A DNA stretch of 64,000 nucleotides from Pannonibacter sp. SL95 (GTDB taxonomy: Bacteria; Pseudomonadota; Alphaproteobacteria; Rhizobiales; Stappiaceae): contig NZ_JAPPRC010000003.1 of assembly GCF_026672425.1 (NCBI RefSeq), positions 1,160,501 to 1,224,500 on the forward strand, read 5' to 3'. Shown here piece by piece: positions 1 to 64,000 of this stretch. Each line of letters opens with the position of its first letter. Position 1 is the stretch's first letter. The position numbers were made by a program, and so were the translations under genes. The notes beneath the pieces are model-generated. The model searched no databases. It had not been told where the DNA came from and saw only the letters and a list, made by a program, of their open reading frames with translations.

Positions 1-453
1 GACAGCGCCCTGATTGGCCGCCAGACCTTTGCCCGCGACCTGACGCCAGACGTGTTCCGCAAGGAACTGGCCCGCGCCCGCACCTTCGGCCAGGTCAAGG
101 ACGTCGAGAAGCTCTGGGCCATGGGCTTTGCCCTCGGCTCGTCGCTGGAGAATTCGGTCGCCATCGCCGAAGATCGCGTGCTCAACCCGGAAGGCACCCG
201 CTGGCCGGACGAATTCGTCCGCCACAAGGCGCTGGATGCCGTGGGTGACCTCGCCCTTGCCGGCCTGCCGATTCTTGGCATCTACCGCTCCTTCAAGGGC
301 GGCCACAAGATGAACCACGCCATTCTCGAAGCCCTGTTCACCCGCGGCGGTGACGGCTACGAGATCGTGGAAGCACCGGTCTGGCGCGACAACAGCCAGT
401 CCGCCGGCCGCCCGGCCCTCGCCGCCGCCGCCTTCGGCCCCGACGTTTCCTGA
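1..453 (+). CDS. lpxC: UDP-3-O-acyl-N-acetylglucosamine deacetylase, C-terminal part (5' end outside window)
   Basis: This is the 3' part of LpxC, the zinc-dependent deacetylase that performs the committed step of lipid A synthesis in the cytoplasm. The frame is open from base 1 and ends at TGA 451-453, leaving 150 residues. Visible family signatures are KLWAMGFALGSSLENSVAI, the metal-binding HKALDAVGD motif and the later GGHKMNH histidine segment. The tail after the last conserved motif is Ala/Pro-rich and variable. bamD and recN follow on the same strand, the usual alphaproteobacterial order downstream of ftsZ. The start is missing, so nothing can be said about its regulation. Confidence 0.95.
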   Translation, partial: DSALIGRQTFARDLTPDVFRKELARARTFGQVKDVEKLWAMGFALGSSLENSVAIAEDRVLNPEGTRWPDEFVRHKALDAVGDLALAGLPILGIYRSFKGGHKMNHAILEALFTRGGDGYEIVEAPVWRDNSQSAGRPALAAAAFGPDVS

Positions 454-465
454 TCATCAGACCAG

Positions 466-627
466 CCCCATCCTTCGTCATGCCATGGCTCGACCATGGC
501 ATCCATGCCGTGACCTCTCCGTGCGATCAGCGGAACACGGCTGGGCACGTCTCCAGGTTCGCTACATTCCCCGCGCGTTAAGGCAACGGCATGGATGCCA
601 TGATCAAGTCATGGCATGACGACCGGG
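466..627. repeat. Palindromic intergenic element, copy 1 (full)
   Basis: A 162-base unit repeated nearly identically at 701-862. Its ends (477-511 and 586-620) are inverted copies of one another over 35 bases, and each arm is itself a hairpin (CCATGG-5-CCATGG on the left, CCATGA-5-TCATGG on the right). The differences between the arms are compensatory, so each hairpin is kept. This resembles a REP/BIME or MITE-like element; no transposase is encoded. Confidence 0.75.
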
Positions 628-700
628 GGACCCGGGATCGCATCCGCCCCCCGCACTCCGATCTGATCCGCGAGACTCCACAAGCCGATATCTGGCCACA

Positions 701-862
701 CCCCATCCTTCGTCATGCCATGGCTCGACCATGGCATCCATGCCGTGCCCTCTCCGCACGGTGAGCGGAACACGGCTGGGCACGTCTCCAGGTTCGCTAC
801 GTTCCCCGCGGGTTAAGGCAACGGCATGGATGCCATGATCAAGTCATGGCATGACGACCGGG
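701..862. repeat. Palindromic intergenic element, copy 2 (full)
   Basis: Second full copy of the 162-base unit, in the same orientation as copy 1, with only a few substitutions in the middle. About 20 bases immediately upstream are also shared with the sequence before copy 3, so the duplicated segment extends slightly beyond the inverted-repeat element. Confidence 0.75.
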
Positions 863-958
863 AGAACACGGTCCCCGTTCCCGCCGCACGCTGCCCCGTG
901 CGCCGTCCTAACTCGCACGCCAACCCGCAAGGCTCCGCAAGCCGATCCCCCGGCCACA

Positions 959-1024
959 CCCCATCCTTCGTCATGCCATGGCTCGACCATGGCATCCATG
1001 CCGTGACCTCTCCGTGCGATCAGC
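959..1024. repeat. Palindromic intergenic element, copy 3 (left end only)
   Basis: Contains only the left arm and the first part of the centre found in the two full copies. The right arm is missing, so this is a truncated copy. Confidence 0.65.
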
Positions 1025-1381
1025 CCTGCATGACGCCAAAGAGGGGGGCATCAACCTCCCACGTCCCCCCAGGCCGCGCCGGGCAATCCTGTCAAATCGG
1101 CCCGTGCTATCCCTCCGCCACAAAAAAGCTTAAAAAACTCGACACATGGCGTGGCAGGTCCTGCCATGATCCGGTAAAAGCCTTGCCTTGGAAAATGGTT
1201 GGCATTTTCCACGCGGCAGCTTAAGCCTTGGCCACGGTCTGGGTTTGGCCTGCCTGATCGATTTCCGCTCCGGTGCAGTCACCGCGTCGGCAATCGATCA
1301 CGCATCAATACGATGGATCCGTTTCAGTCCGGTCAGTGTGGCCGGTTCGCGGGCGGTGTCCTGGGCAAGGAGTTGGAAGGC

Positions 1382-2245
1382 GTGCTGGACAACATGGCGA
1401 CCGGGACAGGCAAGCGTCCGCGCAGGAAGACGATCCTCATCCACTCCCTGCTGATAGCCACCGCATTGGTGCTGACGGCGTGCTCGTCCAAGGACGATGA
1501 TGATCTGGCCCTGGACGATACGCCCGCAGAGGTGCTGTTCAACGAGGGTCTGGCGCTGCGCAATGCCGGGCGTCTGTCCGATGCCGGCAAGAAGTTCACC
1601 GAGCTCGACAAGCTGTATCCCTATTCGGAATACGCCAAGAAGTCGCTGATGAATCTTGCCTACATCAACTTCTCGCTCGGCCGTTATCCCGAGACGGTCA
1701 CGGCTGCCGAGCGGTTCACCACGCTCTATCCGGGCAGCGAGGATATGCCCTATGCGCTCTATCTGATCGGCCAGGCCTATTACCGGCAGATCCCGGATGT
1801 CTCGCGCGACCAGAAGATCACCGAACAGGCCGCCTCGGCCCTGAACGAACTGATCACCCGCTATCCGGACAGCGAGTATACCGCTGACGCCAAGACGAAG
1901 CTGCTCGTTGCCTATGACCAGCTCGCCGGCAAGGAAATGCAGGTTGGCCGCTACTATCTGGAAAAGCGCAACTACATCGCCGCGATCAACCGCTTCAAGT
2001 CCGTGGTCATCAACTACCAGACCACGCGCCATGTCGAGGAAGCGCTCGCACGCCTGACCGAATCCTACTATGCGCTCGGCGTGGTCAATGAGGCGCAGAC
2101 GGCTGCCGCCATCCTTGGTCACAATTATCCGGACAGCCAGTGGTACAAGGACTCCTACTCGCTGCTCCAGAAGGGTGGCTACGAGCCGTCCGAGGATCGT
2201 GGCAGCTGGATCAGCAAGGCCTTCCAGGGCGTCAAGCTGTTCTGA
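1382..2245 (+). CDS. bamD: Outer membrane assembly lipoprotein BamD
   Basis: BamD is the essential lipoprotein of the BAM complex, which folds beta-barrel proteins into the outer membrane. The N-terminus is a lipoprotein signal: basic KRPRRK, a hydrophobic stretch and the lipobox LTAC with the acylated Cys at residue 34. The rest (about 50-280) is tetratricopeptide-like, for example the segments ALRNAGRLSDAGKKF and YPYSEYAKKS. I chose GTG 1382 because AAGGAG (1367-1372) lies 9 bases upstream; ATG 1394 is the alternative and has no nearby ribosome site. At 287 residues it fits the family. recN follows 38 bases later. Confidence 0.93.
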   Translation: MLDNMATGTGKRPRRKTILIHSLLIATALVLTACSSKDDDDLALDDTPAEVLFNEGLALRNAGRLSDAGKKFTELDKLYPYSEYAKKSLMNLAYINFSLGRYPETVTAAERFTTLYPGSEDMPYALYLIGQAYYRQIPDVSRDQKITEQAASALNELITRYPDSEYTADAKTKLLVAYDQLAGKEMQVGRYYLEKRNYIAAINRFKSVVINYQTTRHVEEALARLTESYYALGVVNEAQTAAAILGHNYPDSQWYKDSYSLLQKGGYEPSEDRGSWISKAFQGVKLF

Positions 2246-2283
2246 CGCCGGACGACCGGGACTGAAGGGGCAGGGCATCTTTC

Positions 2284-3954
2284 ATGCTGTCGACACTCTC
2301 CATCCGCGACATCGTGCTGATCGACCGGCTGGACATCGACTTTTCCGGTGGCATGACCGTGCTCACCGGCGAGACGGGTGCCGGTAAATCGATCCTGCTC
2401 GATGCCTTGACGCTCGCACTCGGCGGGCGCGGCGATGCCGGGCTTGTCCGTCATGGCGAGGCTCAGGGCCAGGTCGTCGCCGTCTTTGACGTGGCGGGTG
2501 CCCATCCCGTCCGTGCGCTCCTGCGCGAAAATGACGTTCCCGATGATGGCGACGTCATCCTGCGCCGCATCCAGACCCAGGACGGCCGCAGCCGCGCCTT
2601 CATCAACGATCAGCCGGTCAGCGTCGGTCTGCTGCGTCAGGCCGGTCTGATGCTGGTCGAGGTGCATGGCCAGCACGACGAGCGCGCGCTTGTCGATCCG
2701 GAAAGCCATCGCCTGCTGCTCGACAGTTTTGGCCGCCTTGATGGTGATGTTGCTGCGGTCGGCGACGCCTATGGCCGCCTGCGCGCCGCCGACAAGGCGC
2801 TGAAGGACCACAAGGCGCGCATCGAGGCGGCGCGGCGCGAAGCCGATTACCTGCGTGCCTCCGTTGACGAGCTGACCCGCCTTGCCCCAAAGCCGGGCGA
2901 GGAGACCGAGCTTGCCGAACGGCGCGCGGCCATGATGCAGGTCGAGAAGATCGCCGGCGATCTCAACGAGGCCTATGAAACGCTGAATGGCTCGGCCTCG
3001 CCGATCCCGGAACTCGCCAGCCTGATGCGGCGGCTCGAGCGCAAGGCCGATCAGGCGCCGCAGATGCTGTCCGGACCGGTATCGTCCCTTGGGACTGCGC
3101 TTGATGCGCTGGAAGAGGCCCGCGCCGGGCTTGAAGCCGCGATCCGCCAGACGGATTTCGATCCGCGCGAACTGGAAGCAACCGAGGAACGCCTGTTTGC
3201 CCTGCGCGCCGCCGCGCGCAAGTTCTCGGTGTCGGTGGAAGACCTGCCGGCGCTCACCGCGCGTATGGCTGCCGACCTTGGCGATCTCGACGCGGGCGAG
3301 GAAAAACTCGATGCGCTGGCCGCCGCGGCCAGCACCGCGCGCAAGGCCTTTGATGACATCGCCAGCAAGCTGACCGCCGCGCGGGCCGCAACGGCACGCA
3401 AACTCGAAGCTGCCGTTGCTGCCGAATTGCCGTCCCTGAAGCTGGAACGGGCCCGCTTCATTGTCGAGATCACCAGCGACGCTGACAACCGCACCGCGAC
3501 CGGCGTCGACATGGTGGAATTCTGGGTCCAGACCAATCCGGGCACCCGGCCCGGGCCGATCATGAAGGTCGCTTCCGGCGGCGAGCTCTCCCGCTTCCTG
3601 CTGGCGCTGAAAGTGTCGCTGGCCGACAGCGGGTCCGTACCGACGCTCGTTTTCGACGAGATCGACACCGGTGTTGGCGGTGCTGTTGCTGAAGCCATCG
3701 GCTGGCGTCTTGCGCGCCTTGCCCGCAGCGTTCAGGTCCTGACCGTCACCCATGCGCCGCAGGTGGCCGCGCGGGCCGATGGGCACTTCCTTATCGCCAA
3801 GGAAGAGGTTGCCCCCGAACGTGTCGCCACCCGCATCACTCCGATTGACGAGGCCCATCGCCGCGAGGAAATCGCCCGGATGCTGGCCGGCAGCGTCATC
3901 ACCGACGAAGCCCGGGCCGCCGCCGCGCGGTTGATTGCGCAGACGGCGGGGTAG
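2284..3954 (+). CDS. recN: DNA repair ATPase RecN
   Basis: RecN is an SMC-like ATPase that acts early in double-strand break repair. The 556-residue protein has Walker A GETGAGKS at 29-36, a long central helical arm (about 160-370) typical of the coiled coil, the ABC signature ASGGELSRF near 430 and Walker B LVFDEIDTGVGG near 456. The C-terminal THAPQVAA segment matches the H-loop region. Length is normal for the family. It directly follows bamD and probably shares its transcript. I see no LexA-type operator in the 38-base gap, so any SOS control must come from further upstream. Confidence 0.96.
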   Translation: MLSTLSIRDIVLIDRLDIDFSGGMTVLTGETGAGKSILLDALTLALGGRGDAGLVRHGEAQGQVVAVFDVAGAHPVRALLRENDVPDDGDVILRRIQTQDGRSRAFINDQPVSVGLLRQAGLMLVEVHGQHDERALVDPESHRLLLDSFGRLDGDVAAVGDAYGRLRAADKALKDHKARIEAARREADYLRASVDELTRLAPKPGEETELAERRAAMMQVEKIAGDLNEAYETLNGSASPIPELASLMRRLERKADQAPQMLSGPVSSLGTALDALEEARAGLEAAIRQTDFDPRELEATEERLFALRAAARKFSVSVEDLPALTARMAADLGDLDAGEEKLDALAAAASTARKAFDDIASKLTAARAATARKLEAAVAAELPSLKLERARFIVEITSDADNRTATGVDMVEFWVQTNPGTRPGPIMKVASGGELSRFLLALKVSLADSGSVPTLVFDEIDTGVGGAVAEAIGWRLARLARSVQVLTVTHAPQVAARADGHFLIAKEEVAPERVATRITPIDEAHRREEIARMLAGSVITDEARAAAARLIAQTAG

Positions 3955-3966
3955 GGCGCGCGCCCG

Positions 3967-4215
3967 CTACTTGACGGTGGGCGTACGCATCGGTTCGGTC
4001 TGAAGCTGGGGCAGGTCCACCTTCGGCAATTCAACCTTGGGGACATCGACATTCGGGACGGTCAGTTCGATCGACACCTTGTCCTCCTCGGCAAAGCCAC
4101 CGTTGTAGGCGTAGAGCCCTGCGCCAACCGCAGCCACCAGCACGCCTCCGGCGATAAACCAGATCATGCGGGTGTTGTTGCTCTGACCATCGGTTTCATG
4201 AGTCCTGTAGGCCAT
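3967..4215 (-). CDS. Small single-pass membrane protein with a VxLPKV-type tail
   Basis: An 82-residue protein of unknown function, encoded against its neighbours between recN and ligA. AAGGAG lies a few bases before the ATG, which supports translation. A hydrophilic N-terminus (1-16) precedes one membrane segment (IWFIAGGVLVAAVGAGLYAY), followed by a short acidic stretch and a tail of alternating Val/Leu, Pro and Lys/Asp (VPNVDVPKVELPKVDLP). The tail would probably lie in the periplasm. The pattern suggests an extended, repetitive structural or binding segment, but I do not recognise the family. recN ends 12 bases from its stop codon, so the two genes converge. Confidence 0.7.
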   Translation of the reverse strand: MAYRTHETDGQSNNTRMIWFIAGGVLVAAVGAGLYAYNGGFAEEDKVSIELTVPNVDVPKVELPKVDLPQLQTEPMRTPTVK

Positions 4216-4292
4216 TGTGGTCTCCTTTTCGGTGTGCCCTAAATCCTGTCTTCGGGGTGGTAACGCTTGAGCTGCCGTATTTGTTCCGCTAA

Positions 4293-6500
<2,208 letters not shown>

Positions 6501-6503
6501 GGG

Positions 6504-6800
6504 ATGGTCGGCGGCCACCACTACTACGTCTACATGCTTGCCAGCAGGCTGGGTGGCACGCTGTACATCGGAGTGACCAACGATCTCCTTCGCCGGATCT
6601 CCGAACATCGGCTAGGTATCGGAAGCCGGTTTGCGGCGCGCTATGAAGTTCACCGGCTCGTCTACTACGAGCTGTTTGACGATGTTGAGCAGGCAATCCA
6701 CCGCGAGAAACAGCTCAAGCGCTGGAACCGCGCCTGGAAAATCCGCTTGATCGAGGAACAGAACCCGGATTGGGGCGATCTGTTTCCCGGACTTGTCTGA
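6504..6800 (+). CDS. GIY-YIG nuclease domain protein
   Basis: A 98-residue single-domain GIY-YIG protein. The signature is YYVYMLAS...TLYIGVTNDLLRRI, followed by the conserved histidine and FAARYEVHRLVYYE, and the family-typical EKQLKRWNRAWKIRLIEE. Small stand-alone members are common in proteobacteria and their biological role is poorly defined; nuclease activity is inferred from the fold. It begins 3 bases after ligA stops, so it is probably translated from the same transcript. Confidence 0.9.
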   Translation: MVGGHHYYVYMLASRLGGTLYIGVTNDLLRRISEHRLGIGSRFAARYEVHRLVYYELFDDVEQAIHREKQLKRWNRAWKIRLIEEQNPDWGDLFPGLV

Positions 6801-6808
6801 AATCTTCC

Positions 6809-6910
6809 TGTCATCCCGGTTTGCCGCAACGCGGCAAGACCGGGATCCAGTATCCGCAGGCGTAGCTGGAAGCAGGTGGTTACTGGATCCCCGCCTTCGC
6901 GGGGATGACA
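6809..6910. repeat. Intergenic palindromic repeat, family 2, copy 1
   Basis: A 102-base unit starting TGTCATCCCGG and ending in GGGGATGACA, so its ends are inverted repeats. The internal sequence is almost identical to 6964-7063. This is a REP-like element with no coding potential. Confidence 0.7.
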
Positions 6911-6963
6911 ATTTGAGTTTTTTGGAACTGCGCAATTTCCTGACTTCAGCGATGCCGTTTCGC

Positions 6964-7063
6964 TGTCATCCCGGTTTGCCGCAACGCGGTAAGACCGGGA
7001 TCCAGTATCCGCAGGCGTGGCTGGAAGCAGGTGGTTACTGGCCCCGCCTTCGCTGGCATGACA
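6964..7063. repeat. Intergenic palindromic repeat, family 2, copy 2
   Basis: Second copy in the same orientation, with a few substitutions and a 2-base deletion near the right end, which reads GGCATGACA rather than GGGATGACA. The pair fills much of the gap between the GIY-YIG gene and the helicase gene. Confidence 0.7.
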
Positions 7064-7177
7064 GCCGAATAGCCCCCACTACCCCCTCGCACCACGGGAA
7101 AACACACCCAGCCGCCTCGCTCTTGCCGTCATTGTTGCTATATTGTTCTCCGTGAGTAACCACATGCGGCGGGATGG

Positions 7178-9649
7178 ATGAGCGTGCCCACGGGATTTTC
7201 CGACGACTGGAGCGAGATCGACGCGGCCTATGACCAGGGTCCGTCAACGCCCGCGCCCGCCCATCGGCCACAGGGCGGGGGCATTGCTGCCCGGGCGCTC
7301 GCGGCGCGGCAGGGGACGCCTCAGGCGGCTGCCGCTGACTATCTTGCCGGCCTCAACCCGGAACAGCGGCTGGCGGTGGAAACCGTCGATGGCCCGGTTC
7401 TGGTGCTTGCCGGTGCCGGCACCGGCAAGACCAGGGTGCTGACCACCCGCATCGCGCATATCCTCGCCACCCAGCGCGCCTGGCCGTCCCAGATCCTCGC
7501 CGTCACCTTCACCAACAAGGCCGCGCGGGAGATGAAGGAGCGCATCGCCCATTACATCGGCCCGGGCGTCGAGGGCATGGCCTGGCTCGGCACGTTCCAT
7601 TCGATCTGCGTCAAGATCCTGCGCAACCACGCCGAGCTGGTCGGCCTCAAGTCGGGCTTCTCCATCCTCGACACCGATGACCAGCTGCGCCTGATGAAGC
7701 AGGTGATCCAGGCCGAGGGCCTCGACGAAAAGCGCTGGACCGCGCGCATGTTCGCCTCCGTGGTCGACAGCTGGAAGAACCGCGGCCTGACACCGAAAGA
7801 CATTCCGGAGGGCGAGGCGCGCGCCTTCGGCAATGGCAAGGGCCGCAAGCTCTATGCCGAATACCAGGACCGCCTGTCGGTGCTGAACGCGGCCGATTTC
7901 GGCGACCTGCTGCTCCACTGCATCACGCTGTTCAAGACGCATCCGGACGTTCTGAAGGACTACCAGCGCCGCTTCCGCTACATGCTGGTCGATGAGTACC
8001 AGGACACCAACATCGCCCAGTATCTGTGGCTGCGACTGCTGGCGCAGGGCAATTCCAACGTCTGCTGCGTCGGCGATGACGACCAGTCGATCTACGGCTG
8101 GCGCGGCGCGGAGGTGGACAACATCCTGCGCTTCGAGCACGACTTCCCCGGCGCCGTCGTGGTCCGCCTCGAGCGCAATTACCGCTCCACCAGCCACATC
8201 CTGGGCGCGGCCGCGCATTTGATCGCCCACAACGAGGGCCGTCTCGGCAAGACGCTGTTCACCGACGACAAGGACCCGGAAGCCGAAGCGGTCACCGTGG
8301 CATCGTCCTGGGATTCGGAAGAGGAAGCCCGCTCCATTGGCGAGGAGATCGAGGCGCTGCAGAACCAGGGCCATTCGCTCAACCAGATGGCCATCCTTGT
8401 GCGCGCGTCGTTCCAGATGCGCGAGTTCGAAGACCGGTTCGTCACGCTCGGTCTCAACTACCGGGTCATCGGCGGCCCGCGCTTCTATGAACGGCTCGAG
8501 ATCCGCGATGCCATGGCCTATTTCCGCTGCGTGGTGCAGCCGGCGGATGATCTGGCCTTCGAGCGCATCGTCAACACGCCGAAGCGTGGCCTCGGCGAGG
8601 CCAGCCTCAAGCTGGTGCATGAGCTGGCCCGCGCCAGCCGCATCCCGCTGCTGGAGGCCGCCACGCAGCTCTGCCGCACGGAAGAGCTGAAGCCGAAGGC
8701 ACGCAAGGCGCTGTCGGATCTCATCGCCAGCCTCGACCGCTGGCGGGCGCAGCTTGTTCACATGAAGCACTCGGAACTGGCCGAGATCATCCTGGACGAG
8801 AGCGGGTACACCGAGATGTGGCGGCTGGACCGCTCTGCCGAAGCGCCGGGCCGCCTCGACAACCTGAAGGAACTCGTCCGTTCGATGGAGGAGTTCGAAT
8901 CCCTGCCGGGCTTCCTTGAACACATTGCGCTGGTGATGGACCGGGATTCGGCCGATGCCGCCGATGCAGTGTCGATCATGACGCTGCATTCGGCCAAGGG
9001 GCTGGAGTTCGACACGGTGTTCCTGCCGGGCTGGGAGGAGGGGCTGTTCCCGCACCAGCGCGCGCTCGATGAAAGCGGACGTGCTGGCCTCGAAGAAGAA
9101 CGGCGTCTGGCCTATGTCGGCATCACGCGTGCTCGTAAGCGGGCCAAGATCTGGTTTGCCTCCAACCGCCGCATCCACGGCTCTTGGCAGTCCAGCATCC
9201 CCTCGCGCTTCCTGGACGAGCTGCCTGAAAAGCACGTCGAGGTGGTCGAAAGTTCCACCCGGTACGGCGGCTACAGTGGTGGCGGCTATGGTGGCGGCAA
9301 CGCCTATGGCGTCTCCCGCTTCGATGCCCGCGATCCGTTCCAGAATACCTATTCGACGCCGGGCTGGCAGCGGGCGCAGCGCGCGCGCGATGCGGGCAGC
9401 CAGGACCATGGCAACCGCTCCGACATGCGCTCTTCCCGCACACGGGCCCAAGGACCTCTGACCATCGAGGGGCAACTGGTTGCCCGCTCCACCTCCGAGA
9501 CCCCGTCCAGCTTTGAAAAGGGTGAGCGGGTGTTCCACATCAAGTTCGGCTATGGCCGCATCACGGCCATCGAAGGCAACAAGCTGACGATCGATTTCGA
9601 GAAGGCGGGCGAGAAACGGGTGATCGACAGCTTCGTCGAGCGGCACTGA
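7178..9649 (+). CDS. uvrD: ATP-dependent DNA helicase, UvrD/PcrA type (superfamily I)
   Basis: A 3'-5' DNA helicase of the UvrD/Rep/PcrA family, acting in nucleotide excision and mismatch repair and in removing replication obstacles. The 823-residue protein has Walker A GAGTGKTR near 79-86, motif Ia VTFTNKAAREMKER, Walker B DEYQDTN near 272, GDDDQSIYGWRGA, and the later MTLHSAKGLEFDTVFLPGWE and AYVGITRARKR motifs. The first 55 residues are a variable Pro/Ala-rich extension. A Gly/Tyr-rich linker near 690-710 precedes a C-terminal domain (ERVFHIKFGYGRI) typical of PcrA/UvrD. UvrD and PcrA cannot be told apart with certainty here. Confidence 0.95.
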   Translation: MSVPTGFSDDWSEIDAAYDQGPSTPAPAHRPQGGGIAARALAARQGTPQAAAADYLAGLNPEQRLAVETVDGPVLVLAGAGTGKTRVLTTRIAHILATQRAWPSQILAVTFTNKAAREMKERIAHYIGPGVEGMAWLGTFHSICVKILRNHAELVGLKSGFSILDTDDQLRLMKQVIQAEGLDEKRWTARMFASVVDSWKNRGLTPKDIPEGEARAFGNGKGRKLYAEYQDRLSVLNAADFGDLLLHCITLFKTHPDVLKDYQRRFRYMLVDEYQDTNIAQYLWLRLLAQGNSNVCCVGDDDQSIYGWRGAEVDNILRFEHDFPGAVVVRLERNYRSTSHILGAAAHLIAHNEGRLGKTLFTDDKDPEAEAVTVASSWDSEEEARSIGEEIEALQNQGHSLNQMAILVRASFQMREFEDRFVTLGLNYRVIGGPRFYERLEIRDAMAYFRCVVQPADDLAFERIVNTPKRGLGEASLKLVHELARASRIPLLEAATQLCRTEELKPKARKALSDLIASLDRWRAQLVHMKHSELAEIILDESGYTEMWRLDRSAEAPGRLDNLKELVRSMEEFESLPGFLEHIALVMDRDSADAADAVSIMTLHSAKGLEFDTVFLPGWEEGLFPHQRALDESGRAGLEEERRLAYVGITRARKRAKIWFASNRRIHGSWQSSIPSRFLDELPEKHVEVVESSTRYGGYSGGGYGGGNAYGVSRFDARDPFQNTYSTPGWQRAQRARDAGSQDHGNRSDMRSSRTRAQGPLTIEGQLVARSTSETPSSFEKGERVFHIKFGYGRITAIEGNKLTIDFEKAGEKRVIDSFVERH

Positions 9650-10225
9650 GCGGGGCCAGTCGAGGCTAAACGGAAAGCGCGGCGCAGGTGTCGCGTGACC
9701 ATGCCGGTCGAGGTCGGGCGCCGTCGTGATGGCGCGAATCGTGGCCGAAAGCCAAGGGCTTTGCCGCGTACCAGTGCCGTTTTTGGGCGAGCTGGTCTCC
9801 CTGTTCGTCAACTTGCACTCTCGTGCCCGATGCGAGGGACGGGGTGAGGGTTGCGCCGATCCTGTGCACAAGCCACTCTTCAAGGCACCCTTGTTAGCTA
9901 AGCGGAAATGCAGGCAGGCAATCTGGCCTCAGCTTTGCGTCTGACGAACCAACTTCCGGCAGCATCCGGAGCTTTTTATTTCTCGATAGAAGATTTGCTC
10001 CTGAAATTTACCAAAAAGACGATAATTTTGCTTTTATTCCTAAGATATTAATCCTCTAATCAGGCAGTAATATTGTTATTCTGTTTTATTTTATCGTGTA
10101 TATGGTATTTAAATTGTTATTGATTCTGAATTAAAACTGCAATACGTTGTATTTCTTCGGAAAAGTACGGAAAAACTTTGATGAAAAATATTGTGGCCAA
10201 GACAGTCCATAGGCATATTGGCCAT
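9650..10225. other. Gap uvrD-response regulator, AT-rich in its second half
   Basis: No credible gene. From about 9960 to 10180 the composition changes sharply to A/T-rich, unlike the rest of the window. This part must hold the promoter of the two-component pair, but several overlapping TATAAT-like strings make a specific choice unsafe. Confidence 0.5.
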
Positions 10226-10942
10226 ATGCGTGCAAATGAACATATCCTGATCGTCGAGGACGACCCCGAAATCGGTTCTCTGATGGAACATCACTTGACC
10301 AGCCACGGCTGGCGGGTATCGCTTGCGCGCAGTGGTGCCGAGATGGAGCAGCAGATGGCGACCAACCGGGTCGACCTCATCGTGCTGGATCTCATGCTGC
10401 CCGGCGAGGATGGTCTCAGCATCTGTCACCGGCTCCGGGCGTCCAGCGCCATCCCGATCATCATCGTTTCTGCCAAGTCCGACGATTTCGACCGGGTTAT
10501 CGGGCTTGAGGTTGGTGCAGATGACTATCTTGCCAAGCCCTTCAACCCGCGCGAATTGATCGCGCGCATCCGGGCACTGTTTCGCCGCATGGAACTGGGG
10601 GCTGCGACACCGTCCCTGCATGGCCGCCGGCTGAAGTTCGATGGCTGGGTGCTCGACTGTGTTGCGCACACGCTGCACAATCCGGTCGGCGCCATCGTCA
10701 CGCTGACGCCCGCCGAACTGGCGCTGCTGCAGGTGTTCTGCGAAAGGCCGGCACGGGTGCTCAGCCGCGAGCAACTCGTCGACCTGACCACCGGCGTCGG
10801 AACCAGTGCCACGGGCCGCAACATCGACATCCTGGTCAGCCGGCTGCGCTCAAAGCTGGAGCCGTCTTCGACGGGCGGCCAATTTATCCGCACCGTACGC
10901 GCGGGCGGGTATGAGTTCATTGCCGAAGTGAGTGTCGCGTGA
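10226..10942 (+). CDS. Two-component response regulator, OmpR/PhoB family
   Basis: A DNA-binding response regulator partnered with the overlapping kinase gene. The receiver domain has the acidic pocket VEDDPE, the phospho-acceptor Asp55 in VLDLMLPGEDG, and the conserved Lys in YLAKPFNPREL. A winged-helix output domain follows (LTPAELALLQVFCERPARVLSREQL, then GRNIDILVSRLRSKLE and IRTVRAGGYEF). I chose ATG 10226 because it puts the aspartate at the usual position; ATG 10178 would add 16 residues encoded by AT-rich sequence. Neither start has a strong ribosome site. The signal and target genes are unknown. Confidence 0.93.
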   Translation: MRANEHILIVEDDPEIGSLMEHHLTSHGWRVSLARSGAEMEQQMATNRVDLIVLDLMLPGEDGLSICHRLRASSAIPIIIVSAKSDDFDRVIGLEVGADDYLAKPFNPRELIARIRALFRRMELGAATPSLHGRRLKFDGWVLDCVAHTLHNPVGAIVTLTPAELALLQVFCERPARVLSREQLVDLTTGVGTSATGRNIDILVSRLRSKLEPSSTGGQFIRTVRAGGYEFIAEVSVA

Positions 10943-12267
10943 CGGCCTTGTACCGGTACTTCTGGCCCGAACGAATTGCTGCACAGGTCATGCTGGTGAT
11001 GGTCTCATCGCTGATCCTGATCACGGCTTTCGTTTTCATCTTTTTCTCCCTCCTGCGCCCCGCGCCGCCACATGCCGCTGCCATGTCAGAAATGGTTATG
11101 CTGGGCGGGACGCTGCAGACGCTGAATGAGACACCGGTCGCGGACCGTGCCGCGCGTGTCGAGGCGCTCAACGCTGCAAATTCGCATTTTCAGGTCTTTC
11201 TAGTGGCTCCGGGTGAACCGTTGCTCGGCGTGCCGGAAGCCCGCTTGCGCCGTCCCATCGACACGGCCGATCTGAGCAACGGGATGCGTTTGCTCGGTGC
11301 GCAGCCGTTCGGCGCGGAACGGGAGCTGGTCGCGGAATTCGCCCTGGCTGATGGCTCGCGTGTCCGGGCGGAGCATCTGGCCGTGCGGGGCAAGCCGCTG
11401 TTCTTCAAGAATGCCTATGTGCTGGTTGTTTTCTTTCTGGCTCTCAGCCTCGCTCTGCTGATGATCTGGGCCCTGCGCACGCTGGTTCGCCCGCTGTCCG
11501 AACTGGAACAGGCCGTCTCGGTTTTCGGCGAGGGCGCAGCCGAGCCGGTGCCGCTGGCCGAAAAGGGGCCGCGGGAAGTGCGGGCTGCGGTTGCCGCCTT
11601 CAATCGCATGCAGGTCCGCATCCGTGACCTGATCGATCGTCGCACCCGGATGCTGGCTGCCATTGGCCACGACCTGCGCACACCGCTGACACGTTTGCGC
11701 CTGCGGCTGGATCTGATGGAGGACGGCGAGCAGAAGTCGCGCAACCTGTCGGATCTTGCCGTGATGGAAGGACAGATCAACGGCGCCCTGACGTTCCTGC
11801 GCGAGGGCCGTACCGGTGAGCGAACCGCGCCGGTTGACCTGCCCAGCCTCCTGCTGTCCGTGCAGGACCAGTATGAGGACATGGGCGTCGCAATGGGCCT
11901 CACCTGCTCTCCGGGCCTTGTTGTCAATGGAAGGGCAAGCGAACTGGTGCGCGCGGTCTCCAACCTGATCGACAACGCCCATCGTCATGCTGGTCAGTTC
12001 GAGTTGAATGCCCGGGGAACCGAGACCCATGTCGAGATCGAGGTCTGCGATCATGGTCCCGGTTTGTCGGAAGCCGAGAAGACCCGTCTGATCGAGCCCT
12101 TCGAGCGCGGTGACGCGGCGCGGTCCATGTCCGAAGGGCAGGGGACTGGCTTCGGACTGGGTCTTGCAACCGCTCGCGCCATTGCCGAGGGCCATGGTGG
12201 CCGGCTGGAACTGCGCGACACGCCCGGTGGCGGGCTCACCGCCAGGCTGCGTCTGCCGCGGGCCTGA
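10939..12267 (+). CDS. Sensor histidine kinase, EnvZ-like
   Basis: The membrane kinase of the pair; its GTG start overlaps the regulator's stop codon by 4 bases, implying coupled translation. The 442-residue protein has a first membrane segment (about 15-37), a small periplasmic sensor of roughly 110 residues, a second membrane segment (YVLVVFFLALSLALLMIWAL, about 158-178), a HAMP linker, the H-box with His244 in AIGHDLRTPLTRLRLRLDLM, and an ATPase domain with NLIDNAHRHAG, DHGPGL and GTGFGLGLATARAIAEGHGG. It resembles EnvZ in layout, but the short sensor gives no clue to the ligand. Confidence 0.93.
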   Translation: MTALYRYFWPERIAAQVMLVMVSSLILITAFVFIFFSLLRPAPPHAAAMSEMVMLGGTLQTLNETPVADRAARVEALNAANSHFQVFLVAPGEPLLGVPEARLRRPIDTADLSNGMRLLGAQPFGAERELVAEFALADGSRVRAEHLAVRGKPLFFKNAYVLVVFFLALSLALLMIWALRTLVRPLSELEQAVSVFGEGAAEPVPLAEKGPREVRAAVAAFNRMQVRIRDLIDRRTRMLAAIGHDLRTPLTRLRLRLDLMEDGEQKSRNLSDLAVMEGQINGALTFLREGRTGERTAPVDLPSLLLSVQDQYEDMGVAMGLTCSPGLVVNGRASELVRAVSNLIDNAHRHAGQFELNARGTETHVEIEVCDHGPGLSEAEKTRLIEPFERGDAARSMSEGQGTGFGLGLATARAIAEGHGGRLELRDTPGGGLTARLRLPRA

Positions 12268-12358
12268 CGCTTGCTGCGTGCTGCCCGCGCTTTGGGCTGG
12301 CTGTTTGCCGGGGCTGCGGCTATATCGGCGCTTTCCTCATGATCAGGCAGAGGTCAAC

Positions 12359-13252
12359 ATGCAGACGGTCAGGGTGCGGATCGCCGCCGACGAACAGGAA
12401 GCCAAACGCATCTATGGCGTGATCGAGCAGGCCTTCGAGGATGAAGGGAACCCGGTCACCGTCTATGAGTTCACCCCGGACGGCAAGACCTGGGCGGTCG
12501 AGATCCTGATGTTCGGCATGGAGCCGGACGAGGCGATTGCCGAGCTTCTGGCAACCGTTGGTCCGGATGCGTTTGATGCCGTTCCGCAGGCCGAGCTGCT
12601 GGAAGATCTGAACTGGGTCGAGAAGAGCCTGGAGGGCCTCGCCCCCGTCGCCGCTGGCCGTTTCCTCATTCATGGGTCGCATGACCGTGACAAGCTGCGT
12701 TCGGGCATGATCGGCATCGAGATCGAGGCGGCGCTTGCCTTTGGCACCGGCCATCACGGCACCACCGAAGGCTGCCTGCGCGAGATCGACCGGCTGCTCG
12801 GCCGCTGGCGCTTCGACCGGATCCTGGACCTCGGCACCGGCACCGGCGTGCTGGCGATTGCCGCCGCCAAGCTTGCCCGTCAGGTTGTCGTTGCCACCGA
12901 TATCGATCCGGTTGCAACCCGGACGGCGCAGCAGAATGCGGTCCTCAACGAGGTCCCCCACCTGATCCGCACCTTCACGGCAGCGGGTGTCGAGGACCAG
13001 CGCTTTGCCGGGTTCGGTCCGTTTGATCTGGTCATCGCCAACATCCTCGCACGTCCGCTAATGCAGATGGCGAAGTCGATCTCGGCACGGATGACTGCCG
13101 ATGCGACCCTGATCCTGTCAGGCCTGCGCGTCGAGGATGGCCCGCGCATCCTGTTTGCCTACAGCACGCAAGGCTTCCGCCTGGCGCGGCGCTGGGAGAA
13201 GAATGGCTGGATCACGCTGACCCTGGTGCGCGGCGGCGTGCACGCAGACTGA
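12359..13252 (+). CDS. prmA: Ribosomal protein L11 methyltransferase PrmA
   Basis: PrmA trimethylates ribosomal protein L11 using S-adenosylmethionine. The N-terminal L11-binding domain (1-120) is followed by the Rossmann methyltransferase domain with DLGTGTGVLAIAAAKLAR, the acidic DIDPVATRTAQQNA and the NILARP motif. I chose ATG 12359 (297 residues), preceded by a CAGAGG purine stretch, because the frame further upstream does not resemble the family. The gene stands alone between the kinase and a bidirectional terminator. Confidence 0.94.
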   Translation: MQTVRVRIAADEQEAKRIYGVIEQAFEDEGNPVTVYEFTPDGKTWAVEILMFGMEPDEAIAELLATVGPDAFDAVPQAELLEDLNWVEKSLEGLAPVAAGRFLIHGSHDRDKLRSGMIGIEIEAALAFGTGHHGTTEGCLREIDRLLGRWRFDRILDLGTGTGVLAIAAAKLARQVVVATDIDPVATRTAQQNAVLNEVPHLIRTFTAAGVEDQRFAGFGPFDLVIANILARPLMQMAKSISARMTADATLILSGLRVEDGPRILFAYSTQGFRLARRWEKNGWITLTLVRGGVHAD

Positions 13253-13286
13253 CGCGGGGTTCGCGTCCGGCTCAGGGCAAAGAAAA

Positions 13287-13319
13287 AGGCGGCTGCGGTT
13301 CAAAAACCGCATGCCGCCT
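13287..13319. terminator. Bidirectional terminator, prmA / DUF1127 gene
   Basis: A strong stem-loop (AGGCGGC-GCGGTT, loop CAAA, AACCGC-GCCGCCT) between converging genes. Toward the minus strand it is followed by TTTTTCTTT and toward the plus strand by GTTTTG, so it can serve both, with the minus direction better formed. Confidence 0.85.
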
Positions 13320-13356
13320 GTTTTGTCGGGCATGCCCGATGTCGTCGGTGTAAACC

Positions 13357-13581
13357 TCAGATCAGCGTGCTGGCTGCGCCCTGACGCTTCAGTTCTTCGC
13401 GGTCATAGCCGTAATGCGCCAGCGTGGCATCGTCGAGCGACAGCAGGTAGCTGTTGACGTGACGCATGGCCTGCTTCTGGCGGGCGGCGATCATGTGATC
13501 GAAGGCGCGGCGGAACAGGCTGCGGGCCGGGCGGCGGCCTTCACCGATGAGGCCGGTCGAGGTGGCGGTCGAAAGAGCCAT
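13357..13581 (-). CDS. DUF1127 family protein
   Basis: A 74-residue protein. The C-terminal half (ARQKQAMRHVNSYLLSLDDATLAHYGYDREELKRQG) matches the short Arg/Leu-rich DUF1127 domain with its LDD..L...G..R.E pattern. GGAG lies 7 bases before the ATG. Small proteins with this domain are numerous in Rhizobiales. Some have been linked to RNA turnover and to phosphate or carbon homeostasis, but the role of this one is unknown. The first 20 residues are a variable extension. Confidence 0.85.
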   Translation of the reverse strand: MALSTATSTGLIGEGRRPARSLFRRAFDHMIAARQKQAMRHVNSYLLSLDDATLAHYGYDREELKRQGAASTLI

Positions 13582-13812
13582 GGTGTTACTCCATCTTTCA
13601 GAAAAGACCGGAGCATCCGGTCGCTATTGATCCGAATATGCGCCTCGGCACCCCGCACGAAAAGGCACGGTTTCGCATGACTGCCCTGCGGATTTCGCAT
13701 GTGCGAATTGATTGTATTGCGACGCAGCAGAGAACTGATTCTTAACCATTTCCCGGTCGCGCTGCTGAGCATTTGGATTGCGCGGCGCGGCGCCTCTGGC
13801 TAGTCTTCAGCC

Positions 13813-15627
13813 ATGTTCCAGACCTTTGACACCCTCACCGATCCGAGCGTTGGCCGCCCACGGCTTGCCGCACTCAAGGCCGAACTTGCCCGCCGCGGGC
13901 TGGATGGCTTCCTCATTCCCCGCGCCGATGCGCATCAGGGCGAGTACGTCCCGCCCTGCGACTGCCGCCTGCAATGGCTGACCGGCTTTGCCGGCTCGGC
14001 CGGTGTCGCGGCCGTGCTCGGCGATGCGGCCGCGATCTTCATCGACGGCCGCTACACCCTGCAGGTGCGCGACGAGGTCGACTGTGCCCTGTTCGAGCCG
14101 CATCACCTGATCGAGGCCCCGCCGGCCGACTGGCTCGCCGCCCGCCTCAAGCCGGGCATGAAGCTTGGCTTTGATCCGATGCTGCACACGCTGAACGGCA
14201 CCCGCCGCCTGCGCCAGGTCTGCACGGCTGCCGGTGCCGAACTGGTGGCTGTCTCGGACAACCCGGTCGATGCGGTCTGGGCCGATCGTCCCGCCGCGCC
14301 GATCGGTGCCGTCAGCCTGCAGCCGATGGACAAGGCCGGCGAGGAGGCGAGGGACAAGATCACCCGCATCGCCGCAGCGGTTGCCAAGGCCGGCGCCGAC
14401 GCCGTGGTCATCACCCAGCCTGATTCCATCGCCTGGCTGTTCAACATCCGCGGCTCTGATGTCATGCACACGCCGATCCCGCTGTCCTTCGCCGTGCTGT
14501 CGGCCAAGGGCGAGGCACAGCTCTTCATCGACGGGCGCAAGCTGTCCAACACCGTCCGCGACACGCTGGCCACGCTGACAGATATCGCCGAGCCCTCCGG
14601 CTTCCTGGCCGCCCTGACGGCGCTGGGTGCGGCCGGCCAGAGCGTGCTGGTCGACCCGGATCTGGCTGGCGAGGCCATCGCCACCTGCATCACATCGGCC
14701 GGCGGCAAGCTGGTCGAGGGGCCGGATCCGGTCCTGCTGCCCAAGGCGATCAAGAACCCGGTCGAGATTTCTGGCGCCCGCGCTGCACATCTGCGCGATG
14801 CTGCCGCCTTCGCCCGGTTCCTGTGCTGGCTGGATGAACACGCCCCGTCCGGTACCCTCGATGAAATCTCCGCTGCCGAAGCCCTGGAACGCTTCCGCGT
14901 CGACACCGGCGTGCTCAAGGACATTTCCTTCGACAGCATTTCCGGCGCCGGTGCCAATGGCGCGATCTGCCATTACCGGGTCAACCGGCAGAGCAACATC
15001 AAGATCCCCGTCGGCCGGCCGTACCTGATCGATTCCGGCGGCCAATACGAGGATGGCACCACCGACATCACCCGCACCATTGCGGTGGGCGAGATGACGG
15101 CGGAGATGAAGCGGCATTTCACGCTGGTGCTGAAGGGCCATATCGGCATCGCTACGGCCCGCTTCCCCGTTGGCACGACGGGTGCGCAGCTCGATACGCT
15201 CGCCCGCATCGCCCTGTGGAAGGCCGGTCTCGACTATGACCATGGCACCGGCCACGGCGTCGGCTCCTTCCTGTCCGTGCATGAAGGGCCGCAGCGGATC
15301 GCCAAGACCGGCACCCAGCCACTGCGCCCGGGCATGATCCTGTCGAACGAGCCGGGCTATTACCCGGCTGGCGAGTACGGCATCCGCATCGAGAATCTCG
15401 AGCTTGTCACCGAGGCGCGCGACATCGCCCACGGCGAACGTCCGATGCTCGGTTTCGAGACGCTGACCCTCGCCCCCATCGACCGCCGCCTCGTGGAGCC
15501 CGCGCTCCTGACCGCCGAGGAGCGCGACTGGCTCAACCGCTACCATGCCCGCGTCAACGAGGAGGTCGGCCCCTACCTCGACGCCCGCACCCGCATCTGG
15601 CTCGAGGCCGCGACCAAGCCGGTCTGA
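13813..15627 (+). CDS. pepP: Xaa-Pro aminopeptidase (peptidase family M24B)
   Basis: A cytoplasmic metallopeptidase that removes an N-terminal residue next to proline. At 604 residues it is the long form: two creatinase-like N-terminal domains (1-310) precede the pita-bread catalytic domain. The five metal ligands are visible: Asp in IDSGGQYEDGTTDITRT (two Asp), His in GTGHGVGSFLSVHEG, Glu in LSNEPGYYPAGEYG and Glu in IRIENLELV. The start ATG at 13813 gives a plausible N-terminus (MFQTFDTLTDPSV) although no strong ribosome site is present. It is monocistronic; downstream is a palindromic repeat. Confidence 0.93.
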   Translation: MFQTFDTLTDPSVGRPRLAALKAELARRGLDGFLIPRADAHQGEYVPPCDCRLQWLTGFAGSAGVAAVLGDAAAIFIDGRYTLQVRDEVDCALFEPHHLIEAPPADWLAARLKPGMKLGFDPMLHTLNGTRRLRQVCTAAGAELVAVSDNPVDAVWADRPAAPIGAVSLQPMDKAGEEARDKITRIAAAVAKAGADAVVITQPDSIAWLFNIRGSDVMHTPIPLSFAVLSAKGEAQLFIDGRKLSNTVRDTLATLTDIAEPSGFLAALTALGAAGQSVLVDPDLAGEAIATCITSAGGKLVEGPDPVLLPKAIKNPVEISGARAAHLRDAAAFARFLCWLDEHAPSGTLDEISAAEALERFRVDTGVLKDISFDSISGAGANGAICHYRVNRQSNIKIPVGRPYLIDSGGQYEDGTTDITRTIAVGEMTAEMKRHFTLVLKGHIGIATARFPVGTTGAQLDTLARIALWKAGLDYDHGTGHGVGSFLSVHEGPQRIAKTGTQPLRPGMILSNEPGYYPAGEYGIRIENLELVTEARDIAHGERPMLGFETLTLAPIDRRLVEPALLTAEERDWLNRYHARVNEEVGPYLDARTRIWLEAATKPV

Positions 15628-15718
15628 CCTTAGGGCAGGAGAGGCTCCCCCGGGTGCCTCTCGCGCCTTGTCCGGAGTGCTTCCCTCCGCGCTGTCCCGG
15701 CCTTGAGCCGGACGGGGC

Positions 15719-15906
15719 GTCATCCCGGACCAGCTGAGCGTTAGCGAAGCGCCGATCCGGGATCCAGACTTCAGCCGCGCGAAGCGCGACATCACTGATC
15801 TGATGTCAGAGTTTGGTGTTGAGTTGATTGCGTGCTCGCTTGCGCTCGCGCTTGCTCGCTGGATTCCGGATCTGCGTTTCGCTGCGCTCACCTTGTCCGG
15901 AATGAC
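15719..15906. repeat. Large inverted-repeat element (GTCATCCCGGA family)
   Basis: Begins GTCATCCCGGAC and ends GTCCGGAATGAC. The outer 40-50 bases on each side form an imperfect inverted repeat, including GATCCGGGATCCAG against CTGGATTCCGGATC, around a centre of short CTCGC/GCTTGC-type runs. It lies in the 530-base gap between the aminopeptidase and flavoprotein genes, where I see no gene. The end sequences resemble the family-2 repeats and the elements at 48972 and 51077. Confidence 0.65.
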
Positions 15907-16157
15907 GACCTCCACCTCCACGCTATCCCGGCTCACGGCTGGGACAGCGCGGTGAACACCCGATGGCCGCACTTCACGTCTGCCCCAGGCTCTCCTGCAT
16001 CCCGCAGTGCCGGTACAATGAAAGCCTCCCTCGAAAACCGCGAACCGAACCAAGCATTTCACATCAGATCAACATGAAGCCTTTGGTGCTGCGGAGGGAT
16101 TTGCTAGGGTTCGCCCGGTTCCCTGGAAACGGGGCAAAAAGACTGAAGGAGGATCCG

Positions 16158-17570
16158 ATGTCCCTGGCAGCCATGCAGGTGCTTGTCCGTCGCAACGAGG
16201 CCGGAATCGAGGCCGCCGGTGCGGCACTCTCCGCCCGGTTTCAGGACCGCTGTGCCCGTTCCTCCGCCATCCGCGAGCAGCATGGCCATACCACGTCCTG
16301 GCTGCCGAATCAGGCGCCGGACATCGTTGTCTTCGCCGAAAGCACCGCGGAAGTCGCCGAGATCGTGCGCATCTGCGCCGAGCACCGCGTTCCCGTCATT
16401 CCCTTTGGCACAGGCTCGTCGCTCGAAGGCCATGTCAATGCCCCCGGCGGGGGCGTGTCGGTGGACGTCTCGCGCATGAACAAGGTGCTGGCCGTTCACG
16501 CCGAGGATCTTGATTGCGTGGTGCAGCCCGGCGTCACCCGGTCCCAGCTCAATGCCTATCTGCGCGACACCGGCCTGTTCTTCCCCATTGATCCGGGTGC
16601 CGATGCCAGCCTTGGCGGCATGGCGTCCACCCGCGCCTCTGGCACCAACGCGGTGCGCTACGGGACGATGAAGGATGTCGTCCTTGGCCTCACCGTCGTG
16701 ACTGCCGAGGGCAAGATCATCCACACCGGTGGCCGTGCCCGCAAGTCCTCTGCTGGCTATGATCTCACCCGTCTGTTCGTCGGTTCCGAGGGCACGCTCG
16801 GCATCATCACCGAGCTGACCTTGCGCCTGTTCGGTCAGCCGGAAGCCATCTCCGGCGGCGTCTGCCCGTTCCCGGATGTGGAAAGCGCCTGCAACGCCGT
16901 CATCATGACCATCCAGTCGGGCATTCCTGTTGCCCGCATCGAGCTGCTCGATGCGCTGCAGGTCAAGGCCTGCAACGCCTATTCCGGCCTTGGCCTTGAG
17001 GAAACACCAACCCTGTTCCTTGAGTTCCACGGCACCCAGAATGGGGTGAAGGAACAGGCCGAACTGTTCGAGGCCATTGCTGCCGATTGTGGCGGTGGCG
17101 CGTTCAAATGGTCGACCCAGGCGGAGGAACGGACCAAGCTCTGGACCGCCCGCCACAACGCCTATTTCGCCGGTATCGGCCTTCGCCCCGGCAGCAAGGC
17201 CGTGACGACGGATGTCTGCGTCCCCATTTCCCGTCTTGCCGAATGCGTCGCTGCAACTGCGGAGGACATTGCCGCTTCGGGTCTCGTGGCACCGCTGGTC
17301 GGTCACGTGGGCGACGGCAACTTCCATGTGATGGTGCTGGTTGATGTCAACGAGCCCAAGGAGATTGCCGCAGCCGAAGCCTTTGTCGAGCGTCTCAACT
17401 GGCGCGCCATCGACATGGAGGGGACTTGCACCGGCGAGCATGGCGTCGGTCAGGGCAAGATGAAATACCTCAAGAAAGAACATGGCGAGGCGCTGGACGT
17501 CATGCGCACGCTGAAAATGGCGCTCGATCCGCAGAACATCATGAACCCGGGCAAGATCGTCACGGTCTGA
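16158..17570 (+). CDS. FAD-linked oxidase, D-lactate dehydrogenase/GlcD type
   Basis: A flavoprotein of the D-lactate/glycolate dehydrogenase family that oxidises 2-hydroxy acids. The FAD-binding domain shows PFGTGSSLEGHVNAPGGGVS and DPGADASLGGMASTRASG. The C-terminal FAD-oxidase domain shows the active-site stretch GHVGDGNFH and the terminal CTGEHGVGQGK. I chose ATG 16158 because AAGGAGG sits 5 bases upstream; the 470-residue product fits the cytochrome-type D-lactate dehydrogenase. The exact substrate (D-lactate, glycolate or 2-hydroxyglutarate) cannot be read from sequence. The damaged AsmA gene starts just downstream. Confidence 0.9.
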   Translation: MSLAAMQVLVRRNEAGIEAAGAALSARFQDRCARSSAIREQHGHTTSWLPNQAPDIVVFAESTAEVAEIVRICAEHRVPVIPFGTGSSLEGHVNAPGGGVSVDVSRMNKVLAVHAEDLDCVVQPGVTRSQLNAYLRDTGLFFPIDPGADASLGGMASTRASGTNAVRYGTMKDVVLGLTVVTAEGKIIHTGGRARKSSAGYDLTRLFVGSEGTLGIITELTLRLFGQPEAISGGVCPFPDVESACNAVIMTIQSGIPVARIELLDALQVKACNAYSGLGLEETPTLFLEFHGTQNGVKEQAELFEAIAADCGGGAFKWSTQAEERTKLWTARHNAYFAGIGLRPGSKAVTTDVCVPISRLAECVAATAEDIAASGLVAPLVGHVGDGNFHVMVLVDVNEPKEIAAAEAFVERLNWRAIDMEGTCTGEHGVGQGKMKYLKKEHGEALDVMRTLKMALDPQNIMNPGKIVTV

Positions 17571-17614
17571 TCATCATCGTCTAACCGGCAGGGGCGGGCC
17601 AGCTGGCTGCGCCC

Positions 17615-20600
17615 TTGCCGCACTGGAGCCGCAATCGGCTCGAATCCTTCCCGCAGTCCGGTCCGGATCATCTGGCACCGACCTGGCAGAGCCCTTGGAG
17701 AACGAAGCTGAACTCGGTCTATATCACGGCAGGCGTGGTCATCATTCTGGCGCTGCTGACGGCGCTGGTCGGGCCGTTCTTCGTCGACTGGACAGCCTAT
17801 CGTTCCACCTTCGAATCCTATGCCGAAGAGGCTCTGGGCCACAAGGTGACCGTGCTCGGCAAGGCGGACATGAGCCTGCTGCCGGCCCCGACCCTGACCT
17901 TTACCGACGTCCGCGTCGGCGAGGCCGAAGATCCGTTGCTGATCGTCTCGCGTTTCCAGATGCGGGTGGAATTGCCGCCCCTGTTGAAGGGCGAAATCCG
18001 GGTTCTCGACATGCGGCTGGAACGGCCGCAACTCACCCTGGCGATGGACGAATACGGCCGGCTTGACTGGCTGACGGACGAGACGCGCTCGTCCGGGATC
18101 TCCCGGCTTGATCCGAAGAACATCGCCTTCGACCAGATCGAGATCGACAACGGCTCTGTCGTGTTGCTGGATGCGCGAGACAGTTCCAGCCACAAGGTCG
18201 AGAACGTCAACGTCGCCGTCAGTGCCCGTTCGCTCAAAGGGCCATTCAAGGTCGACGGCAGCCTCATTCATGACGGAAACGCCGTACTCCCTGCGCCTGA
18301 ACACGGGCGAGCGGCAGGCGGACGGGTTGCTGCGCCTGCGCGCAGACCTCGTGCCCGCCCTTCAGCCGGTTCAGCTGTCGCTCGATGGCAGTCTCAAGCA
18401 GGAAGCCGGAGTTCCGGGCTTCGACGGCAAGTTCCTCGTTTCGTCTGTTGGCGCTGCAGAGGCGGGAAGCTGGCGGGCGGAGGGGCAGGTGCTCTTTGCG
18501 GCCGGAGGCCTGCAGGTTCCGGCATTTGACTTGCGCATCGGACCGGAGGAGCGAGCCGTCAGTCTCAAGGGCGACGCGCGGGTCGAGCTGTCGGCGCCGC
18601 GCCGGTTCGAAATTTCCGCCAGTGCCAAGCAGGTTGACCTTGATCGCATCTTCGGCGAAGGCCCGCAAAAGCCTGTCGCCCTGTCGGCAGCCCGGGACGA
18701 GATGCTGGCCTTCGTCACCCAGCTGCCGGTTGCGCCCATGCCAGGCATGGTCCGGCTTGATGTCCCGGCCATTGTCGTCGGCGGTGGTATCATCCAGTCG
18801 ACGCGGCTTGATCTTGAAACAGCCTTGGGCGGCTGGCGGATTGCCCGTCTGGCATCGCGCCTGCCGGGCCGTACCGATCTTGCGACCCAGGGCGAGTTCT
18901 CCACCAGCCGCGAGCTCTCTTATTCAGGTTCCTTGTCGCTGAATTCGGAACAGCCCCAGGCCCTGATGGGTTGGCTCAACCGGACGGGCGGCGGGGCCGG
19001 AGCTGGTGGATCCATCGGCATCGACGGCCGCGTCTCGATTGCTCCCGATGGTTGGTCTCTCACCGGTGTGACACTGGATCTCGCCGGTGCAAGGGCCACA
19101 GGTGCAATCTCATTTGAGGGCGCGAGGACCAGCCGTGGCAAGCTTGCCGCCACGCTGGATGCGAGCCGCCTCGATTTTGATGAACTGGCCGGACTGAGTG
19201 GCTTGCTCCAGCAGCCTGAAGTGTCTGCCGCGCTGGTCTCCTCCGATATCTCGCTTCGTCTGTCGGCAAAGGACCTGGTGGTCCGGGGTATCGAGGGCAA
19301 GGCTCTCTCACTCGCTGCGTCACTCTCAGGCGACGACCTGACGATCACGAGCCTCTCGGCGGCGGATTTCGCCGGGGCGCGGATCGAGGCAAGCGGATCC
19401 ATCGAAAATCTTGCTTCCACGCCCTCCGGTCTGATCACGGCGGCTGTCGACGCAAAGTCGTTGGCCGGGATTGTCGCGCTTGCTGAGGACTTTGCCCCAG
19501 CTGCTGCGCTCACGCAGCAACTGTCACGTGCCGCCGACCATCTTGTTCCGGCGCTCGTGGAAGCCCGGCTTGAGGCACGCGGTACCGGAGATGGCAGCGA
19601 GACCGAACTGCGCATCAAGGGGACGACCGCTGGAGCGGAGCTTGATTTCACCACGCGCTTCGCGGGACGGACCGATGCCTGGCGGACGGGCGACGTGGCC
19701 GCCAACCTCGAACTCGCGGGACCTGACGCAGCCGTTCTGTTACGCCAGCTTGGCCTTGACGTCGATCCGGACGGTGTCCTCGACGCGGGTGCCATTGATG
19801 TCGGGCTGAATGGCCGTCCGGCCGAGGGTATGGCCTTGAGCCTCATGGCCAAGGCCGGGACGGCCCGTGTCGACGCTACCGGTGAGCTGCAGGTTATCGA
19901 GGGGGCTGCACCGCGCTACACTGCCGCGGTGAAAGCCAAGGCGGACGATCTTGCCCCGATCGCCCTGTTGTGGGGCAAGGTGCTTCCGGTCCTGTCCGGC
20001 GAGATCGGTGCCGACTTCGCGTTCGACCTGGTCGGCGAAGGTACAAGCCTTACGCTCAGTGACATCAAGGGGCGGTTCGCCGGGGTCGAGGTTCTCGGCC
20101 GGCTCGCAGGCGACCTGCATCCGGGCGATACTACCGGCCTGCGCCGAATGACTGGCGCACTGGATTTCTCCGCACTGGACCTCAGGGCTGTCTCTGAATT
20201 GCTTCTGGGCGCTGATCAGTGGCTGCAGCCGGAGGAAGGCGGCATCTGGCCGAAGGCACCCTTCGGTCCCTTGCAGCTGCCCGCAGCTCGACCTCGCCCT
20301 CGATCTGCGAGCGGGCGAGGCCTATGTCTCGGATGACCTGGCCTTCAGCAAGTTCACCTCCAAACTGCGGCTCAAGCCGGATCTGCTGCGTCTTGAGGCC
20401 GTCGAGGCCAGTCTCGCCGAGGGGCGTGTCTCCGGTCAGGCCACTCTCACCCGAAGCGGTCCGGAAGCCTCGCTCAGCGGAACGGTTCAGGTCAGCGGTG
20501 CAAGGCTCGAAGATCTGGTCTGGCGCCAGTCCGACCGGGCCGTCGCAACAGGCAGCCTTGATCTGGCCGGTGAATTCCAGGGGTCTGGCAGGTCGATTTC

Positions 20601-21621
20601 CGCGCTCGTCGCCAGCCTTGCCGGTGGCGGTACGCTGCAGCTTGCCGACGCCGAACTGCGATCCATGAACCCGGCAGCCTTCGATCTGGTCATCCGCGCA
20701 GCCGACGCTGGTCTGGCGCTGGAGGATGACAAGATCCGGGAGGTCTTCGCCAGCCAGCTCGATTCCGGACCACTGGCGCTGAAACGCCTCGATGGCAGTC
20801 TTGCGCTCAACGGCGGGCGCATCGCCCTGCGCAATGTCGCCGTCGATGCCGAGGCCGCTGGCCTGACCGGGCAGGCGCTGGTCAATCTCAATGACTGGAC
20901 CGTGGAAAGTGACCTGACACTCAAGGTCGATCCGGGCAGCGATGCGGTGGCGGGTGCCGAGCCGCAGGCCGCGTTGCTCTTTACCGGACCACTCAGCGCA
21001 CCGGAGCGTGACATTGACGTTGCTCCCTTCACCGCCTTCCTGACCCTGCGATCCTTCGAGCAGGAGGTCCAGCGCGTTGAACGGCTGCAGGCCGAGATCC
21101 TCGAGCGCGATCGCCTGATGCGGGAGGTCAAGTACTTCCGCGAGGAAACCCTCCGCCGCCAGCAGGAACGGGCAGCGAGCCTTGCTCCAGTCGTCGCACC
21201 TCAGCCCGAAGCGCCGGCCCAGGGTCAGAGCCCGGCCACGACCCCGGCTCCGGCAGCTCCGGCCCGGACCGAGGCGAAGCCGGAGAAGGCGAGCGATGCC
21301 ATTGGCGATCTGCTCAACTTCGAAACGAAGATCCGCTCGACCCTGGACGCAAGCCGGCCGGCCAATGCTCCGGCCAACCTCCTGCCACTCGAACCGGCGC
21401 GGGAAGTCGGTGCAGGTTTGCAGACGCAACAGGTGCTGGAGAGCGGTGATCCGCTGCTCAACACCCGCCCGGCGACCGCACCCGCTCCTGTGGCGGCTGC
21501 GCCGTCGCAGCGGGCACGGCAGGAGACGGCGGCGCCTCAGGCAGCTCCCGTACAGCGCGGGCCGCGGTATGTGACCGACCCCAACGGCCTCGTCATCACC
21601 TATCCGGCACCGCGCAACTGA
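17615..21621 (+). pseudogene. AsmA family protein, interrupted by two single-base frameshifts
   Basis: Three consecutive frames together encode one AsmA-like protein of about 1334 residues, with an N-terminal membrane anchor (ITAGVVIILALLTALVGPFF) and long beta-rich repeats, a family involved in outer-membrane lipid transport and assembly. Reading moves to the next frame near 18277-18279 (AAA where AA would keep HDGTPYSLRLNTG in frame) and again near 20280-20282 (CCC where CC would keep LQLPQLDLALDLRAG). The total length is two bases over a multiple of three. The start is unclear: TTG 17615 is the first usable one, while GGAG precedes CTG 17708 at a good distance. Either a real pseudogene or two indel errors in the sequence. 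Confidence 0.8.
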
Positions 21622-21731
21622 CACAAGTCCCTCAGGGCGTGATGTGTCGCATCACGGCCTGCTTTTGGGGGCAAATTGGCGCGGTTTTGTCGCCCGATGT
21701 CGGTTCGCCTGACCGGTGCGGCGTTTTTGCT

Positions 21732-21956
21732 TCAAGCTTCTGATTTTGCTTTGAGAACATGCCGCAAGGCATGCACGCGGGCCGCCGAGGACAACGGCTG
21801 GTCCGGTTCGCGGGTGCTGTCGATCAGCTCGATCAGTCCCGCCAGCGATCGCTGCTCTGATTGTGCAATTGCATCAAGGACTTGCCAGAATTCCGGCTCA
21901 AGCGCGATCGATGTGCGATGCCCTTTCAGGCTGACCGACCGCTTGACGAAACTCAC
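21732..21956 (-). CDS. Ribbon-helix-helix domain protein (RHH_4 type)
   Basis: A 74-residue protein whose N-terminal half (KRSVSLKGHRTSIALEPEFWQVLDAIAQSEQRSLAGLI) has the ribbon-helix-helix layout of the RHH_4 family found across alphaproteobacteria; such proteins are presumed DNA binders. Its ATG overlaps the stop of the DUF4169 gene by 4 bases, so it is the last gene of the sspB-DUF4169-RHH unit. A possible ligand or target is not visible. A related but longer protein is encoded at 52165-52542. Confidence 0.85.
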   Translation of the reverse strand: MSFVKRSVSLKGHRTSIALEPEFWQVLDAIAQSEQRSLAGLIELIDSTREPDQPLSSAARVHALRHVLKAKSEA

Positions 21957-22153
21957 GGCTCCCGATCCCCATCGTCCCGCCCGATCCGGTGCCCATCAAG
22001 GTGCCGTTCGGCCTTCTGGCCGGTGGTCTCGTCGAGTGCCTTTTCGGCTTTGGTGCGACCGAATTTCCGGCGGTTTTCCGCCGATTCCAGCTCCCGCTGC
22101 TTGCGATCGCGCTGCTTGCGGGCCTGGCGGAGATTGATGATGTCACCGGCCAT
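21953..22153 (-). CDS. DUF4169 family protein
   Basis: A 66-residue, highly charged protein with the family opening (MAGDIINLRQARKQRDRK) and an Arg/Lys/Glu-rich helical body (QRELESAENRRKFGRTKAEK). Function unknown. It sits 11 bases after sspB and overlaps the ribbon-helix-helix gene, so the three are almost certainly one transcript. The charge pattern could suit nucleic acid or protein contact, but this is only inference. Confidence 0.8.
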   Translation of the reverse strand: MAGDIINLRQARKQRDRKQRELESAENRRKFGRTKAEKALDETTGQKAERHLDGHRIGRDDGDREP

Positions 22154-22164
22154 GGCAGGCCTCG

Positions 22165-22746
22165 TCAGGTCTTCTTGCGGAACGCATCGAGCGACACGAC
22201 CGCCCCGCCGCCATCACCCGGCTTGTCAGGTTCGCCCTTGTCCTCGTCCGCAGGCTGGCTCTTGCTCGCAGCCTCGCGTTTTGTCTTTGCCGGCTTGTCT
22301 TCGGACTTGGTTTCAAGCTTCGTGGCAGCCTCGATCGAGGCCAGTTCGCCGACGGCTTCCATGAGGTCATCCGGCAGCGGCTCGGCCGTCTTGCCCGGCT
22401 CGAATTCCAGCGCGAACTGCACCGACGGATCGAAGAAGCCCTTGATTGCACTGAAGGGAATCAACAGCTTCTCAGGGATGCCGCCAAACGACAGGCCAAC
22501 CTCGAAGGCGTGTTCACCAATGGCCAGGTCCCAGAACTGGTGCTGCAGGACGATGGTCATCTCGTTCGGATACCGCTCCTTCAGACGCGAAGAAACGCGC
22601 ACGCCGGGAGCGTTGGTGTCGAAGGCGATGTAAAAATGATGCTCGCCCGGCAAACCGGTGCGACCGACTTCGGCCAGGATCTTCTTCACCGCCCCGCGAA
22701 GGGCATCCTGCACGAGAATGTCATAACGAAGCAGGTCTTCTGCCAT
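22165..22746 (-). CDS. sspB: SspB-like ClpXP adaptor, alphaproteobacterial form
   Basis: SspB tethers tmRNA-tagged peptides to the ClpXP protease. The 193-residue protein has the substrate-binding fold in its first 150 residues (LRYDILVQDALRGAVKKILAEVG, HHFYIAFDTNAPGVRVSSRLK, MTIVLQHQFWDL, FEVGLSFGGIPEKLLIPFSAIKGFFDPSV). A charged flexible linker follows, ending in a short conserved tail (VVSLDAFRKKT) of the kind that contacts ClpX. I chose ATG 22746 because it gives the standard MAEDLLRYDILVQ opening. The tmRNA gene lies about 150 bases upstream on the same strand and encodes the ANDNY tag that SspB proteins bind. Confidence 0.93.
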   Translation of the reverse strand: MAEDLLRYDILVQDALRGAVKKILAEVGRTGLPGEHHFYIAFDTNAPGVRVSSRLKERYPNEMTIVLQHQFWDLAIGEHAFEVGLSFGGIPEKLLIPFSAIKGFFDPSVQFALEFEPGKTAEPLPDDLMEAVGELASIEAATKLETKSEDKPAKTKREAASKSQPADEDKGEPDKPGDGGGAVVSLDAFRKKT

Positions 22747-22879
22747 GGTCGCCGTCCGCCGGAATCGTATCCAAATCTTGCCGCACCTTGGCGTCTGCGA
22801 CCCAAAAAGGGAAGCCCGATGCGTCCGGTTCTCATTCCAACTTCCCGCCCGTACGACGCAAAATGCCACGGCGCAGCTG

Positions 22880-22918
22880 GGCAAAAGGAAGTGGAGGCTT
22901 CTGTTGCCAGGTGCCTCC
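22880..22918 (-). terminator. Probable tmRNA terminator
   Basis: On the minus strand GGAGGC and GCCTCC (22918-22913 and 22898-22893) form a stem around a 14-base loop, followed by ACTTCCTTTT. The run of T is short, so this may instead be the last structural element of the RNA. Confidence 0.5.
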
Positions 22919-23215
22919 GGACCCCGCCTGCCGGTGCTACCCGTCAGGACTTTAGGTGGACAACCCGCACCGCATTACGCGGCGAGAGCGACGTCCTGAG
23001 CATAGTTGTCATTGGCAACTACAGATTTGGTCCGATATCGGTGGTACCATGCCGAGCGAAAGCACAGTCTTTACACCCTCGTCGATCCTGTTTCGCCCCC
23101 GCCGAAACTCACCCGAAAGGGTGGGCTTGGGTGGAGGCGCCGGGTACCGCCCCCGGGTCCGAAAGGCTTATTCCACTGACAATTTATCGCCATAGCCGGC
23201 AAGCCGGCACCGCCA
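22893..23215 (-). ncRNA. ssrA: tmRNA gene, circularly permuted (two-piece) alphaproteobacterial type
   Basis: On the minus strand a 13-codon tag frame (22975-23016) reads ANDNYAQDVALAA followed by TAA, a typical trans-translation tag. The coding piece starts at 23100 with GGGGGCG, which pairs perfectly with CGCCTCC (23139-23133) of the upstream acceptor piece; the third pair is G-U, the alanine identity element. Between them, 23101-23129 is a short hairpin-forming spacer expected to be removed. After CGCCTCC the genome reads ACCCA, so an exact CCA end is not encoded at the expected place. The 5' limit of the acceptor piece is approximate. Confidence 0.9.
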
Positions 23216-23416
23216 ATATAGAAGCTGGTTGCCCCGATTGAAAGGGGGGCATGAAATCGACTGTGGAGCGACTCGCCGGAACCCTTGATAATGGCGGGCC
23301 AAGGGAGGGACCGCGAATTGAAACCGCGCTGTTCCGCCTGTATGCCACGAGCTTCGATCCGGCCCGGCACGCTCTGGAGCCGCGCTTCTGCCACCCGTTG
23401 AGAGACGAGGCCAGCC

Positions 23417-24211
23417 TTGCAGCAATATCATGACCTGATGCGCCGCATCCTTGACGAAGGCACGGACCGGGGCGACCGCACCGGGACGGGAACACGTTCC
23501 GTCTTTGGCCATCAGATGCGGTTCAACCTTGCCGACGGCTTTCCGGTGGTGACGACCAAGAAGCTGCATCTCAAGTCCATCATCCATGAGCTGCTGTGGT
23601 TTCTCGCCGGCGATACCAACATCGCCTATCTGAAGGCCAACGGGGTCAGCATCTGGGACGAATGGGCCGATGAGAACGGCGATCTCGGCCCGGTCTATGG
23701 CGCCCAGTGGCGGTCCTGGCCGGCTCCGGATGGCGGTTCGATCGACCAGATCGCCAATCTTCTCAAGATGATAAAGACCTCGCCCAACTCGCGGCGGCTG
23801 ATCGTTTCCGCCTGGAACCCGGCCGAGGTCGACAACATGGCGCTGCCGCCATGTCATGCCCTGTTCCAGTTCTATGTCGCCGATGGCAAGCTGTCCTGCC
23901 AGCTGTATCAGCGCTCGGCCGACGTGTTCCTCGGCGTGCCCTTCAACATCGCCTCCTACGCACTGTTGACGATGATGGTGGCGCAGGTTTGCGATCTTGA
24001 GCCGGGCGATTTCGTGCATAGCCTTGGCGATGCACATCTTTATGCCAACCATTTCGAACAGGCGCGTCTGCAGCTCAGCCGCGAGTCCAGACCCTTGCCG
24101 CAGATGAAGCTCAACCCGGCAGTGCGCGATCTGTTTGCGTTCCGCTATGAGGATTTTGAGCTTGTCGGCTATGATCCGCATCCCGCGATCAAGGCGCCAA
24201 TCGCCGTCTGA
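23417..24211 (+). CDS. thyA: Thymidylate synthase ThyA
   Basis: ThyA converts dUMP to dTMP using methylene-tetrahydrofolate. The 264-residue protein matches the E. coli enzyme in length and motifs: [53 protein letters not shown], the catalytic cysteine in [15 protein letters not shown], and [18 protein letters not shown]. The start is TTG 23417, the only start that gives the full [15 protein letters not shown] opening. The dihydrofolate reductase gene needed to recycle its folate product lies two genes downstream. Confidence 0.96.
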
Positions 24212-24243
24212 CCCCTTAAATACCTGATACTGAAGGATAATCC

Positions 24244-25275
24244 ATGTCTCTGCGTTTCAGGATTTCGTGCCTTGTTCTCGCGGCTGCGGCGGTTGCGCCT
24301 GTTCTGGCACTGCCTGATGCGGCGCTCTCCGACCCTGGGAAAGCCCTTGTGATTGCGCACCGTGGCGCATCCGGCTATGTCCCCGAGCATTCGCTGCCGG
24401 CCAAGGCGATGGCCCATGCCATGGGGGCCGACTACATCGAACAGGACGTCGTCCTGTCCAAGGACGGGGTGCCGGTTGTCCTGCATGACATCACGCTGGA
24501 TGCGACGACCAATGCCGCAGAAGTGTTCCCAGGCCGTGCGCGGGCCGACGGGATGTTCTATGCCATTGATTTTACTCTTGCCGAACTGAAGCAGCTGCAG
24601 TTGCTGGAGCGCGGAAACAAGAAGGGTGAGGCTGCATTCAAGGGACGGTTCCCGCGCGAGAAAACCGGCCTGACCATCCCGACGCTGGCCGAGGAGCTTG
24701 CCTTCATCAAGGGGATGAACACGTCGACGGGCCGTGTTGCCGGCATCTATCCGGAGCTCAAGTCGCCGGCGTTCCATCGCACGGAGGGCAAGGATCTGGC
24801 TGCCGCCGTGCTGGCGACGCTGGCTGAGGCTGGATATGGCCCGGAGGATCCGGTGTTCCTGCAGTCGTTCGACTTCAATGAAATCAAGCGTGTACGGACG
24901 GAACTGGGCTACAAGGGAAAGCTGGTTCAGCTGATTGGCGAAAACGCCTGGAACATGGCGCCGGGCACTGACTATGACGCGCTGCGCAAGCCTGACGGAC
25001 TGAAGCAGATCGCCACTGTTGCCAACGGGATCGGTCCTTCGCTGACGCAGGTCCTGACCGACGAGAACAAGGATGGTGTGGCCGAGATCACGTCGCTCGT
25101 GGCCGACGCCAAGGCGGCCGGTCTTGAGGTTCATCCTTACACGTTCCGTGCCGACCGGCTTCCGCCGTTTGCTGCCAGCTTTGACGAGCTGATCAAACTT
25201 GCCGTTGAAAAGGCCGGCGTTGATGGCGTGTTCACCGATCAGCCGGACAAGGCTCGCGCCGCGATGGCGCGTTAA
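24244..25275 (+). CDS. glpQ: Glycerophosphodiester phosphodiesterase, periplasmic GlpQ type
   Basis: Hydrolyses glycerophosphodiesters to glycerol-3-phosphate and an alcohol. A signal peptide (MSLRFRISCLVLAAAAVAPV...ALS) covers the first 28 residues. The GDPD barrel follows with the catalytic pair IAHRGASGYVPEHS and VVLHDITLD, metal ligands in DYIEQDVVLSKDG, and the ends HPYTFRAD and VDGVFTDQPDKA. Length (343) fits GlpQ. It sits between thyA and folA on the same strand with gaps of 32 and 17 bases, although it has no known link to folate metabolism. Confidence 0.92.
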   Translation: MSLRFRISCLVLAAAAVAPVLALPDAALSDPGKALVIAHRGASGYVPEHSLPAKAMAHAMGADYIEQDVVLSKDGVPVVLHDITLDATTNAAEVFPGRARADGMFYAIDFTLAELKQLQLLERGNKKGEAAFKGRFPREKTGLTIPTLAEELAFIKGMNTSTGRVAGIYPELKSPAFHRTEGKDLAAAVLATLAEAGYGPEDPVFLQSFDFNEIKRVRTELGYKGKLVQLIGENAWNMAPGTDYDALRKPDGLKQIATVANGIGPSLTQVLTDENKDGVAEITSLVADAKAAGLEVHPYTFRADRLPPFAASFDELIKLAVEKAGVDGVFTDQPDKARAAMAR

Positions 25276-25292
25276 CGGAAAGCCGGGTCCAG

Positions 25293-25826
25293 ATGCAGAA
25301 CTCCATCGTGCTCGTTGCAGCTGTCGCCGAGAATGGCATCATCGGTGCCGACAATGCGATGCCTTGGCGGATTCCGTCTGACCTCAAGCATTTCAAGGCC
25401 TTGACCCTTGGACATCCCGTTGTCATGGGCCGCAAGACGTTCGAAAGCCTTGGCCGTCCGCTGCCGGGCCGCTTGAACATCGTCGTCAGCCGCACCAGAC
25501 CGGATGTCCCCGCAGGTGTTGTTGTCGCCTCGAGCTTTGGGGAGGCGCTGGAACTGGCTGACCGGGCTGCAACGACGTCGGGCAAGTCAGCGGTCATGGT
25601 GATTGGCGGTGGCCAGATCTACAGTGAAGCCATGCCTTATGCGGATCGGCTTGAGATTACCCGCGTCCATGCCTTGCCTGCAGGCGATGCCCGGTTCCCG
25701 GACATCTCACCGGACCAGTGGCGACAGGTGGCGGCCCGCGCCGGGGTGAGGGGGGAGCAGGATACCGCAGACGTGACCTATCTGACGTATGAGCGGATCC
25801 CGACTGACAAGGAACAACAGTCATGA
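25293..25826 (+). CDS. folA: Dihydrofolate reductase
   Basis: Reduces dihydrofolate to tetrahydrofolate with NADPH and is the target of trimethoprim-type inhibitors. Conserved segments are VAAVAENGIIGADNAMPWRIPSDLKHFK (with the active-site acid of the SDLKHF region), HPVVMGRKTFESLGRPLPGR and VMVIGGGQIYSEAMPYADRLEITRV. The protein has 177 residues. Its stop codon overlaps the start of the next gene by 4 bases. Confidence 0.95.
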   Translation: MQNSIVLVAAVAENGIIGADNAMPWRIPSDLKHFKALTLGHPVVMGRKTFESLGRPLPGRLNIVVSRTRPDVPAGVVVASSFGEALELADRAATTSGKSAVMVIGGGQIYSEAMPYADRLEITRVHALPAGDARFPDISPDQWRQVAARAGVRGEQDTADVTYLTYERIPTDKEQQS

Positions 25827-26308
25827 CGCGTGAGGTGACGCCTGATACTCTTCTGTCGCGCTGGTTCCGGTTTGAAGAGCTTGGCGTCTTTCGGCTTCAC
25901 GACCTGCTGAAGCTGCGGGTCGAGGTCTTCGTCGTCGAACAAGCTTGCGCCTTCGCGGAGATCGATGGTCTCGATCCGAAAGCGGAACATCTGCTGATCG
26001 AGACGGCGGACGGACAGATTGCCGGGTGCCTGCGTTACTTTGCCCCGCAAGCCCTTGGGGAAGCTGATGTCCGGCTGGGGCGGATTGTTGTGGCTCCCGC
26101 GTTTCGGGGGCTGCGCCTCGGTGACAGACTGATCCGCGAGGGCCTTGCCCGCGCAGGGGAAATGTCGCCGGAGGCGGATGTCGTCCTGTCTGCCCAGGCC
26201 CATCTGGAGCGGTTTTATGCGTCGCACGGGTTCTGTCCTTACGGCGAGACCTACCTTGAGGATGGCATCCCGCATGTGCACATGCGCCGCGACGCTTCGC
26301 CCGCTTGA
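25823..26308 (+). CDS. GNAT acetyltransferase, ElaA-like
   Basis: A 161-residue acetyltransferase of the ElaA type, recognised by the N-terminal RFEELGVFRLHDLLKLRVEVFVVEQ and the acetyl-CoA site LGRIVVAPAFRGLRLGDRLIREGL, with a C-terminal FYASHGFCPYGETYLEDGIPHVHM. Substrate unknown. It overlaps folA by 4 bases and is therefore translationally coupled to it. Confidence 0.85.
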   Translation: MTREVTPDTLLSRWFRFEELGVFRLHDLLKLRVEVFVVEQACAFAEIDGLDPKAEHLLIETADGQIAGCLRYFAPQALGEADVRLGRIVVAPAFRGLRLGDRLIREGLARAGEMSPEADVVLSAQAHLERFYASHGFCPYGETYLEDGIPHVHMRRDASPA

Positions 26309-26504
26309 AGAATGTGGCCGAAAAGCTTGAAATCTGCGGAAGAAAGCCCCAATTCCCGCCTGACGTGAACCGTAAGCCGGGGCAGGGAGGAGCGGGGGTT
26401 GCAATCCTTCATGGTGGTAACCTCACCCTAACCCCTTACGGGTCACAAACCGTTAGATCAACCAGGAAGCCGGCAAGGCCGGTTTCCCGACGAAGGAAGA
26501 CCTG

Positions 26505-27707
26505 ATGCCTTGGAGCAACCAGAGTGGTGGGGGCGGCGGCTGGAAGGGCGGCGGCAATGCCGGCGGTCCCTGGGGCGGCGGCGGTGGTAATGGCGGCGGC
26601 CCCTGGGGCGGTGGCCCGAACCGCGGGGGCGGCAACACGCCTCCCGATCTGGAAGAACTGCTCAAGCGCACCCAGGACCGCATGAAGACTGTGCTGCCCG
26701 GTGGCGGTGGCAATCTTGGAGCCAAGGGTGTTGCGCTGGTTGGCGTGGTGCTGGTGGGTGTGTGGCTGGCGACCGGACTTTACTCCGTGGCGCCCGACCA
26801 GGTTGGTGTCGAGCTTGTGCTCGGCGAGGTGACCGACCAGACCCAGCCGGGCCTGAACTACAACTGGCCCTATCCGATCGGCCAGGTCGAAACCCCGGGC
26901 GTGCTGCAGGTCCGCGAAATGACCGTGGGCATGGAAGAATATGTCACGGGTGGAACGGTGCGCGCGCGCGACGTGCCGGAAGAAAGCCTGATGCTGACGG
27001 GCGACGAAAACATCGTCGACGCCGACTTCAAGGTGCAGTGGCGCATCCGCAATACCCGCGAGGGCGTGTCGGACTACCTGTTCAACATCCAGAACCCTGA
27101 AGGCACGGTGAAGGCGATTGCCGAAAGCGCCATGCGCGAAGTGGTCGGCGGATCGGATATTGACGCGATCCTCACCGAGAACCGTGCGCCGATCCAGATC
27201 GCGGTTCAGGATCTGATGCAGAAGACCTTGAACGATTACCGGGCCGGTATCGACATCATCAATGTGCAGATGCAGAAGGTTGATCCTCCGCAGCAGGTCA
27301 TCGACGCCTTCCGCGACGTGCAGGCTGCGCGTGCCGACCAGGAGCGCATCCAGAACGAAGCCCAGACCTACGCCAACCGGATCGTTCCGGAAGCCCGTGG
27401 TGAATCGGCACGCGTGATCGAAGCTGCGACCGCCTATCGCGACCAGACGGTTGCTGAAGCCACCGGTCAGGCACAGCGCTTCAGCAAGATCTACGAAGAG
27501 TACAAGAAGGCTCCGGACGTGACGCGCGAGCGTCTCTACCTGGAAACGCTGGAACGCGTGCTCGGATCCAACCCCAAGATCATCATTGACCAGAAGCAGA
27601 ACAGCGAAGGGGTCGTGCCTTTCCTGCCGCTCAATGAACTCTTGAACCGTGCGCCTTCGCAGCAGTCGACTGCACCGGCCGCCCGCAGCACCGTTGGAGC
27701 CCAGTGA
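26505..27707 (+). CDS. hflK: FtsH-modulating membrane protein HflK
   Basis: With HflC it forms the large membrane complex that surrounds and restrains the FtsH protease. The first 45 residues are an extreme Gly/Trp/Pro-rich cytoplasmic tail, followed by a membrane segment (about 75-95, VALVGVVLVGVWLATGLYSV), the SPFH/prohibitin domain and a C-terminal helical region (EAQTYANRIVPEARGESARV). AAGGAAG lies just upstream of ATG 26505. The stop overlaps the hflC start, as usual for the pair. The 200 bases upstream hold no gene. Confidence 0.95.
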   Translation: MPWSNQSGGGGGWKGGGNAGGPWGGGGGNGGGPWGGGPNRGGGNTPPDLEELLKRTQDRMKTVLPGGGGNLGAKGVALVGVVLVGVWLATGLYSVAPDQVGVELVLGEVTDQTQPGLNYNWPYPIGQVETPGVLQVREMTVGMEEYVTGGTVRARDVPEESLMLTGDENIVDADFKVQWRIRNTREGVSDYLFNIQNPEGTVKAIAESAMREVVGGSDIDAILTENRAPIQIAVQDLMQKTLNDYRAGIDIINVQMQKVDPPQQVIDAFRDVQAARADQERIQNEAQTYANRIVPEARGESARVIEAATAYRDQTVAEATGQAQRFSKIYEEYKKAPDVTRERLYLETLERVLGSNPKIIIDQKQNSEGVVPFLPLNELLNRAPSQQSTAPAARSTVGAQ

Positions 27708-28606
27708 TGAAAAACGGTCTTCTTGGCCTCGTGGGCGTTGTCGTGGCTCTGGCTGCCGCCGCCCTGTACCTCTCGATCTATATCGTCAGCCCGACCCAGC
27801 AGGCGCTCGTCCTGCAGTTCGGTAAGGTCATTTCCGCGACCCAGCAGTCCGGCCTGCATTTCAAGCTGCCGCTGGTGCAGAACGTGATCTACATCGACAA
27901 GCGGATCCTTGACCTCAACATGCCGCCGCTGGAAGCCATTGCTGCAGACAAGAAGCGTCTGGTCGTCGATGCCTTCGCACGCTACCGCATCTCCGATCCG
28001 GTGCTGTTCTACCAGCGCGTCAACAACATCAATGCGGCCAACCAGCGTCTGTCGACGCTGCTGCAGTCCTCGCTGCGTTCGGAGCTGGGCAAGGCGTCCT
28101 TTACGGCAGTCGTGCGCGATGACCGTAACGGCATCATGGGCAGCATCCGCAAGGATGTGGGCACCAGCGCCGCCGAACTCGGCATCGAGGTCGTTGACGT
28201 GAAGATCCGCCGCGCAGACCTGCCGGAAGCCAACAGCCAGGCCGTTTTCGACCGCATGCAGACCGAGCGTCAGCGTGAGGCAACCGAAATCCGCGCGCAG
28301 GGTGAAGAACAGGGCCGCCGTATCCGCTCGCGTGCGGAACGTGATGCCACTGTTCTGGTTGCAGAAGCGCGCCGTGACGCGGAAATCATCCGCGGTGACG
28401 GCGATGCTGAACGCAACCGCATCTTCGCCGAGGCCTTTGGCGTCGATCCGGACTTCTTCGGCTTCTATCGGTCGATGCAGGCGTATGAAGCGGGTCTGCG
28501 GTCCGGCGATACCAGCCTCGTGCTGTCGCCCGACTCCAGCTTCTTCCGCTTCTTCAACAATCCGGCCGGCGCCGGTCAGCCTGTCCCGGTCGTCCCGGCG
28601 CAATGA
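27704..28606 (+). CDS. hflC: FtsH-modulating membrane protein HflC
   Basis: Partner of HflK. The 300-residue protein has an N-terminal membrane segment (LLGLVGVVVALAAAALYLSIYIV), the prohibitin domain opening SPTQQALVLQFGKVI, and the characteristic helical stretch MQTERQREATEIRAQGEEQG. ATGA overlaps on both sides tie it to hflK before and the DUF2065 gene after. Confidence 0.95.
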   Translation: MMKNGLLGLVGVVVALAAAALYLSIYIVSPTQQALVLQFGKVISATQQSGLHFKLPLVQNVIYIDKRILDLNMPPLEAIAADKKRLVVDAFARYRISDPVLFYQRVNNINAANQRLSTLLQSSLRSELGKASFTAVVRDDRNGIMGSIRKDVGTSAAELGIEVVDVKIRRADLPEANSQAVFDRMQTERQREATEIRAQGEEQGRRIRSRAERDATVLVAEARRDAEIIRGDGDAERNRIFAEAFGVDPDFFGFYRSMQAYEAGLRSGDTSLVLSPDSSFFRFFNNPAGAGQPVPVVPAQ

Positions 28607-28788
28607 CCGACTTCGCGGTCGCACTCGGACTGGCGCTGGTGCTGGAGGGAGCCCTCTACGCACTGGCGCCGGACACGATGAAAGCGATGATGCGCAAGGT
28701 GCTTGACGCACCTGACCAGACCCTGCGCCTGACCGGACTTGTTGCGGCGGGCGCAGGCGTTTTTCTGGTCTGGATTGTGCGTGGCTGA
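28603..28788 (+). CDS. DUF2065 (YjeT-like) small membrane protein
   Basis: A 61-residue protein with two membrane segments (DFAVALGLALVLEGALYALA and LTGLVAAGAGVFLVWIV) joined by a short cationic loop. DUF2065 proteins commonly follow hflKC, and here the start overlaps hflC by 4 bases. The function is not established; the context suggests a subunit or modulator of the HflKC-FtsH complex. Confidence 0.88.
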   Translation: MTDFAVALGLALVLEGALYALAPDTMKAMMRKVLDAPDQTLRLTGLVAAGAGVFLVWIVRG

Positions 28789-28899
28789 AATTTTCGTGCG
28801 GCAAGATCAACGTCGAACTGCCGCCATGATGTCGTATAAATGTGGCTGAGACGGGTGGCTTGGGGCCGCCTCAAGCTGATTGATGGAGGACTAAGGCCG

Positions 28900-30396
28900 A
28901 TGGCCCTCATGTTCGCTCGCAAAACGATTGCTCGTGGCGCAGGGGCTGCTCTGGCCGCCGCCGTTGCCTTGTCGCTGGTGGGAACACCCGCCGCGCTTGC
29001 CCAGTCTCAGGGCCCGGCGTCCGTCGCGGACCTCGCCGAAAAGCTCGCTGATGCGGTGGTCAACATCTCGACCTCGCAGACGGTGAAGGCGCAGCGGACA
29101 GTGCCGCTGCCGCAGGTGCCGGAAGGCTCGCCGTTCCAGGAGTTTTTCGAGGAGTTCTTCAACCGTCAGCAGCAGGGCGAAGGCGAGGGCGATGGTCAGC
29201 CGCGCCGCGTGCAGTCGCTGGGCTCCGGCTTTGTCATCGACGGCAAGGAAGGCATCATCATCACCAACAACCATGTCATTGAAGGGGCGGATGAGATCAC
29301 CGCGAATTTCAATGATGGCACCAAGCTGAAGGCGGAACTGATCGGCCAGGACGAGAAGACTGATCTGGCTGTGCTCAAGGTGAAGCCTGAGAAGGAGCTG
29401 ACCTCCGTCTCCTTCGGTGACAGCGAGAAGATCCGCGTCGGTGACTGGGTGATGGCGATCGGCAACCCGTTCGGCCTTGGCGGTACGGTGACCGTAGGTA
29501 TCGTGTCGGCCCGCAATCGCGACATCAACTCCGGCCCCTATGACAACTTCATCCAGACCGACGCCTCGATCAACCGGGGTAACTCCGGTGGTCCGCTGTT
29601 CGACATGAACGGCAATGTCATCGGCATCAACACGGCCATCATCTCGCCGTCCGGCGGCTCGATCGGCATCGGTTTTGCCATCCCGGCCAAGACGGCGACC
29701 TCCGTCATTGCCCAGCTGCGCGAGTTTGGCGAAACCCGCCGTGGCTGGCTGGGTGTGCGGATCCAGGAAGTGACTGACGAGATCGCCGAAAGCCTCGGCA
29801 TGGACAAGGCGATCGGTGCGCTCGTTGCCGGCGTGTCGGATGACGGTCCGGCGGCCAAGGCCGAGATCCTGCCGGGTGACGTGATCATCGAGTTTGATGG
29901 CAAGGAAGTGCCGAGCATGCGCGACCTGCCGCGCATGGTGGCTGACACGGACATCGGCAAGGCTGTTGACGTGGTCGTGCTGCGCAAGGGCGAGAAGGTC
30001 AACCTCAAGGTCACGCTCGGCCGCCTGGAAGAGGCTGAGGCGGCAGATGACGCGGATGGCGAAAAGCCGGCCAAGCCGGAACCGGAAGCCGTCAGCGAAG
30101 TGCTCGGCATGAAGCTTGCGACCTCCGACGATCAGCTGCGGCAGAAGTTCCAGATCGATGCCGGTGTCGAGGGCGTCGTCGTGACCGAAGTGGCGGCAGG
30201 AAGTGCGGCTGAAGAAAAGCGCGTTCAGGCCGGCGATACGATCAAGGAAGTTGCACAGGAGGCGGTGAAGACCCCTCAGGATGTGCTCGCCCAGATCGAG
30301 AAGCTGAAGAAGGACGGCCGAAAGTCTGCGTTGCTTCTTCTTGCCAATCCGACCGGAGAGCTTCGTTTTGTTCCGGTTCGCATTGAAGACAAGTAA
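28900..30396 (+). CDS. degP: Periplasmic serine protease, DegP/HtrA family
   Basis: A Do-type protease/chaperone for misfolded envelope proteins. A signal peptide ends at ALAQSQ. The trypsin-like domain has the triad His125 (NNHVIEGADEI), Asp155 (DEKTDLAVLKV) and Ser229 (NRGNSGGPLFD). Two PDZ domains follow (from RRGWLGVRIQEVTDE and from AVSEVLGMKLATS). I chose ATG 28900 because GGAGG lies about 10 bases upstream; an earlier start would give an unlikely leader. A gene of this kind after hflKC is usual in alphaproteobacteria. The 498-residue length is normal. Confidence 0.95.
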   Translation: MALMFARKTIARGAGAALAAAVALSLVGTPAALAQSQGPASVADLAEKLADAVVNISTSQTVKAQRTVPLPQVPEGSPFQEFFEEFFNRQQQGEGEGDGQPRRVQSLGSGFVIDGKEGIIITNNHVIEGADEITANFNDGTKLKAELIGQDEKTDLAVLKVKPEKELTSVSFGDSEKIRVGDWVMAIGNPFGLGGTVTVGIVSARNRDINSGPYDNFIQTDASINRGNSGGPLFDMNGNVIGINTAIISPSGGSIGIGFAIPAKTATSVIAQLREFGETRRGWLGVRIQEVTDEIAESLGMDKAIGALVAGVSDDGPAAKAEILPGDVIIEFDGKEVPSMRDLPRMVADTDIGKAVDVVVLRKGEKVNLKVTLGRLEEAEAADDADGEKPAKPEPEAVSEVLGMKLATSDDQLRQKFQIDAGVEGVVVTEVAAGSAAEEKRVQAGDTIKEVAQEAVKTPQDVLAQIEKLKKDGRKSALLLLANPTGELRFVPVRIEDK

Positions 30397-30431
30397 GCAT
30401 CTTTCGTCGGAATGATTGCAGGATAGGAACA

Positions 30432-30460
30432 AGGGCGCGGCATTTGCTGCGCCCTTTTTG
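30432..30460 (+). terminator. Terminator after the degP gene
   Basis: AGGGCGC...GCGCCCT stem with a 10-base loop followed by TTTTTG, 35 bases after the degP stop. A textbook Rho-independent signal ending the hflKC-degP region. Confidence 0.9.
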
Positions 30461-30667
30461 TCTTTCGTTTCATTCTTGGCGCGATTGATCAGGATTAATG
30501 AAGTGTATCGTCAATAATCGCTATCCGCCTTTACGGAAATTATAGCAAGTCGCTGTAGTCTTGCCTTGCGATGTCGTTTCAGCTCCGACGTGGGAGCCAT
30601 CGCGTAGGGGTGTTGCGGTGCGCTGGTCTTGGACCGGGCTGCGCCTGCGGCATGATGGGACTGATCG

Positions 30668-33600
30668 ATGAAATTTGCCGTGCCAAAGCTGACCTTGCCA
30701 AAGGCCAAAAAGCTTCGGGTCGTGATGACCGGGATCGGGGCGACGCTGATCCTGCTGATCGGGACGCTTGGCTTTGTCAGCACGCAGCAGATCCTTGCAG
30801 TTTCGAACGGGATCCGCCTCATCAACGAAACAACCGGGCCCCTCTACACGGATGCCCTGCGCGCGTCTGCGGCCCTGCAGCAGATCAACGTTCTGTCACG
30901 CAACTTGATGGATGAATGCTTCTATCGCCCGGATTCCGATCCATCGAGTGCAATGTTTGCCCTGCGAAATGCCGACTACTCCGACATCGACGCCTTTCGC
31001 CAGCATGCGCAGACGGTCCGGCTTGACGAACTTGGTCGCAGCCTTCTCGATGCGCAGAAGGAATTGGTCGTCGTACAGCGACAGATCATCGATGTCTGCG
31101 AGGCGTACTTGCGCAATCGCGAACGCCGGAGCGAGGCAGAAGATGCGGTTCGCTTCAGCCTCACACGTCTGGACGTGAGCGTCTCCAGCCTTCTCGAGCA
31201 GAGCGACGAGACAATCTCAGGCAGCCTTGAGGATGCCGAACGTGTGTTCCGCAAGACCCAGGGCATGGACAACGAGCTGATGCGGCTCGGTACCGTTCTG
31301 GTCGGAGACTGGCCGCTCGTCCGTGGCTCCTATGACCTGCGGCTGCACGGCCAGAAGCTGCGCGACAGCCTGCTGGGCGATGCCTATCCGGTCAGCAATC
31401 ACCATCTCGCGCCCGTGCTGCAGGGGCAGGTCGAAGAGCTCAGCGCGTTGCGCGGGCAGGTGCACAAGATCGCTCCGTGGCTGCAGAGCCGGGGCCAGCA
31501 CGACCGGGTTTTGCATCTCGATGGTATCCTGTCCGGTATGTCGGATGAGCTGATCGGCATGGATGGCCTGCGCGAAGTCCTGATCCAGAGGGTTCAGATC
31601 GACGAGCAGGTACTTGCTGTCTCTCGCGTCCTTCGATTGAGTGAATACCGTCTGTCGAAGATGCTGCAAAAGCTGGTCATTTGGGCCAAACTCGAAAATC
31701 AGGATTCAGTTGAACAGATCTCGCAACGCCTCGACTCCAGTCTCGTCACCATCCTGGCGGTTGCGGCGTTTGCCGTGCTGGCTTGTATCGCCGCTGTTCT
31801 TGCCTTCGGCGCCTTGGTGACACGGCCCATTGAACAGTTGACGGCGATCGTGCGCCGGCTGCGCAATGAGGGGGGCTACGAGCACCATCTGCCCGACCGC
31901 CTGCGCAATCGCCCAGATGAAATTGGATCGCTTGCGACGTCCTTCGATCACCTGATGCAGACACTCGAGCAGGCCCGGGTGGATCTCCTTGCCGCGTCGC
32001 GTGTTGAGGTGCAGCAGCAGTTTGACCGGCTGAAATCGGCAGTCGAGAGCATCCCGCAGGGAATTTTGCTAACTGGGCCGGATGAAAAGGTCATTCTAGC
32101 CAACGACAACTTCCGTGCGCTTTTCAGCCTGGACGAGACCGATATCCTGCCAGGAACACCGCTGGAGCACGTCATTTCAAGATGTCGCGAGAATGGCGCC
32201 CTCGTTTTCATCGATGAACACGAAAGTGTGGCAGAAGTGCCGGCAAGTTTCTTCCTCGGCAATCAGCGTATCGTCAGCTTCCGAGGTGAGCGGACGATTG
32301 TTGTGACTGCGGCTGTCACCCCAGAGGGCGGATCAGTGGCGGTGCATGAGGATGTCACCGAGCGGCGGCGGCAGGAAGAACGGATCGCCTATCTGGCGCA
32401 TCACGATGCACTGACAGGATTGCCCAATCGCGTCCTGTTCCGCGAGCAGCTGGTCGAGGCACTGGGCATGAGCCAGTCGACCGGAAACGCGTCAGCGCTG
32501 CTCTACCTCGACCTGGATCAGTTCAAGTCCGTCAATGACACGCTTGGCCATCCGATCGGCGACAAGCTCCTGATCTCGGTGGCTGATCGCCTGCGGAACC
32601 AGCTCGCGGATGGGGATCATGTCGCGCGTCTGGGCGGGGACGAATTTGCGATCCTGCTCACGGGGCGCGCAACGCCTGCGCAAGCGGCCGATCTGGCTGA
32701 CCGCATCATTGCGGCAATCGGCGAGCCTTTCGATATCGCTGGCCAGTTCATTTTTATCGGCGTTTCGATCGGCATCGCCGTCGCTCCGGCTGACGGAGAT
32801 GACGCGGATCTACTGATGAAGCACGCCGATATGGCGCTCTATCGTGCCAAGCAGGACGGACGCAACGTCTATCGCTTCTTCGAGACAGCAATGGACAAGG
32901 AAATCCAGACCCGTCGTGAACTGGAAATCGACCTGCGCCATGCGCTTCTCAATGAAGAGTTCCAGGTCCACTACCAGCCGCTGTTCAATCTGCAGGGTGG
33001 ACAGATCGAAGGTTTTGAAGCGCTGCTGCGCTGGCCACATCCGCGTCAGGGTTTCATTTCACCGGCCGAGTTCATTCCCATCGCGGAAGAAACCGGCCTG
33101 ATCAGCGGCATCGGATCCTGGGTTCTGCGCCAGGCTTGTCTGGAAGCGGCCAAATGGCCCAAGCATATCCGCGTTGCCGTCAACGTCTCGCCGGTGCAGT
33201 TCCGAACCCGGACACTGGTTCTGGAGGTGATCGCTGCGCTTGGAGCCTCGGGCCTCAGTGCCAACAGGCTGGAAATCGAGATCACCGAGGGTGTCCTGCT
33301 GCAGGACACCGAGGCGACCCTGTCGATCCTATCGGAACTGCAGCGCCTTGGCGTTCGCATCGCCATGGATGACTTCGGTACGGGCTATTCCTCGCTCAGC
33401 TATCTGCGCAAGTTCCGCTTCGACAAGGTCAAGATCGACCGTGCCTTCGTCCAGGATCTCAACAAGGGCCAGGACAAGTTGGCCGTCGTACGGGCCGTGA
33501 CGGGCCTTTGCACGAGCCTCGGAATCGCGACAACGGCCGAAGGCGTCGAAAGCGAAGAGCAACTGCTGGCCTTGAAGGCCGAGGGCTGCACGCAGGCGCA

Positions 33601-33718
33601 GGGCTACTATACCGGTCGTCCGATGCCGGCATCGCAGGCAACAGCTCTCCTGATGCAGCAGGAAGTCATGGGGATGAGCCTCCAGAGCTTCGAAGCGCCA
33701 GTCGTTGCAGGCAGCTGA
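30668..33718 (+). CDS. Membrane GGDEF-EAL cyclic-di-GMP protein with periplasmic sensor
   Basis: A 1016-residue protein that can make and/or break cyclic-di-GMP. It has a first membrane segment (about 20-42), a large helical periplasmic sensor (43-355), a second membrane segment (LAVAAFAVLACIAAVLAFGAL, about 360-382), HAMP, a PAS-like domain (about 445-560), GGDEF with the intact LGGDEF at about 655, and EAL with EGFEALLRW near 781, DDFGTGYSSLSYLRKF and TTAEGVESEEQL. Both catalytic signatures look complete, so either activity is possible. The signal is unknown. The gene is monocistronic. Confidence 0.93.
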   Translation: MKFAVPKLTLPKAKKLRVVMTGIGATLILLIGTLGFVSTQQILAVSNGIRLINETTGPLYTDALRASAALQQINVLSRNLMDECFYRPDSDPSSAMFALRNADYSDIDAFRQHAQTVRLDELGRSLLDAQKELVVVQRQIIDVCEAYLRNRERRSEAEDAVRFSLTRLDVSVSSLLEQSDETISGSLEDAERVFRKTQGMDNELMRLGTVLVGDWPLVRGSYDLRLHGQKLRDSLLGDAYPVSNHHLAPVLQGQVEELSALRGQVHKIAPWLQSRGQHDRVLHLDGILSGMSDELIGMDGLREVLIQRVQIDEQVLAVSRVLRLSEYRLSKMLQKLVIWAKLENQDSVEQISQRLDSSLVTILAVAAFAVLACIAAVLAFGALVTRPIEQLTAIVRRLRNEGGYEHHLPDRLRNRPDEIGSLATSFDHLMQTLEQARVDLLAASRVEVQQQFDRLKSAVESIPQGILLTGPDEKVILANDNFRALFSLDETDILPGTPLEHVISRCRENGALVFIDEHESVAEVPASFFLGNQRIVSFRGERTIVVTAAVTPEGGSVAVHEDVTERRRQEERIAYLAHHDALTGLPNRVLFREQLVEALGMSQSTGNASALLYLDLDQFKSVNDTLGHPIGDKLLISVADRLRNQLADGDHVARLGGDEFAILLTGRATPAQAADLADRIIAAIGEPFDIAGQFIFIGVSIGIAVAPADGDDADLLMKHADMALYRAKQDGRNVYRFFETAMDKEIQTRRELEIDLRHALLNEEFQVHYQPLFNLQGGQIEGFEALLRWPHPRQGFISPAEFIPIAEETGLISGIGSWVLRQACLEAAKWPKHIRVAVNVSPVQFRTRTLVLEVIAALGASGLSANRLEIEITEGVLLQDTEATLSILSELQRLGVRIAMDDFGTGYSSLSYLRKFRFDKVKIDRAFVQDLNKGQDKLAVVRAVTGLCTSLGIATTAEGVESEEQLLALKAEGCTQAQGYYTGRPMPASQATALLMQQEVMGMSLQSFEAPVVAGS

Positions 33719-33736
33719 TCAGGGCGCGGTCCGGCC

Positions 33737-34627
33737 TCAGACCACGAAGTCTGAGGCAGAATAACCCTGGAAATAGAGCAGGGCGGTCAGATCGCCGTGG
33801 TCGACACGGGCGTCCGCTTCTGCCGCAACCTTTGGCTTGGCGTGATAGGCAACGCCAAGGCCGGCGCGGGCGATCATTGCAAGATCATTGGCCCCATCCC
33901 CGACTGCCAAGGTGTCACCCATCGGCAGGCCGAGTTCTTCGCTGAGCTGTTCCAGTCGTTCCCGCTTGGCTTCACGGCCCAGGATCGGCTCCCGCACCAG
34001 GCCAGCCAGCTTGCCATCGGCAACTTCCAGAATATTGGCGCGGTTCTCGTTGAAGCCGACCCGCGCGCCAACAGGGCCGGTGAACAGCGTGAAGCCGCCA
34101 GAAACCAAAGCGCAGTAGGCGCCATGCGCCCGCATGGTCTGGACCAGTTCTCGTGCCCCTGGCGTCAGGGTGATGCGGGTGTCGAGAACCCGGGTCACTG
34201 CGTCCAGCGGCAGGTCTTTCAGGAGGGCCACCCGCTCGCGCAGGGCTGGCTCGAACTCCAGTTCACCGCGCATCGCGCGCTCGGTGATCTCTGCAACGTG
34301 GTCCTTCAGCCCGACCTCAGTTGCCAGTTCGTCGATACATTCCTGGCCGATCATCGTCGAATCCATATCGGCGATCAGCAGACGCTTGCGTCGGCCCTCA
34401 ATCGGCTGCACATGGACATCAATCGCCAGATCAGCCAGAAGATCGCGCAGGCGTGCCTCTGCCTCCGCTGCAGACAGCGTTGCTTCGACATCAAGATCGA
34501 CAGCAATGCCCGGAGCGAGCCATTTGGCTGGCGCAACTACGCCAACTGCGGCAGAGGCCCTGGCGACGACCTGATCATCAAGTGCCGGCCTGGCCGGATT
34601 GGAAACGAGCGTGGCAACCAGGGACAT
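33737..34627 (-). CDS. serB: Phosphoserine phosphatase SerB
   Basis: Catalyses the last step of serine synthesis, phosphoserine to serine. The 296-residue protein has an N-terminal ACT-like region (1-85) and a HAD domain with the nucleophile motif LIADMDSTMIGQECIDEL, CALVSGGFTLFTGP and VGDGANDLAMIARAGLG. ATG 34627 is preceded by AAAGG 7 bases upstream. Its start codon overlaps that of divergent miaA by two bases, so each gene's leader lies in the other's coding sequence. The 3' end converges with the GGDEF-EAL gene 18 bases away. Confidence 0.94.
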   Translation of the reverse strand: MSLVATLVSNPARPALDDQVVARASAAVGVVAPAKWLAPGIAVDLDVEATLSAAEAEARLRDLLADLAIDVHVQPIEGRRKRLLIADMDSTMIGQECIDELATEVGLKDHVAEITERAMRGELEFEPALRERVALLKDLPLDAVTRVLDTRITLTPGARELVQTMRAHGAYCALVSGGFTLFTGPVGARVGFNENRANILEVADGKLAGLVREPILGREAKRERLEQLSEELGLPMGDTLAVGDGANDLAMIARAGLGVAYHAKPKVAAEADARVDHGDLTALLYFQGYSASDFVV

Positions 34628-35579
34628 GGACAAACCTTTCGGCGGAAGCAGCAAAGCGGATGCGACTGGCGCGATCCTGATAGCCGGGCCGACCGCCAGC
34701 GGCAAGTCTGCCCTGGCGATTGAGCTGGCCGAACGGACGAATGGCGTCGTCATCAACGCGGATTCCATGCAGCTCTATCGCGAACTGCGGCTTGTCACGG
34801 CGCGTCCCGATACCGGCGATGAGGCTCGGGTTCCGCACTGGCTCTATGGTGTGCTGCCATCGTCCGAGGCGTTCTCCACCGGAGCCTGGCTCAAGCGTGT
34901 GGCGCAATGCCTTGCCGAGGCGAAGGCAGCAGGACTGCGCCCGATTGTTGTCGGTGGTACCGGATTGTACTTCAGGGCGCTGACCCTGGGATTTGCCGAG
35001 GTGCCCGATGTTGCCGCCGATGTCCGCGCCCGGTGCCGGCTGCTTGCGGAGGAGGGCGGCGTCGAAGCGGTCAAGGCTGCACTTCTGCCGCTTGATTCTG
35101 ACGCGGCCAACCGGCTGATTGATCTGCAGCGACTGACCCGGGCACTTGAGGTGGTTCTGTCGTCCGGCCGGACGCTGGCGAGCTGGCAGGCGGACAAGAC
35201 CGGGGCGCCAGTGCTGGAACCTGGAACGTTTGCATCCGTTGTGCTGGCTCCGCCCCGAGCCTGGCTCCACGCGCGTATCGCGCAACGCGCCCGGATGATG
35301 CTGTTGCCAGAGGGCGTGGAGGAAGTGCGCTCGCTTCTGGCGCTGGATCTGCCGGACACGCTGCCAGCGATGAGGGCCATTGGCATTCGCGAGATCAGCG
35401 CCTGGGCCGCTGGGCATCTCGAACTTGAGGAGGCGGGGCAGCAACTGGTGGTGGCAACGCGGCAGTACGCGAAACGGCAGGAGACGTTTTTCCGGGGCCA
35501 GCTTGGTGATTGGGTGCGGCTCGATCCGTCAGTTCCTGAGGAAAAAGATAATTTTATTCAGACGCATAGTGCTTGCTAG
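34626..35579 (+). CDS. miaA: tRNA dimethylallyltransferase MiaA
   Basis: Adds the dimethylallyl group to A37 of tRNAs that read UNN codons. The 317-residue protein shows the P-loop GPTASGKSALAIELAE, NADSMQLYRELRLVTARP, VGGTGLYFRAL and IGIREI. ATG 34626 is the best start; an upstream start at 34599 would lie inside serB. The C-terminal TRQYAKRQETFFRGQ is also typical of the family. Confidence 0.94.
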   Translation: MDKPFGGSSKADATGAILIAGPTASGKSALAIELAERTNGVVINADSMQLYRELRLVTARPDTGDEARVPHWLYGVLPSSEAFSTGAWLKRVAQCLAEAKAAGLRPIVVGGTGLYFRALTLGFAEVPDVAADVRARCRLLAEEGGVEAVKAALLPLDSDAANRLIDLQRLTRALEVVLSSGRTLASWQADKTGAPVLEPGTFASVVLAPPRAWLHARIAQRARMMLLPEGVEEVRSLLALDLPDTLPAMRAIGIREISAWAAGHLELEEAGQQLVVATRQYAKRQETFFRGQLGDWVRLDPSVPEEKDNFIQTHSAC

Positions 35580-35715
35580 CGTAAACTGTCGCTGCGTCAG
35601 GCCGCAAACTTTTCCGCCTTTTGCCCTCCGCATGCCCTTGTATACGCACATTCCCCAGCTATCTCCAGGTTGCCGTTTGAGCGATCAAGCGAGCGTCCAA
35701 ACGAGGGGTATGGGC

Positions 35716-36252
35716 ATGCAGGAAACTGTTCTGGCGTCCCGGCAGCTCCGGGCCATCGCCTTCTCACAAGACGATCTTCCCGTGCTTCAGGCTCTGCACG
35801 GTGATCCCGAGGTCAACCGGTTCCTCGACGGGGATGCCTCCGCGTGGGATCCTGCGCGACTGGCCAGCCGATTGGTCGATTATGTCACCGGCCATGCGCT
35901 GCAGGGCTTCGGGATGTGGAAAATCCTGTCCCGCGAGGGTGAATTCGTCGGCCGTGCCGGGTTCCAGCCGTTTGAGGAAACGTCGGAAATCGAGATGGAA
36001 ATCGTCATCGCGCGGGAGCATTGGGGCAAGGGCTATGCGCGCGAGCTGGCACCTTCGCTGGTGCGCTGGTTCTTCGACAACACCTACTACAGCCACCTGA
36101 TCAGCTTCGCGCGCAGCGACCACACGCGGGCGCGGCGGGTGCTGGAACTTGCCGGCATGACCTTTCGCGAACGCCGCCGCATCCGCGACATGCCGCGGGA
36201 TATCTACCAGGTGCTGAGCCCGGCCATGTGCCGGCTGGTTGCCAATGGCTGA
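35716..36252 (+). CDS. GNAT acetyltransferase (RimJ/RimL-like)
   Basis: A 178-residue acetyltransferase of the ribosomal-protein-acetylating type (Acetyltransf_3). Visible are the N-terminal LRAIAFSQDDLPVLQALHGDPEVNRFL, FVGRAGFQPFE, EIVIAREHWGKGYARELA (the acetyl-CoA loop) and SDHTRARRVLELAGM. I prefer ATG 35716 because GAGGGG lies 7 bases upstream; ATG 35710 is too close to that site. Substrate unknown. Confidence 0.85.
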   Translation: MQETVLASRQLRAIAFSQDDLPVLQALHGDPEVNRFLDGDASAWDPARLASRLVDYVTGHALQGFGMWKILSREGEFVGRAGFQPFEETSEIEMEIVIAREHWGKGYARELAPSLVRWFFDNTYYSHLISFARSDHTRARRVLELAGMTFRERRRIRDMPRDIYQVLSPAMCRLVANG

Positions 36253-36257
36253 CTGCG

Positions 36258-36629
36258 TCAGCCATTGAGCCTGCGGCTGTCGTCTGGCGCCTGATCCCGG
36301 TCGGTGAGGCCGTAGTCCCGCAACACGGCGGCAACGCGCAACCGGTAGCCTGCGAACATCATCTCCCGTCCAGCCTTTTGCGCCGAGCGGTGCTGCGCCA
36401 GCCGGCGCCATTCAGCGAGTGCCGACTCATCGCGCCAGAACGACAGCGAGACGAACTTGCCCGGCGTTGTCACGCTTTCGAAGCGCTCGACTGAGATGAA
36501 GCCGTCGATCTTGATGAGTTCGCTCTTCAGCGCGCCGGCGAGGTCGAAATAGGCCGCCACATGCTCGGCGTGTGGCTCGACTTCAAAGATCACGGCAATC
36601 ACGGCTGGCTCCTTGCTGGCTGTCGACAT
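36258..36629 (-). CDS. Antibiotic biosynthesis monooxygenase (ABM) domain protein
   Basis: A 123-residue single-domain protein of the dimeric ferredoxin-like ABM fold: AVIFEVEPHAEHVAAYFDLAG, then IDGFISVERFESVTTPGKFVSLSFW. Members act on quinones, haem or other small molecules, and this one's substrate cannot be told. The start was set at ATG 36629; a longer frame upstream lacks similarity. It converges with the GNAT gene. Confidence 0.85.
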   Translation of the reverse strand: MSTASKEPAVIAVIFEVEPHAEHVAAYFDLAGALKSELIKIDGFISVERFESVTTPGKFVSLSFWRDESALAEWRRLAQHRSAQKAGREMMFAGYRLRVAAVLRDYGLTDRDQAPDDSRRLNG

Positions 36630-36684
36630 CCATACGATCCGCAAGCAGGACCAAAGAGCAACGGAAAACCGCGGGCTGCGAACA

Positions 36685-36713
36685 CAAAAGGCCGGGGGCA
36701 TGTGCCCCCGGCC
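36685..36713 (-). terminator. leuA terminator
   Basis: A 10-base-pair stem GGCCGGGGGC/GCCCCCGGCC with a 4-base loop (36690-36713), followed on the minus strand by TTTTGTGTT, 30 bases after the leuA stop. Confidence 0.9.
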
Positions 36714-36742
36714 CTTGATTGTTTCGACGTGCCTGTGCCGAT

Positions 36743-38317
36743 TCAGCCGGCCATCAGCGCGCCCGGGTTGGTCGACTGCTGGCGCAGGTTGAGCTTGTTC
36801 ATGGCGGCGACATAGGCGCGGGCAGAGGCGACCAGCGTGTCCGTGTCGGCGCCCTTGCCGGTGGCGATGCGGCCATTGGCTTCGAGGCGGACGGAGACTT
36901 CCGCCTGCGCATCGGTGCCTTCGGTCACGGCATGGACCTGGTAGAGCGACAGGGTGGCGGTGTGCGGGCAGATGGCGCGGATGGCCTTGAACAGCGCATC
37001 GACCGGGCCGTCGCCGGTGGCTTCCTTGGTCTCGTGGCGGCCGTTGATGTCCATCGTCAGGATGGCCTTCTGCGGGCCGCCCGTGCCGGCGATGACGGTC
37101 AACGCGATCACCTTGGCGCCTTCGCCAGCGGTTGCGATCTCGTCCTCGACCAGGGCTTCGATGTCCTCGTCGTAGACGTTCTTCTTGCGGTCAGCGAGGT
37201 CCTTGAAGCGACGGAAGGCGTCTTCCAGCGCGTTCTGGCCGAGTTCGTAGCCAAGGTCCTTCAGCTTGTCCTTGAAGGCATGGCGGCCGGAGTGCTTGCC
37301 CATGACCAGCGAGGTGGCCTTCACGCCGACGTCTTCCGGACGCATGATCTCGTAGGTCTCGGCGTTCTTGAGCATGCCATCCTGGTGGATGCCGCTTTCA
37401 TGCGCGAAGGCGTTCTTGCCGACGATGGCCTTGTTGTACTGCACCGGGAAGCCGGAAACAGCCGACACGAGCTTGGACGCACGGGTCAGGAACTTCGGCT
37501 GGACCTGACAGGTGTAGGGCAGCACGTCGGCACGGGTCTGGATCGCCATCACGATCTCTTCCAGCGCGGCATTGCCTGCGCGCTCGCCGAGACCGTTGAT
37601 GGTGCATTCGATCTGGCGCGCGCCGCCCGCCACACCGGCCAGCGAGTTGGCGACCGCAAGGCCGAGGTCGTCGTGGCAGTGCACGGAGAAGATCGCCTTG
37701 TCGGCATTCGGGACCCGGTTGCGGATCTCCATGAACATCGACTTGTACTCGTCCGGCGTTGCATAGCCGACGGTATCGGGCAGGTTGATCGTGGTTGCGC
37801 CGGCCTTGATGGCGGCCTCGACAGTACGGCAGAGATACTCGATCGGCGTGCGGGTGGCATCCATGGCGGACCACTCGACGTCATCGATCAGGTTGCGCGC
37901 GCGGGCGACCGTGTCGGCGATGATGGCGAGAACCTCGTCCTCGGACTTGTTCATCTGGAACTTCAGATGGATCGGCGAGGTGGAGACGAAGGTGTGGATG
38001 CGGCCCTTGCCAGCGTGACGGACGGCTTCGCCGCAACGGTCGATGTCGGCATGGATGGCACGGGCGAGGCCGGCGATCACCGAGTTTTTCGAACGCTTGG
38101 CAATCTCGCGCACCGCCTCGAAGTCGCCGTTGGAGGCAATCGGGAAACCGGCTTCGACGATGTCGACGCCCATGTCGTCGAGGAGTTCGGCCACCTGCAG
38201 CTTTTCCTCCAGGGTCATGGAGGCGCCGGGCGACTGTTCACCGTCGCGCAGGGTGGTGTCGAAAATGAATACCTTGTCCTTGGAGCTGGCCTTGTCTGCC
38301 GGGCTGTTCGCGGTCAT
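36743..38317 (-). CDS. leuA: 2-isopropylmalate synthase LeuA
   Basis: First committed enzyme of leucine synthesis, condensing acetyl-CoA with 2-ketoisovalerate. The 524-residue long form has the catalytic barrel opening IFDTTLRDGEQSPGASMT, the metal-binding HCHDDLGLAVANS, GLGERAGNAALEE, NAFAHESGIHQDG and the C-terminal allosteric domain (about 390-500) that senses leucine. GGAAGG precedes the ATG. A leader with a leucine-rich peptide lies upstream at 38455-38565. Confidence 0.96.
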   Translation of the reverse strand: MTANSPADKASSKDKVFIFDTTLRDGEQSPGASMTLEEKLQVAELLDDMGVDIVEAGFPIASNGDFEAVREIAKRSKNSVIAGLARAIHADIDRCGEAVRHAGKGRIHTFVSTSPIHLKFQMNKSEDEVLAIIADTVARARNLIDDVEWSAMDATRTPIEYLCRTVEAAIKAGATTINLPDTVGYATPDEYKSMFMEIRNRVPNADKAIFSVHCHDDLGLAVANSLAGVAGGARQIECTINGLGERAGNAALEEIVMAIQTRADVLPYTCQVQPKFLTRASKLVSAVSGFPVQYNKAIVGKNAFAHESGIHQDGMLKNAETYEIMRPEDVGVKATSLVMGKHSGRHAFKDKLKDLGYELGQNALEDAFRRFKDLADRKKNVYDEDIEALVEDEIATAGEGAKVIALTVIAGTGGPQKAILTMDINGRHETKEATGDGPVDALFKAIRAICPHTATLSLYQVHAVTEGTDAQAEVSVRLEANGRIATGKGADTDTLVASARAYVAAMNKLNLRQQSTNPGALMAG

Positions 38318-38417
38318 CGGTGGTTTTCCTTCCCTTCAGTCCCGCTGGCCCTGGTCAATCATTGCCATGGAGGGCGGCAGGCGGGAGCGGTCTTCAATCC
38401 TTGGGTGAGTTCGCTTT

Positions 38418-38461
38418 CCCCTGAGTGCCCGCCCACGCATGGGCCTGCCGACGCTCAGGGG
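38418..38461 (-). promoter_or_regulatory. Hairpin overlapping the leuA leader stop codon
   Basis: CCCCTGAG pairs with CTCAGGGG, with an inner GCCCA/TGGGC stem. The outer arm contains the TGA of the leader peptide, so ribosome position would decide whether the hairpin forms. No clear T-run follows, so it may act as an anti-terminator or as a block to leuA translation rather than a terminator. Confidence 0.55.
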
Positions 38462-38565
38462 CATCTAAGCAGCAGCAGCTTGCCAAGCAGGAGGGCGCGC
38501 GCAGAAAGGCCACCGCGGAGAGCCGCAGTGTTCGAAGCTTCGATCATGTCGCGAACGGCGATCAT
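38455..38565 (-). CDS. leuL: leuA leader peptide (putative)
   Basis: A 36-codon frame ending ALLLGKLLLLRCP, with seven leucines in its last 13 codons, located 137 bases upstream of leuA on the same strand. Leucine codon clusters before leuA are the hallmark of transcription attenuation by charged tRNA-Leu in proteobacteria. The start could also be ATG 38547, which keeps the leucine-rich end; neither ribosome site is strong. Confidence 0.65.
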   Translation of the reverse strand: MIAVRDMIEASNTAALRGGLSARALLLGKLLLLRCP

Positions 38566-38710
38566 GCGGGCTTTCGGCCTTTTGTTGGGATCAGCCCTTG
38601 GCTGACCGTTGGAATGCCGGCGTGAGGGCCGGCGCGCGTCGATAGGCAAATTCTGTAGCGGATGGGGGAGGGGCGCGCAAGACAAATTGGGCCGCGCGCG
38701 CCTCAGCCAA

Positions 38711-39622
38711 TCAGAGGAACAGCTCGCCGCGGGCGATCAGGGTCGCCTGGCCGCCGATGCGCACCGCGTGCAGCGAGCCGGCTTCCACATCGATTTCCAG
38801 GTCGATCAGGGACGGGCGGCCCATGTCGAAGCCCTGTTCGATGCGCAGGAAATGCGTGCCATTGGTCGGGCGGTCGAAGTGATGCACCACGCCGGCAAAG
38901 GCTGCGGCGGCCGAGCCAGTCGCCGGGTCCTCGTGCACGCCAAGGTCGGGGGCGAACATGCGGGCGTGGAAGGCGCTGTCGTGTGACCGGGTCTGGCGTG
39001 TGTAGATATAGGCGCTGCGGGTCTTGGCCGGACCGAAGGCCTCGGACCACAGGGACACGACCGGGGAGACACGGGACAGGACGCTCATGTCGGCGACCGG
39101 CACGAACAGGAAGGCCACGCCAGCGTCATAGAGGCAGGGCTTGTGGTTCTCAAAACCGATCTCGGAGGGGATCAGCCCGAGGGCGGCGGCAATCGCCTCC
39201 TTGTCCTGCGCAGGCACGCCCGGCTGCGGCAGCTTGGGCACGTCGAACTCGGCAAAGCCGGCGGCGTTCTCCTTCAGCGTCACGCCGCAGCGCACGGTGC
39301 CGATCTCTTCCTCCAGCACGACAACGGCATTCTGCTCGCCCTTGATCTCGCCGAAGCGTTCCATGGCTAGGAAAATCGCCGTGCCGACGGTCGGGTGGCC
39401 GGCAAAAGGCAGCTCGCGGGTTGTCGTGAAGATGCGCACCTGCGCCGAATGGGCGGGGCCGCGCGGGGGCAGCAGGAACACGGTCTCCGACAGGTTGAAC
39501 TCCCGCGCGATGGCCTGCATCTGCGCTGTGTCGAGCCCTTCTGCGTCCTGGACCACGGCAAGGGGATTGCCCGCCAGGGCCTTGTTGGTGAACACGTCGA
39601 GCACGGCGTAGCGGCGTCCCAT
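38711..39622 (-). CDS. PhzF family isomerase/epimerase-like protein
   Basis: A 303-residue protein with the PhzF fold (two diaminopimelate-epimerase-like halves). Conserved segments are VLDVFTNKALAGNPLAVV, REFNLSETVFLLPP with the probable catalytic Glu, LPFAGHPTVGTA and the C-terminal DPATGSAAAAFAG. PhzF itself acts in phenazine synthesis, but most relatives do not; no phenazine genes are nearby, so the function is unassigned. Confidence 0.88.
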   Translation of the reverse strand: MGRRYAVLDVFTNKALAGNPLAVVQDAEGLDTAQMQAIAREFNLSETVFLLPPRGPAHSAQVRIFTTTRELPFAGHPTVGTAIFLAMERFGEIKGEQNAVVVLEEEIGTVRCGVTLKENAAGFAEFDVPKLPQPGVPAQDKEAIAAALGLIPSEIGFENHKPCLYDAGVAFLFVPVADMSVLSRVSPVVSLWSEAFGPAKTRSAYIYTRQTRSHDSAFHARMFAPDLGVHEDPATGSAAAAFAGVVHHFDRPTNGTHFLRIEQGFDMGRPSLIDLEIDVEAGSLHAVRIGGQATLIARGELFL

Positions 39623-39761
39623 CGGCAGTCTCTCCCGGATGCGTGTCAGAGGCGTGTCCCGATCAGGCGGGACCGGCCGGACTTTTGCATGGTTTTGCCC
39701 GCGCTGCCAGTCCGCCCTGTTGCGAGGTGGTTAGCAAAGGGTTGATCCACAAGGGATCCTG

Positions 39762-40922
39762 TCAGCCCAGAAGATGCCGGGCGATCAGCCGCGAAAAGGC
39801 CGGAACCTTGGCAGACGGCAAGTCGCTGGGGCGTTCGAGCACAAGAATGTCGGACAGTTCCTGCTCCTCTGTCGCACGGGAATGGGCCAGCATGTCGTCC
39901 CGCAATTGCCGGGCCGGGCGGTTGAACCGCAGCTCGCGGGCGACCGACAGGCGCGGTCCGTCGCGCACGGCAAACAACGCGCCGGCTTCCGCATCCTCCA
40001 CCTTGAGCCCGGTTTCCTCCATCAGCTCCCGCGCGATCGAACCTTCCAGATCGACGGTGCCGGCCTCGGTCAGGTCCCCCAGATCCAGGCTGCCGCCGGG
40101 GGGATAGATCAGGCCGTTGTTGGCTGTCTTCGGACCCATGACGCCGAACAGCAGCTCACCACCGGCCGCGCGCACGACGGCGGAGCCGAAGACATTGCCG
40201 CCGCGGCGGTCCGGGCAACCCCAGTCGCGCCATGCGATGAAACTGGCAAAGGCAATCTCGGCGCAGGTGCCGCTCAGCGTGCCCGCTGCATCGATGGCAA
40301 TGTCCGTCGTCTGCAGCATGCGCCCGTTCCACATGTGCGGATTGCGCGCCAGCGCCTCTGCCCAATGGGCCGCGATGGCCGCCTCATTGTCGGTCTCGAA
40401 GGCCCAGCGGGCGGCAGGGTCAAAGCGCAGGGCAACGCGCTGCAACGGCAGCACGCTGGGCGCAAGCTCGCGTTCCATCAAGGGGATGCGCAGGCCCGGG
40501 ATCATCGTGCTGTCGCGCTCGGTCAACACCGCAAAGCCGAGGCGCTTGTAGAAGCCGACAGCATTGGCATCGCTCTCCAGCATCAAGCGCCGGTGGCCGC
40601 TTTGGCGCATGTGGTCTTCCACGGCGTCAATGAGCAGCCGGCCAAGCCCTATGCCCTGCGCTTCCGGGGCGACAAACAGGAAGTCGAGATAGAAATGATC
40701 GGCCCGCTTGTCGCCGGAGGCAAAGGCCACCGGCTTTCCATCAAGTTCGGCAACGATCACCGTCTGCGACGTCAGCGTCGCCGGTGTCACCCGGTTGTTG
40801 GCACGAAACCCCGCCATCTCCGGCTCCGGATACCCCCAGGAGCCCTTTGACCGGTGCAGGATATCCGTCAGGGCAGCAGCATCAGAAATGCGCCCGGGGC
40901 GCAGGCGGGGAGCAGCAGGCAT
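39762..40922 (-). CDS. GNAT acetyltransferase fused to a Nudix-like domain
   Basis: A 386-residue two-domain protein. Residues 1-145 are a GNAT domain (LDFLFVAPEAQGIGLGRLLID is the acetyl-CoA loop, then NAVGFYKRLGFAV). After a linker, residues 175-386 form a Nudix-like domain (GLIYPPGGSLDLGD, ARELMEETGL). The Nudix box retains REL-x-EE-x-G-L but lacks the expected Glu eight residues before REL (Val is there), so hydrolase activity is uncertain. The combination suggests linked modification and hydrolysis, or a single regulated enzyme; the substrate is unknown. Confidence 0.8.
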   Translation of the reverse strand: MPAAPRLRPGRISDAAALTDILHRSKGSWGYPEPEMAGFRANNRVTPATLTSQTVIVAELDGKPVAFASGDKRADHFYLDFLFVAPEAQGIGLGRLLIDAVEDHMRQSGHRRLMLESDANAVGFYKRLGFAVLTERDSTMIPGLRIPLMERELAPSVLPLQRVALRFDPAARWAFETDNEAAIAAHWAEALARNPHMWNGRMLQTTDIAIDAAGTLSGTCAEIAFASFIAWRDWGCPDRRGGNVFGSAVVRAAGGELLFGVMGPKTANNGLIYPPGGSLDLGDLTEAGTVDLEGSIARELMEETGLKVEDAEAGALFAVRDGPRLSVARELRFNRPARQLRDDMLAHSRATEEQELSDILVLERPSDLPSAKVPAFSRLIARHLLG

Positions 40923-40998
40923 ATCGGCAAGGTCCAGTCTGACAGGCTGGCGGGAGGCAGACAGGAAGTAGCCTTGAACGGCCGGGTCAGCAAGGGCG

Positions 40999-41514
40999 TC
41001 AGTGGCCGCTGCCGCTCAACGCCCGGATATCCTTGATGAGGCGGTAGAGGACAAACGGCGCGCTTTCGAACGGGACGAAGCCGAAAGCGGTGTAGAACGC
41101 GCGGGCGGGTTCGTCCTTGGCGTGAACCACGACAGCGCGAATGCCTGCGATGTCGGCAGCGCGCAGCGTCCTGAGAAGCGCATCCTTGAGCAGGCCGGAG
41201 CCGAGACGCTGCCCTTGCCAGCGGCGGTCGACGGCGAGGCGCGCCAGCAACATGATCGGGACCGGATGCCGTGGCAGCCCTTTACGCAGGCGATCCGGCG
41301 CGGCTGCGGTCTCGATCTGCCCGACAGCAAGGCTGTAGAAGCCCACGACACTGCCGTTCATCAGGGCGAGATAGGTTTGGGCACTGCCAGCAGACTGATT
41401 GCCCAAGGCATGGTTCTGGAGAAAGCTATTCAGCGCCGCCGAGCCGCAATCGAAGCTGCCAAGATCGTGCAGGGCAGTCAGTTTCTCGATTATGGGCTTG
41501 TTCGGGCTCGTCAT
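40999..41514 (-). CDS. GNAT toxin of a TacT-like toxin-antitoxin pair
   Basis: A 171-residue acetyltransferase. The pattern DLGSFDCGSAALNSFLQNHALGNQ, then VGFYSLAVGQIE, PVPIMLLARLAVDRRWQGQRLGSGLL and FYTAFGFVPF is that of TacT/AtaT-type toxins, which acetylate the amino group of charged tRNAs and stop translation. It lies 3 bases after a DUF1778 antitoxin gene. Activity has not been shown for this protein; the family and partner support the call. Confidence 0.9.
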   Translation of the reverse strand: MTSPNKPIIEKLTALHDLGSFDCGSAALNSFLQNHALGNQSAGSAQTYLALMNGSVVGFYSLAVGQIETAAAPDRLRKGLPRHPVPIMLLARLAVDRRWQGQRLGSGLLKDALLRTLRAADIAGIRAVVVHAKDEPARAFYTAFGFVPFESAPFVLYRLIKDIRALSGSGH

Positions 41515-41517
41515 GCC

Positions 41518-41790
41518 TCAGTCGAAGACACTTGGGGACGTCAGAAGCTGTTCGAGCCGGTCGTCGCGCCGAGATGGGCCATCCAGGGCCGCGAGAAAGG
41601 CGGTCCAGTCTGCGTCGTTCAGCTGAATGATGCGGCGATCCAGCAGTGTCGCCTCCGCTTCGGCGAGGGCGCTGTCGAGGACGAACTCCGACATGCTCTT
41701 GTGACGCAGTTCTGCGGCCTCCCGCAGAAGCCGCTTGGCTTCCGGCGAGAGGCGCATTTCCAGCTTCTCTGTCCTTGCGGGCGATGACAT
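41518..41790 (-). CDS. DUF1778 antitoxin (TacA-like)
   Basis: A 90-residue ribbon-helix-helix antitoxin: the N-terminal RTEKLEMRLSPEAKRLLREAAELRHKSMSEFVLDSAL is the DNA-binding fold and the C-terminal tail (RRIIQLNDADWTAFLAALD) is the toxin-wrapping part. It is encoded just before the GNAT toxin, the normal order for such operons, and is expected to repress the pair together with the toxin. Confidence 0.9.
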   Translation of the reverse strand: MSSPARTEKLEMRLSPEAKRLLREAAELRHKSMSEFVLDSALAEAEATLLDRRIIQLNDADWTAFLAALDGPSRRDDRLEQLLTSPSVFD

Positions 41791-41815
41791 CAGCCAAACC
41801 TTTGCGGGCGCATAA

Positions 41816-41836
41816 TTCTAGCCTGTTAGACTAGCT
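41816..41836 (-). promoter_or_regulatory. Possible TA operator
   Basis: CTAG-9-CTAG, about 28-45 bases before the antitoxin start codon, overlapping a TAGAAT-like -10 box on the minus strand. Position fits autoregulation by the ribbon-helix-helix antitoxin, but the arms are short. Confidence 0.3.
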
Positions 41837-41879
41837 CATCGTCCTGACGATGTCATGACCAGATTTTTGCCTAAGCCCC

Positions 41880-42785
41880 TCACCCCTTGATAAACGTCCC
41901 GTTGCGCAGTTCGGTGACGGCCTGGATGAGTTCCTCGCGGGTGTTCATGACGATGGGGCCGTGCCAGGCGATGGGTTCGCGGATGGGGGCGCCGGAGACG
42001 AGGAGGAAGCGCATGCCTTGCTCGCCGGCCTGCACGACGATCTCGTCGCCCGCGCCGAAGATCACCAGCGTGCGGTCGCCGGTCTCGTCGCGGATGTAGA
42101 GTTCCTCGTTGTCGAGTTCCTTTTCCGTCAGCACGCCGAAGGGCTTGGAGGCGTCGGCGAACTTGCCGGCACCCTCGAAGATATAGGCGAAGGCCTGGCG
42201 GCGCGTGTCGACGGGCAGGCGCTTGGCGCGGCCGGGCGGAATGGTGATGTCGAGATACTGCGGCTCGGCGGCGATGCCGTCGACCGGGCCGCGCTTGCCC
42301 CAGAACTCGCCGCAGATGACGCGCACGATGGTGCCGTCGTCATCCTGGATCACGGGAATGTCCTTTGACGTCACGTCCTGGTAGCGCGGCGCGGTCATCT
42401 TCAGCTGCGAGGGCAGGTTGGCCCAGAGCTGGAAACCATGCATGCGGCCGCGCGCATCGCCCTTCGGCATTTCCTGATGCAGGATGCCGCGCCCGGCGGT
42501 CATCCACTGCACGTCGCCCGCGCCGAGGCTGCCATTGTTGCCGAGGCTGTCGGTGTGGTCGACGGTACCAGCCAAGACATAGGTAATGGTCTCGATGCCC
42601 CGGTGCGGATGCCAGGGAAAGCCGGCGGCGTAGTCGCGCGGGTTGTCATTGCGGAAATCGTCCATCATCAGGAACGGATCGGTCAGTTCCGGATCACTGA
42701 AGCCGAAGACGCGGTCGAGGCGGACGCCGGCGCCTTCGAGCGTCGGGGTTGTGCCGCTGATCTGGCGGACGGGACGGATGGACAT
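41880..42785 (-). CDS. Pirin family protein
   Basis: A 301-residue bicupin of the pirin family. The metal-binding residues sit in FPWHPHRGIETITYVLAGTVDH and TAGRGILHQEMPKGDARG. Bacterial pirins have been shown in some cases to act as quercetinases, in others as regulators of pyruvate dehydrogenase; neither can be assigned here. It is transcribed away from the ABC transporter genes with a 250-base shared gap. Confidence 0.9.
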   Translation of the reverse strand: MSIRPVRQISGTTPTLEGAGVRLDRVFGFSDPELTDPFLMMDDFRNDNPRDYAAGFPWHPHRGIETITYVLAGTVDHTDSLGNNGSLGAGDVQWMTAGRGILHQEMPKGDARGRMHGFQLWANLPSQLKMTAPRYQDVTSKDIPVIQDDDGTIVRVICGEFWGKRGPVDGIAAEPQYLDITIPPGRAKRLPVDTRRQAFAYIFEGAGKFADASKPFGVLTEKELDNEELYIRDETGDRTLVIFGAGDEIVVQAGEQGMRFLLVSGAPIREPIAWHGPIVMNTREELIQAVTELRNGTFIKG

Positions 42786-43035
42786 GGGAAGTCTCCCTTC
42801 AGGTCATGTGTTGCCTTGAAGGTAGTGCGGTTTCGCCCGTCCTCAAACGGCGGTGACACGGACGCAGTGTTCACTCTGGGTAAACAGACTTCCGCCGTTG
42901 TTCTCGCCCTTTTTCGTCTGCCGGGGCTGTTTCGCCGTGCAGATCCCTCTATGATCCGCGCTGTCCGCCAGCACGCTCAGGTCGTGTCAGCCCCGGTTTC
43001 CGTTTTCCTTTTCCCGGCCCGCTACGGGAGTTCCC

Positions 43036-43962
43036 ATGCCGCCAGCCCTTCAGATCGAGCAGCTTTCGAAAACCTATGAGAGCGGCTTCAAAGCACTCAA
43101 TTCTGTCAATCTCACCATCGAGCGGGGCGAACTGTTCGCGCTGCTAGGTCCCAACGGGGCGGGCAAGACGACCCTGATCTCGGTGATCTGCGGCCTGGTG
43201 CGCGCCAGTGCCGGCACCGTCCGGGTGCATGGTCACCACTGGACCGAGGAGTATCGCACCGCGCGCCGCCTGATTGGCCTGGTGCCGCAGGAACTGACCA
43301 CCGAGTCGTTTGAAACGGTGTCGGCAACGGTCAACTTCAGCCGGGGTCTTTACGGGCTGCCGAAGGACCCGGCCCGCATCGAGCAGATCCTGAAGGACCT
43401 TTCGCTGTGGGAGAAGCGCAACTCGCGCATCATGACCCTGTCCGGAGGCATGAAGCGGCGCGTGCTGATTGCCAAGGCCCTGGCGCATGAGCCGAAGGTG
43501 CTGTTCCTCGACGAGCCGACAGCCGGTGTCGATGTCGAACTCCGGCGCGACATGTGGGATGTGGTGCGGCGGCTGAAGGCCTCGGGCGTCACCATCATCC
43601 TGACCACCCACTATATCGAGGAAGCCGAGGAAATGGCTGACCGCGTGGGGGTGATCACCAAGGGCGAGATTATCCTCGTCGAGGAAAAGAATGCCCTGAT
43701 GCGCAAGCTCGGTCGCAAGCAGCTGGTGCTGCAGCTGGCCGAGCCGCTGGCCCGGCTGCCGGAAAGCCTTACCGCCTATGACCTGACGCTGGCCGAGGCG
43801 GGGGATGAACTGACCTACACCTATGACAGCCAGGGCGAGCGAACCGGCATCACCACGCTCATGAGCGATCTGCGGGAGGCCGGCGTGCATTTCCGCGATC
43901 TGCAGACCAAGCAGGATTCGCTTGAAAAGATCTTCGTCAACCTGGTGAGGCAGTCCCAATGA
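43036..43962 (+). CDS. ABC-2 type transporter, ATP-binding protein
   Basis: The ATPase of an export system. The 308-residue protein has Walker [14 protein letters not shown] near 37, the signature [20 protein letters not shown] near 134 and Walker [17 protein letters not shown] 90-residue C-terminal extension follows, as in drug, polysaccharide and NodI-type exporters. The permease gene overlaps its stop by 4 bases. The substrate cannot be told. Confidence 0.92.
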
Positions 43963-44720
43963 ACCTCCATGCGATCCGCGCCATCTACATGTTCGAGATG
44001 GCCCGCACCGGGCGGACCCTGTTCCAGAGCATCGTCTCGCCTGTCATCTCGACCTCGCTGTATTTCGTTGTCTTTGGCGCGGCCATCGGGTCGCGCATCT
44101 CGGAAGTCGACGGCATCAGCTACGGGGCTTTCATTGTTCCCGGGCTGACGATGCTGTCGCTGCTGACGCAGAGCCTCTCCAACGCCTCGTTCGGCATCTT
44201 CTTCCCGCGCTTCACGGGGACGATCTTTGAGGTCCTGTCCTCGCCTGTCTCCTATGTCGAGATCGTCGTCGGCTATGTCGGGGCGGCAGCGACCAAGGCG
44301 ATGATGGTGGGTGTCATCATCCTGCTGACGGCGAACCTGTTTGTGGACATGCGCATCGAGCATCCGGCCTGGATGGTGCTGTTCTTCGTGCTGACGGCGG
44401 TGACGTTCTCGATGCTCGGTTTCATCATCGGCATCTGGGCGAAGAATTTCGAGCAGCTGCAGTTCGTGCCACTGCTGATCGTCACGCCGCTGACCTTCCT
44501 CGGCGGCTCGTTCTATTCGATCCGGATGCTGCCGGAGTTCTGGCAGACGGTGACGCTGTTCAATCCGGTGGTCTATCTCGTCTCCGGCTTCCGCTGGAGC
44601 TTCTACGGGCAGGCCGATGTGAGCGTTGGTCTCAGTCTCGCCATGACGCTGGTGTTCTTCGTCGCCTGCCTCGGGGTGGTTGCCTGGATCTTCAAGACCG
44701 GATATCGCCTCAAGTCCTGA
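43959..44720 (+). CDS. ABC-2 type transporter, permease protein
   Basis: A 253-residue membrane protein with six predicted segments (for example [20 protein letters not shown] and [17 protein letters not shown]), and the family motif [20 protein letters not shown] typical of ABC-2 permeases. Paired with the overlapping ATP-binding gene, it would form an exporter without a binding protein. Confidence 0.92.
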
Positions 44721-44748
44721 ATTTCCAGACGATTTGCGGAGACATCCC

Positions 44749-45687
44749 GTGCCTGTCCTGACTGCCCAGACGCTCGCCAGACCCTTGCTTGTGCTGCTGC
44801 TCGCTCTCGGGCTGTCGGCCTGCCAGAGCAGTGGCACAGGGCAGCGGGCAGGGGCAAGCGCTGGCCTTTCGACGGCGGCGCAGACGCTGGCTGTTGCGCC
44901 CGTGGCAACGCCCGCGGTTGCCAGTGTCACCGCTTCGCAGGCACCTGCCAGCGCGGAGCAGCGCGCCAAGTCGGTGCTGGTGCTCGATGGTTCTGGACGG
45001 GAAGTTGACAGCTACAACGCAGATGCTCCGCGCTATCCCGCGTCGCTCACCAAGATGATGACGCTCTATCTCCTGTTCGAGGCGATTGACCGGGGCGAGC
45101 TAACCATGGCGAGCGAGATCCCCGTCTCCGCCCGGGCGGCCTCGCGCCCGCCGGCCCGCATCGGCGTTCCGGCAGGATCGTTGATCAAGGTCGAGGATGC
45201 GGTTCAGGCGCTGGCGGTGCGCTCGGCCAATGACATGGCCGTGGCTGTGGCGGAGGCCGTTGCGGGATCTGAGGATGCCTTTGCAGCACGAATGAATGCC
45301 AAGGCACGGGATCTCGGCATGAGCCATACCCGTTATGTCAACGCCTCCGGTCTCAGCGACACGCGGCAGGTCACCACGGCGCGGGACATTGCCCGGATTG
45401 CCAGCGCGTTGCGCAGCCGGTTCCCGCAGCACCTGCATTATTTCAACCGCACATCCTTCACCTATCAGGGGCGGGTGTTCGAGGCGACCAACAAGCTGAT
45501 TGGCCGTGTTGACGGGGTTGACGGGCTGAAGACCGGCTATCTGTCGATGTCGGGCTACAATCTTGTAGCGACGGCTGAGCGGGGCGGGCGGCGTGTCATG
45601 GTGGTGGTGCTGGGCGGGGCGTCGGAAGCGGCGCGCGACCGGGAAGTCACCGAGCTGATCGAACGCTATTACGCCGGCGGCGTCTGA
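44749..45687 (+). CDS. D-alanyl-D-alanine carboxypeptidase, lipoprotein form (peptidase S11)
   Basis: Trims the terminal D-Ala from peptidoglycan side chains. The active-site motifs are SLTK (Ser99/Lys102, in YPASLTKMMTLYLLFEA), SAN and KTG (LKTGYLSMSGYNLVATAE). The N-terminus is a lipoprotein signal ending in the lipobox LSAC, which is unusual for this soluble or tail-anchored family. I chose GTG 44749 because GGAG lies 7 bases upstream. The protein is shorter than DacC-type enzymes and lacks the long C-terminal beta domain. Confidence 0.9.
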   Translation: MPVLTAQTLARPLLVLLLALGLSACQSSGTGQRAGASAGLSTAAQTLAVAPVATPAVASVTASQAPASAEQRAKSVLVLDGSGREVDSYNADAPRYPASLTKMMTLYLLFEAIDRGELTMASEIPVSARAASRPPARIGVPAGSLIKVEDAVQALAVRSANDMAVAVAEAVAGSEDAFAARMNAKARDLGMSHTRYVNASGLSDTRQVTTARDIARIASALRSRFPQHLHYFNRTSFTYQGRVFEATNKLIGRVDGVDGLKTGYLSMSGYNLVATAERGGRRVMVVVLGGASEAARDREVTELIERYYAGGV

Positions 45688-45713
45688 TCCATTTTCAGGC
45701 TGTTGACAGCATT

Positions 45714-45745
45714 CGGGCGGCAACCGGAGAACCGGTCACCGCCCG
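45714..45745. terminator. Weak hairpin between converging genes
   Basis: CGGGCGG...CCGCCCG stem with an inner ACCGG/CCGGT pairing, between the carboxypeptidase and serA stop codons. There is no T-run on either side, so this is only a possible terminator. Confidence 0.35.
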
Positions 45746-45779
45746 ATCAGGCATGTCAGCGATCACGCCTTGGGAGAGC

Positions 45780-47366
45780 TCAGAAGCGCAGGGACTTGAC
45801 CTGCTTGACCATCGGCAGGGCAGAGATTGCGGCAAGTGTTGCTGCAGGCACCTCGCCGTCGACCTCAAGCAGCGCAATCGCATCCCCGCCCGGCTCGGTG
45901 CGGCCGAGGTTGAATGTGGCGATGTTGATGCCGGCATCGCCTAGAAGGCTGCCAAACTTGCCGATGAAGCCCGGCTTGTCCTCATTGGTGATGTAGACCA
46001 TGTGCGGACCGACGCCCGCTTCCATGTTGATGCCCTTCACCTGGATGATGCGCGGCTTGCCATCGCCGAACACGGTGCCGGCGACCGACCGCTCCTGCCG
46101 GTCGGTGACGACGGTGAGGCGGATGTAGGTTTCATAGGCCCCGGTCTGGCCACGGCGCACTTCCTCAACCTGGATGTTGCGATCGCGGGCGATGGAGGGG
46201 GCCGAGACCATGTTGACGGTCTGCAGCAGCGGCGTCAGCACGCCGGTCAGGGCGGCAGCTGTGAGGGCACGGGTGTTCATGTCTGCCACAGCACCGGCAT
46301 ATTCGAGGCGCACGGCCTTGATGCCGGTCTCCGTCAGCTGGCCGGCGAAGGAGCCAAGCTGTTCGGCAAGACGCACGAATGGCACCAGACGCGGGGCTTC
46401 CTCGGCCGTAATCGAGGGCATGTTGAGGGCGTTGGTGACGGCGCCGGCCACAAGATAGTCCGAGATCTGCTCGGCCACCTGCAGCGCGACATTCTCCTGG
46501 GCTTCCGTGGTCGAGGCGCCCAGATGCGGCGTGCAGACCATGTTGGGCGCGCCGAACAGCACGTTCTCCTTGGCCGGCTCCTCGACGAAGACGTCGAAGG
46601 CCGCGCCGGCCACATGGCCGCTGTCGAGGGCCGCGCGCAGGGCGTGCTCGTCGACGAGACCGCCACGGGCGCAGTTGATCAGATAGACCCCGCGCTTGGT
46701 CTTCTGCAGGGCATCGGCAGAGATGATGCTGCGCGTCTTCTCGGTCAGCGGCGTGTGCAGCGAGATGAAGTCGGCGCGGGCGAGCAGCGCGTCCAGATCG
46801 ACCTTCTCGACGCCGAGATCCAGGGCCCGCTCTCCCGTCAGGAACGGATCGTAGGCGATCACCTTCATCTTCAGGCCGATGGCGCGCTCGGCGACAATCG
46901 AGCCAATGTTGCCGCAGCCAATGAGGCCGAGCACCTTGCCGGTGATTTCGACACCCATGAAGCGGGTCTTTTCCCACTTGCCGGCCTGGGTCGAGGCATT
47001 GGCTTCGGGGATCTGACGGGCGACGGAGAACATCATCGCGATTGCATGTTCCGCCGTGGTGATGGCGTTGCCGAAGGGCGTGTTCATCACGATGATGCCC
47101 TTGGCGGTGGCCGCCGGAATGTCGACATTGTCGACGCCGATGCCGGCCCGGCCGATCACCTTCAGGTTGGTGGCCGCCGCGATGACCTTCTCGGTCACCT
47201 TGGTGGCGGAGCGGATGGCAAGGCCGTCATACTGGCCGATCACGGCGAGCAGCGCGTCCTTGTCCTTGCCGAGTTCGGGGCGGAAGTCGACCTCGACCCC
47301 GCGCGACTTGAAGATCTGGATGGCAGCGTCGGACAATTGGTCCGAAATGAGAACTCTGGGAGCCAT
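45780..47366 (-). CDS. serA: D-3-phosphoglycerate dehydrogenase, long form
   Basis: First step of serine synthesis. The 528-residue protein has the NAD-binding domain (GLIGCGNIGSIVAERAIGLK), the catalytic Arg/Glu/His set with NCARGGLVDEHAL and VCTPHLGASTTEAQ, an allosteric substrate-binding domain (about 320-450) and a C-terminal ACT domain (HMVYITNEDKPGFIGKFGSLLGDAGINIATF). It follows serC by 141 bases on the same strand and is probably co-transcribed with it. Confidence 0.95.
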   Translation of the reverse strand: MAPRVLISDQLSDAAIQIFKSRGVEVDFRPELGKDKDALLAVIGQYDGLAIRSATKVTEKVIAAATNLKVIGRAGIGVDNVDIPAATAKGIIVMNTPFGNAITTAEHAIAMMFSVARQIPEANASTQAGKWEKTRFMGVEITGKVLGLIGCGNIGSIVAERAIGLKMKVIAYDPFLTGERALDLGVEKVDLDALLARADFISLHTPLTEKTRSIISADALQKTKRGVYLINCARGGLVDEHALRAALDSGHVAGAAFDVFVEEPAKENVLFGAPNMVCTPHLGASTTEAQENVALQVAEQISDYLVAGAVTNALNMPSITAEEAPRLVPFVRLAEQLGSFAGQLTETGIKAVRLEYAGAVADMNTRALTAAALTGVLTPLLQTVNMVSAPSIARDRNIQVEEVRRGQTGAYETYIRLTVVTDRQERSVAGTVFGDGKPRIIQVKGINMEAGVGPHMVYITNEDKPGFIGKFGSLLGDAGINIATFNLGRTEPGGDAIALLEVDGEVPAATLAAISALPMVKQVKSLRF

Positions 47367-47507
47367 GACGGTTCTGTCTCCTGCGACCGGGAGCTACGCC
47401 AGCGCCTCGATGAGGGCTTGGCGTTCAGGCTCAACCGGCGATGAGGTTGCAAGAGGCTGCCGGGTAGGCCGGCAGCCGGAGTTGCGAAAACAAGGCGGGC
47501 GAGTGCC

Positions 47508-48680
47508 TCAGGCTGCGATCTGCAGCTTGGCCTTCTGGATCTCGAAGGCCCAGTCGAGCCAGGGCAGCAGCGCTGCTACGCTCGCCGGATCGACCGTGGC
47601 GCCGCACCAGATGCGGAAACCCGTCGGCGCATCGCGGTAGGAGCCGATGTCATAGGCAACGCCCTCGGCCTCCAGCGCCGCGACCATCGCCTTGGCGAAG
47701 GCAGCCTGTCCTGCTTCATCAAGCGCAGTGACAGCCGGATCGACGATCTTGAGGCAGACGGAGGTGTTGGACCGGGTTGCCGGATCGACCGCCAGGAAGT
47801 CGACCCAGGAGGTGCGACCGACCCAGCCAGTGATCTGCGCCGTGCTTTCGTTGGCGCGGGCGATCAGACCCTCGAGGCCGCCGATGGACGAGGCCCACTC
47901 CAGCGCGTCGATATAGTCCTCGACGCAGAGCATCGACGGGGTGTTGATCGTCTCGCCCTTGAAGATGCCTTCGTTGATCTTGCCCTTGGAGGTGAGGCGG
48001 AAGATCTTCGGCATCGGCCAGGCCGGGGTGTAGCTCTCCAGCCGTTCGACGGCGCGCGGGCTGAGGATCAGCATGCCATGCGCGCCTTCGCCGCCGAGTG
48101 CCTTCTGCCAGGAGAAGGTGACGACATCGAGCTTGGAGAAATCCATGTTCTGGGCAAAGGCCGAGGAGGTGGCGTCGCAGATGGTGAGGCCTTCACGGTC
48201 GGCCGGGATCCAGTCGGCGTTCGGCACGCGCACGCCGGAGGTGGTGCCGTTCCAGGTGAAGACGACATCGCTACTGAAATCGACCTGCGACAGGTCCGGC
48301 AGCTCGCCGTAAGGGGCATCAAGCACGCGCGCGTCGAGCTTCAGCTGCTTGACCACATCGGTCACCCAGGTGGCACCGAAGCTTTCCCAGGCGAGCATGT
48401 CGACGCCGCGGGCGCCGAGAAGCGACCACAGCGCCATCTCGACCGCGCCGGTGTCCGAGGCCGGAACGATCCCGATGCGGTAGTCCGCCGGAACCTTCAG
48501 CACGTCGCGGGTCATGGTGATGGCGAGTTCAAGCCGGCTCTTGCCGATCTTGGCGCGGTGGGAGCGGCCAAGCGACGTCGTGGCAAGCGCGGCGGCGGAC
48601 CAGCCGGGGCGCTTGGCGCAAGGACCAGACGAAAAATGGGGATTGGCCGGGCGGAGCGCCGGCTTTGCAGTCGCAGTCAT
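47508..48680 (-). CDS. serC: Phosphoserine aminotransferase SerC
   Basis: Second step of serine synthesis, also needed for pyridoxal phosphate synthesis. The 390-residue protein has the alphaproteobacterial form: [46 protein letters not shown] and the pyridoxal-phosphate lysine segment [19 protein letters not shown]. The gene order serC-serA is typical of the class. A structured leader lies directly upstream. Confidence 0.95.
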
Positions 48681-48755
48681 GTAGCTACCCTCTCAGATAG
48701 GTGCCCCTCGTTGGGGAGGGGTGTCCCACGGATGGTGGTACTGGCTACGGCGCGG
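48681..48755 (-). promoter_or_regulatory. serC leader RNA element (serC motif-like)
   Basis: The 75 bases before serC can fold into consecutive hairpins on the minus strand: ACCCCTC...GAGGGG, then CTATC...GGGTAG next to the start codon, and a CCAC...GTGG-type arm upstream. The order and position match what I remember of the serC RNA motif described upstream of serC in alphaproteobacteria. The ligand, if any, is unknown. A covariance search would be needed to confirm. Confidence 0.65.
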
Positions 48756-48914
48756 AACGTCAAGGTTAAACGCCGCGACTGCGACATATTCGCAAAGCTG
48801 CGCGGCTACGAACGCGGCATTGGCTGCCGAAAAAGCGACATGAGCGCAAGAAAGAAACGTTGTCTCGCATGGGCTTGCCGGATGATGGGGCAGACCGGGT
48901 GAGCGGGAGGCTGG

Positions 48915-48941
48915 AAAACAAAACCGCCCGCCGCTGGGCGG
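48915..48941 (-). terminator. Terminator-like hairpin between ilvC and serC
   Basis: On the minus strand CCGCCC-AGCGGC-GGGCGG followed by TTTTGTTTT. It lies about 240 bases downstream of ilvC, beyond the ilvC terminator and a repeat, so it may be a second barrier protecting the serC promoter. Confidence 0.7.
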
Positions 48942-48971
48942 CTGTCAGACTGCTGGCAAACCCTCTGTTGG

Positions 48972-49098
48972 CATCCCGGACGAGAGCGAAGCGGAGATCC
49001 AGGACCGGAGAGCCAAGGTTTCTCCGGGCTTAACTCATTGAATTATATAGGCCTGGACTCTCCGGTCCCGGCTCGGCGCTGCGCTTGGCCGGGATGAC
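48972..49098. repeat. Intergenic inverted-repeat element, family 3, copy A
   Basis: Left end CATCCCGGA and right end CCGGGATGAC with an inner ACCGGAGAG/CTCTCCGGT pairing around a variable, A/T-richer centre. A second copy with the same arms and a different centre is at 51077-51204. Confidence 0.65.
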
Positions 49099-49122
49099 GA
49101 CGGTGAGGTGGCGGTCTGTCAT

Positions 49123-49153
49123 CAAAAAAACGGCCCGCCGTGGGGCGGGCCGT
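49123..49153 (-). terminator. ilvC terminator
   Basis: ACGGCCCGCC and GGCGGGCCGT form a 10-base-pair stem with a 4-base loop, followed on the minus strand by seven T, about 30 bases after the ilvC stop. Confidence 0.92.
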
Positions 49154-49184
49154 TCGTGCGTTTCCCGAAACGGGAACTGCGGGA

Positions 49185-50270
<1,086 letters not shown>

Positions 50271-50939
50271 TCACTTTCCTCCGCCAGCGAGCGGCGCATC
50301 GGCGCCGAACAGGCGGTAGAACCGGTCCACCGCCAGGCTTGCCTGACGGTCTACATCCAGATCCTTCGTGCGCGGCTTGTCGCCGAGGAGCTGGCGGATA
50401 TGCTGGTCGCGGACGGCCAGGCCATAGAGCACCTGATAGGCCTCCTCCGCGTCTTCAAACTTCAGGAAACCCCGGAACCGGCCAGCCTCGAGCAGGGCAC
50501 GGGCGCGGGTGGAAATCGTGTACTTGCCACGCAGCAGCAGCAGGCGGCCAAGGCGGGCATCCTCGCGGTTGGATTGCCCAATCGCCAGCCGGTTGAGCGC
50601 CAGCGAGGTTTCGCCGGTCAGAACGCCCAGAAGCTCGTGCACGAAGGCGGTCAGGTGGCTGCGGAACGTGACCGCGTCGGTCGCCGCGCCTTCGGAGGCA
50701 AAATGCACCTTGCTGGCCTGGTAGGAGACAACGGCAGCCAGCAGGCCGTCGCGGTCGCCGAACCACTTGTAGAGGCTTTCCTTGGAGCAGTTGGCGCTGC
50801 GGGCAAGACCTGCCGTGGTCAGTGCCTTTTCGCCGCCTTCAACGAGCAGCTTCAGCGCGCATTCCAGCACGGCCTGCTGGCGCGGGGTGAAGGCCTCGGC
50901 CTCATCCGGCAAGCTGTCGTGTAGGGCTGTGTGCGCCAC
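50271..50939 (-). CDS. TetR family transcriptional regulator
   Basis: A 222-residue repressor-type protein. The N-terminal DNA-binding domain (residues 18-65) reads RQQAVLECALKLLVEGGEKAL...LARSANCSKESLYKWFGDRDGLLAAVV. The ligand-binding helical domain follows, with no recognisable effector. It is directly upstream of ilvC on the same strand, so it may read into ilvC. A palindrome at 50959-50980 is a likely autoregulatory operator. Confidence 0.88.
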   Translation of the reverse strand: MAHTALHDSLPDEAEAFTPRQQAVLECALKLLVEGGEKALTTAGLARSANCSKESLYKWFGDRDGLLAAVVSYQASKVHFASEGAATDAVTFRSHLTAFVHELLGVLTGETSLALNRLAIGQSNREDARLGRLLLLRGKYTISTRARALLEAGRFRGFLKFEDAEEAYQVLYGLAVRDQHIRQLLGDKPRTKDLDVDRQASLAVDRFYRLFGADAPLAGGGK

Positions 50940-50958
50940 CGCGAACTCCTCTTCAATG

Positions 50959-50980
50959 TGTACCGTACCGTACGGTTCAT
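50959..50980. promoter_or_regulatory. Candidate TetR operator
   Basis: A perfect ACCGTACGGT palindrome (50967-50976) inside a longer GTACCGTACCGTACGG segment, 20-40 bases before the TetR start codon. The overlapping GTACCGT units could present more than one binding register. Confidence 0.55.
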
Positions 50981-51076
50981 GCTTCTAGGGCAGGATGGAC
51001 CGGCTCGTCAAGGGGGCAAGCAACGAAACGCTGGGGCATTGAAATGACGGATCCGACCGCTCAGAGACCCTCAGTT

Positions 51077-51204
51077 GTCTTCCCGGACGTAGCGAAGCGG
51101 AGATCCGGGACCGGAGAGCCAAGGTCTCACAGGTTTTAGCTTATGGACACATCGGTACCTCGACTCTCCGGTCCCGGCTCGGCGCTGCGCTTGGCCGGGA
51201 TGAC
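51077..51204. repeat. Intergenic inverted-repeat element, family 3, copy B
   Basis: Same arms as 48972-49098 (left TCCCGGACG...GACCGGAGAGCCAAGGT, right CTCTCCGGTCCCGGCTCGGC...GGGATGAC) with a diverged centre. It fills the gap between the TetR gene and the DJ-1/PfpI gene. Confidence 0.65.
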
Positions 51205-51333
51205 GCAGGTGAGGGGAATGTCTGTCGGCTGTCCGTTCGATCAAAAAGGACGCTGTAGTAGTGCCATAATACCCGTGGGCCGCGCGGTTTTGCTAGGGTT
51301 TGCGCCTACCGCTTTCAGCCCAGGGAGGACAGC

Positions 51334-51927
51334 ATGGCGGCCAAGAAGATCCTGATGATCACCGGCGATTTCACGGAAGATTACGAAACCATGGTGCCGT
51401 TCCAGGCCCTGATGGCCGTTGGCCATACGGTGCATGCGGTATGCCCGGGCAAGAAGGCTGGACAGACGGTGGCCACGTCGATCCATGATTTCGAGGGCGA
51501 CCAGACCTACACGGAAAAGCGCGGGCACAACTTCACGCTCAACGCGACCTTCGCCGACATCAATCCGGCAGACTATGACGCGCTGGTGATCCCCGGTGGC
51601 CGAGCCCCGGAATACCTGCGTCTCGATGCGGCGGTGCTGGCGGCAGTCCGGCACTTCTTCGAGGCCGATAAGCCGGTGGCGGCCATCTGCCACGGAGCGC
51701 AGCTTCTGTCGGCCGCGCGTGTCATCGAAGGGCGGACGGTTTCGGCCTATCCGGCCTGCCGGCCCGAGGTGGAGCTGGCCGGTGGCACCTATGCCGATAT
51801 CGCCATCGATGGCGCGGTGACGGACGGAAATCTTGTCACCGCCCCGGCCTGGCCGGCCCATCCCGCCTGGCTCGCCCAGTTCATGACGGCCATGGCGGCC
51901 GCCGACACGGCCCGCCAGGCTGCCTGA
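51334..51927 (+). CDS. DJ-1/PfpI family protein
   Basis: A 197-residue protein of the DJ-1/PfpI superfamily with the nucleophile-elbow cysteine in [21 protein letters not shown] and the glutamate-bearing [15 protein letters not shown]. Relatives include glyoxalases, deglycases and chaperones. GGGAGGA upstream supports the ATG. No partner gene is evident. Confidence 0.88.
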
Positions 51928-51990
51928 GACGGCAGAACCAGCGAGGGGCGCGCCATTGGGTGCGCCTCTAACTGGTGGTTATGCGACTGG

Positions 51991-52026
51991 GTCACCCCGG
52001 CTCTCGCGATGCTTGGCCGGGGTGAC
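51991..52026. repeat. Short palindrome (GTCACCCCGGC / GCCGGGGTGAC)
   Basis: A 36-base inverted repeat with 11-base arms, downstream of the DJ-1/PfpI gene. It resembles the ends of the larger repeat families and has no T-run, so it is more likely a repeat remnant than a terminator. Confidence 0.5.
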
Positions 52027-52164
52027 ACGGAACACGAACCTGAGACTTGCGGCCTCGTCCGCCAGATCCAGCCGGCGTCCTGGCGCGGCATTCGGCTCGA
52101 CAATGAGGCCGCTTTCGTTCCTGATGAGGGACAGGGGGCGGCTTTGATCCTGGGGAGGATACCG

Positions 52165-52542
52165 ATGTGCAAGCTGTTCATCAGCGCGGACCCGCAGCTT
52201 TGGGAGAGCACCACGCGGTCGCTGCGGATCGATGGCATGGTCACGAGCGTCCGGCTGGAGACGTTCTTCTGGACCGTGCTTGAGGAAATTGCCGGACGCG
52301 ACGGGATGAACGTGGTTCAGCTGATCACGCGTCTGCATCACGAATCGATCGACGCCGGGCATGACCTTGGCAACTTCACATCGTTCCTGCGTGTATGCTG
52401 TGGCCGCTATCTGGCCTTGCAGCTCAGCGGCCACGTGCCTCTTGATCGGCGCATTCCCATTTCAGGCATTGAACCTGAAGCGGTGTTCAAAACGGAAAGA
52501 GGGCGTATTCCTCTCGACAAAGGGGGATTGCGCGAACACTAG
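52165..52542 (+). CDS. Ribbon-helix-helix domain protein, longer RHH_4 form
   Basis: A 125-residue protein. The ribbon-helix-helix segment is TRSLRIDGMVTSVRLETFFWTVLEEIAGRDGMNVVQLITRL; relatives are widespread in alphaproteobacteria and sometimes misnamed as sulfotransferases. The start ATG 52165 is preceded by GGGGAGG at a good distance. The N-terminal MCKLFISADPQLWE is a characteristic family opening. Function unknown, probably DNA binding. It is the second member in this window, after the smaller one at 21732. Confidence 0.85.
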   Translation: MCKLFISADPQLWESTTRSLRIDGMVTSVRLETFFWTVLEEIAGRDGMNVVQLITRLHHESIDAGHDLGNFTSFLRVCCGRYLALQLSGHVPLDRRIPISGIEPEAVFKTERGRIPLDKGGLREH

Positions 52543-52589
52543 GATCTGCGGTTCTGTCCTGTGTCTTTCTTGGGCGGGAGCGCGGACCT

Positions 52590-52967
52590 ATGCATACCCT
52601 TCTTCTCATCGCAGCTTGCCTTGCGGTTCTTTTGGCGGCGGCACACAGTCTTCTCGGTGAACGGCTTGTCTTTGCCCGGCTTGCGCAGCGGCAGGCCCCA
52701 GGAAGCGCAGACCGTATGCCGGACCGCCACTACGCGGCGCTCCGCACCACCTGGCATCTGACGTCCCTGCTGGGTCTCGGATTTGCCGGGGTGCTGTTCC
52801 AACTGGCGGGGGACGACGTTCCTGATCCGCGCTTGCTGTTGCTGATCACCCTGCTTTTTATCGCGGCCTCGGTTTACTGGATCTGGGGTACGCGCGGGCG
52901 GCACCCGGGCTGGATTGTCATGGTCATGATCGCGATCTGCACAGCCTGGCAACTCGCGATCTCCTGA
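52590..52967 (+). CDS. Small multi-pass membrane protein
   Basis: A 125-residue protein with about four hydrophobic segments (LLLIAACLAVLLAAAHSLLG, TSLLGLGFAGVLFQLAG, LLLLITLLFIAASVYWIWG, GWIVMVMIAICTAWQLAIS). Short basic and Pro/Asp-containing loops join them. I do not recognise the family. The gene starts 47 bases after the ribbon-helix-helix gene on the same strand and may share its transcript. Confidence 0.7.
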   Translation: MHTLLLIAACLAVLLAAAHSLLGERLVFARLAQRQAPGSADRMPDRHYAALRTTWHLTSLLGLGFAGVLFQLAGDDVPDPRLLLLITLLFIAASVYWIWGTRGRHPGWIVMVMIAICTAWQLAIS

Positions 52968-53061
52968 CCGGGACGATCCGAAGTCGCCCCTGTTTTTGTC
53001 AAGATTAGCCCGCGACGTTCAGATAGGGTCTGACACGCATCAGACGCGGAGTTGAACGTAG

Positions 53062-53505
53062 ATGAAACGTATCGTGTTTGCGCTCGCAGTATGCGTCAGC
53101 GCCCTTTGGCCGTTGTCCAGTCAGGCGGCGAGCGAGGAAGAGATCTACGCCGAAGTCGAGAACCTTCTCGGCGACGCGGCCGGGCTTGATCCGTTCCTCA
53201 ACGAGCTGCGCCGGGCACTGGTGACCGGAACGGCCAAGGACGTCGCAAAGCTGACCGCCTTCCCGCTGCCGGTGAACAACAACGGCACATCCTTTGATGT
53301 CAAATCGGCCAAGGAGTTCGAGAAGAACTATGCGCGGCTGATCACCAAGGCGACCAAGGAGCTGGTCGCGTCCGCCGACTATACGGAGCTGTTCGTCTCG
53401 TCTGACGGCGTATCCATCGGCAATGGCGCGGTCTGGATTGCGCCGGTGTGTGACAACCAGTCCTGCAGCAAGAGCCATTGGGCTCTGGTGTCCGTGAACA
53501 ACTGA
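53062..53505 (+). CDS. Exported protein of unknown function
   Basis: A 147-residue protein with a cleavable signal peptide (MKRIVFALAVCVSALWPLSSQA, cut after AQA-like SQAAS). The mature part has a helical first half (EEEIYAEVENLLGDAAGLDPFL) and a beta-rich second half (SVSNGAVWIA-type), with one cysteine pair near the end (CDNQSC). The overall pattern is like a small NTF2-like fold, but that is a guess. It sits 16 bases before the DUF4087 gene. Confidence 0.75.
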   Translation: MKRIVFALAVCVSALWPLSSQAASEEEIYAEVENLLGDAAGLDPFLNELRRALVTGTAKDVAKLTAFPLPVNNNGTSFDVKSAKEFEKNYARLITKATKELVASADYTELFVSSDGVSIGNGAVWIAPVCDNQSCSKSHWALVSVNN

Positions 53506-53521
53506 AAACCGGAGAGCTGAC

Positions 53522-53890
53522 ATGCGCCGACTGCTTCTTGCCGCCCTGCCGCTTTGCCTTGCCTTCACCGCTGCCGAGGCCGCGCCGGAGAACCGCTGCG
53601 GTTGGGTCGTCAATCCGACGCCGGGCAACTGGTGGCTGACCGACCGCGACGGCGACTGGATCCTGGCCACCCAAGGCTCGGACCGGGAAGCGCTGGGCAT
53701 GGAAAACATCGGCGACATTTCCGCCGGGGACTACAAGGCCGTCAACGGCAACTATGGTTACGCCTGCGGCTGCATGAAGGTCGAAACCGAGGTGTCGGGC
53801 GGCCAAAGGCACATCACGGCGGTCTATTCCTTCAAGCAGGGCAAACTGGCCCAATGCTCCAAGGACAAGACCCTGCCACCCGTCGAGTGA
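53522..53890 (+). CDS. DUF4087 family exported protein
   Basis: A 122-residue protein with a signal peptide (LLLAALPLCLAFTAAEA) followed by the family core NRCGWVVNPTPGNWWLTDRD, ATQGSDREA and GNYGYACGCMKVETE. Three to four cysteines could form disulfides in the periplasm. GGAGAG precedes the start. It forms a small unit with the exported protein just upstream. Function unknown. Confidence 0.82.
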   Translation: MRRLLLAALPLCLAFTAAEAAPENRCGWVVNPTPGNWWLTDRDGDWILATQGSDREALGMENIGDISAGDYKAVNGNYGYACGCMKVETEVSGGQRHITAVYSFKQGKLAQCSKDKTLPPVE

Positions 53891-53928
53891 ATTGACTGAA
53901 ATACCGGCTGCCCTGTCCTGCGGCACCG

Positions 53929-55704
53929 TCAGGTCAGGGCAAACTGCCGGACCAGCTGGCGTGCGATTTCCTCGTAATAGGCCGGGCTGCCGTGAAGCCA
54001 GTCGTCCGTGTTGCCGGCCTTGAGTTTTTCCGAGATGAAACGGTCCTGGAAGCCGATGATCGTGATGTGGTCCCTCGCATTGTAGACGTCGCAGCCGAGC
54101 TCCCGGTAGACTTTCTCGGACAGCTTTTCATAGATAGCCCAGAGTTTCGTGTCCTGATAGCCGGCCAGATGCTGGGTTGGTGGGTCGGTCACGACGATGG
54201 TGCGAAATCCGAGATTGACGAATTTCTTGATGAGAACCATCTTTTCGCGATTTTCTTGCAGAAAATACTGAAAGAAAAGGTCATTCGTCAGCTTGCTGTT
54301 GTGTTCCTTCTGCAGCCAAGTCGACAGGAAGGCGACTGTTCTGTGGGTCTGCTGGCCGATGTTTGTGAGGACCGTCTTCTGGCCGCCTGTGTCCGTGCGG
54401 GGCGATGCGAGGAAGGGCAGGGTGTCGCGCCAGCGGCTGCGCGCCAGGGCGTTCTCCAGCGGCACCCAGAGTTCCTCCTCGTCCAGATGCAGCTCGTTGG
54501 ATGTCCAGGCCTTGCCGTTCATGATCATGCCCCCGGCGTGAGCGATGCCCAGTGCCCGGAAGGCGGTTGAAAGATGGCCCATGTGGCTGTCGCCGATCAG
54601 GCAGACGGAAGCGCCCGCTGCGTTGGAGGCGTCCGGTGCCCAGCTTTCCAGACGCACGTCATCGCAGAGGATCTCGTCCGCTTCCCGGTCGTCCGTCCTG
54701 GTTACACCGGATGCCGCTCTGGCCGGCTCGAGTTTGGCCACTTCCTCTGCGCTCGACGCTCCGATCCCAGCGCTGAATTGCGCCATGACATGGGCGACCC
54801 CATCGGGGGTGACGGTGCGCATGTTGGTGTCAAAGAAGCGGCCGCGACCGGGAAAGGCCGAAATGAGCTCGTAGGAGGGGAAGTAGTCCACCCCGTCCAT
54901 CGAGTGGGCGAGATCGCCTGCGACGGCGCGCAGCACCGATTTCGAATAAGTCGTGGCACTGACCACATGTTCGTCGCTTGCGGTTGCGGTCAGCGGCACG
55001 GGCGAGACGGTCAGAAGGATTTTCAGATCCGGATTGGCGGACCGGGCGAGTGCAATGGCCTGCGCCATGTCCTCCCGGACCTCATGGTAGCTCTGGTTCC
55101 AGAAGCTGGTGGTTGCCGGATCGAATGTGCCGCGAACTGTGCCTGGGCACATCGGATAGACGTGACCATCGCGATGCCGCCAGGATTCCGTCAGGCCGAG
55201 CGTGAAGATGAAAAGATCGGCTTGCCCAAGGCCCTCGCGGATGGCGGTGAGCGTTTCTGTCTGTGCGGCCGCGACTGCCTGCACACTGTCCAGTCCGTTC
55301 GCCGGAAGCATTGGCCGCAGCAGATCAAAGAAGCGCCCGTCTTCCTCGGCAACGTCCAGAATTGGCGCGCGGCTCGTCAGCGCCAGTTCCAGCCATTGCC
55401 GCAGGAGCGCGGCCGTATAGATGTTGCCAGTGCGGAAGGAGAAGACGCCGTACTGCCCATCCTGTCGCGCCTCCCGCGGGAGGTCGTCACCGGCGGGCTC
55501 CGTGTCGACCCAGGTGTAACCATTGGCGACCAGCCAGCGGCTGATGTGCTGCGCGAAACAGGATCCGGCTGTCAGGATCCGGGTCTGCGGCGAGATCGGA
55601 AAGCGGGGCCGCCACAGGTCCGGATAACTCACATTCCCGTCCTGCCAGTGCAGCCCGGTCTTCCAGAACCCGGACGGGGGCAGCTGCGTGTAAGGATGCG
55701 TCAT
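53929..55704 (-). CDS. GSCFA domain protein with a second SGNH-like domain
   Basis: A 591-residue protein. The N-terminal half (about 30-310) is the GSCFA domain, named from TAGSCFAQHISRWL. The C-terminal half carries a second hydrolase-like signature: CLIGDSHMGHLSTAF near 370 and, near the end, DDWLHGSPAYYEE, which has the D-x-x-H of SGNH hydrolases. GSCFA proteins are thought to act on polysaccharides or glycolipids. The tandem arrangement may mean two active sites or one split enzyme. No signal peptide is seen, so a cytoplasmic location is likely. Confidence 0.85.
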   Translation of the reverse strand: MTHPYTQLPPSGFWKTGLHWQDGNVSYPDLWRPRFPISPQTRILTAGSCFAQHISRWLVANGYTWVDTEPAGDDLPREARQDGQYGVFSFRTGNIYTAALLRQWLELALTSRAPILDVAEEDGRFFDLLRPMLPANGLDSVQAVAAAQTETLTAIREGLGQADLFIFTLGLTESWRHRDGHVYPMCPGTVRGTFDPATTSFWNQSYHEVREDMAQAIALARSANPDLKILLTVSPVPLTATASDEHVVSATTYSKSVLRAVAGDLAHSMDGVDYFPSYELISAFPGRGRFFDTNMRTVTPDGVAHVMAQFSAGIGASSAEEVAKLEPARAASGVTRTDDREADEILCDDVRLESWAPDASNAAGASVCLIGDSHMGHLSTAFRALGIAHAGGMIMNGKAWTSNELHLDEEELWVPLENALARSRWRDTLPFLASPRTDTGGQKTVLTNIGQQTHRTVAFLSTWLQKEHNSKLTNDLFFQYFLQENREKMVLIKKFVNLGFRTIVVTDPPTQHLAGYQDTKLWAIYEKLSEKVYRELGCDVYNARDHITIIGFQDRFISEKLKAGNTDDWLHGSPAYYEEIARQLVRQFALT

Positions 55705-55800
55705 AGCCTCTGCCCACTCGCTGGAATCGACAGCAAAAGGCTAGGGCAAATCAGGCCAACCGGCAAACCGGTTGGCCCATCCTCAAGCAGTCCTGAACAG

Positions 55801-56550
55801 TCAGATCTCGCCCATCGACCTGCGGAAGCGGCGGACGCTTTCGGCGAAGCCGTGGATCAGGGCGTCGGCGGTAAAGCCGTGTCCGATCGACATTTCGCGG
55901 ATGAAGGGCGCACGCTTGATCAGAGCGGGGATGTTCTCGACGGTGAGGTCATGACCGGCGTTGACACCAAGGCCGGCAGCACGGGCGGCTTCCGCGGTCG
56001 CGACGATCTTGTCCAGTTCGCGCTGGGCAGCGGCCTCATTGTCGTAGCAGCCGCCATAGGGGCCGGTGTAGATCTCGATCCGCTCGGCGCCGATCGCAGC
56101 GGCTTCCGCAGCCAGTGCCGGGTCCGGATCCAGGAACAGGGAGACAGTCACGGCCGCGTCGCGCGCAGCGGTAATGGCTTCCTTCAGCAGCGCCTTGCTG
56201 GCCGGGTCAAAGCGCCAGCCGTGGTCGGAGGTCTGCTGGTCCGCCGCATCCGGCACGAACAGCACCTGGTCTGGCCGCGCCTTCTCGACGAGGTCAAGGA
56301 AGTCAGGCGAGGGGTAGCCTTCCAGGCACAGTTCCTTGTGCGGGAACTGGTCCTCGATCAGTTCGGCAAGCTCGAAGACGTCTGTCTTGCGGATATGGCG
56401 CTCGTCGGGGCGCGGATGAACGGTAATGCCCTTTGCGCCAGCCTCCAGAGCGATGGCCGCAAGGCCGGTGACGCTCGGCCAGGGCAGGTCCCGGCGATTG
56501 CGCAGCATGGCGATGGCATTCACATTCACGGACAGGCGCGAGGCGATCAT
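55801..56550 (-). CDS. pdxJ: Pyridoxine 5'-phosphate synthase PdxJ
   Basis: Condenses 1-deoxyxylulose-5-phosphate with 3-amino-2-oxopropyl phosphate in vitamin B6 synthesis. The 249-residue barrel shows LSVNVNAIAMLRNRR, ITVHPRPDERHI, NLEGYPS-like LEGYPSPDFL, GLGVNAGHDLT and REMSIGHGF. SerC, an earlier enzyme of the same pathway, is encoded elsewhere in the window. The gene is monocistronic. Confidence 0.95.
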   Translation of the reverse strand: MIASRLSVNVNAIAMLRNRRDLPWPSVTGLAAIALEAGAKGITVHPRPDERHIRKTDVFELAELIEDQFPHKELCLEGYPSPDFLDLVEKARPDQVLFVPDAADQQTSDHGWRFDPASKALLKEAITAARDAAVTVSLFLDPDPALAAEAAAIGAERIEIYTGPYGGCYDNEAAAQRELDKIVATAEAARAAGLGVNAGHDLTVENIPALIKRAPFIREMSIGHGFTADALIHGFAESVRRFRRSMGEI

Positions 56551-56668
56551 GGGCGGGATTTCCGAAAAACAAGACGGGAAGGGGCAGCCAACAGACTGCC
56601 CCTTTGCCTAGCGTGACGAAATTCCCGGTGCTGTCAACCGCTTCCCTGTGCTTGCCGATGAGGCAATT

Positions 56669-57913
56669 TCACACGCGGTTGAGCAGGCGGGCGCGAACGG
56701 TTCCCGGGAGCTGGCGGATTTCCTCAAGGATCTCGACGCTGTTCTCCACCTTGCCATCGACATCGAGCACCACGTAGCCGGTTTCCTGAACCGTCTGCAT
56801 GTACTGGGCGTGGATGTTGAGGTTGTGGCGCGCGAACAGGTCGTTCAGGGCGCGCATGGCGCCTGGCACATTGCGGTGCACCTGAATGAAGCGGGTTGCA
56901 TCGGTGCCGCGCGGCAGCTGGACCTGCGGGAAGTTGACCGCGCCGAGTGTCGAGCCGACGTCGGAGTATTCGACCAGACGGCGGGAAACTTCCTCGCCGA
57001 TGCGCTCCTGTGCCTCTTCGGTGGAGCCGCCGACATGCGGCGTCAGGATGACATTGGGCAGGCCGCGCAGCGGGCTGATGAACTCGTCCGAATTGCCCTT
57101 GGGCTCGCTCGGGAACACGTCGATCGCAGCGCCGGCAATGTGCTTTGACGTCAGCGCTGCCGTCAGGGCGTCGATGTCGATCACCTTGCCGCGTGCGTTG
57201 TTGATCAGGAAGCTGCCGGGCTTCATTTTCGCCAGCTGCTCGGCGCGGATCATGTTGCGCGTCTCGGCAGTGTCGGGGACATGCAGCGAGACCACATCCG
57301 AGCGGCTCAGCAACTCGTCCAGCGTGTCGACCGGCATGGCGTTGCCGTGTCGCAGCTTGTCGGTCTTGTCGTAGTAGATGACCGTCATGCCAACGGCTTC
57401 GGCCAGAACCGCCAGCTGCGAGCCGATGTTGCCATAGCCGACGATGCCAAGGGTCTTGCCACGGACTTCGCGGGACCCGGCAGCCGTCTTCATCCAGCGC
57501 CCGGCATGGGCAGCCGTCGACTTTTCGAACACGCCGCGCATCAGCATTACGATTTCGGCAATCGTCAGCTCTGCGACGGATCGCGTGTTGGAGAAGGGGG
57601 CGTTGAACACCGGGATACCCCGCTCGCGTGCAGCGGACAGGTCAACCTGGTTGGTGCCGACCGAGAAGCAGCCGATGGCAACCAGCGTGCCGGCCGCCTC
57701 GATCACGTCGCGCGTCAGCTGGGTGCGCGAGCGGATACCCACCACATGCACGCCCTTCAGCGCCTCGATCAGGGCATCCTTGTCGAGAGCCTTGGTCAGC
57801 ATCTCGACGTTTTCGTAGCCGCTGGCGTCCAGAACGTCCTTGGCCGTGGAGGCGATGCCTTCCAGCAGCAGCCAGCGGATCTGGTTCTTCGGGCGGGACA
57901 AAACGTTGCTCAT
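56669..57913 (-). CDS. Phosphoglycerate dehydrogenase, short ACT-containing form
   Basis: A 414-residue protein resembling E. coli SerA: GKTLGIVGYGNIGSQLAVLAEAVG binds NAD, NNARGKVIDIDALTAAL and LTPHVGGSTEEAQERIGEE carry the catalytic residues, and a C-terminal ACT domain begins near 345. I chose ATG 57913, 9 bases after AAGG, over the ATG two codons upstream. Together with the 528-residue SerA at 45780 this is the second 3-phosphoglycerate dehydrogenase-type enzyme here; alternatively it acts on a different 2-hydroxy acid. It lies downstream of ilvBN but behind a terminator. Confidence 0.9.
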   Translation of the reverse strand: MSNVLSRPKNQIRWLLLEGIASTAKDVLDASGYENVEMLTKALDKDALIEALKGVHVVGIRSRTQLTRDVIEAAGTLVAIGCFSVGTNQVDLSAARERGIPVFNAPFSNTRSVAELTIAEIVMLMRGVFEKSTAAHAGRWMKTAAGSREVRGKTLGIVGYGNIGSQLAVLAEAVGMTVIYYDKTDKLRHGNAMPVDTLDELLSRSDVVSLHVPDTAETRNMIRAEQLAKMKPGSFLINNARGKVIDIDALTAALTSKHIAGAAIDVFPSEPKGNSDEFISPLRGLPNVILTPHVGGSTEEAQERIGEEVSRRLVEYSDVGSTLGAVNFPQVQLPRGTDATRFIQVHRNVPGAMRALNDLFARHNLNIHAQYMQTVQETGYVVLDVDGKVENSVEILEEIRQLPGTVRARLLNRV

Positions 57914-58105
57914 GGGCATCTGCCTTCCTGGTGGGACCGTCATGGTCAGCGTTCGGATGTGGCGCGGCGGGGGGCGGGAGGGCGCCCGGCCGGAGTCGGA
58001 GCTTCCTATATTGCCTCTGCCGCCATCCGTCTACCTGACTTCGGATCTACAACGCGCGATGCCGGAAACGGGCTTGCGGGCAGCGGACAACCATGGGCCG
58101 AACAC

Positions 58106-58143
58106 GAAAACGCCCGCCGGCGGCAACTGCGCTGGCGGGCGTT
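58106..58143 (-). terminator. ilvBN terminator
   Basis: AACGCCCGCC and GGCGGGCGTT pair over 10 bases around a GC-rich loop, followed on the minus strand by TTTTCGTGTT, just after ilvN. Confidence 0.85.
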
Positions 58144-58178
58144 GAAAGGCGTCAAGGCATTGAGCCGACGGACTTTTC

Positions 58179-58751
58179 TTACAGGCTTTCCGGTCCGCGC
58201 TGGACGGCGGCCACCCCGGTGCGGGAGACTTCTACAAGGCCAAGCGGCTTCATGATCTGGATGAACTGCTCGATCTTGGAGGTGCGGCCCGTGATTTCGA
58301 AGACGAAATGCTCGGTCGTCGCATCGATCACGGTTGCGCGGAACGCATCGGCAAGGCGCAGGGCCTCCAGACGCTTTTCGCCATGGCCTGCGACCTTCAC
58401 CAGCGCCAGCTCCCGCTCCAGCGGGGCGTCGATGCTGTTGAGGCGGGCCTGAACCGTCAGGTCGGTGACGCGGTGCACCGGGACCAGCCGGTCAAGCTGG
58501 TGGCGGATCTGCTCGATCACCATCGGCGTGCCGGTCGTGACGATGGTGATCCGCGAAAGGTGCGCCTCGTGTTCGGTTTCCGAGACGGTCAGGCTGTCGA
58601 TGTTGTAGCCGCGACCTGAGAAAAGGCCGATGACCCGGGCCAGCACGCCAGGCTCGTTATCAACCAGCAGCGATAGGGTATGGGTCTCGGTCTTGTCGCT
58701 GACTTCGGCCATGAAATAGGCCGAAGGCGCGTTGACGTTCTGTGCGTTCAT
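58179..58751 (-). CDS. ilvN: Acetolactate synthase small subunit IlvN/IlvH
   Basis: Regulatory subunit that gives acetolactate synthase valine feedback control. The 190-residue protein has the N-terminal ACT domain (THTLSLLVDNEPGVLARVIGLFSGRGYNIDSLTV) and a C-terminal domain (FVFEITGRTSKIEQFIQIM). It starts 12 bases after ilvB. Confidence 0.95.
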   Translation of the reverse strand: MNAQNVNAPSAYFMAEVSDKTETHTLSLLVDNEPGVLARVIGLFSGRGYNIDSLTVSETEHEAHLSRITIVTTGTPMVIEQIRHQLDRLVPVHRVTDLTVQARLNSIDAPLERELALVKVAGHGEKRLEALRLADAFRATVIDATTEHFVFEITGRTSKIEQFIQIMKPLGLVEVSRTGVAAVQRGPESL

Positions 58752-58763
58752 GTGTCTCGCTCC

Positions 58764-60539
58764 TCAGACCAGCGCCTTGCCTTCGGCGGAAATGGCGTTG
58801 GCGACGGCTTCGTCGTTGGCCTCATCCGGAAGCAGCATTTCGTTATGGGCCTTGCCCGACGGAATCATCGGGAAGCAGTTGGCAAGATTTGCCACACGGC
58901 AATCGAACAGCACCGGACGGTTGACCGCGATCATCTCGAGGATGGCGTCATCCAGTTCGCCCGGCTTGTCGACGCGGAAGCCGACGCCGCCATAGGCCTC
59001 AGCCAGCTTCACGAAGTCCGGCAGGCTTTCCATGTAGGAGTGCGACAGGCGGTTGCCATGCAACAGCTGCTGCCACTGACGCACCATGCCCATGTACTGG
59101 TTGTTCAGGATGAAGATCTTGATCGGCAGGCCGAACTGCACCGCCGTCGACATTTCCTGCATGTTCATCAGGACGGAAGCATCACCAGCCACGCAGACGC
59201 AGAGCGCATCCGGATGTGCGACCTGTGCGCCGAGAATGGCGGGCAGGCCGTAGCCCATGGTGCCAAGGCCGCCGGAGGTGAGCCAGTGGTTCGGCGATTC
59301 AAAGCCGAGATACTGGGCTGCCCACATCTGATGTTGGCCGACTTCGGTCGAGATATAGGTGTCGCGGCCCTTGGTGAGCGCGGCGAGGCGCTGCAGGGCG
59401 TACTGCGGCATGATGACGTCGCTGTTCGGCGTGTAGGCAAGGCAGTTGCGCGCGCGCCAGAGGTTGATCTGGCCCCACCAGGCCTTCATGGCCGAAGGAT
59501 CGGCCTTGTTGCCGGAGGTCCGCCAGAGGCGAACGAGATCTTCCAGGACATGACCGACGTCGCCGATGATCGGCACGTCGACCTTGACGATCTTGTTGAT
59601 CGACGACGGGTCGATGTCGATGTGGATCTTGCGGGCGTTCGGTGCAAAGGCATCGATGCGGCCGGTGATGCGGTCGTCGAAGCGTGCACCGATGCAGATC
59701 ATGACGTCGCAATCATGCATCGCCATGTTGGCTTCGTAGGTGCCGTGCATGCCAAGCATGCCGAGCCAGTTCTCGCCCGAGGCCGGATAGGCGCCGAGGC
59801 CCATCAAGGTCGAGGTGATCGGGAAGCCGGTGAGCTGGACAAGTTCGCGCAGCAGGATGCTGGCCTGCGGGCCGGAATTGATGACGCCGCCGCCGGTGTA
59901 GAACACAGGCTTCTTGGCGTTTGCCATCAGTTCGATCGCATGACGGATCGCGGTGATGTCACCCTTGACCTGCGGCCGGTAGCTCTTGTGCGCTGCAGCC
60001 GGGGTCGCCGTCGGGCCCTGGTAAATGCCCTTGGCGAACTGCACATCCTTGGGGATGTCGATGACGACCGGACCCGGACGGCCCGAGGTCGCAACATAGA
60101 AGGCTTCGTGCAGGATGCGCGGCAGGTCGTTGACGTTGCGGACCAGCCAGTTGTGCTTGGTGCAGTTGCGCGTGATGCCGACGGTGTCGCATTCCTGGAA
60201 GGCGTCCGTGCCGATCAGATGCGTCGGAACCTGGCCGGTCAGGCAGACGAGCGGAATGGAATCGAGCATCGCATCGGTCAGCGCGGTGACCATGTTGGTC
60301 GCGCCAGGACCGGAGGTGACGAGAACAACGCCCGGCTTGCCGGTCGAGCGCGCATAGCCTTCGGCCGCATGGCCTGCGCCCTGCTCGTGACGGACCAGAA
60401 TGTGCTGGATGTCGTCCTGCTGGATGATCTCGTCATAGATCGGCAGCACAGCGCCGCCGGGATAGCCGAAGACATGTTGAACACCCTGGTCTTTCAGCGC
60501 CTGGAGCACCATTTCGGCTCCGGTCATCTCCCGTGTCAT
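58764..60539 (-). CDS. ilvB: Acetolactate synthase large subunit IlvB
   Basis: Thiamine-diphosphate enzyme of the first common branched-chain step. The 591-residue protein shows VFGYPGGAVLPIYDEI, the activating glutamate in RHEQGAGHAAEGYARSTG, GLGAYPASGENWLGMLGMHG, and the cofactor motif GDASVLMNMQEMSTA...FILNN. The gene is preceded by a leader peptide and an intrinsic terminator, so it is probably controlled by attenuation. Confidence 0.96.
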   Translation of the reverse strand: MTREMTGAEMVLQALKDQGVQHVFGYPGGAVLPIYDEIIQQDDIQHILVRHEQGAGHAAEGYARSTGKPGVVLVTSGPGATNMVTALTDAMLDSIPLVCLTGQVPTHLIGTDAFQECDTVGITRNCTKHNWLVRNVNDLPRILHEAFYVATSGRPGPVVIDIPKDVQFAKGIYQGPTATPAAAHKSYRPQVKGDITAIRHAIELMANAKKPVFYTGGGVINSGPQASILLRELVQLTGFPITSTLMGLGAYPASGENWLGMLGMHGTYEANMAMHDCDVMICIGARFDDRITGRIDAFAPNARKIHIDIDPSSINKIVKVDVPIIGDVGHVLEDLVRLWRTSGNKADPSAMKAWWGQINLWRARNCLAYTPNSDVIMPQYALQRLAALTKGRDTYISTEVGQHQMWAAQYLGFESPNHWLTSGGLGTMGYGLPAILGAQVAHPDALCVCVAGDASVLMNMQEMSTAVQFGLPIKIFILNNQYMGMVRQWQQLLHGNRLSHSYMESLPDFVKLAEAYGGVGFRVDKPGELDDAILEMIAVNRPVLFDCRVANLANCFPMIPSGKAHNEMLLPDEANDEAVANAISAEGKALV

Positions 60540-60615
60540 CGCATCATTTCCTTAGCGTTTGGCCCCTGGATGGGGCTGGCGATCGTGGCTTGGAGGATTT
60601 GCGGGGGGCTGGAAC

Positions 60616-60639
60616 GAAAAAGGGCTCCGAAGGAGCCCT
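60616..60639 (-). terminator. ilvBN attenuator terminator
   Basis: AGGGCTCC-TT-CGGAGCCCT-type hairpin followed on the minus strand by TTTTTCG, about 75 bases before ilvB. Upstream, GCGCGCC (60644-60650) and GGCGCGC (60683-60689) can form an alternative long stem containing the leader peptide's end, which gives a standard attenuation switch. Confidence 0.8.
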
Positions 60640-60667
60640 GTCTGCGCGCCAACCCGTTCCGAACGGA

Positions 60668-60718
60668 TCAAACCGTTCCGGCGGCGCGCGTCCCTACTAC
60701 CAGAATCAGACTTGCCAT
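60668..60718 (-). CDS. ilvL: ilvBN leader peptide (putative)
   Basis: A 16-residue peptide, MASLILVVGTRAAGTV, whose third to eighth codons include Leu, Ile, Leu, Val, Val, the amino acids made by the pathway. It lies upstream of the terminator hairpin and of ilvB. The ribosome site is weak, but position, codon content and the competing hairpins agree with an attenuation leader. Confidence 0.75.
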   Translation of the reverse strand: MASLILVVGTRAAGTV

Positions 60719-61089
60719 CTCGAGCAACCTGCTGCCAGCTCCATCCCCCGACCCGCATATCGGGCCGATCAGGACGAGATCGTTTCTCTCTTGCCCGCGG
60801 CACCTGAACCAGACAGCCACACAAGCGATTGCGCCGCACACTAGTCGCGGCCCGGACGGAGGTCAAGATCAAATTCTGAAAGTTTCGCAAATCCGGCATC
60901 TGCTTGCCGAATGTTGCGTGACGCATTGCTACCTCAAACATTCCCCATCGTCCTCAATGGCTTGAAAAGTTTCCCACAGCTTCGACGGCTCACCACAAAA
61001 ACTTCATCGAAGGGGGTTGCCAGAGGAAAGGGGCATGGGTATAAGCCGCTCATCCGACGCGGACGGCACGTTCGATCCGGCGGCGAGAT
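60719..61089. other. Gap between ilv leader and tRNA-Lys
   Basis: No gene seen. It must carry the ilvBN promoter (minus strand) and the tRNA promoter (plus strand). I could not pick either with confidence. Confidence 0.4.
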
Positions 61090-61165
61090 GGGTGTATAGC
61101 TCAGTTGGTAGAGCATCTGACTCTTAATCAGACGGTCCAAGGTTCGAATCCTTGTGCACCCACCA
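61090..61165 (+). tRNA. tRNA-Lys (anticodon CUU)
   Basis: A 76-base tRNA with CCA encoded. The acceptor stem GGGTGTA pairs with TGCACCC (including one G-U), the D-arm contains AGCTCAGTTGGTAGAGC, the anticodon loop is CTCTTAA with CUU for lysine codon AAG, and the T-arm contains GGTTCGAATCC. All stems pair. Confidence 0.97.
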
Positions 61166-61766
61166 TCTCCTTCTAAAGATGTGAAGAGCGCCGATTGGCG
61201 CTAGGGCAGGGTGGCGAAAGCCGCCTTTTTTGTTGTCTGCGCTCTCGCTTTCGCTTGATGTTTTGGCGAGGTGAAGCGCAGCGGCCAGATACCGGCTGAT
61301 CTGTGCATCGGGGCACCCACCTGCGGAGCCATTGTCTCGCCGCTCTTTCGCGGTCCCGGTCTGAGAAGTCGCTCCTGCAACCTCCATACAACTAGATCTG
61401 ATCCGGTCAGGACAGGTTTCCTGAGCTGCGCCAAGGTTTGCCTTGCGGGGTGATTGTTATTCTGGGTTGTGTCGAGCGTGTGGCGTGCTGGTTGTATTTG
61501 AGTTGCATTTCCGCAATCAAGGGTAGATTTCCGCCGTCGGTCTGTCAGTTCTTTCCAGTCAGATGATGCATGTAGGTCACCCACAGGAACGACTGCTTCC
61601 GGCCATTCAAACACAGCGTTATTCTAAAGAAAAACATGCCTAACAAATTCCTAACGTATCGCATATTTAAATAAAAAATCTTCGGATCTAATGTCACGAA
61701 GGAATATCTTCAGCGTCTCTGAGAGCACAAGGCCGTAAAAGAGCCAAATGCGCAGGGAGACAGTCC
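61166..61766. other. Gap tRNA-Lys to sigma factor gene, AT-rich near its right end
   Basis: Apart from the tRNA terminator I see no gene or RNA. From about 61610 to 61700 the composition becomes A/T-rich, contrasting with flanking genes. The sigma factor's promoter should lie there; no clear consensus is visible. Confidence 0.5.
61210..61232 (+). terminator. Terminator after tRNA-Lys
   Basis: GGTGGC-GAAA-GCCGCC, a six-base-pair stem closed by a GAAA tetraloop, followed by TTTTTTG, 45 bases after the tRNA. Confidence 0.85.
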
Positions 61767-62369
61767 GTGGACGAGATCAGGAAGCGCGCGATGTTGGAAA
61801 CGATGCCTGCCGGTGGCCTCTGGTCGAGCTGGATTGACGATGGCCCGGTGCTGCGGCGCAGGGCAATGCGGTTGACCCGAGGCGATCGGGAAGAGGCGGA
61901 AGACCTGCTCTCGTCGACGCTGATCAAGGCGATCAGTCACGTGGAGCGGACCGACACGCAGGTTCGTGAGCCGCGCGCATTTCTGCTGTTCGCCCTGAAG
62001 AACGAATACATCTCGAGGTTGCGGCGGCGGAATTCGGAGCGGCAAGTCCGCGATTTCTCGGCCGACATCTACGAGGACAGCACGGCAGACATGGCCGACA
62101 GCCGCCCGAGCCAGGAACATCTTCTCTGGCAGCAGGAAGCGCTCGCCAGGGTGATGCGGCTGATCGACCGGTTGCCGGAGGAGCACCAGAGGATCTTCGA
62201 GATGCGCTTCTGCGATGAGCTGGGCTACCGCGAGATCGCTGCTGACCTGGGTATTTCGGAGGCCCTGGCGCGCAAGCGGGTACAGAACCTGCGGCAGATG
62301 CTGCGAGCAGGTCTCGAACATGCGGAAGAGCCGAAGCTGATCCCGCCGCCGTCACGGCGGAAAGGGTGA
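61767..62369 (+). CDS. ECF-type RNA polymerase sigma factor
   Basis: A 200-residue sigma-70 family protein with only regions 2 and 4. Region 2 reads LRRRAMRLTRGDREEAEDLLSSTLIKAI and FLLFALKNEYISRLRRR. Region 4 reads IDRLPEEHQRIFEMRFCDELGYREIAADLGISEALARKRVQNLRQML, ending in a basic tail. The start is GTG 61767; no anti-sigma gene is visible on either side. The RebB-family gene begins 48 bases downstream on the same strand, so a role in switching on that locus is likely but inferred. Confidence 0.9.
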   Translation: MDEIRKRAMLETMPAGGLWSSWIDDGPVLRRRAMRLTRGDREEAEDLLSSTLIKAISHVERTDTQVREPRAFLLFALKNEYISRLRRRNSERQVRDFSADIYEDSTADMADSRPSQEHLLWQQEALARVMRLIDRLPEEHQRIFEMRFCDELGYREIAADLGISEALARKRVQNLRQMLRAGLEHAEEPKLIPPPSRRKG

Positions 62370-62417
62370 AACGTCCAGAGGGATACGGCAATCGCGAGCT
62401 GAACAGGAAAATCTACC

Positions 62418-62642
62418 ATGGTCGATCTTGTAAACGCACAAATCACCGATGCAGTCACCCAGACCAATGTGAAGGTTGTGGCGGAGGCGCCGGCCCAGGC
62501 GATCGCCAGTCTGTATCAGGTCAGCAGCCATGCGACCGGTCTTTCGATCCAGAACGCCGTGCACAGCCAGCAGGCCATGAACCAGATCATGACGGCGGTC
62601 GTGTCGAAAGCAGTGCAGCTGATCATGGACATCGGAGAGTAG
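62418..62642 (+). CDS. rebB: RebB family R-body protein
   Basis: A 74-residue protein closely matching the RebB/killing-trait domain: VNAQITDAVTQTNVKVVAEAP, then IASLYQVSSHATGLSIQNAVHSQQAMNQIM. Reb proteins polymerise into R-bodies, coiled protein ribbons that unroll suddenly and, in Caedibacter, are linked to killing of sensitive paramecia. It has no signal peptide or membrane segment. AGGAAA precedes the ATG. It is flanked by the sigma factor gene and by a second RebB-like gene. Confidence 0.88.
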   Translation: MVDLVNAQITDAVTQTNVKVVAEAPAQAIASLYQVSSHATGLSIQNAVHSQQAMNQIMTAVVSKAVQLIMDIGE

Positions 62643-62768
62643 CGGCTGCGCGCCACGGGCCGGAGCTATTTCCCGGCCGGCGTGACGGAAGCGCCCCTCG
62701 TCCTGTTGCGGTAACCCGCCGGCGGTCAGTGGACCTGTCGCCGGGATCGATTCCACGGGAGACGGATC

Positions 62769-63776
62769 ATGTGGCTGGCGTCAGGACTCCAGCGTCTGAA
62801 GTCATTCTTTGACGGACCGCCGCAAGCCGCTCCAGCTGGTGCGGAGCACGGTGCGGATTGGGCCGACGGCGGAAACGATGGCTGGACTGCCGATTGGGTG
62901 CCCGACCGGCCGCGGCGGCGCCTGACTGCTGATGGTCTTGCCGGAGCGCCGAACGGAACGCGCGCCACGGCACATGTCATGGAAGGGGCCTCGCGTGGGG
63001 CGAGCGTCAGCCGTCCGCGCCCGCAAACCGACGCGCCCACCACAAGCAACCGGGAAACCCGCGACAAACAGGGAAGGTCTGACATGGACATTCAGGGTCA
63101 AGGCAGCCTGGCCGCCGAAGGCAGGATGAACGGAGCGGCTGCACATGGTGCATTCGCCGCCCTGTCGGAAGACAACGACGCGCCGGCGCGACCGCAGAGG
63201 ATGACCGGCGAGGACATGGTGCGCCGCAGTCCTGCCCCGAGCCGGAGTGCTGAACCGGCCATCGCCCTTGCGGCAGCACCAGGCGGTGGTGGCAAGGGCA
63301 CGGGCGGGCTTGGTGCCGGTATCGGCGGCAATGGTCTTGGTGACGGGGGCGGCGATGGTACGGGCGATGATCCTCCGGCGCCTCCCGCGCCTCCTGCCCC
63401 TCCCGCGCCATCGGGTGGCAGTACCTCGGCACTGAACCAGCAGGTGGTTCAGGCCGTCCAGTTTTCCAATACGGAGAACCTTGCCTATGGCATGAAGATG
63501 GCCGTAACGCCGCCGGAAATCATGGTGGGTCAGACCACCGGGCAGGCGGTGCAGGATGCAGCCAGTTACATGAACGCCATCATGCAGATCGCGGTCGCAG
63601 CCCAGGCCATTGCGATCAAGAAGGCCGCGCAGGGTCCTGTTGGTGAAGCCGAGGCGGTCCCGCTGCTGGCTGAAATCCAGAGCATGGTGACCGCCGCCGT
63701 GCAGGTCTACGGGTCCGTGAGCACGACGGCCGGCCAGTCGGCCCAGACGATCTTCAGCGATCTCAAGACACCCTGA
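62769..63776 (+). CDS. Long low-complexity protein with C-terminal RebB-like domain
   Basis: A 335-residue protein. Residues 1-215 are mostly disordered in appearance: charged and Ala/Arg-rich, then a Gly-rich block (GGGGKGTGGLGAGIGGNG, about 172-190) and a PPAPPAPPAPPAP run near 203-214. Residues 218-335 resemble RebB (LNQQVVQAVQFSNTENLAYG, then GQAVQDAASYMNAIMQIAVA). ATG 62769 has GGAG 7 bases upstream; ATG 63084 has GGAAGG 6 bases upstream and would give a 230-residue form. Perhaps a capping or membrane-contacting R-body subunit, but this is inference. Confidence 0.75.
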   Translation: MWLASGLQRLKSFFDGPPQAAPAGAEHGADWADGGNDGWTADWVPDRPRRRLTADGLAGAPNGTRATAHVMEGASRGASVSRPRPQTDAPTTSNRETRDKQGRSDMDIQGQGSLAAEGRMNGAAAHGAFAALSEDNDAPARPQRMTGEDMVRRSPAPSRSAEPAIALAAAPGGGGKGTGGLGAGIGGNGLGDGGGDGTGDDPPAPPAPPAPPAPSGGSTSALNQQVVQAVQFSNTENLAYGMKMAVTPPEIMVGQTTGQAVQDAASYMNAIMQIAVAAQAIAIKKAAQGPVGEAEAVPLLAEIQSMVTAAVQVYGSVSTTAGQSAQTIFSDLKTP

Positions 63777-63865
63777 CCGTCTCATCGGTCCGGACACGAC
63801 CAGACCCTTGCGAAGCAGTCTTCGCCGGGCAGGGACCACGCATGCCCGAAAAAGGAGCGGTGATC

Positions 63866-64000
63866 ATGGAACTCGAAATCAATGTCATCTGTACCGAACT
63901 GGACAGCCTGCTGGCTGACTTTCTGACCAGCTGGGCCGAGGATCTGGGCAAGGAGCGCGACGCTGCCGAGCTTGAACGGCTCTACTGCATGTATCCGCGC
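63866..64000 (+). CDS. Start of an unidentified gene, cut by the window edge
   Basis: ATG 63866 is 8 bases after AAGGAG and opens a frame that runs off the window (45 codons seen). The visible part is acidic and helical (MELEINVICTELDSLLADFL, SWAEDLGKERDAAELERLY). No family is recognised from this fragment. It follows the RebB-like gene by 89 bases on the same strand and probably belongs to the same unit. Confidence 0.6.
   Translation, partial: MELEINVICTELDSLLADFLTSWAEDLGKERDAAELERLYCMYPR

What the first reader, a model, noticed from the sequence alone, without database searches (positions are those of the whole stretch)
61767..64000. Probable R-body (reb) locus with its own sigma factor
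An ECF-type sigma factor is followed closely by a clear RebB-family protein, a long protein ending in a RebB-like domain, and an unfinished gene, all on one strand. RebB-family proteins form R-bodies, retractable protein ribbons known from Caedibacter and predicted in various proteobacteria. Free-living hosts for this system are little studied. The sigma factor without a visible anti-sigma suggests a dedicated on-switch.
Basis: partly seen in the sequence, partly recalled or inferred. Interest (0 to 1): 0.88.

Follow-up and report, generated by a model that had tools for sequence, protein, structure and literature searches.

The report
R-body locus with dedicated sigma factor
A Pannonibacter bacterium carries what looks like a full gene cluster for R-bodies (coiled protein ribbons that can spring open), and the cluster appears to be switched on by its own sigma factor through a promoter-like sequence that also precedes the same genes in related bacteria; the gene arrangement is already known, the shared promoter looks new.

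Summary
The window (a Pannonibacter, Stappiaceae) ends inside a reb locus: ECF sigma, RebB protein, long Reb-like protein, unfinished ORF4; beyond the window follow ORF5 and two more RebB genes. The kind is known: the same sigma-reb-hypotheticals-reb-reb order was published for Labrenzia (Roseibium) alexandrii, same family, with R-bodies seen by TEM (PMC3764935). Sigma-reb association was surveyed in 2013 (PMC3583457); FecI2 is required for reb promoter activity in P. aeruginosa (PMC8322103).

What I add: a promoter-like element, TTCAC-N16-CGTC with at most one mismatch, precedes reb1 in 30 of 30 sigma-bearing family loci, the first late reb in 26 of 28, and sigma itself in 17 of 30; eleven other spacers reach at most 8 in any class. 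Two family reb loci without the sigma lack it. It recurs in a second family and in Ruegeria pomeroyi. Among 101 relatives, sigma and the long protein hit the same 30 genomes, all reb-positive. No anti-sigma was found in the proteins tested. Best reading: a dedicated, sometimes self-amplifying sigma switch for R-bodies.

The parts
61465..61507 (.). GGTTGY-type repeats upstream of the sigma gene, candidate regulator sites (GGTTGT at 61465 and 61490, GTTGC at 61502)
   Evidence: GGTTGY/RCAACC 7.7 per kb in the 400 bases upstream of sigma versus 1.5 per kb in the rest of 30 family loci, which are not independent; positions. Lead only.
61693..61717 (+). promoter-like site 1, GTCAC-N16-CGTC, before the sigma gene (auto-activation predicted)
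   Evidence: a site before sigma in 17 of 30 family loci
61767..62369 (+). ECF-type sigma factor, 200 aa, GTG start
   Evidence: homologue in 30 of 33 loci examined
62351..62375 (+). promoter-like site 2, GTCAC-N16-CGTC, overlapping the end of the sigma gene, before reb1
   Evidence: a site before reb1 in 30 of 30 family loci
62418..62642 (+). reb1, RebB family, 74 aa
   Evidence: PF11747 E 3.4e-27; single helix predicted, mean pLDDT 85.5, pTM 0.42
62769..63776 (+). ORF3, 335 aa, long Pro/Gly-rich N-terminus and conserved helical C-terminus; fits the description of the S4/RapA secondary Reb group
   Evidence: group S4 as described in PMC13430693
63866..64000 (+). ORF4, first 45 codons; the gene ends at 64393 beyond the window (L005:3867-4394, 175 aa)
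   Evidence: no family match. Beyond the window on the same strand: ORF5 (L005:4363-5256), promoter-like site 3 (L005:5308-5332), reb2 (5384-5704), site 4 (5796-5820), reb3 (5875-6204)

Best explanation
The region is a reb (R-body) locus of a Pannonibacter. It encodes three primary Reb proteins, a long secondary Reb-like protein (ORF3) and two accessory proteins (ORF4, ORF5). The ECF sigma at the head directs RNA polymerase to NTCAC-N16-CGTC promoters before its own gene, reb1, reb2 and reb3. Some input (unknown here; a Crp-type regulator in relatives) raises sigma; with no anti-sigma found in the locus, and with sigma predicted to feed its own promoter, the cell goes from off to fully on and fills with Reb proteins that polymerise into a coiled ribbon. 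Shown by computation: gene identities, synteny, co-occurrence, the promoter-like element. Inferred: that this sigma reads that element, self-amplification, ribbon assembly, and use against predators or hosts.
For: Three PF11747 genes over the cut-off in the genome, all in this locus. Order sigma-reb1-ORF3-ORF4-ORF5-rebs in 28 of 33 loci examined. Sigma (E <= 1e-12) and ORF3 (E <= 1e-5) profiles hit the same 30 of 101 relatives, all reb-positive. TTCAC-N16-CGTC exact: 54 on the reb strand in 30 loci against 0-2 at spacers 11-15 and 17-22. With at most one mismatch, within 200 bases before the gene: reb1 30/30, first late reb 26/28, sigma 17/30, later rebs 9/51. Four sites in the own locus, reached in 0 of 200 shuffles; 13 pattern matches in the whole genome, 4 of them here. 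In family f56, 19 TCAC-N16-CGTC on the reb strand versus at most 3 at other spacings; by position 14 of the 19 lie within 112 bases before a sigma or reb frame. In R. pomeroyi, sites before reb1, the ORF4 homologue and reb2. Controls: no site near the reb genes of the two family loci that lack the sigma (L043, L046), and none in six reb stretches of five genomes without it. R-bodies seen by TEM in L. alexandrii with the same arrangement (PMC3764935); FecI2 needed for PrebP1 in P. aeruginosa (PMC8322103); in R. centenum the sigma RC1_2001 beside the R-body genes, and those genes, fall strongly without CgrA (PMC4681086).
Against: No expression or microscopy for this organism. 13 of 30 family loci have no site before sigma, so self-activation is not general. 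The window's two sites alone are not striking: 6 of 100 shuffles reach two. Genome-wide the pattern is rarer than its reversed control, 13 versus 29. One-mismatch pairs are common over whole loci: 115 at N16 but also 18-63 at other spacers on the reb strand and 35-111 on the other strand, so they count only close before genes. G116 has sigma about 17 kb from reb and only one site; G374 has a sigma homologue (E 5.5e-29), no RebB and no N16 site. The zero in the six outside stretches is weak evidence, since other spacers there give 0-4. ORF3's kinship with Reb is weak, and no ORF5 homologue was detected in R. pomeroyi. Loci within one family are not independent, and the sigma-element link is correlational.
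Confidence: 0.8

Rival explanations
1. The reb genes are real, but the sigma is a neighbour that does not control them; a Crp/PraR-type regulator acting at ordinary promoters does, and TCAC-N16-CGTC is a site for another factor.
For: A. caulinodans reb is run by PraR and RebR, and the term 'sigma factor' does not occur in that paper's main text (PMC5527310). TCACA resembles a Crp half-site (recalled). GGTTGY repeats are enriched upstream of sigma.
Against: The element has the layout of an ECF promoter: two short boxes, fixed spacer, and 52 of 83 assigned sites end 38-56 bases before the annotated start (many starts are the longest frame). It is not palindromic, and it goes with the sigma: present in three groups that have it, absent near the reb genes of two family loci and six outside stretches without it. 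No sigma hit in 68 reb-negative relatives.
Confidence: 0.12
2. The Reb proteins no longer make ribbons; they are relics or serve as another cytoplasmic polymer.
For: No experiment seen for this genus (listing: two papers hold both words, one of them PMC3764935); RebB presence alone does not prove ribbons.
Against: Frames intact, key motifs kept (QITD/MVTD, KVVAE/KVVGE, NAV, QQ), promoter-like sites and synteny kept in the family, and a family member makes R-bodies.
Confidence: 0.06
3. The locus is a mobile or phage-derived cassette rather than a stable chromosomal trait.
For: It lies next to a tRNA-Lys; a PHROG family of unknown function matches reb1 at E 6.4e-17; some reb genes are on plasmids (17 of 72,556 records).
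Against: ilvB lies in the fetched stretch of 22 of 33 loci and trhO in 28 of 33; no match in 50,697 phage records and none confirmed in viral contigs.
Confidence: 0.04

Closest known systems
Labrenzia (Roseibium) alexandrii DFL-11 reb cluster (ladfl_0000084-91), PMC3764935
   Same: ECF sigma, RebB, hypothetical genes, two RebB genes; same family Stappiaceae; R-bodies seen by TEM (passages read)
   Different: Four hypothetical genes there, three here; no promoter element in the passages read
Raymann 2013 Group 2 synteny (HP2.1, HP2.2, sigma HP2.3, Crp-like HP2.4), PMC3583457
   Same: reb genes with a sigma factor and hypothetical proteins of reb-bearing taxa (Results, parts 1 and 2 of 3 read)
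P. aeruginosa PA14 reb cluster (fecI2, rcgA, rapA, rebP1P2, rebD), PMC8322103
   Same: sigma factor required for reb promoter activity; an extra R-body-associated protein (passages read)
   Different: Also needs the regulator RcgA; no regulator other than the sigma is adjacent here; FecI2 and RapA sequences were not compared
R. pomeroyi DSS-3 megaplasmid reb locus (SPO_RS21815-21855)
   Same: sigma (83 bits to the family model), RebB, ORF3-like (76 bits) and ORF4-like (25 bits) genes, two RebB genes, and three TCAC-N16-CGTC sites
   Different: Crp/Fnr gene directly upstream, an extra 463-aa protein, no site before sigma, no detected ORF5 homologue
R. centenum R-body operon and sigma RC1_2001, PMC4340629 and PMC4681086
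   Same: sigma gene beside an R-body operon, both strongly down without CgrA (passages read)
   Different: Under a cGMP-dependent cyst programme; sequences not compared

Membership tests
RebB / R-body structural proteins (PF11747) | match above the curated cut-off | tested here: met
   three genes at 94-96 bits against 24; reb1 also
RebB / R-body structural proteins (PF11747) | diagnostic motifs QITD, KxxxD/E, NAV, QQ(Q) (PMC13430693) | tested here: met
   visible in reb1 and, with MVTD for QITD, in reb2 and reb3
RebB / R-body structural proteins (PF11747) | three or more reb genes in one cluster (criterion used for counting taxa in PMC13430693) | tested here: met
RebB / R-body structural proteins (PF11747) | assembly into insoluble coiled ribbons | not testable with these tools
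   needs electron microscopy
ECF sigma factors | sigma regions 2 and 4, no region 3 between them | tested here: met
   Sigma70_r2 at 27-89 and Sigma70_r4_2 at 128-178, no region-3 family among the eight listed
ECF sigma factors | adjacent anti-sigma (usual, not obligatory; recalled) | tested here: not met
   no anti-sigma family for ORF3-5 of the window locus or the homologues tested; strongly hydrophobic stretch in 1 of 28 ORF4 and 0 of 28 ORF5 homologues. Genes upstream of sigma in relatives were not annotated
Raymann Group 2 reb synteny | sigma factor HP2.3 at the reb locus (frequent) | tested here: met
   a sigma gene is there; identity with the HP2.3 subfamily itself was not compared
Raymann Group 2 reb synteny | Crp-like HP2.4 (frequent, not obligatory) at the locus | tested here: not met
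   upstream tRNA-Lys then ilvB, downstream trhO
Raymann Group 2 reb synteny | HP2.1 and HP2.2 present | not tested
   their sequences were not at hand; ORF3-ORF5 are candidates
Secondary Reb group S4 / RapA | extended N-terminus rich in proline and charged residues, weak Reb similarity | tested here: met
   alignment A1, low-confidence N-terminus and three C-terminal helices in the model, weak hhalign match
Secondary Reb group S4 / RapA | sequence homology to paRebB/RapA | not tested
   RapA sequence not fetched

The most novel reading that the evidence does not exclude
A stand-alone ECF sigma without anti-sigma and its cognate NTCAC-N16-CGTC promoters form one portable regulatory module for R-bodies across alphaproteobacterial families; where the sigma also feeds its own promoter, R-body production becomes an all-or-none, bistable decision, so that a few cells arm themselves while the rest do not.
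Probability: 0.35. Interest if true: 0.55.

Novelty: new member of a known kind. Interest (0 to 1): 0.38.

Why it matters
Why and when free-living bacteria make R-bodies is open. A predicted promoter that can be read in any genome turns 'there is a sigma nearby' into a testable regulon: it says which genes belong to the system (reb1, reb2, reb3, the sigma itself, and in R. pomeroyi the ORF4 homologue), predicts positive feedback in some species and not in others, and gives easy reporters to find the inducing condition. It also marks ORF3, ORF4 and ORF5 as conserved candidate assembly or cargo factors.

Tried and rejected
Solved structures: none for the Reb or ORF3 profiles at E up to 1. ORF4 and ORF5 against Reb by profile: no relation. 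ORF4/ORF5 as anti-sigma: no such domain, little hydrophobic sequence. Phage origin: no match in phage records or viral contigs, though one PHROG family matches Reb. Sigma-70-like promoters in the locus: 0 found, 0.7 expected. Structured RNA in L005 900-6600: only the tRNA. A fourth PF11747 hit at G000:C3:168912 (E 0.137, below cut-off) was fetched (L006) but not pursued. A wider regulon in the own genome: of nine other pattern matches, my context script reported five; one (L156) stands 62 bases before an open frame but also inside other frames, the other four lie inside or at the edge of frames; the four minus-strand matches were not resolved. PraR sites: GGTTGY repeats upstream of sigma share a half-site with CAAC-N5-GTTG; the palindrome itself was not searched. 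Not done: empty-site comparison in reb-negative relatives; comparison with FecI2, RapA or RC1_2001 sequences; trees.

Full report
What is there. The window lies at G000:C3:1160501-1224500 of a 5.04 Mb, six-contig genome. Its closest named relative in the sigma search is Pannonibacter carbonis, 99% identical in the sigma protein, a Stappiaceae. Reading past the window end (L005; window position = L005 position + 59999) extends the locus: sigma 61767-62369, reb1 62418-62642, ORF3 62769-63776, ORF4 63866-64393, then ORF5 (L005:4363-5256), reb2 (5384-5704) and reb3 (5875-6204), all on one strand, followed by a gene I call trhO (recalled name). Three RebB matches at E 5.3e-27 to 2.1e-26 are over the cut-off in the genome and all are here; a fourth, E 0.137, is below it.

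How common. RebB is found in 33 of 101 relatives (own genome included; 32 over the cut-off) and in 10 of 398 Pseudomonadota genomes. Of 33 loci examined (own plus 32 fetched; 32 from the family, L067 from another family of the order), 28 keep the full order sigma-reb1-ORF3-ORF4-ORF5-late rebs; two (L055, L060) have sigma-reb1-ORF3 on the strand opposite to a late reb, two (L043, L046) have reb only, and L067, the sub-cut-off hit, has none. ORF4/ORF5 were sought only on the sigma strand in that count.

Co-occurrence. The sigma profile (E <= 1e-12) and the ORF3 profile (E <= 1e-5) each hit 30 of 101 relatives, the same 30, all reb-positive; the three reb-positive genomes without them are G013, G018 and G081. 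In the 398-genome sample ORF3 hits 5, all reb-positive. The sigma profile hits 11 at E <= 1e-12; six are at E < 1e-28, and of these five are reb-positive while G374 is not. Only the best few candidates per genome were scored in that sample (seven for sigma, six for ORF3), so weak members could be missed. Sigma relatives are thus not strictly confined to reb genomes.

The promoter-like element. Reading the regions before sigma, reb1 and the late rebs showed TTCAC followed by CGTC. Counting all spacings in the 30 sigma-bearing family loci gave 54 exact pairs at 16 bases on the reb strand, at most 5 at any other spacing from 5 to 39, and at most 10 on the other strand; 49 of the 54 were assigned to late1 (22), reb1 (19) or sigma (8), five lay elsewhere. 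With one mismatch allowed, a site lies within 200 bases before reb1 in 30/30, the first late reb in 26/28, sigma in 17/30 and later rebs in 9/51; the eleven other spacers between 11 and 22 give 0-2, 0-8, 0-4 and 0-2. Over whole loci one-mismatch pairs are common (115 at N16; 18-63 at other spacers on the reb strand, 35-111 on the other strand; 31 of the N16 ones outside the assigned places), so only their position before genes is informative. Of 83 assigned sites 52 end 38-56 bases before the annotated start. Two loci (L045, L064) without a first-late-reb site at N16 seem to show a pair with 17 bases, by eye.

Specificity. The own locus has four sites in L005 (0 of 200 shuffles reach four); the two inside the window alone are reached by 6 of 100 shuffles. 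The genome has 13 matches to KTCACR-N14-RCGTC, four of them here, while the reversed control pattern has 29: the element is not enriched genome-wide, it is concentrated here. The two family loci with reb but no sigma (L043, L046) have no N16 site near their reb genes, even with one mismatch. In three genomes of family f56 (sigma, seven or eight rebs, ORF3) TCAC-N16-CGTC occurs 19 times on the reb strand against at most 3 at other spacings; comparing positions, 14 of the 19 lie within 112 bases before a sigma or reb frame. In R. pomeroyi DSS-3 the three N16 sites lie before reb1, the ORF4 homologue and reb2. Six reb stretches from five genomes without this sigma have none, although other spacers there give only 0-4. 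G116, whose sigma is about 17 kb away, has one.

Model. The sigma recognises NTCAC-N16-CGTC and drives the locus, and in Pannonibacter also itself. No anti-sigma was found among the proteins tested. The input is unknown. In R. pomeroyi a Crp/Fnr gene sits just upstream. In R. centenum CgrA (a cGMP receptor, Crp-type by recall) binds between RC1_2000 and the sigma gene RC1_2001, and in its absence RC1_2001 changes by log2 -6.6 and the R-body genes by -5.4 to -9.4 according to the table, though the text speaks of about 12-fold for RC1_2001 (passages of PMC4681086). GGTTGY repeats upstream of the family's sigma genes (7.7 versus 1.5 per kb) are a candidate site for the local input. In P. aeruginosa rebP1 expression is stochastic, 0.26% of cells, and needs FecI2 and RcgA (PMC8322103 passages), which fits a switch of this kind but was not compared by sequence.

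The proteins. reb1 is predicted as one long helix (mean pLDDT 85.5, pTM 0.42). ORF3 has a low-confidence Pro/Gly-rich front and three C-terminal helices (mean pLDDT 58, pTM 0.29). Its kinship with Reb is weak: hhalign probability 14%, P 0.0019 against 0.41-0.91 for controls; no RebB hit among 20 homologues; its model gives 18 bits to R. pomeroyi RebB in a search of nine proteins but did not recruit the Reb proteins of these loci at E 1e-4. It fits the description of group S4, which includes RapA, a protein found with R-bodies in P. aeruginosa (PMC13430693 Results read, Discussion passages; PMC8322103 passages). ORF4 and ORF5 of the window locus match no Pfam, NCBIfam (one sub-threshold hit for ORF5) or PHROG family.

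Novelty. Already in print: widespread reb genes, the sigma association (PMC3583457, Results in part; also noted in PMC13430693), the matching arrangement with observed R-bodies in the same family (PMC3764935 passages), and sigma dependence in Pseudomonas. I saw no report of this promoter element: paper searches (listings) and passages of PMC4362757 on the FecI2 regulon did not show one, but figures and supplements were not seen and many journals are not held. The finding is a new member of a known kind with a new regulatory prediction.

Noticed in passing
L135:7822-9102, L136:7552-8751, L137:7724-9055: In a second alphaproteobacterial family (f56) the reb-linked sigma frame is 399-443 aa, with an N-terminal extension of roughly 200-250 residues, Pro-rich, with blocks conserved between three species; a possible built-in control domain.
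   Followed up: partly
L140:6212-7048 (G374): A close relative of the reb sigma (E 5.5e-29) in a genome with no RebB match and no N16 site nearby; neighbours look metabolic by eye.
   Followed up: partly
L160:8152-9543 (R. pomeroyi DSS-3): A 463-aa protein without Pfam match sits between the ORF3-like and ORF4-like genes; L040 has a 1.5 kb gap at the same place.
   Followed up: no
L160:5530-6240: Crp/Fnr regulator directly upstream of the reb sigma in R. pomeroyi, absent beside the window locus.
   Followed up: partly
L055, L060: In two relatives sigma-reb1-ORF3 is inverted relative to a late reb gene and trhO, several kb apart: a rearranged locus.
   Followed up: no
L137:9194-9694: A 166-aa frame weakly matching the ORF5 model (E 1e-4) lies just upstream of the sigma in one f56 genome.
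   Followed up: no
window 61465-61507: GGTTGY direct repeats upstream of sigma, enriched in the family; they share a half-site with the PraR consensus CAAC-N5-GTTG known to control reb in Azorhizobium.
   Followed up: partly
window 22884-23224: tmRNA gene, minus strand, tag ANDNYAQDVALAA.
   Followed up: no
window 62418-62642: PHROG family phrog_32040 (unknown function) matches Reb at E 6.4e-17, although no phage record or viral contig here did.
   Followed up: partly
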